Shown here: one piece after another, positions 1-43,246 of the stretch
Position numbering within the stretch: position 1 is the stretch's first letter
Layout: every line of letters starts with the position of its first letter
NCBI GenBank assembly: GCA_902764145.1
Contig: CACWUS010000010.1
Coordinates: 1 to 43,246 of the forward strand
Reading direction: 5' to 3'
Length of the DNA: 43,246 bases
From: an uncultured Erysipelotrichaceae bacterium
Lineage (GTDB): Bacteria; Bacillota_I; Bacilli_A; RF39; UBA660
The notes under the pieces: generated by a model
Database searches by the model: none
Seen by the model: only the letters and a program-made list of their open reading frames with translations
Told to the model about the DNA's origin: nothing
Translations under genes and position numbers: made by a program

Positions 1-1
1 A

Positions 2-1603
2 ATAGATAAAAATGGAGGAAGTGGAGGAATAGATAGTTATAAAGCTACCTATTTAGCCATGGTACCAAATTTAAGTAAATTGCAGTTACCTACAAGAGAC
101 GGATATAAGTTTAAAGGACTATATGAAGGAACAACAAAATATCAAGATGAGAATGGAATAGGCCAACTAATGTATGAATACACATATGGAATAACAGTAA
201 AAGCAGATTGGGAAGCAAACAAGTTTACTGTTAGATATAATTCAAATAATGGTCAAGGAACAATGACTTCAAAAGAGTGTACATATGATAATGATTGTTA
301 TTTAGATACAAATATATTTTCAAAAGCAGGATATCATTTTATAGGATGGAAAAAAGAAAATAAAGGTGAAATTGTAGCAAATGAATCAAATGTAAAAAAT
401 ACTGTTTTAAGTGGAACAGTAACTTATTATGCACAGTGGGAAGGAAATACATATACAGCATCATTTGAAAAGAATGGAGCTACAAGTATAGGGAAAACAT
501 CTTTAAGTTGCAAAGTAACAAGTGGAAGTAGTTGTACAGTTGTATCCCCTGGTATTACAAGAAGTGGATTCACTATAGATGGATGGAGTACATCAAATAG
601 TGCAACAAGTGGAACACAAGTAGGAAATAATATAACATTAAGTGATAATACAACATACTATGCAATAACACATAAAAAAATAACTATGACATTTAATAGA
701 AACGGAAATACAATTTCTGATGAATCAAAGAGCTGTACAATAAGAAACAATAATACAACATGTAGTATAACAAGTCCAACAATAACAGCACCAAGTGGAT
801 TTAGTGTAGTTGGATATTCAACAGCAGCATCTACACATACAAGTAGTTGGAATCAAAATACTGCTAAAAATGTAAGTGATAATGCAACGTATTATGCACA
901 ATCAAGTAAATCTGGTAAGACAGTTACAATAACATTTAATAAAAACGGAAATACAAGTCAAACAACAAGTGGTGGAAGTGCAAGTACAGCCAATACATTA
1001 ACTCAATCATGTGATATTGCTACAGTTTATAATGGGGCAACTCAGGCTACAACATGTAGTATAACAAGTCCAACAATAACTGCTCCAGCAAATAAAGAAG
1101 TAGTTGGATATAATACATCAAGTAGTGCTACAACAAGTAGTTGGAATCAAAATACTGCTAAAAATGTAAGTGACAATGCAACATATTATGCAATCAGTAG
1201 ATCAACAGGCTATTATTTAACACTAGATGCTGGGAATGGTACGATAGGTACTGCTACTGGATTTACAAAATCAAGTGATAATAGAACTGCAACTAAATTA
1301 TTATTAACTGGGTCAGCTTATGGAGAATTACCAACTGCAAGTAGAGAAGGAGCAGCTGAATTTTTAGGATGGTATAATAGTGCTGGAACAAAAGTATCTG
1401 CATCAACTACAATGGGTAGTAGTTCAGTTACTTTGTATGCAAAGTATAAATGTAGTAAACAGATACATTCTGAAGGTGCTTGTGACTCAGGTACATGTTT
1501 CTCTCAATTGTATTATGAAGGTGGAAGTGCAAGTGATTATTTTGGTTATTCACATCCAGTATATACTGGAGGAGCATGTATTTGTTATTGGAATTGTGGT
1601 TAA
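2..1603 (+). CDS. InlB-type repeat surface protein, 3' part
   Basis: The reading frame is open to the window edge, so the true start, signal peptide and any anchor domain lie upstream. An internal ATG at 59 has no Shine-Dalgarno and is not a start. The product is a run of about six Listeria/Bacteroides-type (Flg_new/InlB B) repeats, each ending in a G(W/Y)-centred strand followed by a YYA(Q/I) strand, as in GYHFIGW and TYYAQW. Most repeats carry a Cys pair a few residues apart (CTYDNDC, CKVTSGSSC, CTIRNNNTTC). The C-terminus is a Cys-rich tail of about 50 residues with seven Cys and no LPxTG or membrane segment. Such repeats occur in exported surface or adhesion proteins of gut bacteria; adhesion here is inference. 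A strong terminator follows. Confidence 0.85.
   Translation: MDKNGGSGGIDSYKATYLAMVPNLSKLQLPTRDGYKFKGLYEGTTKYQDENGIGQLMYEYTYGITVKADWEANKFTVRYNSNNGQGTMTSKECTYDNDCYLDTNIFSKAGYHFIGWKKENKGEIVANESNVKNTVLSGTVTYYAQWEGNTYTASFEKNGATSIGKTSLSCKVTSGSSCTVVSPGITRSGFTIDGWSTSNSATSGTQVGNNITLSDNTTYYAITHKKITMTFNRNGNTISDESKSCTIRNNNTTCSITSPTITAPSGFSVVGYSTAASTHTSSWNQNTAKNVSDNATYYAQSSKSGKTVTITFNKNGNTSQTTSGGSASTANTLTQSCDIATVYNGATQATTCSITSPTITAPANKEVVGYNTSSSATTSSWNQNTAKNVSDNATYYAISRSTGYYLTLDAGNGTIGTATGFTKSSDNRTATKLLLTGSAYGELPTASREGAAEFLGWYNSAGTKVSASTTMGSSSVTLYAKYKCSKQIHSEGACDSGTCFSQLYYEGGSASDYFGYSHPVYTGGACICYWNCG
755..898 (+). repeat. 144-nt direct repeat, copy 1, in surface gene
   Basis: Copy 1 of a direct repeat recurring 294 nt (98 codons) downstream at 1049-1192 with no length change. 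The first ~33 nt and last ~57 nt are nearly identical (two mismatches in the last 57), while the middle has diverged. It encodes one InlB-like unit with the motif SWNQNTAKNVSDNATYYA. This indicates recent internal duplication of a module. Confidence 0.85.
1049..1192 (+). repeat. 144-nt direct repeat, copy 2, in surface gene
   Basis: Copy 2 of the repeat at 755-898, in the same frame. The conserved ends and divergent centre suggest an older duplication with selection or conversion at the ends. Such arrays can change copy number by recombination. Confidence 0.85.
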
Positions 1604-1633
1604 TTTTTTATCATATATAATTTCACACATACT

Positions 1634-1666
1634 AAAGAAAGTAATAATACTTTCTTTTTATTTTTT
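1634..1666 (+). terminator. Rho-independent terminator after surface gene
   Basis: A perfect 10-bp stem (AAAGAAAGTA / TACTTTCTTT) with loop ATAA is followed by a T-rich tract. It separates the surface gene from polA. Confidence 0.85.
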
Positions 1667-1699
1667 ATAAAATAGTATATAATAATTTTAGGTGATAGC

Positions 1700-4267
1700 A
1701 TGAAAAAAAGAGCAATATTAATAGATGGAAATAATTTATTATTTAGAAGTTATTATGCTACTGCATATACTGGAAATCTAATGAAAAATTCAAAAGGAAT
1801 ACCAACTAATGGTTTGTTTGGATTTGTTAATATGATGAATAAAATTATTAACGAAGAAAAGCCAGAATATGTAATGGTTGCTTTTGATAAAGGTCATAAT
1901 TTTAGACAAGATATGTATGATGGATATAAAGATGGAAGAATAGAAACACCAAATGATTTAAAAGTACAATTTCCTATTGCTAAAGAATTATGTACACTTA
2001 TGGGTATTAAATATATTGAACAAGATAACTATGAAGCCGATGATATAATTGGTACATTTGCTCGTATGGCAGATGAAGATAAAAATTATAATGCAACGAT
2101 TATAAGTAGTGATAAGGATTTATTACAACTAATTAGTGATGAAGTAGATGTTAAATTATTAAAACAAAAAGATTATATTATAATGAATAATCAAACTTTT
2201 TTTGATACTTATGGAGTAACACCTATACATATGATTGATTTAAAAAGTTTAATGGGTGATGCAAGTGACAATATTCCTGGAGTAAAAGGAATAGGGGAAA
2301 AAACTGCTATTTCATTATTACAAAAATATGGAAGTTTAGATGGAGTGTATAGTCATATTGATGAAATAAGTGGTAAATTAAAAGAAAAACTTATTAATGA
2401 TAAAGAAAATGCTTATTTTTCATATAAATTAGCAACAATATATAAAAATATTGATTTTGAATATACTTTTGATGATATTAAATATAGTGGACCTAAAACA
2501 GAAGAATTAATTGAAAAGTATAAAGAACTTGAATTTAATTCATTCTTAAAAAGTATTCCAAAAAAGATAGAAAGTAATACTAATAAATATGAAATAGTTA
2601 AAGGTAGAATAGACTTAGATAGTAAATATAGTTTTTATTTAGAATTAGATAATGCAAATTATCATAATGCCGATATGATTGGAGCTTCTATTTATGATGG
2701 TAAGAACTTATATTATTTTGATAAGGCTGCATTGATGCTAAATAAAGATTTACTTAAGAACGTTTTAGTTACTTTTGATAACAAGAAAAATATTGTTTAT
2801 CTAAATAAACTAGGTATTAAGATTAATTCTAGTTTTGATTTACTTATAGCTTCCTATTTGCTTGAATATAATGTTAAAGATGATATTTCATATTTAAGTA
2901 CAACTTATGGAATTGAAATACCATACTACACAAATATAATAAGTAAGAAGAGTGAATTAAGTGAAGAAGATAAAATAAATGCAATTGTAACTAAAGCAAA
3001 ATTTTTATATGATACATACGATGAATTTAATGAAAAATTAAAAAAAGAAGAATTATATGATTTATACTATAATATTGAACATCCTTTAATTGAAGTTTTA
3101 TCTAGTATGGAAATTGAAGGTATAAATGTTGATAGTAGTGTTATAGATGATTTAAAAGGTGATATAAAAGTTAAACTTGAATTGCTTGAAAACACTATAT
3201 ATAATCTTGCTGGTGAAAAATTTAATATTTCTAGTCCTAAACAACTAGGAGATATATTATATGAAAAGCTTGGATTACCTAAAGGAAGAGGTAAGAATGC
3301 TACTAGTACTGCTCATGATGTGCTAATAAAATATACTAATATGCATCCTATTATAAATGAAATATTAGAATATAGAAACTTAAGTAAATTATATACAACT
3401 TATTTAAATACATTTAATGATTATATTCATGAAGATGGTAAAATACATACTATTTATCTTCAAACTGGTACTCGTACTGGAAGACTTTCTTCAATTGAAC
3501 CGAATTTACAAAATATTCCAGTTAGAAGTGAGGAAGGTAAAAAAATAAGAAAAGCATTTTTACCAAGTAAAGATTCAGTATTATTATCAAGTGATTACTC
3601 TCAAATTGAACTTAGAGTACTTGCTCATATTAGTGATTCAGAGAGTTTAAAAAATGCATTTATAAATGATGAAGATATACATACACATGTAGCATGTGAT
3701 ATTTTTGATAAAGATGAAATAAGTGTAACTCCTAATGAAAGACGAATTGCTAAAAGTGTTATATTTGGTATAGTCTATGGAATTAGCGGGTATGGTTTAG
3801 GTGAAAACTTAGATATAAGCGCTACTGAAGCAAAAAAATACATTGATAAATATTTACATTTATATCCAGAAGTTGATAATTATATGAAAAGCATTGTTGA
3901 AAAAACAAGAGAGTTAGGATATGTAAGAACATTATTTAACAGAAAAAGAACAATTGAGGAAATTAAAAATACTAATTATTTAATTCGTTCAATGGGAGAT
4001 AGAATGGCACTTAATACTCCAATACAAGGTAGTGCTGCTGATATATTAAAACTTGCAATGATTAAACTTTATAATGAACTAAAATCTAGAAATTTAAAAA
4101 CAAAAATGTTACTTCAAGTGCATGATGAATTAATATTTGACACTCCAAATAATGAACTAGAAGAAGTAAAAGAGTTAGTAAAAAATATAATGGAAGGTAT
4201 ATATAAATTATCAGTTCCATTAAAAGTGTCAATTGATTATGGTAAAAATTGGTATGAAGCAAAATAA
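1700..4267 (+). CDS. polA: DNA polymerase I
   Basis: Repair and Okazaki-fragment polymerase of 855 residues, a normal length. Residues 1 to ~295 form the 5' nuclease (YEADDIIGTFAR, GDASDNIPGVKGIG). The middle ~305-470 is a 3'-5' exonuclease fold whose first motif reads LELDN instead of DxE, so proofreading is probably absent, as in the Bacillus and Taq enzymes. The polymerase domain carries motif A (SSDYSQIELR, D632), motif B (RRIAKSVIFGIVYG) and motif C (VHDE, 807-810). The start follows AGGTGAT with 3-nt spacing, the usual Shine-Dalgarno in this genome. It is transcribed alone and ends at a bidirectional terminator shared with the convergent tmcAL. Confidence 0.98.
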   Translation: MKKRAILIDGNNLLFRSYYATAYTGNLMKNSKGIPTNGLFGFVNMMNKIINEEKPEYVMVAFDKGHNFRQDMYDGYKDGRIETPNDLKVQFPIAKELCTLMGIKYIEQDNYEADDIIGTFARMADEDKNYNATIISSDKDLLQLISDEVDVKLLKQKDYIIMNNQTFFDTYGVTPIHMIDLKSLMGDASDNIPGVKGIGEKTAISLLQKYGSLDGVYSHIDEISGKLKEKLINDKENAYFSYKLATIYKNIDFEYTFDDIKYSGPKTEELIEKYKELEFNSFLKSIPKKIESNTNKYEIVKGRIDLDSKYSFYLELDNANYHNADMIGASIYDGKNLYYFDKAALMLNKDLLKNVLVTFDNKKNIVYLNKLGIKINSSFDLLIASYLLEYNVKDDISYLSTTYGIEIPYYTNIISKKSELSEEDKINAIVTKAKFLYDTYDEFNEKLKKEELYDLYYNIEHPLIEVLSSMEIEGINVDSSVIDDLKGDIKVKLELLENTIYNLAGEKFNISSPKQLGDILYEKLGLPKGRGKNATSTAHDVLIKYTNMHPIINEILEYRNLSKLYTTYLNTFNDYIHEDGKIHTIYLQTGTRTGRLSSIEPNLQNIPVRSEEGKKIRKAFLPSKDSVLLSSDYSQIELRVLAHISDSESLKNAFINDEDIHTHVACDIFDKDEISVTPNERRIAKSVIFGIVYGISGYGLGENLDISATEAKKYIDKYLHLYPEVDNYMKSIVEKTRELGYVRTLFNRKRTIEEIKNTNYLIRSMGDRMALNTPIQGSAADILKLAMIKLYNELKSRNLKTKMLLQVHDELIFDTPNNELEEVKELVKNIMEGIYKLSVPLKVSIDYGKNWYEAK

Positions 4268-4268
4268 A

Positions 4269-4291
4269 AATAACGATTATTCGTTATTTTT
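4269..4291. terminator. Bidirectional terminator polA/tmcAL
   Basis: Stem AATAACG / CGTTATT with a 6-nt loop, T-rich on the plus side and A-rich on the other, so it can act on both strands. The tmcAL stop codon lies in its loop. Confidence 0.75.
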
Positions 4292-5416
4292 TATTGGTTT
4301 ATTATTTATTTCTTGTGCATTAATGTCTTCATATATTAGTGAATAAATATTGGTAACTCTTTTTTCTATTTCTAGTGTTTTATACTTATTAGTATCATAC
4401 TTATTTAAAATAGAGGTATTAATTTCTTTTTTTATGTTGCTTAAATATTTTTGACCTTTATTACTAAATCCAAGTATTCTTATATATTCTAAATCTTTGA
4501 TAGATTTGTTTTCTTCTTTTGTAAGTGAACATAATATATGATTTAGCATTCTAGATATTTTATTGTATGTATACCTTTTCGTTTTTATATTTTGAATTAG
4601 TTCTTCTAAATTATTAGATTTAAATATAGAATCTTTGATTCTTTTATTTAATCCTTCATCTACATCTAGATATTTTTCTAAGTCTGATTCAGATATTATT
4701 TTATATTTTAAATATTCAAAATATTTATTATTTATTTTTTTATTCTTAAGTATATTATATGTATCTAATGGAACAAAATTCTCAATATCAATATTATTTA
4801 ATAGTTTGTTTCTTATATTTGATGCTGATATTATTTCATCATTAGATAATATATCATGATAATCACTAGTTCTTTTAATATTTAAAAGATCAATATTATA
4901 TTTATTTTTTAGTATCTCTTTTGTGTAAGAAAGGGCTAATAAATCATTTGGTGTATTTATACTAGTACCATTTAAGTCTTTTAAAGCACTATTTAAGGCT
5001 GTAGGATAGTTTATTCCACTATTTAAATATTCTTTTACCTTTATATCAAAATCTTTGTTATATAGTTGTATTTTAGCGTTATTTATTATTTCATCAATAT
5101 TATCAGTTTCACTTCCAAAGCATAATGTATCTATTTTTAATTCATTTAATAATTTAATACTATATTTAGCAAATATATCACTACTTTGAGTAGAGTATAA
5201 ATAAGGAAGTTCAACAATAATATCAGCACCATTATTTAGTGCTATTTTAGTTTTATCCCATTTATTTAATATAGATAAGTTTCCTCTTTGGGTGAATGTT
5301 GAAGACATGCAAATAATTATTAAAGAATCTTTATATTTTTCTTTAATTTTATCTATTTGATATTTATGTCCATTATGAAATGGATTATATTCAGCAACTA
5401 TTCCTATTATTTTCAT
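4277..5416 (-). CDS. tmcAL: tRNA(Met) cytidine acetate ligase (TmcAL)
   Basis: 379 residues. The N-terminus MKIIGIVAEYNPFHNGHKY is the nucleotidyltransferase-type ATP site (HNGH) of the TmcAL/YlbM family. Later come the family segments FTQRGNLSILNKWDK and KRTSDYHD. The family makes N4-acetylcytidine at the wobble base of elongator tRNA-Met from acetate and ATP. In Bacillus subtilis ylbM is close to rpmF, as here, although here the two are divergent and ylbN between them is missing. The start follows AGAGGG. A TTGAAG-17-TATAAT promoter lies upstream. Confidence 0.93.
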   Translation of the reverse strand: MKIIGIVAEYNPFHNGHKYQIDKIKEKYKDSLIIICMSSTFTQRGNLSILNKWDKTKIALNNGADIIVELPYLYSTQSSDIFAKYSIKLLNELKIDTLCFGSETDNIDEIINNAKIQLYNKDFDIKVKEYLNSGINYPTALNSALKDLNGTSINTPNDLLALSYTKEILKNKYNIDLLNIKRTSDYHDILSNDEIISASNIRNKLLNNIDIENFVPLDTYNILKNKKINNKYFEYLKYKIISESDLEKYLDVDEGLNKRIKDSIFKSNNLEELIQNIKTKRYTYNKISRMLNHILCSLTKEENKSIKDLEYIRILGFSNKGQKYLSNIKKEINTSILNKYDTNKYKTLEIEKRVTNIYSLIYEDINAQEINNKPIKNNE

Positions 5417-5441
5417 AAAAATCCCTCTTTTTATTGAATGT

Positions 5442-5470
5442 ATTATATCAAATAATTATAATTTCTTCAA
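5442..5470 (-). promoter_or_regulatory. Promoter of tmcAL
   Basis: On the minus strand: TTGAAG (5465-5470), 17-nt spacer, TATAAT (5442-5447) with an upstream TG (TGaTATAAT). Confidence 0.75.
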
Positions 5471-5486
5471 TTTTTAAAGATTTTAC

Positions 5487-5515
5487 TTGATATTTTTGTT
5501 TATTTATGAGAAAAT
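5487..5515 (+). promoter_or_regulatory. Candidate promoter of rpmF
   Basis: TTGATA (5487-5492), 17-nt spacer, weak -10 GAAAAT. The leader holds a 12-nt perfect palindrome AGTTTATAAACT (5534-5545) and a locally unusual CGCGCG just before the Shine-Dalgarno. The function of the palindrome is unknown. Confidence 0.4.
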
Positions 5516-5571
5516 ACTTTAGCAATGCAAAAAAGTTTATAAACTATAAAACGCGCGAAGGAGGAATAAAA

Positions 5572-5784
5572 ATGAAATTAAATATCACATTATTTGGTGC
5601 ACTACCTTTTAGAAGAATTAGTAAAACTGCTAAAAGACAAAGAAGAACTCATTTAAAGAAATCTGCTCCAACTACTACTACTTGTAGTAATTGTGGTGCT
5701 GTAGTAGCTCCACATAGAGCATGTACTAAATGTGGTTACTATAAAGGAAAAGAAACTATAAAAGTAAAAAAGGATGAAGAATAG
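5572..5784 (+). CDS. rpmF: 50S ribosomal protein L32
   Basis: 70 residues. The core FRRISKTAKRQRRTH matches the conserved N-terminal arginine-rich part of L32, and CSNC...CTKCGYYKGKE is its zinc ribbon with all four Cys. The start is set by GAAGGAGG 7 nt upstream. A longer reading frame from 5506 would begin almost on the promoter and is not credible. Unusually, the N-terminus begins MKLNITLFGALPFRR where L32 normally begins MAVPxRR, so about nine residues have been added. A terminator overlapping the stop follows at once. Confidence 0.95.
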   Translation: MKLNITLFGALPFRRISKTAKRQRRTHLKKSAPTTTTCSNCGAVVAPHRACTKCGYYKGKETIKVKKDEE

Positions 5785-5811
5785 TCAGTCATAAGATTGA
5801 CTATTTTTATT
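5780..5811 (+). terminator. Terminator after rpmF
   Basis: Stem AATAGTCA / TGACTATT (8 bp) with a 10-nt loop, then TTTATTTTAT. The stem includes the rpmF stop codon. Confidence 0.8.
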
Positions 5812-5818
5812 TTATATA

Positions 5819-5848
5819 TTGTAAAATCATAGTATAAAATGATAAAAT
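5819..5848 (+). promoter_or_regulatory. Promoter of first pilin-like gene
   Basis: TTGTAA (5819-5824), 18-nt spacer, TAAAAT (5843-5848) preceded by TGa. The same hexamers, spacing and following TATGGTGAT occur before the second pilin gene (9156-9185), so the two are probably co-regulated. Confidence 0.65.
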
Positions 5849-5863
5849 AACTATGGTGATATT

Positions 5864-6010
5864 ATGAATAAAAAAGGATTTACATTAGTAGAAGTAATAG
5901 CAGTAGTAGCAATATTAGCTTTGTTAGCAGTAATTGCAGTACCTAATGTAGTAAAATTATTTAATAGTGGTAAAAAAGATACAATGACAATACAAGAAAA
6001 TCAGGTGCTT
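5864..6010 (+). repeat. Pilin signal/helix duplication, copy 1
   Basis: Nearly identical DNA to 9202-9348. The first ~130 nt differ at only two or three positions, then similarity drops toward diverged middles. This is a sign of recent duplication or gene conversion of the 5' end. Confidence 0.85.
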
Positions 6011-6550
6011 GATGCTGCAAAATTATATATTGAAGATTATTGTAGAAATCCAATAGACAAGTCTAAACTAAGTTATTGCAACGAAAACAAACATTCATTG
6101 TTTCTTTTTGGAGATGTAAATGATGATAGCTTAGTTGATGTTCTTGATTTGGTTAAATTCAGAAAACATATTGATGAAAGTAGTTCAATCAATCCTGAAT
6201 TAATTGAGAGAACTGACTTGAATTTAGATGGAACAGTAGATAATGAAGATTATGAAGTGTTACGAAAATATTTAGTCGATTTAAATGATTCTTATCCAGA
6301 AAGAGTATATGTTTGTTTAAGTACAATAAAAGAAAAAGGATATTTAAAAGATGATGTATTATATGCTGGAAGTAAAGATTGTAATGGATTTATAGCATTT
6401 ACAAAAGTTAATAGAACATATTCAGATGGAAAGACATTCTTATATTGTGGAAATGATGAATATTCAACAATTGATTACAAAAATAGTAATTATAAAAAAT
6501 ATAAAGCTGCTATGGAGAAATGTGGTTCTACTATAAGCAGTGGAAACTAG
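5864..6550 (+). CDS. Type IV pilin-like protein with internal dockerin-like module
   Basis: 228 residues. The N-terminus MNKKGFTLVEVIAVVAILAL is a class III (prepilin) signal: cleavage is expected after G5, leaving F1 and Glu5 of the mature protein, followed by the hydrophobic assembly helix to ~residue 30. Residues ~83-140 form a two-repeat dockerin type I-like module. Loop 1 is D84-N86-D88-D92-D95 (GDVNDDSLVDVLD) and loop 2 is D118-N120-D122-D126-D129 (DLNLDGTVDNED), each followed by a helix. The flanks (PERVYVCLSTIKEKGYLKDD...) are shared with the paralogue at 9202. Cys residues could form disulfides. No pilus assembly or cohesin gene is in the window. Surface display and cohesin binding are inference. 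Confidence 0.85.
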   Translation: MNKKGFTLVEVIAVVAILALLAVIAVPNVVKLFNSGKKDTMTIQENQVLDAAKLYIEDYCRNPIDKSKLSYCNENKHSLFLFGDVNDDSLVDVLDLVKFRKHIDESSSINPELIERTDLNLDGTVDNEDYEVLRKYLVDLNDSYPERVYVCLSTIKEKGYLKDDVLYAGSKDCNGFIAFTKVNRTYSDGKTFLYCGNDEYSTIDYKNSNYKKYKAAMEKCGSTISSGN

Positions 6551-6575
6551 TGTATAAGGAGATTAGATTTATATT

Positions 6576-6977
6576 ATGACAAAAGTTTATAGAGTGAGTA
6601 AAGAAGAAAAGAAAAATGATATTATAACATTTATTGTAGGAATAATTGTATATGCTCTTGTATTAATGATGGCTTCTAGTTTATTTGTTAATTTTTACAT
6701 TGAATCATTTTGGTATGCTATTATTGCAGCATTAATATTAAGTTTATTAAATTATACTATTAAGCCTGTATTAATTGTTATGGCACTACCTATTACAATT
6801 CTTACATATGGAATTGCATATCCAATAGTAAATATGATTATACTTAAACTATGTGATATTATAATGGGAAGTTCATTTGTTATAGGTGGATTTTTATCAA
6901 TGTTTTTTATATCAATATTTATAAGTTTACTTAAAATGTTTTTAGATCAGATGATAACTAATAGAATAGGGAGGTAA
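6576..6977 (+). CDS. YvlD-like four-helix membrane protein (phage holin family IV/DUF360)
   Basis: 133 residues with about four hydrophobic helices (~17-45, 47-62, 65-90, 98-124), including the family-like segment ALILSLLNYTIKPVLIVMALPIT. The family name is historical: its members, such as Bacillus YvlD, are chromosomal membrane proteins of unclear function and not prophage lysis genes. It lies 3 nt before lgt, and yvlD also lies near lgt in Bacillus (there with hprK between), which supports the call. The start follows AAGGAGATTAG with a long ~12-nt spacing. A cell-envelope role is only inferred. Confidence 0.8.
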   Translation: MTKVYRVSKEEKKNDIITFIVGIIVYALVLMMASSLFVNFYIESFWYAIIAALILSLLNYTIKPVLIVMALPITILTYGIAYPIVNMIILKLCDIIMGSSFVIGGFLSMFFISIFISLLKMFLDQMITNRIGR

Positions 6978-6980
6978 AAG

Positions 6981-7793
6981 ATGTCACCAGTTATTTTTGA
7001 ATTGTTTGGATTTGAAATTAGATGGTACAGTATATTAATATTAACTGGTATATTTGTTGCTTATTTATTAATACACTTTGAAAGTAGAAAGTTTTTAATT
7101 AAAAAAGAATTTTTATTTAATTTAATGTTTTGGGCATTAATATTTGGTATTATTGGTGCTAGACTATATTATGTTATATTTAATTTTGATTATTATAAAG
7201 ATAATTTAATAGAAATTGTAGAGGTATGGAATGGTGGTCTTGCTATCCATGGTGGTATTTTATTTGGATTAATAACTATTATTGTTTATTGTAAAAAATA
7301 TAAAGTTAACACATGGAAAATACTGGATATAATTGCTCCTGCTGTAATAATTGCGCAAGCTATTGGAAGATGGGGTAATTTCTTCAATTCTGAAGCATAT
7401 GGAAGTGTAGTAGAATATAAAACACTTATAAATATGAAAATTATTCCACAGTTTGTAGTAGATAATATGTATATTAATGGTGCTTATCATTTACCAATGT
7501 TTTATTTTGAATCATTGTTATGTATACTTGGTTTTATAATTATGATTATTAATAGAAGAAGAAAATATATTAAAAATGGTGAAACATTCTCATTATATTT
7601 AATTTGGTATGGTATTATAAGATTTGTTATTGAAACATTTAGAACAGATAGTTTAATGTTTTTAGATTTTAAAGTAGCACAAATAGTAAGTGTATTAATG
7701 GTACTTACAGGTATAATAATTATAATAGTTAAACACAAAAAACCTAAACTTGATGATATTTATAATAAAATAGAAGATGAAATAGTATTTTAG
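6981..7793 (+). CDS. lgt: Prolipoprotein diacylglyceryl transferase
   Basis: 270 residues, about seven membrane helices. Transfers diacylglycerol from phosphatidylglycerol to the lipobox Cys of prolipoproteins, the first step of lipoprotein maturation. Signature segments visible are GARLYYVIF, WNGGLAIHGGI and the Lgt signature QAIGRWGNFFNSEAYG, plus FVIETFRTD near the C-terminus. The start has GGGAGG 6 nt upstream. It is cotranscribed with the YvlD-like gene. A substrate is visible in this window: the ZnuA-like lipoprotein at 13421. Confidence 0.96.
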   Translation: MSPVIFELFGFEIRWYSILILTGIFVAYLLIHFESRKFLIKKEFLFNLMFWALIFGIIGARLYYVIFNFDYYKDNLIEIVEVWNGGLAIHGGILFGLITIIVYCKKYKVNTWKILDIIAPAVIIAQAIGRWGNFFNSEAYGSVVEYKTLINMKIIPQFVVDNMYINGAYHLPMFYFESLLCILGFIIMIINRRRKYIKNGETFSLYLIWYGIIRFVIETFRTDSLMFLDFKVAQIVSVLMVLTGIIIIIVKHKKPKLDDIYNKIEDEIVF

Positions 7794-7812
7794 ACTCTTA
7801 TGAGTCTTTTTT
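7792..7812 (+). terminator. Short terminator lgt/rlmB
   Basis: Stem AGACTC / GAGTCT, loop TTAT, then six T. It begins at the lgt stop and ends just before the rlmB Shine-Dalgarno (GGAGG), so read-through or attenuation into rlmB is likely. Confidence 0.65.
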
Positions 7813-7821
7813 GGAGGAAAT

Positions 7822-8520
7822 ATGCTAGTATATGGTAAAAATGTAGTAAATGAAATACTTGATAATAATACTAAAATATATAAAGTTTTTTTGGATAATA
7901 ATTTTAATGATGAATATATTTTAAATAAAATTAATAAAAAGAATTTAAAAAAATTTCATATTGATAAAAATAAATTAGATAGAATGTGTAATAATAGTGT
8001 TAATCAAGGTATTGCGCTTGATATTGAAGAATACAAATATTTAGACATGAAAACTATAGAAAGTGATCAAAATGCTAATTTCATAGTTATTTTAGATTCA
8101 CTAGAAGATCCTCATAATTTTGGAGCTATTATTAGAACTTGCGAGTGTGCTGGAGTAAATTATATAATTATTCCCAAAAATAGAAGTGTATCAGTTAATA
8201 GTACTGTATATAAGACTGCTAGTGGAGCTCTTTCTCATATGAAAATAGTAGAAGTTGTTAATTTGTCTAACACAATTAGAAAACTTCAAGATTTAGGATA
8301 TTGGGTATATGCAGCGGAAGCAGATGGAAAAGATTATAGAAAGATAGATTTTGGTGGAAAAACATGCTTAGTTATTGGAAGTGAGGGACATGGAGTTAAG
8401 ATGGGAGTTAAATCATCATGTGATGAAGTTGTTTCTCTTCCTATGAAAGGTAAAATAAATTCATTAAATGCAAGTGTTGCAGCAGGAATATTAATATATG
8501 AAATAATGAAGTATAAATAG
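7822..8520 (+). CDS. rlmB: 23S rRNA (guanosine-2'-O)-methyltransferase RlmB-like, SPOUT/TrmH family
   Basis: 232 residues. The N-terminal ~70 residues are the substrate-binding domain (MLVYGKNVVNEIL). The rest is a SPOUT knot methyltransferase with motif 1 LEDPHNFGAIIRTCE, motif 2 LVIGSEGHGV and motif 3 LPMKGKINSLNASVAAGI, which form the knotted SAM site. The Bacillus orthologue (yacO) sits in the cysS-rlmB-yacP-sigH region, and a sigma gene follows here. Start: ATG after TTGGAGG. Assignment to RlmB rather than another TrmH-type enzyme rests on the N-terminal domain and context. Confidence 0.9.
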   Translation: MLVYGKNVVNEILDNNTKIYKVFLDNNFNDEYILNKINKKNLKKFHIDKNKLDRMCNNSVNQGIALDIEEYKYLDMKTIESDQNANFIVILDSLEDPHNFGAIIRTCECAGVNYIIIPKNRSVSVNSTVYKTASGALSHMKIVEVVNLSNTIRKLQDLGYWVYAAEADGKDYRKIDFGGKTCLVIGSEGHGVKMGVKSSCDEVVSLPMKGKINSLNASVAAGILIYEIMKYK

Positions 8521-8527
8521 GTGTAAA

Positions 8528-9127
8528 ATGGATTATAAAAGTTTAAATGATAATGAATTAGTTTATCTTTGTAATGAAAATAATGAAGATGCAACTATGG
8601 TTCTTGTAGATAAATATAAAAATTGTATTTTATCTACATTAAAAGAATATCTAAAAGAATATAATATTATTGGAGTAGAAGTGGCAGATCTTTATCAAGA
8701 AGGTTTAATTGGTCTTATTCATGCTATTCATTCATATAATGAAAATAAAGATACAACATTTTATACTTATGCAAACAAATGTATTAAAAGTAATTTAGTA
8801 TCAGCTATGAGACAAACATTTAGAATGAAAAATAGAATATTAAATAATTCTTATTCTCTAGATAAACTTATTGAAGACTCTAATAATTCACTTTATGATG
8901 TTTTTAAAGATGAAAATAACAATCCAGATAAATTAATAATGGATGAAGAAGAAAGACATGATTTGATTGATAGTATTAAAGATAAATTAAGTAAAAATGA
9001 GAAAATTATTTTTGAATTAAGACTTAAAGGATTATCTAATTCTGAAATAGCAACACTTATTTCAAAGAATAGAAAATATGTAGAAAATGCCATGTTTAGA
9101 ATAAATAAAAAATATAATAATATGTAA
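8528..9127 (+). CDS. RNA polymerase sigma factor, SigH-like
   Basis: 199 residues. Region 2 spans ~10-90: LVDKYKNCI, the core-binding VADLYQEGLIGLIHAI, then FYTYANKCIKSNLVSAMRQ for -10 recognition. Region 4 (~140-195) is a helix-turn-helix with LKGLSNSEIATLISKNRKYVENAMFRI. Its place after rlmB matches sigH of Bacillus (with yacP lost), so it is probably an orthologue of the stationary-phase/competence sigma. The family has other members, so I leave the symbol blank. The Shine-Dalgarno is poor (AGGTG, 5 nt before the ATG, overlapping the rlmB stop region), suggesting translational coupling. A weak hairpin ACACA/TGTGT follows. Confidence 0.85.
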   Translation: MDYKSLNDNELVYLCNENNEDATMVLVDKYKNCILSTLKEYLKEYNIIGVEVADLYQEGLIGLIHAIHSYNENKDTTFYTYANKCIKSNLVSAMRQTFRMKNRILNNSYSLDKLIEDSNNSLYDVFKDENNNPDKLIMDEEERHDLIDSIKDKLSKNEKIIFELRLKGLSNSEIATLISKNRKYVENAMFRINKKYNNM

Positions 9128-9155
9128 ATATACACACTAATATGTGTCTTTTAAA

Positions 9156-9185
9156 TTGTAAGTTATATTTTTAATATGATAAAAT
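9156..9185 (+). promoter_or_regulatory. Promoter of second pilin-like gene
   Basis: TTGTAA (9156-9161), 18-nt spacer, TAAAAT (9180-9185) preceded by TGa, then TATGGTGAT. The architecture is the same as at 5819-5848. Confidence 0.65.
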
Positions 9186-9201
9186 AATTATGGTGATTAT
9201 T

Positions 9202-9348
9202 ATGAATAAAAAAGGATTTACATTAGTAGAAGTAATAGCAGTAGTAGCAATATTAGCTTTGTTAGCAGTAATTGCTGTACCTAATGTAGTAAAATTATTT
9301 AATAGTGGTAAAAATGATACAATGACAATACAAGAAAATCAAGTGTTA
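9202..9348 (+). repeat. Pilin signal/helix duplication, copy 2
   Basis: Copy of 5864-6010. Similarity extends upstream through the Shine-Dalgarno and -10 region. Confidence 0.85.
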
Positions 9349-9933
9349 GATGCAGCAAATTTGTTTTTAGAGGATTACTGTAGAAATCCAATGGATTCTG
9401 AATATTCAAGTTATTGTAGAAGTAAAACCAATGTATTATTTACTTATGGGCAATTATGTTCATATAGACGTGAATTTGAAAACGAGTACTGTGATGAAAA
9501 TACAATAACTGCATCAGATGGTACATTAATAAAAAGACTTGTCAATAATACATTATCAACACCACTTCCTGGTTATTTATTTGAAAGAACTGATGTTGAT
9601 TTAGATGGTAAAACATCAGTAAATGATGGAGTATATTTAGAAAAGAATTTCTTATATAATGATAAATTACCACAAAAAGTATATTTTTGTATAAATACAA
9701 TAAAAGAAAAAGGATATTTAAAGGATGATATTTTATATGCAGGGAAAAGAAATTGTGATGGATTTGTAGAGTTTACAAAACTTAACAGAACATATTCATC
9801 TGGCAAAACATTTCTATATTGTGGAGATGGTGAATATATAACTCCTGAATATAAAGAATATAAAGATTCAAATGAAGATTACAATAAAAATAGAATAAAA
9901 GCATTTAATGGTTGTGGTATAAATGAACTATAG
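9202..9933 (+). CDS. Type IV pilin-like protein with degenerate dockerin-like module
   Basis: 243 residues from the ATG at 9202, which has GGTGAT upstream exactly as in the paralogue; an ATG at 9190 overlaps that Shine-Dalgarno and is rejected. Residues 1-60 are almost identical to the pilin at 5864 (KKGFTLVEVIAVV signal). A dockerin-like region spans ~94-155. Repeat 1 keeps its helix (TITASDGTLIKRLV) but its calcium positions read E95-C97-E99, so it probably cannot bind calcium. Repeat 2 (DVDLDGKTSVND, D131-D133-D135-D142) looks usable. The C-terminal part again matches the paralogue (KEKGYLKDDILYAG, GKTFLYCGDGEY). It has extra Cys (C86, C97). It stands alone between a sigma factor and ruvA, with its own promoter and terminator. 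Confidence 0.83.
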   Translation: MNKKGFTLVEVIAVVAILALLAVIAVPNVVKLFNSGKNDTMTIQENQVLDAANLFLEDYCRNPMDSEYSSYCRSKTNVLFTYGQLCSYRREFENEYCDENTITASDGTLIKRLVNNTLSTPLPGYLFERTDVDLDGKTSVNDGVYLEKNFLYNDKLPQKVYFCINTIKEKGYLKDDILYAGKRNCDGFVEFTKLNRTYSSGKTFLYCGDGEYITPEYKEYKDSNEDYNKNRIKAFNGCGINEL

Positions 9934-9950
9934 AAATATAGTTTTTTTAT
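9926..9950 (+). terminator. Terminator after second pilin gene
   Basis: Stem AACTATA / TATAGTT with a GAAA tetraloop, followed by seven T and ATTT. It overlaps the stop codon. Confidence 0.8.
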
Positions 9951-9962
9951 TTAATAAAACAA

Positions 9963-9992
9963 TTGTTTTAATATTTAATATTATGATATAAT
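9963..9992 (+). promoter_or_regulatory. Promoter of ruvA operon
   Basis: TTGTTT (9963-9968), 18-nt spacer, extended -10 TGaTATAAT (TATAAT at 9987-9992). The expected transcript start (~9999) lies downstream of the ATG at 9997, which supports the later ruvA start at 10015. Confidence 0.75.
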
Positions 9993-10014
9993 TTTTATGA
10001 GGATGGTATTAATT

Positions 10015-10563
10015 ATGTATGATTATTTTAGAGGAAATATAACACGTCAAATAGCTAATTATATTGTTGTTGATGTGTGTGGTGTTGGATATAAATTATA
10101 CACTCCAAATCCATATGTTTATAAAGATTTAGAAAATGTAACAGTTTATGCATATAACCATGTTAGAGAAGATGAAAATACATTATATGGTTTTAAAACT
10201 GAAAGCGAAAGAGATTTGTTTTTAAGATTAATTGATGTTAAAGGACTAGGTCCTAAAATGGCAATTACAATTCTTGCTAGTTGTTCTGTTAATGGACTTG
10301 TTGATGCAATTGATAGAGAAAATATTTTATATCTTAAAAAAATACCTAAAGTTGGAGAAAAGCTTGCAAGACAAATTATACTTGATTTAAAAGGAAAATT
10401 AACTACTACTGAAGAAGAACAAACAACTAGTGATGAACTTACTTTAGCACTTGAAAGTTTAGGCTATAAAACTAATGATATTAAAAATGTTATTGGTAAA
10501 GTTGATAATGAACTTTCAATAGAAAATCAAATTAAAGAAGCATTAAAATTATTATTAAAATAG
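10015..10563 (+). CDS. ruvA: Holliday junction branch migration protein RuvA
   Basis: 182 residues from MYDYFRGNIT, which aligns with the usual RuvA start (MxxxxKG). Domain I is an OB fold (GVGYKLYTPNPYVY). Domain II has the two helix-hairpin-helix motifs (DVKGLGPKMAITIL and IPKVGEKLARQIILDLK). A C-terminal domain III (~137-182) contacts RuvB. RuvA tetramers bind the four-way junction and load RuvB. The Shine-Dalgarno is weak (GAGGATGG, about 9 nt away). It heads an operon with a HAD phosphatase and ruvB. Confidence 0.96.
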   Translation: MYDYFRGNITRQIANYIVVDVCGVGYKLYTPNPYVYKDLENVTVYAYNHVREDENTLYGFKTESERDLFLRLIDVKGLGPKMAITILASCSVNGLVDAIDRENILYLKKIPKVGEKLARQIILDLKGKLTTTEEEQTTSDELTLALESLGYKTNDIKNVIGKVDNELSIENQIKEALKLLLK

Positions 10564-10572
10564 GAGGTATTT

Positions 10573-11148
10573 ATGGTAATTGGAATTGATATGGATGACA
10601 CTATTTGTTCAACTAATGAACTTATTATTGAAGTTGCTGACAAATATGATAAAGAAGTATTAGGAGGAAGTGGTGTTAAAGATATAAATGCATATGAATT
10701 TACTGAAATGATGGGATGGGAAAAAGAGATGAAAGGTAAATTCTTTGCAGATCGCCTAGAATATATTATGGACAATGCTCCAATTAAAGAAGGCGCTCGT
10801 GAAGTAATAAATAGACTTCATGATAATGGATGGAAGATATTAATTATTTCATTTAGAAAAGATAAATATTTATCTGATCCATTCAAGTTAACTAAAGATT
10901 GGTTAGATAGAAATGATATTCATTATGATAAGATATTTGTAAATACTGGTACTAAAACTGATGAATGCATCGAAAATAAAGTCAATTTATTTATAGATGA
11001 TAAAGAAAGTCATTGTGAAGATGTAAGTAGTGCAGGAATAGATGTATTATTGTTTACAAATGCTTATAATCATGAAGAAAAAAGGTTTAAGAGAGTAGAT
11101 AATTGGTATCAAGTAGAAGATTATATTAAGGAGAAATACAATGGATGA
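10573..11148 (+). CDS. HAD-family 5'(3')-deoxyribonucleotidase-like phosphatase
   Basis: 191 residues. HAD motif I is DMDDT (D6 nucleophile, D8 acid), motif II IISFR (~93-97), and motif [15 protein letters not shown] supplies the Mg-binding Asp pair. The overall form matches the NT5C group of nucleotidases, which dephosphorylate (deoxy)nucleoside monophosphates. The substrate cannot be read from sequence. It has a strong AGGAGG 6 nt before the ATG, lies 9 nt after ruvA and overlaps ruvB by 8 nt, so translation of the three is coupled. It is not a usual ruvAB partner. It ends in TGA, showing that TGA is a stop in this genome. Confidence 0.8.
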
Positions 11149-12160
11149 AAGAATTGTAACTAATCATGAACTTGAAACTGATACTTTTGAAAAAAATATA
11201 AGACCAGATTCTTTTGATGAATATATTGGTCAGACTGATGTAAAAGAGAATATCAAAGTATTTGTTAAAGCTGCAAAGATTAGAAAAACAAATTTAGATC
11301 ATGTTTTATTATATGGTCCTCCTGGACTAGGTAAAACTACACTTGCTCATATTATTGCTAATGAACTTGGAAGTAATATTAAAACAGCTAGTGGACCAAC
11401 TATAGAAAAAAGTGGTGATTTAGCTGCTATTCTATCAACTCTTGAACCAAATGATGTGCTATTTATTGATGAAATACATAGAATACCAAGATATATAGAA
11501 GAAATATTATATAGTGCCATGGAAGACTTTAAATTAGATATTATTATTGGTAGCGATGGTCAAAGTAGAAATATTAAAATAGATTTACCACCTTTTACAT
11601 TAGTTGGAGCCACTACAAGAGCAGGTGACCTTTCTAGTCCTTTAAGAGATAGATTTGGAATAGTTAGTAAACTTGAATTCTATACAGATGAAGAACTTAC
11701 TAAAATAGTTGAAAGAACTGCTAGAGTAATTGGATCTAAAATTGAAAAAACTGCAGCACATGAAATAGCAATTCGTAGTCGTAAGACACCAAGAATAGCA
11801 AATAGACTTCTTAAAAGAGTTAGTGATTTTGCTTTAGTTGAAGGTTCAGATAAAATAACATTAGATATAGTTAAAAAGTCTCTAGAACGTCTTAAAATTA
11901 ATGCTAATGGACTTGATAGTACTGATGTTGAATATCTAATGAGTATAATTAAAAAATTTAATGGTGGACCTGTTGGAATTGAATCAATTGCTTCATCTAT
12001 TGGAGAAGAAGCAACAACAATAGAAGATGTAATTGAACCATTTCTACTTCAAGAAGGTTATGTTAAAAGAACATCTAGGGGTAGAATTATAACAGAAAAA
12101 ACATATAGAGAATTTAAAATAAATGAACAAAAAACATTATTTGATTATGATGAAATGTAA
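11141..12160 (+). CDS. ruvB: Holliday junction branch migration ATPase RuvB
   Basis: 339 residues. AAA+ domain with Walker [10 protein letters not shown] (59-67), Walker B LFIDEIH (D110-E111), sensor 1 and arginine-finger region [18 protein letters not shown], sensor 2 ([11 protein letters not shown]), and a C-terminal winged helix ([16 protein letters not shown]). Hexameric motor that pumps DNA through RuvA-bound junctions. The ATG follows AAGGAG inside the end of the upstream gene. RuvC is not in this window, as is common in Firmicutes, which use RecU. Confidence 0.97.
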
Positions 12161-12187
12161 TTAAATAATATTCATTAGGTGATGTGT

Positions 12188-13402
12188 ATGATAGAAACAA
12201 AAGGTAACTATATTAAAACTAAACATACTAAAAAAGAAATAATTGATTTATGTAATTTAATGATTAATGAAACTAAAAAATCATTTTCTCATTTTGTAGA
12301 ATTGTTAGGTATAAATAAAGATTTATTTTCACATTTATTAAATATTAAATTAATTGTTGATTATACTGAAGAGAGTAGTGAAGATAAATATATTGCTTTT
12401 TATGTTTCAGAGGATGAAGATGAGAACAATAATATTCATATTTCCCCATTATATTTAGATAAAATGCTTACATATATTGAAAATAATGGAAATAAAAAAG
12501 GTGAACATGAAGATTGGTTAAATGAATTAACTAGCACCTTAATTCATGAAGTAATACATGCTAATAGAGATGTTATGGTTAAAAACGGAATACATACATT
12601 TAAACTATTAGAACAATCCAGAGATAATTATATTAATAGAAGTAGAAATAGCAAATTAAAAGAAGATTTAGATAGATTATTAATTGATAATATTAATGCA
12701 GGAAATCACCATCAAGTGATACTTCTTAAAGTTATTGATAGACCTAATTATTATGAAACATATGTTTATAATAATAAAAATAAATGCTATGAAGTATATA
12801 ATTTATCTAAAAGTAATTTGTATAATAAAGACTATAGTAAAGTATTTAAAGATATTGAATCATATTTAAATTTATTTGTTGGCTCTTCTTTAATAAAAAT
12901 GACTCCTAAAAAGAGAATCAATAGTGTTATTGATGATGATTTTATAGGTGGTATTGCAGATTTTACATCTGATGATGGAATAGATATATCTAAACTAAGT
13001 AATAGTGAACTTGCTGATTTAAATAGATTAGTAGTTGACCAAATTGGATTAGAAGAATCTCTTACTGAGGCATTAACTGATTTAATTATTTATCATAAGG
13101 ATAAAAATGAATTAGATATTCATGGCTTTTATTTAAAAGTATCAAGTGACAATAGTACTAGTATAGATATTAAATTATCTAGTAAATTACTTGATAGAAT
13201 GAGTATAGATGATATTAGATGGTTTATGCTTGCTTCTTATTCAGAAAGTTTTGAAAATAGATTTAAAAATATATTTAAAAGTGATTATGATACTTTTATT
13301 CATAATATGTATGAAATATATAATAGTGTTTTAGATGATGAAGAATATGATAAATCTTTAGTTGAAGAAAATGAAGAAATAATAGAAAGAAGAGTAAAAT
13401 AA
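12188..13402 (+). CDS. HExxH metallopeptidase-like protein, unknown function
   Basis: 404 residues, no signal peptide or membrane segment. HEVIH (120-124) in a helix fits a zincin active site (two His ligands and catalytic Glu), and EALTD (294-298) fits the ExxxD third-ligand motif of gluzincins. I do not recognise a named family. The reading frame is open from GTG 12179, but AGGTGAT with 4-nt spacing points to the ATG at 12188. It follows ruvB by ~27 nt, probably in the same operon, and ends at a strong bidirectional terminator. The two minus-strand genes at 24252 and 25000 carry the same pair of motifs, although the rest of the sequence is different. Peptidase activity is inferred. Confidence 0.65.
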   Translation: MIETKGNYIKTKHTKKEIIDLCNLMINETKKSFSHFVELLGINKDLFSHLLNIKLIVDYTEESSEDKYIAFYVSEDEDENNNIHISPLYLDKMLTYIENNGNKKGEHEDWLNELTSTLIHEVIHANRDVMVKNGIHTFKLLEQSRDNYINRSRNSKLKEDLDRLLIDNINAGNHHQVILLKVIDRPNYYETYVYNNKNKCYEVYNLSKSNLYNKDYSKVFKDIESYLNLFVGSSLIKMTPKKRINSVIDDDFIGGIADFTSDDGIDISKLSNSELADLNRLVVDQIGLEESLTEALTDLIIYHKDKNELDIHGFYLKVSSDNSTSIDIKLSSKLLDRMSIDDIRWFMLASYSESFENRFKNIFKSDYDTFIHNMYEIYNSVLDDEEYDKSLVEENEEIIERRVK

Positions 13403-13428
13403 AAGTAATAGATAAATCTATTACTTTT
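13401..13428. terminator. Bidirectional terminator between convergent genes
   Basis: A perfect 12-bp stem (AAAAGTAATAGA / TCTATTACTTTT) with loop TAAA. Both flanking genes end in or beside it. Confidence 0.85.
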
Positions 13429-14278
13429 TATATAGTTCTTTTTTATAATTATCAATTATTTCATTCATAATACTGATATAGTTTTTATCATTATTTCTTT
13501 CTTCATCACTAAGTGAATACATATCATTAATTTCTATTTTAATAAGTGAATAATCATTTATCAATTTTTCTTGTGCTTGATTAAGTTCTGTTCCTTCAAG
13601 ATAATAAATATATTGTATTTTTTTATCATTTATTAATTTTTTAGCATCAGAATATGCTTTATCAATTGCATCATTTTCTGTGTCTAATGAGATAACATTA
13701 ATATTATATTTTGTTAAATAATTAAATACATTATTTGTTGTTAATATTGTATTATAATTTCCACTTTTACCTATATCATATAATTGAACATCTAATTCAG
13801 ATATTTTTTCATTTAATTCTTTATATTTTTTATCTATATCTTCTTTTATATATACATTATCTGTATAATCAATTAGTGATGACTTAATATTACTACATAG
13901 CATCAAATAATTTGATGGGTCTAGCCAAACACCTGATATTTTTTTATTACTCATTCCTTTAGTAGCATCTATAATTTTAATTTTATTATTTAAATTAATT
14001 AAATCTCTTGCTAGAGTGGCTTCACCAAAAACGCCTGAATAAACAAATATTTCTGCATCAGAATAAGCTTTTTTCTTTTTTTCTGTTAATTTATATTCAC
14101 TAGTAGCTCCATTTGGATATACACTAGATACATTCCCATAATCACTATATAACATACTAGTAGCATATTCTACTGGATACAATGTTGTATATACATGTTT
14201 GTCACTAAAATCCTCTTTAAAATCACAACTTGCTAATAAAAATATTGATGTAAATAAAATTAATAATTTCTTTTTCAT
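13421..14278 (-). CDS. ZnuA/AdcA-like substrate-binding lipoprotein lacking canonical His ligands
   Basis: 285 residues. Signal peptide with lipobox LLASC (Cys18), so membrane-anchored after Lgt. The fold-defining segments of cluster A-I metal-binding proteins are present: [19 protein letters not shown]...[27 protein letters not shown]. The family binds zinc or manganese through three His, usually in PHxxxP, HxWLDP and THxAF contexts. Here those places read SEY, GVWLDP and NNVF, and the whole protein has one His (H28, in the TTLYP strand). No permease or ATPase gene is adjacent. It may bind another ligand, or have lost transport. It is translated behind yidD with an ATGA overlap. Confidence 0.8.
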
Positions 14279-14493
14279 AATTCTCCTTCTTTAATAACAG
14301 GATCATATCCAAATTTTCCAAATGGATGACACCTTAATATTCTTTTAATTCCTTTAAATATACCTTTTAAACCATATATTTCTAAACACTGTTTCATATA
14401 TTCACTACATGTTGGAGTAAATCTACATGCATTATGTGAATGAAGTGGTGTTATTTGATATAATTTAATTAACTTAATTAATAATTTTTTCAT
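14275..14493 (-). CDS. yidD: Membrane protein insertion efficiency factor YidD
   Basis: 72 residues with the family core [27 protein letters not shown] and GYDPV. YidD is a small membrane-associated protein thought to help YidC/Sec insertion. No Shine-Dalgarno precedes the ATG; instead TATAAT sits 7 nt upstream, so the mRNA may be leaderless. It overlaps the downstream lipoprotein gene by 4 nt (ATGA). It is away from its classic rpmH-rnpA-yidC neighbourhood. Confidence 0.94.
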
Positions 14494-14500
14494 ATTATTA

Positions 14501-14506
14501 ATTATA
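14501..14506 (-). promoter_or_regulatory. -10 element of yidD, leaderless geometry
   Basis: Minus strand reads TATAATTAATAATATG: -10 hexamer, 7 nt, start codon. The same 16-nt string occurs before xerD (39459-39474). No good -35 is seen. Confidence 0.55.
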
Positions 14507-14568
14507 TAATAAATTTACTTAAAAATAAATAGAATATACTTTTAGTTGATGTATAGTTAAATAAATTA

Positions 14569-14577
14569 TGTTATAAT
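14569..14577 (+). promoter_or_regulatory. Extended -10 promoter of membrane gene/rnc operon
   Basis: TGtTATAAT (TATAAT at 14572-14577). TTGATG lies 20 nt upstream, too far for a good -35, so the extended -10 probably drives it. An ATG at 14582 would precede the expected transcript start. Confidence 0.6.
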
Positions 14578-14596
14578 TTATATGGTAGTGATTAAT

Positions 14597-15094
14597 GTGA
14601 ATGATGAAAAATTTGGGTTCGTAAGAAGAGAAGAAAAGAAGAATATCAAAAACGTTAGAGAAAACAAGAGTGGCGTATTTTTTAGCTTAGCTTTTTTCAT
14701 TATGTTTATATTACCACTATTTATTAATTTATTAATCAGTAGTTTTATACCAATTACTGTTTATAATGCTATTGAAGATAAAGATAATTATGTTGAAATA
14801 GAAGCATATAGAGGAAATTCATGTAAATTTTATAATAGAAATTGTGTTTATTATTATACAGTTAAGGGTGAAACATATCCATTTGACAGTAATGAAATAG
14901 GTTTTAAATTAAAAACAATTAATATTTTCTATGATGAAACTAAACCATATGATTCAGTTAAAAGTATGCATAATAGTACTTATTATTTATTAAATTTAAT
15001 ACCATTTTTAGCAATAATTTTGATTATATTTATAATGCATAAAATAATAATTAAAAATAAGAATATGAAAGAAAATAGAGTTAAATTTAAATAG
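14597..15094 (+). CDS. DUF3592-like membrane protein
   Basis: About 165 residues. Two membrane helices (near 25-50 and 130-150 in this numbering) flank an outside domain with YYYTVKGETYPFD and VYYDP-like INIFYDETKPYDS, the pattern seen in DUF3592 proteins of unknown function. The outside part contains a Cys pair (CKFYNRNC). The start is uncertain: the frame opens at ATG 14582, but that lies upstream of the likely transcript start. GTG at 14597 with GGTAGTGAT before it resembles the usual Shine-Dalgarno pattern. It lies 10 nt before rnc and is likely cotranscribed. Confidence 0.6.
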   Translation: MNDEKFGFVRREEKKNIKNVRENKSGVFFSLAFFIMFILPLFINLLISSFIPITVYNAIEDKDNYVEIEAYRGNSCKFYNRNCVYYYTVKGETYPFDSNEIGFKLKTINIFYDETKPYDSVKSMHNSTYYLLNLIPFLAIILIIFIMHKIIIKNKNMKENRVKFK

Positions 15095-15104
15095 AGGTGA
15101 TATT

Positions 15105-15752
15105 ATGAAAAAAATATTTAAAAAATATGGAATTATATTTAATAGTGACAAGCTTATTAAAACTGCTTTAACTCATTCAAGCTATTCTAATGAACATAAT
15201 ACTGAATGTTATGAAAGATTAGAATATTTAGGTGATGCTGTTTTAGAAATAGTATGTAGTGATTATTTATATAAAAAAACTAATTATTCTGAAGGACAAA
15301 TGAGTAGACTTAGAAGTCTATATGTATGTGAAAATGCATTATATGAATATTCTAAAGAGATTAATTTAAGCTCTTATATTTTACTCGGCAATGGAATAGA
15401 AGAAGCAAATAAAACAATAATAGCTGATGTATTTGAAGCTTGTATGGCTGTAATATATTTAGAAAAAGGAATTGATAAAGTTAAAAAAGTATTTAATGAA
15501 TTGATAGTACCTTATATTGAAAGAAAAGAAGATTTTTTGATGGATTATAAAAGCTTATTGCAAGAAAGTGTACAAACAGTTAAAAAAAGTGTTGAATATA
15601 AGCTTATAAATGAAAGCGGACCTGCTCATAAAAAAGAATTTGAAGTAGAAGTAATAATAGATGGTCTAGTTTATGGAAAGGCTTCTGGTACTTCTAAAAA
15701 AGAAGCTGAGCAGAATGCAGCTAAAGTTGCTTATATGAAAAGAGCTAAATAA
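15105..15752 (+). CDS. rnc: Ribonuclease III
   Basis: 215 residues. The RNase III signature ERLEYLGDAVLE (37-48) and the second catalytic acidic site (IIADVFEACMAVIYL) form the endonuclease domain. A double-stranded RNA-binding domain follows (~143-213: YKSLLQESVQ, GKASGTSKKEAEQNAA). It cleaves double-stranded RNA in rRNA and mRNA processing. Start after AGGTGATATT. Its TAA overlaps the next ATG by one base. The Bacillus order rnc-smc is kept, but with two unknown genes inserted. Confidence 0.97.
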   Translation: MKKIFKKYGIIFNSDKLIKTALTHSSYSNEHNTECYERLEYLGDAVLEIVCSDYLYKKTNYSEGQMSRLRSLYVCENALYEYSKEINLSSYILLGNGIEEANKTIIADVFEACMAVIYLEKGIDKVKKVFNELIVPYIERKEDFLMDYKSLLQESVQTVKKSVEYKLINESGPAHKKEFEVEVIIDGLVYGKASGTSKKEAEQNAAKVAYMKRAK

Positions 15753-16945
15753 TGGAGAAAATAGACTTTGTAACTAAAAGAGAAATAATTGAATTATTTG
15801 TAAATAGGGCTATATTTGAAATACAAAATACACGTGAAATACCAAAAATTAATTTTATTTTTGATAGACAAGGTTTATTATTAATTGAAAGTGTTAAGAA
15901 AAAACCATTTAAAAAAGAAGGTTATTATATACCAGATATTAGTAATGAAGACTATGAATTATTATTAAGTCAAAATAAAATAGAAGATGATGCTTATAAT
16001 ATAGTTGTACATGATGCAAATAAATTTTTTACTTTGCTTACTGAAATAATAAATGAACAAGTTAAGCTTGAATATAGGTATTATAAATTTAATAATGCAA
16101 GATTTAAAGCTTTATTACTTTTAAAAAGAATTTGGCTTAGAATGAGTAATGCAGATTTTTATAATATTGAGAGTTTTCTTGAATTACAAAGAGATTTTAT
16201 TAAAAATAGAGAATTTGATACTTATGAGCATGATAAAAAGTTAATTAATTTTTTGGGTAATGATATATATTATAGTATTAGTCCCCAAGAAACATATTAT
16301 GAAACATCAAGAGTTGCAAGATTTTATGTTTATGATTCTAAAGAAAGACATGATCTTGCCAATATTTTATTTGATATAAGAGAAGAAAATGGAGAAAAGG
16401 TATGTTACATATATGCTATTCAAAAGCCTAAGATGTCTAAAAGAAGTAAAAGACTTGAAAGAAACCTATATAAAATTAATTCTTTGTGTCCTAATGGAAT
16501 AAGCAATGTTCATCCTAATTTTTCTGTTTCCTTATTATTATTTGTAAATTTACTAAAATCACACGAAATTAATCATATAAAAGTTCCAATGTATCAAAGT
16601 ATGTCTTATGATTATCATATATTACTTTCTAAAAACACAAAAGAATCATTTGATAAAAAATGGTCAAAAGAAAAGTTGGATGAAATGTCTAGAATGAGAG
16701 ACAGTGATTATAGATTTGAAAGACTTGAATTTAAAGATTTAACAGGAGAATTAGAGCAAGATAAAGAGTGGTATAATAGAGTTGTAGATAAAGAAGATTT
16801 TATTAGCAAAGCTAAAACAGAAGGATTATTAAACACATTTTTATTTTTAGAAAGTATTAATGAAATAACTATAAATGATTTACCACTTGATGATATGACG
16901 TATTTAGATATTAATTTAGATAATGAAAGAGCACTTAAATTATAG
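15752..16945 (+). CDS. Unknown protein between rnc and smc
   Basis: 397 residues, no signal peptide and no membrane segment; soluble and charged. I do not recognise the family. Notable segments are RYYKFNNARFKALLLLKRIWLRM in the middle and a stretch around 275-310 (HPNFSVSLLLFVNLLKSHEI, then KVPMYQSMSYDYH) that looks like a structured core. The C-terminal ~80 residues are acidic. The ATG overlaps the rnc stop (TAATG) and has no clear Shine-Dalgarno, so it probably depends on rnc translation. Persistent coupling to rnc would suggest an RNA-linked role, but nothing in the sequence shows it. Confidence 0.7.
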   Translation: MEKIDFVTKREIIELFVNRAIFEIQNTREIPKINFIFDRQGLLLIESVKKKPFKKEGYYIPDISNEDYELLLSQNKIEDDAYNIVVHDANKFFTLLTEIINEQVKLEYRYYKFNNARFKALLLLKRIWLRMSNADFYNIESFLELQRDFIKNREFDTYEHDKKLINFLGNDIYYSISPQETYYETSRVARFYVYDSKERHDLANILFDIREENGEKVCYIYAIQKPKMSKRSKRLERNLYKINSLCPNGISNVHPNFSVSLLLFVNLLKSHEINHIKVPMYQSMSYDYHILLSKNTKESFDKKWSKEKLDEMSRMRDSDYRFERLEFKDLTGELEQDKEWYNRVVDKEDFISKAKTEGLLNTFLFLESINEITINDLPLDDMTYLDINLDNERALKL

Positions 16946-16953
16946 GAGGAAAT

Positions 16954-17547
16954 ATGAAAAAGAGAATTATAATTGTTCTAATAATATTATTAATTTTATT
17001 ATTTCCTATTAAAAATACTTATTTAGATGGTGGAAGTAAAGAATATGTTTCTTTAATATATAAAGTAATTAAATGGAATAGGTTAAATAATAATTATGAA
17101 GGTGGTTATAAAATAGGAACAGAAGTTCATTTATTCCCATTTAATTTTAAAAATATAGATTATTTTGATGATATTGTACCTCAAAGATTAGTACTTATAT
17201 ATAATAATGGTGATATTGAATCGCAAAAATTAGGTTTTACTGGAGAATATAATTGGTGTAATTTATATAATAAATGTGAATACTCTATTCCTTCTATGAT
17301 TAGTGATATTTCTTCGTATATACTGTTTGATACTAAAATAGATGATAAAATATACTATATGAGTCCAGTAAATATTAAAAATATTACTATATATAAAGAC
17401 TCTTTTGAAAATGTATATAGTAATGATATTTTGTTTAATGATGATTATATTTATACACCACATGAAAGTGGAAAGTATCTATATAAAATATATGCTTCTA
17501 ATGAGAAAAGCAATGTAACATATTATTTTGGTATTAATGTTAAATAA
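16954..17547 (+). CDS. Unknown exported or membrane-anchored protein
   Basis: 197 residues. A single N-terminal hydrophobic stretch (~4-22, flanked by KKR) is either an uncleaved anchor or a signal peptide; no lipobox. The segment DGGSKEYVSLIYKVIKWNRL resembles the start of a widespread Firmicutes extracytoplasmic family of unknown function. The rest looks beta-rich, ending YYFGINVK. It has one Cys pair (CNLYNKC). Start: AGGAGG 6 nt upstream of the ATG. Cotranscribed with the upstream gene and closed by a strong terminator before smc. Confidence 0.7.
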   Translation: MKKRIIIVLIILLILLFPIKNTYLDGGSKEYVSLIYKVIKWNRLNNNYEGGYKIGTEVHLFPFNFKNIDYFDDIVPQRLVLIYNNGDIESQKLGFTGEYNWCNLYNKCEYSIPSMISDISSYILFDTKIDDKIYYMSPVNIKNITIYKDSFENVYSNDILFNDDYIYTPHESGKYLYKIYASNEKSNVTYYFGINVK

Positions 17548-17580
17548 AATATTAAAGTTTTCTTTAATATTTTTATTTTT
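17548..17580 (+). terminator. Terminator before smc
   Basis: A perfect 10-bp stem (AATATTAAAG / CTTTAATATT) with loop TTTT and a T-rich tail. Confidence 0.85.
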
Positions 17581-17581
17581 A

Positions 17582-17590
17582 TGTTATAAT
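17582..17590 (+). promoter_or_regulatory. Extended -10 promoter of smc
   Basis: TGtTATAAT (TATAAT at 17585-17590), 25 nt before the ATG. The -35 position falls inside the preceding terminator (CTTTAA), so it is weak. Confidence 0.6.
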
Positions 17591-17615
17591 TAAATAGTTA
17601 AAAGTAGGTGAACTT

Positions 17616-20546
17616 ATGTACATTAAAGAGATTAAAATTCATGGATTTAAAAGTTTTGCAGATAAAATGACAATAGAATTAGATCCAACTTTTACAGGTA
17701 TAGTAGGACCTAATGGAAGTGGTAAAAGTAATATTGTAGATGCGATTAAATGGGTACTTGGAGAACAAAGTATTAAATCTCTTCGTGGAACAAATAATAT
17801 GACTGATGTTATTTTTAATGGTTCATCTTCTAGAAATCCAGCTAATTTTGCAAGTGTAGCTATTGTATTTGATAATAGTGATAAAACATTAAATGTAGAT
17901 TATAATGAAGTTTCTATTAAAAGAATTGTATATAAAACAGGAGAAAACGAATATTATATAAATAATGATAAATGTAGGCTTAAAGATATAACAAATTTAT
18001 TTTTAGATTCTAAAAGTAGTAGGGAATCATTTAATATTATTCCCCAAAATAAAATTGATCAAATACTAAGTGAAAAACCTGAGGATAGAAGAGTAATATT
18101 TGAAGATGCAGCTGGTGTATTAAAATATAAGAAGAGAAAAGAAGAGAGTTTATCAAAATTAAATAAAACTCATGAAAATATAGATAGAATTAATTTAATA
18201 ATTAGTGAGAATTCTGAAAATTTAGGTCCTCTTGAAGAATCTGCTAAAAAAGCTCATGAATATAAAGATGCTTTAAGTGAACTAGAAAGTGTTGAAATAG
18301 CACTTATTGCTAGGGATATAACAGACTATAATAGTGATTTAGAAGTTAAAGAGGCAAGAAAGCAAAAATTAGAGGATGAAATAAGTAAAATTAATACAAA
18401 TTCTCTTACAGATAATACTGAAGTTGAGAAAATTAAAGTTAAAATATTAAATATAGATGAAGAAATTAAAAATACTAGTAATGAAATATTTAAAGTAAAT
18501 GAATCTTTAATGTCATTATCTAATAAAAAAACATTGATGACAGAAAGAAATAAATATGATAAAACTAGTGAAAATATTAAAACAAATTTAATTAATTTAA
18601 GAGATAGAGAAGGATTAATTAAAAATAATATTTCATCAATTGAACTTGATATAAAGAATGCAAATGAAGTAAAAGAAAATTTAAAAGAAAAATTATCTCA
18701 ATTAACAAATGATTATAATAATCTTAATAGAGATACTGAAAAAATTAATTTTGATTTAAATAACAAACGAAAGAATCTTTTAGAAGTTAAAAATAAAATA
18801 GATGTATTAGAAGCTAATATCTCTAGTATGAATAAAATTCCATATAGTGTTAGAAGTATAATAGATAATCCAACATTAAGAGGAATACATAATATACTTG
18901 GTAATATAATTGATACTAAAAACGAATATGTTAGTATGCTTGAAGTAGCGCTTGGTGCTTCTAGTAATAATATTATTGTTAATGATGAATCTTGTGCTAA
19001 AGAAGCAATTGAATATTTAAAAAGAAAAAATTTAGGAAGGGCTACTTTCTTTCCACTTAATGTTATTAAACCTAAAAGTATAGATCCTGAGACTTTAAGA
19101 GAAGCAAGAAGTATGCTTGGATTTATAGGTGTTGCTAGTGACTTAGTTACATATGATTCAAAATATTACAATATTATTATGAATCAACTTGGAAATATTA
19201 TTGTTACTAATGATATAAATAGTGCTATTAATATAAGTAGAAAGATTAATCATAGATATAGAGTAATATCACTTGATGGTGAAATTATCCATGTTGGTGG
19301 TATCATGAGTGGTGGTAGTACTAAAAATAACAATTCTTATATTAGTGATAAATATGAACTAGATAAATTAAAAGTAAGTATTGATAATATAAATAATGAA
19401 ATAAAAGAATTAGAAATAAAGTACAATAATTCTAATAATGAATTAACTACAATAAAAGATAATATTTATAATACAAACATTGAATTAATTAAAAATGAAG
19501 AAATAATTAATAATAAACAGTCAATTTTAAATAACACTAAAAATGATTTAGAACTAGTTACAAATGAAATTAAAAATCTTAGTGATAATTCTCTTGATAA
19601 AGAATTAGAACAGGTTATTAATGAATACTATAGTCATGAACAAAAGAAGATTGAATTAGAACATAAGTTAGAAATATTAAATAATGAAAAACTAGATTTA
19701 AATTCTACCTTAAATGAGCTTGAGACTTCAATAAAGAAAATGAATAGCGAATATAATTCTATGACAAGCGAATTAAATAGCTTAGAAATTAGTATTACTA
19801 AATTAAATATGAATTTAGATAACTTATTAAATAGATTATCAGAAGACTATAGTTTAGGTTATGAAAGGGCTAAGAAAGAATATATTCTTGAAATTGATGA
19901 GAATATTGCTCGTGAAAAAGTTAATACATTAAGAAGAAAGATTAAATCTCTTGGAGAAGTTAATTTGGGCTCTATTGATGAATATGAAAGAATATCTAAA
20001 AGAGTTAATTTCCTTACTAAACAAAGAGAGGATTTAGAAAATAGTGAAAAAGACCTTCTTAATATAATTGACGATATGGATAGTGTAATGGAAGAAAAAT
20101 TTGCTAGTACATTTAAGAGTATTAACGAAGAATTTTCTAAAGTATTTAAGACTTTATTTAAAGGTGGAAATGCTCATTTAGAACTAACTGACCCAGATAA
20201 TATTCTTGAAACTGGCATTGATATTATTGCTATTCCACCTGGTAAAAATGAAAAACCATTAAGTTTACTATCTGGTGGTGAAAGAACAATGACTGCAATT
20301 AGTTTGTTATTTTCAATAATGAATTTAGAGCGTGTGCCATTTGTAATTTTAGATGAAGTTGAAAGCGCTCTTGATGAAAATAATGCAACTATATTTGGTG
20401 AATATTTAGATCATTATAAAAACAAAACACAATTATTAATTATTACACATAAAAAGAAAACTATGGAATACTTAGATAAACTTTATGGTATTACAATGCA
20501 AGAGAGTGGAGTAAGTAAAATAGTTAGTGTAAAATTAGAAAATTAA
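17616..20546 (+). CDS. smc: Chromosome segregation ATPase SMC, short form
   Basis: 976 residues against ~1180 in Bacillus. The head is complete: Walker A GPNGSGKSN (~32-40), Q-loop region, signature LSGGERT near residue 884, Walker B PFVILDEVESALDE. The hinge spans ~405-560 (NPTLRGIHNILGNI, LGRATFFPLN, GGIMSGGSTK). The difference in length lies in the two coiled-coil arms, rich in N, K, E and I. SMC with ScpAB compacts and loads the chromosome. Start after AGGTGAACTT. Single-gene transcript with its own promoter and terminator. ftsY, which follows smc in Bacillus, is not present here. Confidence 0.96.
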   Translation: MYIKEIKIHGFKSFADKMTIELDPTFTGIVGPNGSGKSNIVDAIKWVLGEQSIKSLRGTNNMTDVIFNGSSSRNPANFASVAIVFDNSDKTLNVDYNEVSIKRIVYKTGENEYYINNDKCRLKDITNLFLDSKSSRESFNIIPQNKIDQILSEKPEDRRVIFEDAAGVLKYKKRKEESLSKLNKTHENIDRINLIISENSENLGPLEESAKKAHEYKDALSELESVEIALIARDITDYNSDLEVKEARKQKLEDEISKINTNSLTDNTEVEKIKVKILNIDEEIKNTSNEIFKVNESLMSLSNKKTLMTERNKYDKTSENIKTNLINLRDREGLIKNNISSIELDIKNANEVKENLKEKLSQLTNDYNNLNRDTEKINFDLNNKRKNLLEVKNKIDVLEANISSMNKIPYSVRSIIDNPTLRGIHNILGNIIDTKNEYVSMLEVALGASSNNIIVNDESCAKEAIEYLKRKNLGRATFFPLNVIKPKSIDPETLREARSMLGFIGVASDLVTYDSKYYNIIMNQLGNIIVTNDINSAINISRKINHRYRVISLDGEIIHVGGIMSGGSTKNNNSYISDKYELDKLKVSIDNINNEIKELEIKYNNSNNELTTIKDNIYNTNIELIKNEEIINNKQSILNNTKNDLELVTNEIKNLSDNSLDKELEQVINEYYSHEQKKIELEHKLEILNNEKLDLNSTLNELETSIKKMNSEYNSMTSELNSLEISITKLNMNLDNLLNRLSEDYSLGYERAKKEYILEIDENIAREKVNTLRRKIKSLGEVNLGSIDEYERISKRVNFLTKQREDLENSEKDLLNIIDDMDSVMEEKFASTFKSINEEFSKVFKTLFKGGNAHLELTDPDNILETGIDIIAIPPGKNEKPLSLLSGGERTMTAISLLFSIMNLERVPFVILDEVESALDENNATIFGEYLDHYKNKTQLLIITHKKKTMEYLDKLYGITMQESGVSKIVSVKLEN

Positions 20547-20566
20547 AAAAGCCTTTTGGCTTTTTT
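20545..20566. terminator. Bidirectional terminator after smc
   Basis: Nine-bp stem AAAAAAGCC / GGCTTTTTT with loop TTTT. The convergent gene's stop is at its edge. Confidence 0.88.
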
Positions 20567-21072
20567 TATTCTATCTTTGGAAGAGAATCAATTATTGTAC
20601 TTTTGACATTTATTTTTATTTGATATTTATTTGATACCTTAATATTTACTCCATCTTTTGCATCTGTACTCATAAAATTAAATAAATTATATTTTTCAAA
20701 TAAAGTTTTCTTTTTAGTATTAATTCTATATACAGCATCAATAATACCCTTAGCAACCAATTGTCCAGTATCATCATTTGTATCAAATTCGTTTTCTATA
20801 TAAATATAATCTCCCTCTTTTAAATATTTATATTCATATTTTTTATCTTTATTTTTAATAATTATTTTATCTTTGTCATATGTAGAGTTAAAATTACCAT
20901 CTCTTATTATATAATCTACTCTCATAAATTCTTCAGATATTGGAAGTAGGTAATATCTAATACTACCATATGTACCATGACCATTATAAAATGCATTTTT
21001 TCCAATTTGTCCCATAGCAAAAAGAATTACACATAATAGAAACCAAATAAAACCTTTCTTACCATTACTCAT
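20566..21072 (-). CDS. Unknown single-pass membrane protein
   Basis: 168 residues. One hydrophobic helix at ~8-24 (GFIWFLLCVILFAMGQIG) behind KK, then an outside domain, probably beta-rich and lysine-rich, ending NIKVSNKYQIKINVK. No family recognised, no lipobox, no Cys outside the helix. AGGAG lies 7 nt before the ATG. It is downstream of def but a terminator-like hairpin separates them, so it may have its own promoter. Confidence 0.6.
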   Translation of the reverse strand: MSNGKKGFIWFLLCVILFAMGQIGKNAFYNGHGTYGSIRYYLLPISEEFMRVDYIIRDGNFNSTYDKDKIIIKNKDKKYEYKYLKEGDYIYIENEFDTNDDTGQLVAKGIIDAVYRINTKKKTLFEKYNLFNFMSTDAKDGVNIKVSNKYQIKINVKSTIIDSLPKIE

Positions 21073-21113
21073 ATTCTTTTCTCCTATATAATTATAAAAT
21101 AAAGCAATAAAAA

Positions 21114-21140
21114 AGTAAACTTATTAAAAATAAATTTACT
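21114..21140 (-). terminator. Terminator after def
   Basis: On the minus strand, AGTAAAT-TTATT / AATAA-GTTTACT pair almost completely (one wobble) and are followed by TTTTTATT. Confidence 0.7.
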
Positions 21141-21690
21141 ATATACTTCTCATTTTATCTTGGTCTTTAAACGGATTCTTTTTATCTATTCTATCTGGAA
21201 ATAATATCCCATTTAGGTGATCAATTTCATGCTGAAATGCAACAGCCATTTCTTCTCTTATTCTAACAGTTTTTTTATTTCCATATTCATCATAATATTC
21301 GACAGTTACTCTTGCGTATCTTGGGACAATTCCTTCTACATATCTATTTATACTTAAACATCCTTCTCCTTCTTCTACATATATTAATTCTTCAGAGTTA
21401 GATATTATTTTAGGATTAACAACCTTAAATTCATCAAATGTACCATCTTCTTTTTTATATGATATAACAAAGAATCTTTTTAATACTCCAAGTTGAACAG
21501 CAGAAAGCCCCATACCAGCTCTAATATCATTTTTAGATGCATAGTCTTCATCTTGACTAAGTCTTAAATACATTACCATGTTATTCATAAGTAAAACATC
21601 TTTTTCATCCATTGGAAAAGTTACTTCTTTACTTACTTGTCTTAAAGTTTTTGATTTTTTTTCATCTAATATATCACACTGCTTAAACAT
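21139..21690 (-). CDS. def: Peptide deformylase
   Basis: 183 residues from the chosen start. Removes the formyl group from nascent proteins with a metal held by C111 (EGCLS) and H154/H158 (QHEIDHLNG). Motif 1 is GMGLSAVQLG (59-68), a mild variant of GxGLAAxQ. The insertion (SQDEDYASKNDIRAG) and length are typical of the type 2 enzymes of Gram-positives. The frame runs six codons further up to ATG 21708, but AGGAG lies within those codons, 10 nt before ATG 21690. A TTGAAA-18-TAAAAT promoter lies upstream, divergent from the next gene. Confidence 0.95.
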   Translation of the reverse strand: MFKQCDILDEKKSKTLRQVSKEVTFPMDEKDVLLMNNMVMYLRLSQDEDYASKNDIRAGMGLSAVQLGVLKRFFVISYKKEDGTFDEFKVVNPKIISNSEELIYVEEGEGCLSINRYVEGIVPRYARVTVEYYDEYGNKKTVRIREEMAVAFQHEIDHLNGILFPDRIDKKNPFKDQDKMRSI

Positions 21691-21713
21691 ATCTTTTTTT
21701 CTCCTCATGATTC

Positions 21714-21743
21714 ATTTTATCAAAAAAAGGTAATTATTTCAAA
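21714..21743 (-). promoter_or_regulatory. Promoter of def
   Basis: Minus strand TTGAAA (21738-21743), 18-nt spacer, TAAAAT (21714-21719). Confidence 0.5.
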
Positions 21744-21749
21744 TTTTAT

Positions 21750-21778
21750 TGAAAAAAAGCACTAATAATTATATAATT
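21750..21778 (+). promoter_or_regulatory. Promoter of exported-protein/cvpA/trxA operon
   Basis: TTGAAA (21750-21755), 17-nt spacer, TATAAT (21773-21778). The -35 elements of the two divergent genes are only 6 nt apart. Confidence 0.7.
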
Positions 21779-21805
21779 AATCTAGGTAAGATAGGAGTAA
21801 AATAG

Positions 21806-23281
21806 ATGAATAGATATAAATTTGGTATTATATTTGCTGTTCTTGGAATTATATTTTCATCATTATTAATGATAATATCTACGTATGCTTACTTTACTGT
21901 ACCAGTAGAAGGTGAAAGTAAAGATATAGCGCTTATGACATTTAATGATAATACTGATATAATTTTTGAAGATACTAGTAATGTTTCTATTGTTAACTTC
22001 TATACTGGAGAAGAAATAACTAAAACTTTTACTGTTACTAATACAAGTAAATATCCTTTATATTATGATATTTTATTAAATAATGTTGTTAATAATTTTG
22101 AAGATCCAAGTGATTTAGTATATGAAATTTCATCTAATAATAAAGGTGCATACAGAAATCAAAGTATAATGCCTAAAGAAAATGAAATAATTGCTTCTTA
22201 TATTAGAATTGAGCCTCAAGTTACTCAAACTTATAATATGAAAATAAAATTTTTAGAAACAAATAAAGATCAAACTTCTAATATGAATAAAACATTTTCA
22301 TCAAATATAAAATTAGTACCTTCAAAAGGCCTTAATGTTGGTGAGAATGTATATAAAAATAAAACTTTATTAGAAATGATAATTAAATCTAGTATATCTT
22401 CTTTTGACCAAATTAATTTTAGTAATGAAGAAATAGTAGATGGAGTTTATTATACTAATTCAAGTAATGATGGTATAACAACATATTTTTATAGAGGATC
22501 AAATGAACTTAATAATAATGTTTTAATTGATAATATCTGTTATAAAATTCTCAGAACTACAGAAAATAGTAATATTAGATTAATATATAATGGAGTATAT
22601 AACAATGGGGTTTGTGAAAAACCGATTTTAGAAGATAAAACTTCATTCAATTTAAAATCTGATTATAATGCATATGTTGGATATATGTATGGTGATGCTA
22701 ATAGTTCTAGTTATAAAAATGAACATAATAATTATAATTCTAGTAGAATTAAAAAACTATTAGAAAAATGGTATGATAATAATCTTAAAAATAATAATTT
22801 AATAGTTGATGATACAATTTATTGTAGTAATAGAGAAACTAGCGAATTTTTATTAAAAGGCGTTTTATATGGCACTAAAGGGTACTCAAATAATAATACT
22901 GGATATATTTCATCAAATAATGAAAATTATACTTATTATTGTCACAATCTAAATGATAGATTATCTAAAAATTATAATGGTTCAATGAAAGTATTAAATG
23001 AATCAATTGGTCTTATAACACTTGATGAAATTATGTATGCTGGATTTATACAAAATAAACAAAATATAAATAATTATTTATATACGACAGATGATTATTG
23101 GACAATGTCTCCTGCATATTACAATGGGTTTAATGCATATAATTTTAGTGTAATTAATGGTAAAATCAATAAAAATAACGTTACTGATGAACTAGGTATT
23201 AGACCAGTAATAACTATTAGTAAAAATGCAATTATTAAAAGTGGGGATGGAAGTGTAACTTCTCCTTACATACTAGAATAG
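21806..23281 (+). CDS. Exported protein: TasA/camelysin-like N-terminus, DUF6273-like C-terminus
   Basis: 491 residues. A hydrophobic N-terminus (~6-28) ends in STYAYFTV, the pattern of signal peptides in TasA/CalY-type proteins. Residues ~45-170 look like the beta-sandwich of that group (TKTFTVTNTSKYPLYYDI). The C-terminal ~250 residues resemble DUF6273: ICYKILRTTENSNIRLIYNG, then WTMSPAYYNGFNAYNFSVING and ELGIRPVITI. Four to five Cys in the C-part could pair. No sortase signal. SipW-type cleavage and a fibre role are inference. AGGAG precedes the ATG by ~8 nt. It lies 8 nt before cvpA. Confidence 0.7.
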   Translation: MNRYKFGIIFAVLGIIFSSLLMIISTYAYFTVPVEGESKDIALMTFNDNTDIIFEDTSNVSIVNFYTGEEITKTFTVTNTSKYPLYYDILLNNVVNNFEDPSDLVYEISSNNKGAYRNQSIMPKENEIIASYIRIEPQVTQTYNMKIKFLETNKDQTSNMNKTFSSNIKLVPSKGLNVGENVYKNKTLLEMIIKSSISSFDQINFSNEEIVDGVYYTNSSNDGITTYFYRGSNELNNNVLIDNICYKILRTTENSNIRLIYNGVYNNGVCEKPILEDKTSFNLKSDYNAYVGYMYGDANSSSYKNEHNNYNSSRIKKLLEKWYDNNLKNNNLIVDDTIYCSNRETSEFLLKGVLYGTKGYSNNNTGYISSNNENYTYYCHNLNDRLSKNYNGSMKVLNESIGLITLDEIMYAGFIQNKQNINNYLYTTDDYWTMSPAYYNGFNAYNFSVINGKINKNNVTDELGIRPVITISKNAIIKSGDGSVTSPYILE

Positions 23282-23289
23282 GAGGAATT

Positions 23290-23958
23290 ATGAATATATT
23301 AGATGCAGTAATTATTATATTCTTAATAATTGGTGTTTTGGCTGGATTTAGAAGGGGTTTTATTAAACAAACTGTTCTTTTAGTTGGCTTAGTAATAACA
23401 CTTGTTCTTTCATTTAATTTAAGAGTGCCAATTTCAACTTTTTTATATAAACATTTACCATTTTTTAGTTTTACTGGTATATTTAAAGATGTAAGTGTTT
23501 TAAATATATTATTATATGAGTTAATTGCTTTTTTAGTAGTTTTTTCAATTTTGTATTTAATACTTAGAATTGTTTTAAAAATTACAGGTTTAATAGAAGG
23601 TATATTAAAAGCCACTATTATTCTTGGATTTTTTTCTAAAATAGCTGGTGGAATAGTTGGGTTTATTGAGGGATATATTATTACATTTGTACTTTTATTT
23701 GTATTCTCTCAACCATTTATGAAAGTAACTGGTATTGAAGATTCTAAATTGTCTAATACAATACTTAATAATACTCCAATTATGAGTGAATCTATTAGTA
23801 ATATTAAAACTGTAATAGATGAAGTAGAAGAATTATCACAAACATATAAAAACAATAATAAAGAATTTAATAATAAAGCTATAGAAGTATTTTTAAAATA
23901 TAACATAGTTAGTGAAGAGAATATTGAATATTTAAGGGAAAAGGGGAAAATTAAATAA
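23290..23958 (+). CDS. CvpA family membrane protein
   Basis: 222 residues. The N-terminus MNILDAVIIIFLIIGVLAGFRRGFIKQ is the typical CvpA start (D in helix 1, G-x-x-x-G-F). Four hydrophobic helices (~5-20, 26-45, 70-95, 105-140), then a soluble tail. The Escherichia coli relative supports colicin V production and bile resistance; in Firmicutes (YshB) the role is unclear. Start after AGGAGG. Its stop overlaps trxA by one base. Confidence 0.88.
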   Translation: MNILDAVIIIFLIIGVLAGFRRGFIKQTVLLVGLVITLVLSFNLRVPISTFLYKHLPFFSFTGIFKDVSVLNILLYELIAFLVVFSILYLILRIVLKITGLIEGILKATIILGFFSKIAGGIVGFIEGYIITFVLLFVFSQPFMKVTGIEDSKLSNTILNNTPIMSESISNIKTVIDEVEELSQTYKNNNKEFNNKAIEVFLKYNIVSEENIEYLREKGKIK

Positions 23959-24248
23959 TGATATATCCTAGTAAAGATGATATTGAAGATTTAATTAAAG
24001 AAGGTACATATCTTGTTGATTTTTATGCTGATTGGTGTGGACCATGTAAAATGATGGAACCTATTTTGGAAGATATTAGTAGTGATATTAATATTATTAA
24101 AGTTAATACTGATGAAATGCCTAAAACAACATTTAAATACCGTATAATGAGTATTCCAACACTAATTATTTTTAGAGATGGAAATATAATAAATGAATTA
24201 GTAGGCGTACATACAAAAGATGAAATATTAGAAAATATAAGAGGTTAA
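23958..24248 (+). CDS. trxA: Thioredoxin
   Basis: 96 residues, near the usual 104. Active site WCGPCK (C27, C30), cis-Pro segment SIPTLIIF and the preceding DFYAD strand are all present. Cytosolic disulfide reductant. The ATG overlaps the cvpA stop (TAATG), with GGGG nearby as Shine-Dalgarno. In Bacillus cvpA (yshB) also lies upstream of trxA, separated by polX and mutSB, which are missing here. Confidence 0.95.
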   Translation: MIYPSKDDIEDLIKEGTYLVDFYADWCGPCKMMEPILEDISSDINIIKVNTDEMPKTTFKYRIMSIPTLIIFRDGNIINELVGVHTKDEILENIRG

Positions 24249-24266
24249 AATTTAACCTCTTTTTTT
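24239..24266. terminator. Bidirectional terminator after trxA
   Basis: An 11-bp perfect inverted repeat (AAGAGGTTAAA / TTTAACCTCTT) one base apart, with a T-run. It holds the stop codons of both convergent genes. Confidence 0.85.
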
Positions 24267-25028
24267 AATTAATAATAAATTATCACTTAATTCACTTTTT
24301 GTTAAATATAATCCATATTTAATTCTATCATCATAACTATATAAAGATAATATTTGTTCTTTTAAATACTCACTCTCATATCTTTTACCATTTAATAATT
24401 CTAAATATTTAATAGTAGGACTATCATATATATCATAGTTTTCCATTCTTTTCATCATTAATTGTCTAAATAATAAATCTAATAGTTTATTTACTTCATT
24501 ATTTAAGCTACTAATCATTAATAATATTTTTTCTCTTGAATTAATATTTGCTAGTCTTTCTAGTATAGATAAATTATATAATTCGCAATTATCTTTTATT
24601 CTATAATTATTTTTAGTAGATATAGAAATCAGTTTATGTTCTAAGCTTTCACTTTGTGATTCATAATCTTTATGTTGTAATGCATGTTCAAATTCATGGA
24701 AAATTGTTTCTAATATAAATAAATTTTTATAAACGTATGTTTCAAATTTAGATAGTTTATATTGATAATAAATAGTTGTAGAATAATAGCCTTTTTTTAT
24801 ATAATTTATTATTCTTTTATAATATATTGTTAATGTCTTACTGTTCCACATATAAAAACCTAATCTAACTCTATCAAAACTAAAATTAAAATCATTTTTA
24901 ATTTGATAATTAATATTTTGAAGATTATATTCATTAATTAATATATTAATTATTTTATTTAAAGCATGTTCATCAAGTAATTTACTTTCTTTAGAATAGT
25001 TAATTATTATTTCTAGTATTTTTTTCAT
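24252..25028 (-). CDS. HExxH protein, second of a tandem paralogous pair
   Basis: 258 residues, soluble. HEFEH (111-115) is a zincin motif, and ERLAN (157-161) lies where its partner has ERLAD, so the gluzincin ExxxD is altered here to ExxxN. Shared with the upstream gene: LFI-HE-EHA-Q, LERLAN/D, NYDxxxSPTxxxxxxxxG near the C-terminus, and similar start MKxILxI. The ATG has GGGG 6 nt upstream and lies 29 nt inside the upstream gene. Function unknown. Intracellular peptidase is inferred. Confidence 0.65.
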   Translation of the reverse strand: MKKILEIIINYSKESKLLDEHALNKIINILINEYNLQNINYQIKNDFNFSFDRVRLGFYMWNSKTLTIYYKRIINYIKKGYYSTTIYYQYKLSKFETYVYKNLFILETIFHEFEHALQHKDYESQSESLEHKLISISTKNNYRIKDNCELYNLSILERLANINSREKILLMISSLNNEVNKLLDLLFRQLMMKRMENYDIYDSPTIKYLELLNGKRYESEYLKEQILSLYSYDDRIKYGLYLTKSELSDNLLLIKKRG

Positions 25029-25905
25029 TTTTTACCCCTTTTGGAAGTAATAGTTTTCTTTTAGAATAAAATTCTTTTCCTGTTATTGGCATTCCTAAAT
25101 CAAGTCTTTTATCTAGAGATAAATCTCCCATATCACTATAGTCAAAACTATTTGGACCATAAATATTATTAAAAAATTCAACAGTAGGGCTAACTTTAGA
25201 ATTATCGTAGTTTTGTAGTCTTCTATCTAATAGTAAGTTTTCTTGTAATAAATATAAACTTTTAATTTCATTTTTAATTTCTTCAATCATTTTTAAAATT
25301 TTAGATAGTGCATTTACATCAGCTAGTCTTTCTAAATATGATATTTCATAGTTACTTATATATAATTTGTAATCATAATGATATGCAAATTTATATCTTA
25401 TAAAATCGAGTATATTCATATCATATACACCATCTATTACATTGTATTTTTCATCACTTAATACTTCTTCACCCAAAAATGTTAAATAGTCATTTTCTAG
25501 ATTTATAAGTCTATTTTCAAATGTATTTATTTCTTTAGATACAGTTATTTGTTCTTGAATTGCGTGTTCTATTTCATGCATTATGATAAATAAAATAAAT
25601 AGATTTATTCTAAATATTGTTTCATAAATTGAAAGACTATTTTCTATTTCAAATTCACTCTTATAGTTTAAACCTGCTACTAAACACATAATTCTACTAT
25701 AATAAATATATATTTTATCATTTAGATAATGTCCAAGTGTTACTTTATTGAATATTAATTCAGCTCTATCTATTACATGTATTTCATTTATTACTTCAAT
25801 ATTATTAATATTTATTAGTATTTCTACTATTTTTAAAACTTCTTCTTTACTCAAAGGCATTCTTTTTTTGCTAGCTTCATATACTATATCTAATATTTCT
25901 TTCAT
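25000..25905 (-). CDS. HExxH protein, first of a tandem paralogous pair
   Basis: 301 residues, no signal peptide. HEIEH (110-114) within a hydrophobic helix (LFILFIIMHEIEHAIQ) and ERLAD (192-196) make a full HExxH...ExxxD gluzincin-type set. The C-terminal NYDNSKVSPTVEFFNNIYG is shared with its neighbour. No named family recognised. AGGGGGATAAC before the ATG is a good Shine-Dalgarno. A TTGACT-17-TAGAAT promoter precedes it, divergent from queA. Related in motifs, though not clearly in sequence, to 12188-13402. Confidence 0.68.
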   Translation of the reverse strand: MKEILDIVYEASKKRMPLSKEEVLKIVEILININNIEVINEIHVIDRAELIFNKVTLGHYLNDKIYIYYSRIMCLVAGLNYKSEFEIENSLSIYETIFRINLFILFIIMHEIEHAIQEQITVSKEINTFENRLINLENDYLTFLGEEVLSDEKYNVIDGVYDMNILDFIRYKFAYHYDYKLYISNYEISYLERLADVNALSKILKMIEEIKNEIKSLYLLQENLLLDRRLQNYDNSKVSPTVEFFNNIYGPNSFDYSDMGDLSLDKRLDLGMPITGKEFYSKRKLLLPKGVKNEKNTRNNN

Positions 25906-25930
25906 GTTATCCCCCTATAAAGTAATTGTT

Positions 25931-25959
25931 ATTCTAACAAAAATGCTTTTATTAGTCAA
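25931..25959 (-). promoter_or_regulatory. Promoter of HExxH gene pair
   Basis: Minus strand TTGACT (25954-25959), 17-nt spacer, TAGAAT (25931-25936) with TGt before it. Confidence 0.75.
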
Positions 25960-25966
25960 TTAAATA

Positions 25967-25975
25967 TGTTATAAT
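25967..25975 (+). promoter_or_regulatory. Extended -10 promoter of queA
   Basis: TGtTATAAT (TATAAT at 25970-25975). The predicted transcript start is near 25982, leaving a ~42-nt leader. Confidence 0.65.
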
Positions 25976-25981
25976 CACATA

Positions 25982-26023
25982 GCGAAGGAAGGTGAAGTAT
26001 TAGGCACTTCCTAATACATTTGT
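25982..26023 (+). promoter_or_regulatory. queA leader: hairpin between Shine-Dalgarno-like run and start codon
   Basis: The purine run AAGGAAGGTG (25985-25994) is ~30 nt before the ATG, too far to act normally, and nothing like a Shine-Dalgarno is nearer. Between them is a perfect 8-bp hairpin GTATTAGG / CCTAATAC (25997-26017) with loop CACTT. An alternative pairing GGAAG (25987-25992 area) / CTTCC (26007-26011) would bury the purine run and break the hairpin. Looping out the hairpin would put the purine run ~10 nt from the ATG. It may be a switch or a stand-by site; no known class is matched. Confidence 0.5.
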
Positions 26024-28192
<2,169 letters not shown>

Positions 28193-28195
<3 letters not shown>

Positions 28196-28221
28196 ACAAT
28201 AAATTTTGAAAGTGTTATCAT
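28193..28221 (+). promoter_or_regulatory. Promoter of the paired unknown genes
   Basis: TTTACA (28193-28198), 17-nt spacer, TATCAT (28216-28221) with TGt before it. Confidence 0.6.
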
Positions 28222-28244
28222 AATTATCAATTTGGAGGCTGAAT

Positions 28245-28625
28245 ATGAAAGAATGTACAATTTATAATTTATTTATAAATAATATTGATGGATATAATAA
28301 TTATTTTGGAGTAGAAGAAAATGGTGTGATGAGGGAATTAGTTACTGGTAAAATAGTATATGAAGCAAATCCAAGTTCTATGCCACCAATGCCTGGGCTT
28401 AGTTATTCAAAAAAATATCATGTTCCAATTATATCAGTTAGAGATACATTAACTAAATTTTTGAACTGCACAGATGAATCATTTATAAAATATATTTCCG
28501 TATTAAATGAAGCAGAGAAAAAAGGTGTAAAAGAATATGAAGAATACATTGAAAGTATGAATAAAATAGAAGCAATTCAAAATAGAACAAAAGAATTAAT
28601 TAGAAAAATGAATGGAGAAATATAA
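28245..28625 (+). CDS. Unknown protein, first of a related pair
   Basis: 126 residues, soluble. The N-terminal half contains YFGVEENGVMRELVTGKIVY, then a Pro-rich stretch PSSMPPMPGLSY. The C-terminal ~50 residues are likely helical and charged (NEAEKKGVKEYEEYIESMNK). The segment EENGVMRELVTGKIVYE lines up with EENGIMIDLLTGTEIYP of the next gene, so the two are probably paralogous. GGAGG lies 7 nt before the ATG. They occupy the position held by yajC between tgt and yrzE in Bacillus. No function can be read. Confidence 0.65.
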   Translation: MKECTIYNLFINNIDGYNNYFGVEENGVMRELVTGKIVYEANPSSMPPMPGLSYSKKYHVPIISVRDTLTKFLNCTDESFIKYISVLNEAEKKGVKEYEEYIESMNKIEAIQNRTKELIRKMNGEI

Positions 28626-29077
28626 TGGAAAATGGAGTTAATAGTGAAATTGAATTTTATGTTTTAGAATTAGATACAAAATATGGTAGAATCAAAGATG
28701 ATTCCATATCTATAAGTATAAATGGTACATATTATGATATTAGTTACATAGCATTTAAAAAAGATAATGAAGAAAATGGAATAATGATTGATTTACTTAC
28801 TGGTACTGAAATATATCCGATTACTAAGCCATTTGAACCAATGCTTAGATATAGGTCTAAAAGACTTGCTACTCTTGAAGAATTGGAAAACACAAGTTTT
28901 TTATGTTCGAGAGCAAAAAATGGTGACTTATTACCTCTAACAAATTATACAAATAGAATAAATAAATGTGTTGAATTTTCTAAATATTATTATGATCAAT
29001 ATGTTAAAAGTATGGAAGGTATTCTTACATATATGTTTGAAACTAAACCTGAATTAGATGAAAAAAGAAGTCTTTAA
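28625..29077 (+). CDS. Unknown protein, second of a related pair
   Basis: 150 residues, soluble. The N-terminal beta-like part includes EENGIMIDLLTGTEIYP, matching the upstream gene, and a helical C-part (NRINKCVEFSKYYYDQYVKSM). The one-base overlap with the upstream stop and GGAG 7 nt before the ATG show coupled translation. Its end overlaps the convergent YrzE-like gene by 4 nt within a terminator. Confidence 0.65.
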   Translation: MENGVNSEIEFYVLELDTKYGRIKDDSISISINGTYYDISYIAFKKDNEENGIMIDLLTGTEIYPITKPFEPMLRYRSKRLATLEELENTSFLCSRAKNGDLLPLTNYTNRINKCVEFSKYYYDQYVKSMEGILTYMFETKPELDEKRSL

Positions 29078-29088
29078 TTTAAAGACTT
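29068..29088. terminator. Bidirectional terminator with both stop codons
   Basis: Stem AAGTCTTTA / TAAAGACTT, loop ATT, T-rich on both strands. Both convergent genes end inside it. Confidence 0.8.
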
Positions 29089-29436
29089 TTTATTTATAGT
29101 TAATATTCCACCTATCATACTAGATACAATTAAAGATAAATAATATACGAGTGATGAAAATGTTAGTTTTGATATAATTAAAGATATTAATGCAAATAAT
29201 ATTACCAATATGCTTGATATTATAAATCCGTTTAAATATCCTTTTTTTCTTTCAAATATTGTTACTTTTCTACCAAGTAAGAAGAAAATAATAATCATAA
29301 ATATATAATTAATTATACTTGTGGTTTTATAACTTAATAATTCAAAATAGAAAATTGTACTTATAATTATTAAGTATAATAAAAATACTATAAAAATAAC
29401 TAGATAACTTTTCAAATAATTAATAATTTTATTCAT
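29074..29436 (-). CDS. TIGR04086-like (YrzE) membrane protein
   Basis: 120 residues with four hydrophobic helices (~10-30, 38-53, 66-88, 92-112) and the GGxLTI-like ending typical of the small YrzE/TIGR04086 family, whose role is unknown. The call relies on size, topology and the tgt-yrzE-yrbG-spoVB gene order known from Bacillus subtilis, where it also sits between tgt and a DUF421 gene. Here it is inverted. A weak AGGTGGATAT precedes the ATG. Confidence 0.6.
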   Translation of the reverse strand: MNKIINYLKSYLVIFIVFLLYLIIISTIFYFELLSYKTTSIINYIFMIIIFFLLGRKVTIFERKKGYLNGFIISSILVILFALISLIISKLTFSSLVYYLSLIVSSMIGGILTINKKSLN

Positions 29437-29506
29437 ATATCCACCTAATTAATTATATTAATGATTAAAAAAAATATGATTAAGACATAATAATAATGGT
29501 GATAAT

Positions 29507-30157
29507 ATGGATTTAGTATTAGTAATAATTAGAACAGTATTTTTTTATGTTTTTATTATATTTGTTTTTAGAATAATGGGTAAAAGAGAAATAGGAGAGT
29601 TATCTATTCAAGACTTAGTTGTTTCACTCTTAATCGCAGAATTATGTGCTATATCAATTGAAAATTATAAAGATTCTTTATTTCTTACAGTGATACCAAT
29701 ATTAATTTTAATATTTTTTGAAATTCTTGCTGGTTTTTTATCATTAAAATTTAATAAATTTAGAAATATTATTGATGGAAAACCATCTTTAATAATTAAT
29801 AGAGGAATTATTAATTATAAAGAAATGTTAGCTCAAAGATATAGTTTAGATGACTTGATGATGGAACTAAGAAATAATGGTATTAAAGACTTAAAAGATG
29901 TTGAATATGCAGTTCTTGAAAATAATGGTAAATTAAATATATTTAAATATAGTTTTTTAGGACTTAATAGTGAAATACCTTTTCCATTAATATTAGATGG
30001 TGTAGTACAAAAAGATACTCTTGAATATCTAAATAAAAAGGATTCATGGTTACAAGACTATTTAAAAAATAATAATTTAAAAAAAGAAGATATATTTTAT
30101 GCTTTTTATAAAAATAACAAAGTATATATAATTAAAAGAAATGAATTAAATAAATAA
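29507..30157 (+). CDS. DUF421 (YrbG/YetF-like) membrane protein
   Basis: 216 residues. Three N-terminal membrane helices (~4-22, 38-52, 58-80), then the cytosolic two-part DUF421/DUF3290-type domain with KREIGELSIQDLVVSLLIAELC and IINRGIINYKEML, LDDLMMELRNNGI and VEYAVLENNGKLN, all typical of the family. Relatives have been linked to germination and sporulation, but their function is unsettled. GGTGATAAT lies before the ATG. The 3' end overlaps the convergent flippase gene by 12 nt, with no good terminator visible between them. Confidence 0.88.
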   Translation: MDLVLVIIRTVFFYVFIIFVFRIMGKREIGELSIQDLVVSLLIAELCAISIENYKDSLFLTVIPILILIFFEILAGFLSLKFNKFRNIIDGKPSLIINRGIINYKEMLAQRYSLDDLMMELRNNGIKDLKDVEYAVLENNGKLNIFKYSFLGLNSEIPFPLILDGVVQKDTLEYLNKKDSWLQDYLKNNNLKKEDIFYAFYKNNKVYIIKRNELNK

Positions 30158-31450
30158 AATCTTTTTAATTTCTTTATAATATAGAAATGTTGTTACAATT
30201 AAGTTAACTATTATTGAAATTATTAAACTATACATGCCTATTTTTAATAGTGAAAAAACTATTATACATATTATTCTAATTACTGATGATGTTAGTGTAA
30301 TATTAAATGTTTTTTTGCTTTTTCCAAGAGCTTGTAATGCATTATTTAAAGGGTATTCTATATAAAATAATATTGTAAAAGGCGCTAGCAAATATATATA
30401 ATCAATTCCTTCTTTTGTATTAAATAACAAATTAAGAAAAAATTTAGGAAATATTACAATAAGTACAGTTGATAAAGTTCCAATTAGAATAGAAATTAAA
30501 ACTATTTGTTTTATTCTTCTTTTACAAATATTATAATTTTTTAATTTAAAATGTTTTGATAATTCAGGTATTAAAGAAGTAGCCATGTTTTGTGTAAAAA
30601 ATTGTGGCATTAATAATAAAGATAATGCATATGCATTAACTACACCATATTCATATATTATATAATCTTTACTATAACCAACAAATAGTAATATGTTACT
30701 AAGTATTATTGGTTCTAAAAAGTAAGAAAGTGATCCAATTATTTTACTTAAAGTTACAGGAAAACAAAAATTAAATACTTCTTTAATAATTGAAATATTC
30801 AACTTAAAATCACTTTTCTTAAATTTAACTTTAGGAAAATATTTAAACATAACAAGCTGAGAAGATATTTCACCTATTATATTTACAAGAGTTATAAAAC
30901 AAATGGTTGAAATTAATCCATAATTTAAAAACTTATCTATAAATAGGACTATAATAATTAATCTTACAACTTGTTCTATAAAGTTAGATAGCATATATGG
31001 AAACATATTTTGTTTTCCCCAAAAGTATCCTTTTACAATTGAAGATATGCTTATGAATGGCATAGTTAATGAAATACATATAATTGGTAAATATAAAGAT
31101 GAATTTTTTATTAAAGAATATGACAATGATTTTGAAAATAATACAGTTATAATAATTACTAAAATATTTATTATAATTGATAGTGGTATGGTTGATAAAA
31201 AAAGATTTTTTGTTCTAGTTGTCTCTTCACTTACTATTTTTGACACAGCATTAGAGTAAGAAAAAACAGCAATTACACTTAGTAGAGAAGAGGTAGGGGA
31301 TAATACACTAAAAAGTCCCATTCCTTCAGTTCCAAGTTTTCTTGTTATTATTATTTTTAATATAAATCCAACTATTTTTCCAAAAACACCACCGAATAAT
31401 AATATTAATGTTGATTTAATAAATGCATTATATTTTATCTTGTTTAACAT
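30146..31450 (-). CDS. SpoVB/MurJ-like lipid-linked oligosaccharide flippase (MOP superfamily)
   Basis: 434 residues with about 12-14 membrane helices. The N-terminal GGVFGKIVGFILKIIITRKLGTEGMGLFSV is the usual start of SpoVB-type polysaccharide transporters, and the Bacillus neighbourhood yrbG-spoVB is retained. The shorter length against ~518 in Bacillus SpoVB may reflect a missing C-terminal helix pair. It could flip lipid II or another undecaprenyl-linked sugar. There is no Shine-Dalgarno: TATAAT lies 5 nt before the ATG, suggesting leaderless translation. Confidence 0.85.
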   Translation of the reverse strand: MLNKIKYNAFIKSTLILLFGGVFGKIVGFILKIIITRKLGTEGMGLFSVLSPTSSLLSVIAVFSYSNAVSKIVSEETTRTKNLFLSTIPLSIIINILVIIITVLFSKSLSYSLIKNSSLYLPIICISLTMPFISISSIVKGYFWGKQNMFPYMLSNFIEQVVRLIIIVLFIDKFLNYGLISTICFITLVNIIGEISSQLVMFKYFPKVKFKKSDFKLNISIIKEVFNFCFPVTLSKIIGSLSYFLEPIILSNILLFVGYSKDYIIYEYGVVNAYALSLLLMPQFFTQNMATSLIPELSKHFKLKNYNICKRRIKQIVLISILIGTLSTVLIVIFPKFFLNLLFNTKEGIDYIYLLAPFTILFYIEYPLNNALQALGKSKKTFNITLTSSVIRIICIIVFSLLKIGMYSLIISIIVNLIVTTFLYYKEIKKILFI

Positions 31451-31455
31451 ATTAA

Positions 31456-31461
31456 ATTATA
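31456..31461 (-). promoter_or_regulatory. -10 element of flippase gene, leaderless geometry
   Basis: Minus strand TATAATTTAATATG: hexamer, 5 nt, ATG. It is back-to-back with the -35 of the metK promoter (31462). Confidence 0.5.
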
Positions 31462-31490
31462 TAGACATAATAATAAAAATATGATATTAT
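31462..31490 (+). promoter_or_regulatory. Promoter of SAM riboswitch/metK
   Basis: TAGACA (31462-31467), 17-nt spacer, TATTAT (31485-31490) with TGa before it. Confidence 0.7.
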
Positions 31491-31520
31491 TTATATGTCC
31501 AAAGGACAACAATTTATTTA

Positions 31521-31606
31521 CCTTATAAAGAGTAGCTTAGAGACTGGCTCGCAGGCTACACCAACCTATTAAGTTAGGTGGTAAACCCAGACGGATGAGG
31601 ATAACT
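31521..31606 (+). ncRNA. SAM-I-clan riboswitch, P4-less variant
   Basis: Upstream of metK, with S-box features in order: TTAT (P1), AAGAG joiner, a P2 arm TAGC...GCTA with CTGG in it, a P3 arm ACCAACCTA / TAGGTGGT whose AA/T internal loop is the SAM pocket, then CCAG that can pair with the P2 CTGG as the pseudoknot, and ATAA closing P1. There is no room for the usual P4 hairpin before the 3' P1 strand, which recalls the SAM-I/IV variant group. A terminator with a competing hairpin follows, so high SAM should stop metK transcription. Confidence 0.82.
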
Positions 31607-31609
31607 TAT

Positions 31610-31635
31610 TTACCTAGGTTATCTTAGGTATTTTT
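31610..31635 (+). terminator. Riboswitch-controlled terminator
   Basis: Stem TACCTA / TAGGTA with an 8-nt loop and six T. GATAAC (31599-31604) in the 3' P1 strand region can pair with GTTATC (31617-31622) in the loop and stem to form the antiterminator. Confidence 0.75.
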
Positions 31636-31670
31636 TCTTTTTAAGGTAATATTACTGAAAGGAGGAAAAT

Positions 31671-32693
31671 ATGAAGTTATACAGTAATGAAATTGTTTTT
31701 AGAGGACATCCTGATAAAGTATGTGATCAAATCAGTGATGCTCTACTCGATGAATATTTAAAAGGGGATAATCTTTCTAGATGTGGTATTGAGGTATGTG
31801 GTGGTAAAGGAAAAATATTTATAACAGGAGAAGTTTCATCAAAAACTAAAGTAAATGTAAAAGATGTTGTATTAAAGGTACTGAAAGATGTTGGGTATGA
31901 TACAAATTATGAAATAATAAATAATTTAGGCGTTCAAAGTAGTGATATTGCTCTTGGAACAAACAATAAGGTTAAGGGAGCAGGGGATCAGGGCATGATG
32001 TATGGTTTTGCCACTAATGAAACAAATAAATATTTACCACTTTCTATGATAATACTTCAAGAATTATCAATGGAGTATGATAAATTAAGAAAAAAAGATT
32101 CTAGATTTAAAAGTGATGGAAAGGCACAGATAACAGGATATTTTACTGATGAAGAAAGACTATTAAAAATAAAAACATTTACTATTTCTTATCAAAATAC
32201 AGAAGAAGATAGAAAAAGTACAGATAAAATTATTAAAGAGTTAGCATTAAATATTTGTAATAAATATGATATTAAAATAGAAAAGTTTTTAATAAATCCA
32301 ACAGGCAGATTTAAAATAGGAGGATTTCTTGGGGATGCAGGTTTAACCGGCAGAAAAATTCTTGTAGATAATTATGAATCATTTTCAAAAGTAGGAGGGG
32401 GAGCATTTTCAGGAAAAGATCCTAGTAAAGTAGATAGAAGTGCAGCATATAAGGCAAGATTAATCGCAGTAAATTATTTAAAAAAATTTAATCTTAGCTG
32501 GTGTGAAGTACAAATTAGTTATGCCATTGGTAAAAGAAGACCACTTTCAATATCAATAGATTCAAATAAAGGAAATATTGAACCAGATAAAAAATTATAT
32601 ATTGAATGTGAGCCAGAAAATATTATTAATGATTTAGATTTATTAAATGAATGTTATTATGAGAGAAGTAAATTTGGCCACTTCACAAAATAA
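31671..32693 (+). CDS. metK: S-adenosylmethionine synthetase, short divergent form
   Basis: 340 residues against ~390-400 in most bacteria. Makes SAM from methionine and ATP. Present: GHPDKVCDQISDALLD (12-27, ATP site), GAGDQG (103-108), GDAGLTGRKI (221-230), GGGAFSGKD (242-250) and KVDRSAAY. The missing length is mainly in the middle (after GDQG, ~115-205) and at the C-terminus. Codon choice shows more GGG, GGC and AGG-type triplets than its neighbours, hinting at separate origin. Strong AAAGGAGG before the ATG. Under control of the upstream riboswitch. Confidence 0.93.
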   Translation: MKLYSNEIVFRGHPDKVCDQISDALLDEYLKGDNLSRCGIEVCGGKGKIFITGEVSSKTKVNVKDVVLKVLKDVGYDTNYEIINNLGVQSSDIALGTNNKVKGAGDQGMMYGFATNETNKYLPLSMIILQELSMEYDKLRKKDSRFKSDGKAQITGYFTDEERLLKIKTFTISYQNTEEDRKSTDKIIKELALNICNKYDIKIEKFLINPTGRFKIGGFLGDAGLTGRKILVDNYESFSKVGGGAFSGKDPSKVDRSAAYKARLIAVNYLKKFNLSWCEVQISYAIGKRRPLSISIDSNKGNIEPDKKLYIECEPENIINDLDLLNECYYERSKFGHFTK

Positions 32694-32715
32694 GTGTAAA
32701 CATATAAATAGTATA

Positions 32716-32744
32716 TTGAAATTAAAAGTTTTTTATGGTATATT
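32716..32744 (+). promoter_or_regulatory. Promoter of 6S RNA
   Basis: TTGAAA (32716-32721), 17-nt spacer, TATATT (32739-32744) with TGg before it. Confidence 0.7.
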
Positions 32745-32750
32745 TTAATT

Positions 32751-32892
32751 AACCTAGAGATAGATATAGACACAATAAACCGCCTAGTAATAATTATCGG
32801 GGGACTAATTAGTATAGGGAGTTGAATACTGTTTTATTACAGGATCCCGAATATATTATGTGTCCTACCACCTCGTGTTTAGCGAGTTTTTA
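32751..32892 (+). ncRNA. ssrS: 6S RNA
   Basis: Noncoding stretch with a long imperfect rod: GACACAATA (32769-32777) pairs with TATTATGTGTC (32854-32864). TCGGG (32797-32801) pairs with CCCGA (32846-32850), leaving a large central bubble. A terminal arm TAGTAT/ATACTG follows. A terminator hairpin CTCGT/GCGAG and TTTTT ends it. Position supports the call: in Bacillus subtilis 6S-1 RNA (bsrA) lies just upstream of the tcdA (yrvM)-rarA (yrvN) genes, exactly the genes found here. 6S RNA traps housekeeping RNA polymerase in stationary phase. At ~140 nt it is shorter than the usual ~190. Confidence 0.82.
32872..32892 (+). terminator. Terminator of 6S RNA
   Basis: CTCGT / GCGAG stem (one G-T pair) with loop GTTTA and five T. 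Confidence 0.7.
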
Positions 32893-32901
32893 TTACCTAT
32901 A

Positions 32902-32930
32902 TTTACACTAGGTTTTTTATTTGGTATAAT
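32902..32930 (+). promoter_or_regulatory. Promoter of tcdA
   Basis: TTTACA (32902-32907), 17-nt spacer, TGgTATAAT (32925-32930). Confidence 0.78.
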
Positions 32931-32956
32931 ATTTCCACCAAAGGAGAGTGTATTTT

Positions 32957-33643
32957 ATGAATCTTTCAAGACTTGAAAGCCTAGTAGGAGAAGAAAATAT
33001 ACAAAAAATTAAAAATTTAAAAGTTCTAATTTTAGGATTAGGAGGAGTTGGAGGTTATGCAGTTGAATCAATTGCGAGATGTGGTGTATCTAATATCACT
33101 CTTGTTGATGGTGATACTATTAAACCTAGTAATATTAATAGACAAATAATAGCAACTTCTAGAAACAATAATAAATATAAAACTAAAGAATGGAAAAAAA
33201 GAATTAAGAAGATTAATCCTAATGCAGTTGTTAATATAATAAATACTCATATTACAGAAGATAATATGGAAATATTATTTAGTGATAAATATGATTATTT
33301 AATTGATTGTTGCGATACAAGTAAAGTTAAAATTAAATTAGTAATAGAATGCAATAAAAAAGGAATAAAACTTATTTCTTCAATGGGCATGGCTAACAAA
33401 ATGGATGCTACTAAAATTATGATTAGTTCTCTTGATAAAACTGAGACTGATCCACTTGCTAAAAAAATTAGAAGTGAACTTAAAGGTAAAAACAAGGAAT
33501 TAATGAAAGATGTTACAGTAGTTTATTCAAATGAAAAACCTATCAATAACACAATGCTTGGTTCAACTGCATTTGTACCTGCAGTAGCTGGTCTTTATAT
33601 TACAAATTATATAATTAATGACATAATTAAAAGCACTATTTAG
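32957..33643 (+). CDS. tcdA: tRNA threonylcarbamoyladenosine dehydratase (TcdA, ThiF/E1-like)
   Basis: 228 residues. The adenylation site GLGGVGGYAVE (~30-40), VDGDTIKPSNINRQ and DCCDTSKVK are those of the ThiF/MoeB/E1-like fold, and the segment TDPLAKKIRSELK is typical of TcdA (YgdL/YrvM). It cyclises t6A37 of tRNA to ct6A using ATP. The family usually has ~250 residues. The frame opens at GTG 32948, but AAGGAG is 10 nt before ATG 32957 and almost touches the GTG. Its neighbours 6S RNA and rarA match Bacillus. Confidence 0.9.
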   Translation: MNLSRLESLVGEENIQKIKNLKVLILGLGGVGGYAVESIARCGVSNITLVDGDTIKPSNINRQIIATSRNNNKYKTKEWKKRIKKINPNAVVNIINTHITEDNMEILFSDKYDYLIDCCDTSKVKIKLVIECNKKGIKLISSMGMANKMDATKIMISSLDKTETDPLAKKIRSELKGKNKELMKDVTVVYSNEKPINNTMLGSTAFVPAVAGLYITNYIINDIIKSTI

Positions 33644-33652
33644 TGCTTTTTT
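33629..33652. terminator. Bidirectional terminator tcdA/unknown gene
   Basis: AAAAGCACTA / TAGTGCTTTT separated by TT, then TTGTTTT. Both convergent genes end in it, overlapping by 8 nt. Confidence 0.85.
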
Positions 33653-34286
33653 GTTTTAAATTAAGTGATATATCACCATCTAGTTCATCACTATAATTTT
33701 TTCTAATTAGTTCAACAGTTTCTTTTAATTCCGTTAAAGTCATATCATCTATATCATTAATTGTTATTAGTGGAGCACCTGATATATCTGGTGAATTTGC
33801 ATCACTTTCAAAATATCTTTTAACTATTTCATAATTGATTGTATCTTCATTTTCAATAAAGAATCTATATTTTTCTATTTCATTTATATATTCTTTATAA
33901 TCTTCTTTATCTTTAATGTTTCTACCTAACATTGATATAAAACCTAAACATAATATACTTTGTAATGCTCTACTAAATGGATAATTGCCATTTGCTGCAT
34001 TAAATGATGAATAGAATATAAACCATAAGTTATAAATCATCCACCAATTAGCGCTTTTAATATACTTTCTATATTCATTTATTGCAGCATCGCTCATACT
34101 ACTTAGCACTTGATTTCGCATCTGTACTTCAATAAGTTTTAAAGTACTAGGACTAAATTTTAATTCTTCATGCCTTGCTTTGTTTGCATAATTGACAATA
34201 ATTTTATCATCTTTAATTTCATATCCAGTAATAAAATCATATTTTGCAACTTGATTTAATAATCTTTTTGAATAAAAATATTTCAT
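33636..34286 (-). CDS. Unknown protein with hydrophobic middle
   Basis: 216 residues from ATG 34286, which has GGGGGAAAT upstream; a longer frame to 34319 starts with no such site. Residues ~80-125 hold two hydrophobic stretches (MIYNLWFIFYSSF and ALQSILCLGFISMLG), perhaps membrane helices or a hydrophobic core. The N-terminal third is basic (KARHEELKFSPSTLKLIEVQ). The C-terminus has acidic DDMTLTELKETVELIRKNYSDEL. No family recognised. It is downstream of rarA on the same strand, separated by a terminator. Confidence 0.6.
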   Translation of the reverse strand: MKYFYSKRLLNQVAKYDFITGYEIKDDKIIVNYANKARHEELKFSPSTLKLIEVQMRNQVLSSMSDAAINEYRKYIKSANWWMIYNLWFIFYSSFNAANGNYPFSRALQSILCLGFISMLGRNIKDKEDYKEYINEIEKYRFFIENEDTINYEIVKRYFESDANSPDISGAPLITINDIDDMTLTELKETVELIRKNYSDELDGDISLNLKQKSTK

Positions 34287-34340
34287 ATTTCCCCCATTAG
34301 CAAGTTTATATTGTAACATTTTAAAAAAAATAAATCAATT

Positions 34341-34363
34341 AAAAATAAAGCTATTGCTTTATT
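34341..34363 (-). terminator. Terminator after rarA
   Basis: Stem AATAAAGC / GCTTTATT with a 4-nt loop. On the minus strand a short T-run follows. Confidence 0.65.
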
Positions 34364-35541
34364 TTTTGATTAAAATTATACATTTCTGTTTCAAATTTAT
34401 TTTTTCTTGGAGTATAGTATTTTCTTCCTTTTAATTTATCAGGCATATATTCTTGATTAACCCAATAATTAGGGTAGTTATGAGGATATTTATAATTAGG
34501 ACTAGTTGTTTTTATGTGTTCTGGTATTCTTCCTACATTTCCTTCATTTATATCATTAATTGCCATATTAATAGCTGTATCAGCAGAGTTAGATTTAGGA
34601 GAAAGAGCCATTTCAATAACAACTACTGATAATGGTTTAACAAGTTCTGGATATCCAACTCTTTCACTTGCTTCAATGGCTGCGATAACTTTAGGACCAA
34701 TACTTGGATTTGCAAGGCCAATATCTTCATATGCTATTACTATCATTCTTCTATAAATAGAATCATAATCTCCACTTACTATTAATCTTCCTAAGTAATG
34801 CAAAGATGCATCTACATCACTACCTCTAATACTTTTTTGAAATGCACTTAGCATATCATAGTGCCCATCTTCATTTTTATCTGTAAAAAATGATGGCTTA
34901 GAGTTTACTTCATTAATATTTTCAATATTTATTTCTTTATTATAACCATAATACAGAAATTCTATTAAATTGTATGCATATCTAATATCACCATCAGATA
35001 GGTGAGATATATATTTTATTGTTTTGTTGTCCATTTTAATGTCTGGTAGTACTGTAAATATCTTTTTAATACCTTTTTCTATATCTTTTTCACTTAAAGA
35101 TTTTAATTCAAGTAATTGACATCTACTTCTTATAGCTTGATTAATAGAATGATATGGATTAGAATTTGTAAGACCTATTAGTGTAATTAAACCATTCTCA
35201 AGATATGAAAGTAATATATCTTGCTTGTCTTTATTCATTCTATGTATTTCATCTACAATTAATATTATGCCATTATATAGTTTTGCTTCTTCTATAACTA
35301 CTTCAAAATCCTTTTTAGTATTAATAGTAGCATTTAATATTCTATATCTTAGATTTAGTTCATTCATCAATGCAAGAGCAATTGTTGTTTTTCCAATACC
35401 ACTTCTACCATAAAATATTATATTAAAAAGTTTTTTTTCTTTGACTAAGTTAGTAAGCACTTTATTTTTACCTATTAAATGATCTTGACCTAATACATCA
35501 TTTAACTTTTCAGGTCTTAATTTATTTTGTAATAATTCCAT
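34351..35541 (-). CDS. rarA: Replication-associated recombination ATPase RarA/MgsA
   Basis: 396 residues. AAA+ domain with Walker A GRSGIGKTT (45-53; the usual form is GPPGxGKTT), Walker B ILIVDEIHRMN, sensor region IGLTNSNPYHSINQAIRSRC with the Arg finger, then the helical tetramerisation part (DEDGHYDMLSAF-like NEDGHYDMLSAFQKSIRGSD, AYEDIGLANP, PKSNSADTAI). It acts at stalled forks and DNA ends. The frame opens at GTG 35553, but that GTG lies within the Shine-Dalgarno GGTGAT; ATG 35541 is the start. In Bacillus it follows tcdA in the same direction; here it is inverted. Confidence 0.93.
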   Translation of the reverse strand: MELLQNKLRPEKLNDVLGQDHLIGKNKVLTNLVKEKKLFNIIFYGRSGIGKTTIALALMNELNLRYRILNATINTKKDFEVVIEEAKLYNGIILIVDEIHRMNKDKQDILLSYLENGLITLIGLTNSNPYHSINQAIRSRCQLLELKSLSEKDIEKGIKKIFTVLPDIKMDNKTIKYISHLSDGDIRYAYNLIEFLYYGYNKEINIENINEVNSKPSFFTDKNEDGHYDMLSAFQKSIRGSDVDASLHYLGRLIVSGDYDSIYRRMIVIAYEDIGLANPSIGPKVIAAIEASERVGYPELVKPLSVVVIEMALSPKSNSADTAINMAINDINEGNVGRIPEHIKTTSPNYKYPHNYPNYWVNQEYMPDKLKGRKYYTPRKNKFETEMYNFNQKIKQ

Positions 35542-35676
35542 TTGTATCACCAACTATATTCTATCAATATTATTAAAAAAATTAAAGATAAATAACTTTA
35601 CTTTATTTCAAAAAAAATATATAATTAATTATAGTGTAACATAGGAAATAAGAATATATAATAGGGAAGTGAGATA

Positions 35677-37530
35677 ATGGATAACAATTTGTTTGCTAGT
35701 GTCGGTTTTTCAACTTATTCATTATTTTTTGCTTTATTTATTTTAATTATGTATTTTAATAAAAAAAGATTTAAAAATATAGAAAACTCATTATTTTTAA
35801 CCCTATTATTATTAGTTATATATATAATTCTTTTAGAATTTGGTTACGTTTATTATTTATATCATGATACCAATTTAAAGGCTGCCTTATTTTTATGTAG
35901 AATGTGGTTAGATGGTATTATTGTTTGGATGTCATTTTTTACTTATTATATTTTAGTTCTTAGAACAAGAAGCATTAAAGATATAAATAGGAAAAAGTCA
36001 ATAAGAAGGAAATTAGCTTATATATTTTTAGGAGTTACACTATTATCTCTTATAGCCGCTAATATACTTCCAATTAAACTATATGATTATACCAATCATA
36101 TATATTCTTTTTCTGGTGATGCTACAAATATAGGGTTTATGACAGCAGCCATTACAATTGGCACAATAATATATGCCTTTGTTTTTAGAAAAGATTTACT
36201 TAATTCTAATCAAAGAAAGCCAGTAATGTTTGCAATAATAGTAATTATAACTATAACAGCAATACAATTAATAAATGACAAATATGATTTAAATTATCAA
36301 AATTTTGAGTTTGTTTTATTACTTATGACTTTATATTTTACTATTGAAAGTCAAGATAACAAGTTACTAGCTGAACATGAAAAAAGTAAAGAAGAAGCTG
36401 AAAAAGCAAATAGGGAACAGACTGAATTTTTAACTAGTATGTCACATGAAATAAGAACACCAATGAGTGTTATTATGGGATATAGTGATGCTATTATTAG
36501 AGAAAAAAATTTAACTAAAGATATAGTTAATAGTGATACTGAAAATATACATACTGCAGCAGTAAATTTATTAGAACTTATTAATAATATTTTAGATTTA
36601 TCTAGAATGGAATCTGGAAAAGAGCAAGTGATTGAAAAAGAGTATGATACTCAGAACCTTTTAGTTGAAATCAATGATTTAGTTTTATCTAAAATTGATA
36701 AAGAAAATATAAGATACAGTATAGTAGTTGATCAAAATTTACCAAAAAAATTACAAGGAGACTACACAAAAGCATCTAGAGTCTTGTCAAACACTATAAT
36801 AAATGTTTTACACTATGTTAAAAAAGGTGGTCTGACATTTAAAGTTGGTCTTACTAAAAGAGATAATTCATTTCTTTTACTAGCTACAGTTGAAAGTGAA
36901 AATAGTGAAATTGATGAAGAAGAATATAACTTATATTACTCAAATGAAAGTAGAGAAGTAAATAAAGTAAATAACGTATTTTTAGGAATGACTGTTGCTA
37001 AAATGTATGCAGAAATGTTACATGGGCGTGTAATAATGACAAACAAGGATAGATATAATATAAGTTATTATATTGAGATTGAACAGAATGTTGTTGATCC
37101 AAATCCTGTTGGTGATATATCTTCATTATTTATAGAAAGTGACGAGAATACTAAAATTAATTTAGAAGGTAAAAATGTATTAGTTGTTGATGATAATATG
37201 CTTAATTTAAAATTAATTAAGAGATTACTTGTTGACTACAACATTAATGTAGAAATGGCTAAAAGTGGATTAGAATGTATTGATAAAGTTAAAGAAGCAA
37301 ATTATGATGCAATATTTTTAGATCATATGATGCCTGGTATGGATGGAATTGAAACACTAAATGAACTTAGAAATATTAAATCAGGGTTACCTCCAATAAT
37401 CGCACTTACAGCAAACTCTTATTCAGGTGTTAAAGATACATATATAAATGCAGGGTTTACAGATTATCTTGCAAAACCAATAAATAAAAATGAATTGAAT
37501 AGATTATTAATTAATATATTTAAAAGTTAG
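35677..37530 (+). CDS. Hybrid histidine kinase with degenerate ATPase domain (pseudokinase)
   Basis: 617 residues. About seven membrane helices in ~10-225, then a short coiled linker (HEKSKEEAEKANREQ). The dimerisation domain keeps the phospho-His (MSHEIRTPM, H257). The ATPase region aligns with the next gene without gaps, but its G1 box DTGFGI reads ENSEI and the G2 box GTGLGL reads NVFLGM; only the N-box Asn survives. ATP binding is therefore unlikely. The C-terminal receiver (~500-617) is intact with DD in VVDDN, D549 (FLDHMMPG), T (ALTAN) and K (LAKP). AAGTGAG precedes the ATG. It lies 13 nt before its paralogue. Confidence 0.88.
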   Translation: MDNNLFASVGFSTYSLFFALFILIMYFNKKRFKNIENSLFLTLLLLVIYIILLEFGYVYYLYHDTNLKAALFLCRMWLDGIIVWMSFFTYYILVLRTRSIKDINRKKSIRRKLAYIFLGVTLLSLIAANILPIKLYDYTNHIYSFSGDATNIGFMTAAITIGTIIYAFVFRKDLLNSNQRKPVMFAIIVIITITAIQLINDKYDLNYQNFEFVLLLMTLYFTIESQDNKLLAEHEKSKEEAEKANREQTEFLTSMSHEIRTPMSVIMGYSDAIIREKNLTKDIVNSDTENIHTAAVNLLELINNILDLSRMESGKEQVIEKEYDTQNLLVEINDLVLSKIDKENIRYSIVVDQNLPKKLQGDYTKASRVLSNTIINVLHYVKKGGLTFKVGLTKRDNSFLLLATVESENSEIDEEEYNLYYSNESREVNKVNNVFLGMTVAKMYAEMLHGRVIMTNKDRYNISYYIEIEQNVVDPNPVGDISSLFIESDENTKINLEGKNVLVVDDNMLNLKLIKRLLVDYNINVEMAKSGLECIDKVKEANYDAIFLDHMMPGMDGIETLNELRNIKSGLPPIIALTANSYSGVKDTYINAGFTDYLAKPINKNELNRLLINIFKS

Positions 37531-37542
37531 AAAGGATAAATT

Positions 37543-39399
37543 ATGTTAGTAAGCGTAATATTTGAAATTTGTTCTCTTATATTTATTATTCTACTTAATA
37601 TTACATATAAAACTAAGAAGTTTAATGTAAAATTATGTAATAGAATATATAATTACCTTATTATTGATCAAATAATGATGCTATTATTTGAGATTTCGTC
37701 TGCTATCATTTTTGGACAAACAAGTAATATTATAATTAATAACATATCACTTAGATTTACATGGATTACAGGTATTATATTTTTCTATCTGTTATATATG
37801 TATTCTTTTACTTTTATTAATGGTGTAAATTATAAAAATATAAAAGATGTTATAAGAAGTTTCATTGAACCAAAGATTTTTACCATATTAACTCTTGTAG
37901 CAACTATCGTATTTTTTGCATTACCATTTAAAGAAATGACTATGGAAACATATACTTATATACCTGGTGCTGCTGCAATTGAAGTAGTAATTTACTCAAG
38001 CTTATCTTGTTTACTTGTAGGAAAGATGCTCATCTATAAAAAAGATATGTCTAAAAGAGAAAAAATGTCAATTTGGTCAGCTTTACTACTTGTACTCTTA
38101 ATAGTACCTTTACAAATAATATATCCAAAAATACTATTTATTGGTATGGGTACTTCACTTCAGTTGTTCTTTGTATATTTCTTAATTGAGAATCCTGATT
38201 TAAGATTAATAGAAGAATTAGATACTTTAAAATATACAATTGATAGAAGCAGTAAAGCAAAATCAGATTTCTTGTCAAATATGTCACATGAAATACGTTC
38301 ACCAATGAATGCAATTATAGGTTTTAGTGAAACAATTTTAAATGATAAAGACTTTGAAAAAGAAAAAGTATTAAATGATATATCACATATTAAATCATCT
38401 AGTAAAAACTTGCTTGATATTATTAATAACATTTTAGATATTTCTAAAATTGAAACAGGTAGTGATACTCTTGAAGAAAAAGAATATTCGCTTGCTAGTC
38501 ATATTATAGACTGGAGTGGTATTGTAGAAACTAGACTTGAAAATAAAAATATTAAATTTTTGTTAGATGTAGATAAAACAATTCCTGTAAAACTTTATGG
38601 TGATGCTACTAAAGTGTTCCAAGTTGTGTTAAATGTTCTAACTAATGCAGTTAAATATACTGAAGTAGGTAGAATAAGAATGGTTATTGCTAAAGAAGAA
38701 ATAAATAGTAGGGAGATTAAATTAAAATTTAAAGTTTCGGACACAGGTTTTGGTATTAAAAAAGAAGATTATGATAAAGTGTTTCAAAAATTCTCTAGAT
38801 TAGATTCTGCTACTACTAATGAGATTGAAGGTACAGGCCTTGGATTAGTTCTTACAAAGAAGTATGCTCAATTAATGGGAGGAGATATTTGGTTTGAAAG
38901 TGAATATGGTGCTGGAACTACTTTCTATTTTGAAATTCCTCAAAAAATTGTTGATCCTACACCAATGGGAGATATAACCGAAAAAATAGAAGATGACTCT
39001 AATAAAGTATTAATTAATTGTGCAGGTTTAAAAGCACTAATTGTTGATGATGATGAATTAAATTTAAAAGTTACTAAAAGACTTCTTGGTGCATATAATT
39101 TTGATATAGAAGTTTTATCTAATCCAGAAGAATGTATTTATAAATTTAAAAATGGTGAGCATTATGATATTATTTTCTTAGATCATATAATGCCAAAAGT
39201 TAATGGAGTAGAACTAATGAAAACTTTAAAGGGTCTTAAAGGTTATCATGTTCCACCTATAATAATGCTAACTGCTAATGCAATAGCAGGAGTTAAAGAA
39301 ATGTATTTAAAAGAAGGATTTGATGATTACATTTCTAAACCAATAGACATTAATGAACTTGATAAAGTAATAAATAAATTCTTTGTTGTAAAGAAATAA
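37543..39399 (+). CDS. Hybrid histidine kinase, intact
   Basis: 618 residues with the same plan as the upstream gene: about seven membrane helices to ~225, dimerisation domain with H249 (MSHEIRSPMN), complete ATPase domain (N box NVLTNAVKYT, G1 VSDTGFGI, G2 EGTGLGL), and a C-terminal receiver with D547 (FLDHIMPK) and conserved T and K. The sensor helices differ from those of its neighbour. No separate DNA-binding response regulator is nearby, so the phosphate target is unknown; the two receivers may themselves be phosphate carriers. AAAGGA precedes the ATG. A terminator follows. Confidence 0.93.
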   Translation: MLVSVIFEICSLIFIILLNITYKTKKFNVKLCNRIYNYLIIDQIMMLLFEISSAIIFGQTSNIIINNISLRFTWITGIIFFYLLYMYSFTFINGVNYKNIKDVIRSFIEPKIFTILTLVATIVFFALPFKEMTMETYTYIPGAAAIEVVIYSSLSCLLVGKMLIYKKDMSKREKMSIWSALLLVLLIVPLQIIYPKILFIGMGTSLQLFFVYFLIENPDLRLIEELDTLKYTIDRSSKAKSDFLSNMSHEIRSPMNAIIGFSETILNDKDFEKEKVLNDISHIKSSSKNLLDIINNILDISKIETGSDTLEEKEYSLASHIIDWSGIVETRLENKNIKFLLDVDKTIPVKLYGDATKVFQVVLNVLTNAVKYTEVGRIRMVIAKEEINSREIKLKFKVSDTGFGIKKEDYDKVFQKFSRLDSATTNEIEGTGLGLVLTKKYAQLMGGDIWFESEYGAGTTFYFEIPQKIVDPTPMGDITEKIEDDSNKVLINCAGLKALIVDDDELNLKVTKRLLGAYNFDIEVLSNPEECIYKFKNGEHYDIIFLDHIMPKVNGVELMKTLKGLKGYHVPPIIMLTANAIAGVKEMYLKEGFDDYISKPIDINELDKVINKFFVVKK

Positions 39400-39400
39400 T

Positions 39401-39436
39401 AAGACAATAGTATGTAAAACTGTTGTCTTTTATTAT
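39401..39436 (+). terminator. Terminator after kinase pair
   Basis: Stem AAGACAATAG / CTGTTGTCTT (10 bp, one G-T) with a 9-nt loop and a T-rich tail. Confidence 0.8.
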
Positions 39437-39458
39437 GTTAACTTCTAATAAAATGTAG

Positions 39459-39464
39459 TATAAT
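39459..39464 (+). promoter_or_regulatory. -10 element of xerD, leaderless geometry
   Basis: TATAATTAATAATATG: hexamer, 7 nt, start codon, identical to that before yidD. No convincing -35. Confidence 0.55.
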
Positions 39465-39471
39465 TAATAAT

Positions 39472-40368
39472 ATGATAGAAATAGATAATAATGAATTTTT
39501 AAATGATTTTTCTGATTACTTAAAGATAGATAAAAACTATTCAGAAAATACAATAGAATCTTATATTAGAGATATTAGATTTTTTTTAGAGTATATTAAT
39601 AAAGATATAGAAGATATTTCTAAAAAAGATGTAGAAAAATATATTTTACATGCTCTTCCTAATTATAATGAAAGCTCTGTAAATAGAATAATAGCAAGTA
39701 TTAAAGGTTTTTATAAATATTTATCTATCTATAAAGGATTTATTAATATAGCAGAGGATATTGAAAGTTTAAAAAGAAAAAAAGCTCTTCCTAAATATTT
39801 ATCTATTGAGGAAGTAGATAAGTTACTTGATATAAAATTAGAGACTGCTTTTGATTATAGAAATAAAACAATGCTTGAAGTATTATATGCTACAGGACTT
39901 AGGGCTAGTGAGCTTATTAATTTAGACTTAAATAATATTGATTTAAACAATATGGTTGTAAATGTATATGGAAAAGGAAGTAAAGAAAGAATTGTACCAT
40001 TATCAAAGCTAGCTGTTAATTATTTAGATTTATATATTAATAAATATAGAAATTTATTATTTGTTAAAAATCAAAAACCAACTGATGCTTTATTTCTAAA
40101 TAATCATGGTAAAAGAATTACAAGACAAGGATTATATAAAATGATTGGAGAAGTTGGTAAGAAGCAAGGAATAGATAAAGAGATTACTCCTCATGTACTT
40201 CGTCATAGTTTTGCAACTCATATGATTGAATGTGGTGCTGATATAAGAAGTGTTCAAGAATTATTGGGTCATGAAAATGTAGTTACTACTGAAGTTTATA
40301 CTCATTTAGCTAATAATTTTATAAAAAATAATTACAATGAATACTTTAATAGGAGTAAGAAGGAGTAA
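39472..40368 (+). CDS. xerD: Tyrosine recombinase XerD-like
   Basis: 298 residues. SAM-like core-binding domain (~5-85) then the catalytic domain with R144 (ATGLRASEL), K171 (GKGSKER), H241 and R244 (HVLRHSFATH), H267 (LLGHENV) and Y276 (EVYTHL): all six catalytic residues. Works with XerC at dif to resolve chromosome dimers. The neighbour deoB matches the xerD(ripX)-drm order of Bacillus, which favours XerD over XerC. No Shine-Dalgarno; the mRNA is probably leaderless. It lies 3 nt before deoB. Confidence 0.92.
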   Translation: MIEIDNNEFLNDFSDYLKIDKNYSENTIESYIRDIRFFLEYINKDIEDISKKDVEKYILHALPNYNESSVNRIIASIKGFYKYLSIYKGFINIAEDIESLKRKKALPKYLSIEEVDKLLDIKLETAFDYRNKTMLEVLYATGLRASELINLDLNNIDLNNMVVNVYGKGSKERIVPLSKLAVNYLDLYINKYRNLLFVKNQKPTDALFLNNHGKRITRQGLYKMIGEVGKKQGIDKEITPHVLRHSFATHMIECGADIRSVQELLGHENVVTTEVYTHLANNFIKNNYNEYFNRSKKE

Positions 40369-40371
40369 ATT

Positions 40372-41532
40372 ATGTTTAATAGAGTATTTTTAATAGTTCT
40401 AGATAGTCTTGGTATAGGTAGTACAGATGATGCATACAAATATAATGATGAAGGTGCTAATACACTTTTACATACTATTGGTGACAAATATAATCTAGAT
40501 GTTCTAGAAAAACTAGGTTTAACAAAATTGATTGGTAAAGAAGAAGAAAATACAAGAGGTTTATATATGAGATGTAATCCTCAAAATACAATGAAAGATT
40601 CATTAAATGGTCACTATGAAATGATGGGAGCTATTATGGATAAACCATATGATTTATTTCCTGATGGATTCCCTCTTGAATTAATTAGTAAAATACAACA
40701 TGCTATTAATAGAGAAGTAATTGGTAATGTAAAAAGTGATGGAATTGAAATTATAAATGATTTAGCAGAAATGCACATTAAAACTGGAGCTATTATAGTA
40801 TATACATCTTGTGATTCCGTATTACAAGTTGCTGCACATGAAGATATAATTAGTATTGATGAATTATATGATATATGTAAAACAATTAGAAAAGTTATAG
40901 ATGAAGAAGGATATAGAATAGCTAGAGTAATAGCAAGACCATTTACTGGTAAAGCAGGGGATTATCAAAGAACTAGTAAAAGGAAAGATTTTGCATTAGA
41001 TCCACCAATAAATGTTTTAGATTTACTTGATAGAAATAAAGTAAACACTATTACTATTGGTAAAATATCAGATATGTTTAATAATAAAAGTATAAATATT
41101 AAAATCAAAACAACTAATAATATAGATACAATGATGAAATTAATTGATTTTGCAAAAGGAAATTTTAGTGGCTTGTTATTTGCAAATTTCAATGATTTTG
41201 ATAGTTTATATGGCCATAGAAGAGATAGAGATGGATATTTAAAAGCGCTAGAAGAATTTAATTATTATTTACCTATATTTATTAAAAATTTAAAAAAAGA
41301 TGATTTAATAATAATTACTTCTGATCATGGTTGTGATCCTACTTTTAAAGGAAGTGACCATACTAGAGAAATGCTTCCAATATTAATATATAGTCCAATT
41401 TTTAAAAAAGGTAAAATGCTAAATGATAGAAATACACTAGCAGATATAGGTGCTACAATATTAGATAATTTTAATATTAAAAATAATTTAGGAATTGGTA
41501 ATTCTATATTTGATGAACTTAGAAAAGGATAG
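40372..41532 (+). CDS. deoB: Phosphopentomutase
   Basis: 386 residues, normal length. Interconverts (deoxy)ribose 1- and 5-phosphates, linking nucleoside breakdown to pentose metabolism. Alkaline-phosphatase superfamily metal sites: LIVLDSLGIG (D11), NTLLHTIG, CDSVLQVAAHED, ITSDHGCDPTFKGSDHTRE. AAGGAG lies 7 nt before the ATG within the end of xerD, so they form an operon. The usual partner, a purine nucleoside phosphorylase, does not follow here. Confidence 0.96.
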   Translation: MFNRVFLIVLDSLGIGSTDDAYKYNDEGANTLLHTIGDKYNLDVLEKLGLTKLIGKEEENTRGLYMRCNPQNTMKDSLNGHYEMMGAIMDKPYDLFPDGFPLELISKIQHAINREVIGNVKSDGIEIINDLAEMHIKTGAIIVYTSCDSVLQVAAHEDIISIDELYDICKTIRKVIDEEGYRIARVIARPFTGKAGDYQRTSKRKDFALDPPINVLDLLDRNKVNTITIGKISDMFNNKSINIKIKTTNNIDTMMKLIDFAKGNFSGLLFANFNDFDSLYGHRRDRDGYLKALEEFNYYLPIFIKNLKKDDLIIITSDHGCDPTFKGSDHTREMLPILIYSPIFKKGKMLNDRNTLADIGATILDNFNIKNNLGIGNSIFDELRKG

Positions 41533-41549
41533 TTTAAAACTTCCTTTTT
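41523..41549 (+). terminator. Terminator after deoB
   Basis: Stem AAAAGGA / TCCTTTT extended by AGTTT/AAACT past a bulge, then T. It includes the stop codon. Confidence 0.7.
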
Positions 41550-41552
41550 ATT

Positions 41553-41561
41553 TGGTATAAT
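41553..41561 (+). promoter_or_regulatory. Extended -10 promoter of RNA methyltransferase gene
   Basis: TGgTATAAT (TATAAT at 41556-41561) with TTTAAA (41533-41538) as a 17-nt-spaced weak -35. Confidence 0.6.
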
Positions 41562-41582
41562 TTATATTGTTATGGAGTTAAT

Positions 41583-42737
41583 ATGAAATATATAGTAGAA
41601 ATTATAGATGAAGATAATATTGGAAATGGCATAGCTAAAATTGATAATAAGGTTATTTTTATTAAAAATGCACTTAAAAATGAAAAAATAGAAATAGAAA
41701 TTATTAAAAATAATAAAAATTATATGGTAGGAAAAATAATTAATATAATTGAAAAAAGCAATAAGAGAGTTAATCCAATATGTAAGTATTATGAATCATG
41801 TGGAGGTTGTAATTTTCTACACACAACATTTGAAAATGAAATTAATATTAAAACTAAATACTTAGAAAGATTATTTAATCATGAAATAGAATATATGCAT
41901 GTTAATAATGAACTAAATTATAGAAATAAGGTTGTATTACATGTTATAAAAGGCAAATTAGGCTATTTTAACGATAAAACACATGAAATATGTATAATTA
42001 ACCATTGTAATCTTTTAAGTCCCAAAATAAACCTTAAAATAAGTGAATTATCAAAAATGAATTTAAATAATATAAACGAAATAATGATAAGAGAAATAGA
42101 TAATAATATAATGATTAATATTTTAGGAAATATAGATAATTTTAATATAGATTGTGACTCATTATATATAAATAATAAATATATAAAAGGAAATGAATAT
42201 TTAATAGATAATATAAATAACTTTAAATTTTCAATATATCCAGAATCATTCTTTCAAGTAAATAAGGAAGGTATGATAAATATATATAATAAAGCAAAAT
42301 TATATATTAATAATGGAAATAGTCTTTTAGACTTATATTGCGGTACTGGAACAATATCATTATGGATGAATGAGTGCTTTAAAAAAATAGTAGGAATTGA
42401 TATAAATGAAAGTTCTATTAAAAATGCAAATATAAATAAAAAATTAAACAATATTAAAAATGTAGAATTTATATGTGATGATGCTAAAAATATAAAAGAA
42501 AGATTTGATTCAATTATTGTAGATCCTCCTAGAAGTGGCTTATCTAAGAAAGTTATAGATTATTTAGATAATTCAAAATCAAATAAAATTGTATATATCT
42601 CTTGTAATCCAAATACTCTTAAAAGAGATATAGATTTATTAAATAATTATAAGCTAACAAAATTATCTTTTACAAGTATGTTTCCAAGAACAAAACATAT
42701 AGAATGTGTATGTCTTCTAGAATTATTAACTCATTAG
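41583..42737 (+). CDS. rlmD: 23S rRNA (uracil-5-)-methyltransferase, RumA/TrmA family
   Basis: 384 residues, shorter than the usual ~450. N-terminal TRAM domain (~1-60), an iron-sulfur site C-x5-C-x2-C (CKYYESCGGC) with a later Cys as fourth ligand (HEICIINHC), then the SAM-binding fold: FFQVN, LLDLYCGTGTISLWM, DPPRSGLSKKVI, and catalytic Cys in YISCNPNTLKRDI. Makes m5U in 23S rRNA in most Firmicutes relatives (RlmCD); whether it acts on one or two positions, or on tRNA, cannot be told. GGAG precedes the ATG. Confidence 0.88.
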   Translation: MKYIVEIIDEDNIGNGIAKIDNKVIFIKNALKNEKIEIEIIKNNKNYMVGKIINIIEKSNKRVNPICKYYESCGGCNFLHTTFENEINIKTKYLERLFNHEIEYMHVNNELNYRNKVVLHVIKGKLGYFNDKTHEICIINHCNLLSPKINLKISELSKMNLNNINEIMIREIDNNIMINILGNIDNFNIDCDSLYINNKYIKGNEYLIDNINNFKFSIYPESFFQVNKEGMINIYNKAKLYINNGNSLLDLYCGTGTISLWMNECFKKIVGIDINESSIKNANINKKLNNIKNVEFICDDAKNIKERFDSIIVDPPRSGLSKKVIDYLDNSKSNKIVYISCNPNTLKRDIDLLNNYKLTKLSFTSMFPRTKHIECVCLLELLTH

Positions 42738-42745
42738 GAGGATTT

Positions 42746-43105
42746 ATGAAAATATATTTTAGAAAATGTAATAAATGTGGTAATTTAATTTGGAGTTTTA
42801 ATGATACCAGTATTACATGCTGTAATGAAAAAATGAGAATAGTTAATGCTAATGAAGTTGATGCTTCATTTGAAAAACACATACCACAATATGAAATTAA
42901 AGATAATAAGATAACAATTAAGGTTAATCATGTTATGGAAGATAATCACTTTATTATGTGGATTATGATGGTAAGTGATAATGAAATTAATTATAAAGAA
43001 TTTAAACCTGGTGATGTACCTGAAGTAACATTTGATTATAAAGGTAAATGCAAACTATATTCATATTGTAATTTACATAGTTTATGGACAAATAACATAG
43101 AATAA
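42746..43105 (+). CDS. Desulfoferrodoxin (two-iron superoxide reductase)
   Basis: 119 residues from ATG 42746, which has AGGAGG 7 nt upstream; the longer frame from 42704 lies inside the preceding gene. The N-terminal desulforedoxin-like part has CNKCG...CC, four Cys for an FeS4 site. The C-terminal catalytic part has His/Cys ligands in FEKHIPQYE, NHVMEDNHFIMWI and YCNLHSLW, giving the His4-Cys iron centre; the EKHxP Glu-His pair is intact. It reduces superoxide without making oxygen, typical of anaerobes. It lies 8 nt after the RNA methyltransferase gene, likely in the same operon. Confidence 0.93.
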   Translation: MKIYFRKCNKCGNLIWSFNDTSITCCNEKMRIVNANEVDASFEKHIPQYEIKDNKITIKVNHVMEDNHFIMWIMMVSDNEINYKEFKPGDVPEVTFDYKGKCKLYSYCNLHSLWTNNIE

Positions 43106-43185
43106 TATATAAAATATCGATTTGATAATTAAAGCCTCTAATTAAGCTTTAAATTGCATTATAAATAAAAAATAAGATGTATTTT

Positions 43186-43246
43186 TGAACTGAACCCCAA
43201 AAGTTGGACAGTTTATAAATAGTTTCTAATTAGAGGATTGTAACCT
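43186..43246. mobile_element. Terminus of an IS3-family-type insertion sequence, truncated by window edge
   Basis: Starting at TG (43186), the string ACCCCAAAAGTTGGACAG matches the terminal inverted repeat pattern of IS3/IS150-type elements as I remember them. The transposase genes would lie beyond the window. No direct target repeat can be checked because the other end is not here. The 80 nt between the superoxide reductase gene and this end hold no gene, only a weak TTAAAGC / GCTTTAA hairpin. Confidence 0.6.

Follow-up and report, generated by a model that had tools for sequence, protein, structure and literature searches.

Two membrane hybrid histidine kinases with the domain order 7TM-HisKA-HATPase-REC are encoded in tandem in an uncultured gut bacterium, and comparison with related sequences indicates that the pair belongs to an ancient, co-inherited tandem type. 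In the first protein (HK1), the ATPase domain is degenerate; the second protein (HK2) is a complete kinase. On balance, we lean towards the reading that reciprocal loss after tandem duplication has led, in a natural lineage of such membrane kinases, to an obligate heterodimer. The ATPase of the first subunit (A) would have been lost first and the histidine of the second subunit (B) afterwards, with all stages present in living relatives, and this ratchet-like complementary decay would have produced an integrator of two sensors.

The two genes are located on the same strand of the window (the whole stretch of 43,246 nucleotides that was analysed), with a spacing of 12 nt. The following features were assigned:

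35597..35625, + strand: promoter-like TTTACT-17-TATAAT 5' of HK1 (consensus match only)
35677..37530, + strand: HK1 (A subunit), hybrid histidine kinase with degenerate ATPase, 617 aa
35677..36342, + strand: HK1 sensor with seven transmembrane helices (predicted) and, between helices 4 and 5, a beta hairpin (AlphaFold2, pLDDT mostly 77-95)
36418..36618, + strand: HK1 HisKA, phospho-acceptor H257 (codon 36445-36447), motif HEIRT (Pfam, alignment)
36679..37092, + strand: HK1 pseudo-ATPase, with the G1 remnant SENSEI (36895-36912), the G2 remnant NVFLGM (36973-36990) and a lid lacking four residues (alignment, Pfam, AlphaFold2)
37177..37503, + strand: HK1 receiver domain, D549 (37321-37323) (Pfam)
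37543..39399, + strand: HK2 (B subunit), complete hybrid histidine kinase, 618 aa
37543..38190, + strand: HK2 sensor, seven predicted transmembrane helices, a diverged copy of the HK1 sensor (AlphaFold2, alignment register)
38257..38460, + strand: HK2 HisKA, H249 (38287-38289), motif HEIRS with Ser at H+4 (Pfam)
38599..38946, + strand: HK2 ATPase, G1 DTGFGI (38740-38757) and G2 GTGLGL (38830-38847) (Pfam, alignment)
39037..39372, + strand: HK2 receiver domain, D547 (39181-39183) (Pfam)
39401..39429, + strand: terminator-like stem-loop immediately 3' of HK2, which ends the two-gene unit (1 found against 0.5 expected)

Both open reading frames were confirmed, and the two proteins align in a single register from end to end (32% identity); an earlier note on this DNA had described such a register through the ATPase domain. 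A purine-rich stretch precedes the start codon in both genes. Promoter-like matches are frequent across the AT-rich DNA of the window, so the match upstream of HK1 is weak evidence. The gene order rarA - HK1 - HK2 - xerD - deoB is common to the window and the related genome G007; in G001, rarA - HK1 - HK2 is retained and the contig stops after HK2. A viral or mobile origin of the locus was also considered and rejected, as the viral-contig search gave one partial match and the locus shows synteny with G007 and, in part, with G001.

The alignment shows that both glycine boxes of HK1 are destroyed: the G1 box reads SENSEI instead of the DTGFGI of HK2, and the G2 box reads NVFLGM instead of GTGLGL. 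Moreover, the F-box/ATP-lid segment is four residues shorter than that of HK2, a difference absent from the earlier note. The Pfam HATPase_c model scored 16.3 bits for HK1, below the cut-off of 26.4, and 93.4 bits for HK2. The HisKA domains of HK1 and HK2 scored 59.1 and 60.3 bits (cut-off 26.9), and their REC domains 92.7 and 80.3 bits, with the aspartates D549 and D547. HK1 retains H257, D505/D506, D549, T578 and K600, and also N376 of the N-box. These results bear out the earlier claims that the glycine boxes were broken in HK1 and that H257 and D549 were kept. HK2 meets all the criteria for a HisKA hybrid kinase (His, intact N, G1, F and G2 boxes, and receiver Asp); HK1 meets those for the His and the receiver Asp, but not that for a functional-looking HATPase_c domain, its G1, F and G2 boxes being gone.

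In the AlphaFold2 model of HK1 (pLDDT 84), seven helices at the N-terminus are followed by a DHp hairpin, a pseudo-ATPase that is folded and a REC domain; the fold of HK1 is thus predicted to be intact despite the loss of motifs. The HK2 model is similar and also begins with seven helices, so that the seven-helix sensors proposed earlier are recovered in both models. No credible Pfam family was found for the sensor in any of the 36 aligned proteins. In the PDB structure look-up, kinase domains fill the matches listed and the sensor is barely covered. The Foldseek matches of HK1 include RetS and DivL, which reflects fold similarity only. BarA/ArcB/TorS-type models gave the best NCBIfam scores for both proteins, far below the equivalog cut-offs.

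The HK1 orthologues in G007, G001 and G008 (79, 57 and 46% identity) show the identical ATPase loss: their boxes are broken in the same way, and H and D are retained. The conservation check proposed in the earlier note thus gave the pattern that it had anticipated. Compared with the G007 orthologue, the dN/dS of HK1 was 0.144 for the whole gene, 0.077 for HisKA and 0.138 for the pseudo-ATPase, and a comparison of the same type gave 0.118 for HK2. These values are rough, with synonymous sites near saturation. The low dN/dS, the predicted intact fold and the recurrence of the pattern in orthologous pairs indicate that HK1 is not a decaying gene. A pseudogene or sequencing error was rejected for HK1, as the reading frame is open, dN/dS is low and the loss is common to the orthologues.

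Homologues were searched in relatives and in named GTDB genomes (Bacilli MAGs), and ORFs were collected from the fetched loci. This gave 219 kinases, or 187 after removal of near-duplicates, including 31 non-redundant A-B pairs and 118 unpaired kinases. All sequences are MAG-derived, without expression or biochemical data, and the pairs come from few genera. The kinase family is widespread among related Bacilli MAGs, mostly as single genes. In the pairs, the first genes (A) and the second genes (B) form separate groups, with gaps of -29 to +23 nt between them. The tree of A mirrors that of B and their distances are correlated (Mantel r 0.90, reached in 0 of 2000 permutations), so the pair has been inherited as a unit; pairs fetched later match the same pattern. 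Both proteins arose by tandem duplication, and functions were lost through the decay of single motifs. Agreement between the A and B trees would be expected for any linked pair and is alone no evidence of contact.

Both kinases are intact in three pairs (L077, L078 and L079, two of them non-redundant). The ATPase boxes of A are dead in 29 of the 31 pairs, with a single loss event on the tree. Among these 29, A keeps its His in 28, the exception being L087, and A keeps the REC Asp in all 27 members still having a REC domain; the A proteins of L168 and L171 have none. In all 29 pairs, B retains the Asp of G1 and every glycine of the G boxes; in nine of them, Y, V, S or K stands in place of its own His, with the ATPase boxes intact. 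For example, the second pair in the genome of the window (G000:C1:88936-92674) combines an A protein with SHEIRTP and SNTGHAM and a His-less B protein with TYEIKVP, SDTGTGIK and EGSGLGL. The tree places three His losses, two in B (L168 and a clade of eight rows, in both of which A keeps its H) and one in A. The latter is L087, where A lacks both the H and the ATPase and the partner B keeps its His. No pair lacks both His residues or both ATPases; at least one of each is present in every pair.

Loss of the His or the G1 box was not observed in any of the 118 non-redundant unpaired relatives. This absence, together with the loss common to the orthologues, argues that the motif pattern of HK1 is not due to chance. 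B His loss (9/29) differed from that in the other kinases (0/122) with a Fisher p = 1e-7, which overstates independence as the rows share ancestry; the tree counts are the fairer measure. The earlier note had named two observations that would refute its reading. Orthologues with intact G boxes do occur in L077, L078 and L079; these pairs fall outside the dead-ATPase group on the tree, represent the ancestral state and were not accepted as a refutation. Loss of the A His occurs in only one of the 29 pairs, where the partner retains H. As read from the sequences and the tree, the putative order of stages is intact/intact, then dead-ATPase/intact as in the window, and then dead-ATPase/His-less, which is a true split kinase. 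The criterion for the latter (His and ATPase on different proteins, neither of them complete) is not met by the window pair, in which HK2 keeps H249 and its G boxes; it is met by the sister pair of the same genome and by eight other non-redundant pairs.

The residue at H+4 also differs between the subunits: it is Thr in 27/29 A proteins and 115/118 single kinases, whereas 17 of the 20 His-bearing B proteins (HK2 included), against 3/118 singletons, have Ser. The Ser in B probably represents one ancestral change, and it suggests that the His site of B, where it persists, has already taken on a different role. Phosphatase-competent HisKA kinases carry Thr or Asn at this position, within the HE/DxxN/T motif (PMC3591291).

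In the mechanism that we consider likely, HK2 would phosphorylate H257 of HK1 in trans within a heterodimer, followed by a phosphate relay from REC to HPt. HK1 and HK2 would form two subunits of one membrane hybrid histidine kinase. ATP binding and the kinase reaction would be supplied by HK2, with its ATPase domain acting across the dimer, whereas HK1 would serve as the subunit for phospho-acceptance, phosphotransfer and probably phosphatase activity, its HExxT motif being kept. The phosphoryl group would then be transferred to a receiver aspartate, either D549 or D547, and from there to HPt proteins. Each subunit has its own seven-helix sensor, and the output could therefore integrate both. 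A pair such as the sister pair G000:C1 must be a trans heterodimer, because autophosphorylation there needs the B ATPase to act on the A His; the same geometry for HK1 and HK2 is inferred by descent. The nine pairs with a His-less B and an intact ATPase lend support to the earlier suggestion that HK1 had kept phosphotransfer, lost ATP binding and paired with its neighbour. Trans-phosphorylation, the heterodimer, the phosphatase role and the HPt-REC partner discussed below remain inferences.

Some observations concern the reach of this mechanism. Because HK2 is complete, the window pair does not require that HK1 be phosphorylated in trans; HK2 homodimers, with H249 and the ATPase, could signal alone, and HK1 would perhaps be a modulator only. 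The acceptor role of A is also not universal, given the losses in L087, L168 and L171.

Three other explanations of HK1 were weighed against trans-phosphorylation by HK2. HK1 might be a non-catalytic modulator that turns HK2 on or off by binding to it or to its partners, as RetS does with GacS or DivL in the CckA pathway, with H257 kept for structural or historical reasons. The completeness of HK2, the resemblance to RetS and DivL, and the A proteins without H or without REC are all compatible with such a role; however, A has kept its His in all but one pair while the ATPase decayed, and its REC Asp wherever a REC remains. Moreover, in the nine sister pairs with a His-less partner, the His of A is the only one in the complex, and we regard a purely modulatory HK1 as unlikely. 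A dedicated phosphatase or phosphate sink, in which a homodimer of HK1 would act through HExxT on HPt proteins or receivers without being phosphorylated by HK2, appears improbable. The distribution of Thr and Ser at H+4 would suit it, and phosphatase activity on the acceptor side is known for CheA3 (PMC3591291); yet it leaves unexplained both how a His-less B would signal and why the His of B has been lost solely beside an A with a dead ATPase.

Finally, HK1 might have an atypical mode of binding ATP or some other nucleotide, or simply be a decaying pseudogene, and we give very little credence to either. The retained N376 and the predicted folding of the domain could be cited for nucleotide binding, but all orthologues have lost or altered the Asp of G1, the glycines of both G boxes and the lid, and the HATPase_c score of HK1 is below the cut-off. 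The open reading frame and the purifying selection contradict a pseudogene. Trans-phosphorylation of HK1 by HK2 remains the preferred reading.

No response regulator adjacent to HK1-HK2 was found in the window. The earlier statement that no output regulator is adjacent therefore holds for the window; in other genera, genes for an HPt protein and for a response regulator with a REC domain are part of the operon. Most of the related kinases, those in pairs among them, have an HPt or HPt-REC gene as a neighbour or as a fusion; in most unpaired relatives, the HPt or HPt-REC protein is encoded directly downstream or fused to the C-terminus. At the loci of intact pairs, an HPt gene and a gene for a REC response regulator of 522-535 aa are both located downstream, and in pairs of the L076/L162 type the same two genes lie just upstream. 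This regulator combines an Asp-bearing receiver with an HD-GYP-like domain (Pfam HD_5) in which most of the metal-binding residues have been lost. No full-length regulator of the type found at the HPt loci was detected in the genome of the window; the best matches were two HPt-REC proteins on other contigs (C9 and C6), which on this basis would be the likely next step. Spo0A is present in the genome of the window and in nearly all genomes of the genus and is a possible final target. It was not adopted as such, since no match was found in G007 and G015 despite their pairs, although these are incomplete MAGs.

Histidine kinases are usually regarded as homodimers, and heterodimers are uncommon in nature, most of them being regulatory. 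The pairs described here provide, in living genomes, a stepwise series in fixed order from a homodimeric receptor to an obligate two-subunit receptor, so that the interdependence of paralogous kinases becomes directly testable with a handful of genes. They also point to a design found in nature that joins two different membrane sensors into one phosphate signal. Domain-based counts of kinases in these gut Bacilli would overstate the number of independent kinases. No report of a membrane hybrid kinase pair with reciprocal loss was found in the open-access literature on split, pseudokinase and heterodimer histidine kinases. Split kinases are already known; the division of both functions by reciprocal motif loss is apparently unreported for membrane hybrid kinases.

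Several known systems resemble HK1 and HK2 in part. Kinases of the BarA/ArcB/TorS type have the same HisKA-HATPase-REC order; each is one complete protein that forms a homodimer, with other sensors and usually with the HPt in the same chain. RetS and DivL, which are structural matches only in this analysis, are like HK1 in being degenerate kinases that act via another kinase: RetS (on GacS) and DivL (in the CckA pathway) act as allosteric partners. We know of no reciprocal loss in a tandem partner for kinases of this type. In C. glutamicum, the native paralogous kinases ChrS and HrrS heterodimerise, and a ChrS pseudokinase has been evolved (PMC9491836). This system likewise joins an ATPase-dead kinase with a live paralogue; however, it resulted from a frameshift evolved in the laboratory, the His of ChrS is dispensable, and it is not a natural conserved pair.

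Split kinases of the CheA family provide the other comparison. In the Synechocystis split CheA Hik36-Hik43, kinase function is divided between two genes and the interaction was detected by two-hybrid assay (PMC7656254); it differs from HK1/HK2 in being a CheA with a separate HPt part, encoded by non-adjacent genes, and not a hybrid HisKA kinase. In R. sphaeroides CheA3/CheA4, the acceptor His and the ATPase reside on two proteins, the ATPase partner phosphorylates in trans, and the acceptor subunit is also a phosphatase (PMC3591291, PMC6829392). A SMART survey suggested that 711 of 42,417 HisKA proteins are possibly split and bifunctional (PMC3591291). The CheA criterion (P1 HPt, separate dimerisation and CheW-like domains) is not met by the window proteins, in which Pfam detected HisKA and no CheA domains. 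The sister-type pairs share with CheA3/CheA4 the placement of the acceptor His and the ATPase on two proteins. CheA3/CheA4 are soluble and were split through the loss of whole domains, whereas HK1/HK2 are full-length 7TM HisKA hybrid kinases that have diverged by the decay of single motifs.

The genome that holds the window (G000) carries a second tandem hybrid kinase pair, in which reciprocal loss is stricter: the ATPase is dead in the first protein (A), and the phospho-acceptor His is absent from the second (B). The pair is flanked by an rsmA/ksgA-like gene and yabG, with sporulation genes around. L-numbers denote fetched loci.

G000:C1:88936-92674 (L031 4901-8684): second pair
L168 127-3586; L171 4430-7857: pairs whose A also lacks the receiver domain
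L087 70-3746 (G015:C8): pair
L045 5836-12547 (G008:C8): kinase cluster

The B protein of L168 has Lys in place of the His. The L087 A protein is the only A that lost both His and ATPase; its receiver is intact, and its B partner retains the His. The L045 cluster, ordered A-B-A and then a fourth kinase truncated at the contig end, reads as a duplicated split-kinase pair. A separate hybrid kinase group, with a shortened F-box/lid, a changed G2 box, and an intact kinase and HPt gene close by, is perhaps a further instance of decay.

L085 6550-8742; L118 8841-10823; L123 6851-9025; L125 4894-6939: separate hybrid kinases
G000:C9 (L037 2638-3462): HPt-REC protein, 274 aa
G000:C6 (L038 2491-3612): HPt-REC protein, 373 aa
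Window 33636-34319: 227 aa protein

Both HPt-REC proteins are likely partners of the orphan hybrid kinases; the larger contains a proline/glutamine-rich linker. The 227 aa protein matched no Pfam family, and its gene adjoins rarA, an arrangement conserved in the related genomes G007 and G001.

L162 2465-4090; L078 8921-10528; L076 7145-8752; and 17 others: response regulators, receiver plus HD-GYP-like domain

These regulators lie within or adjoining kinase operons, and most catalytic metal ligands of their HD-GYP-like domain are substituted (HD to YD, HH to YH); by sequence they are a pseudo-HD-GYP output.
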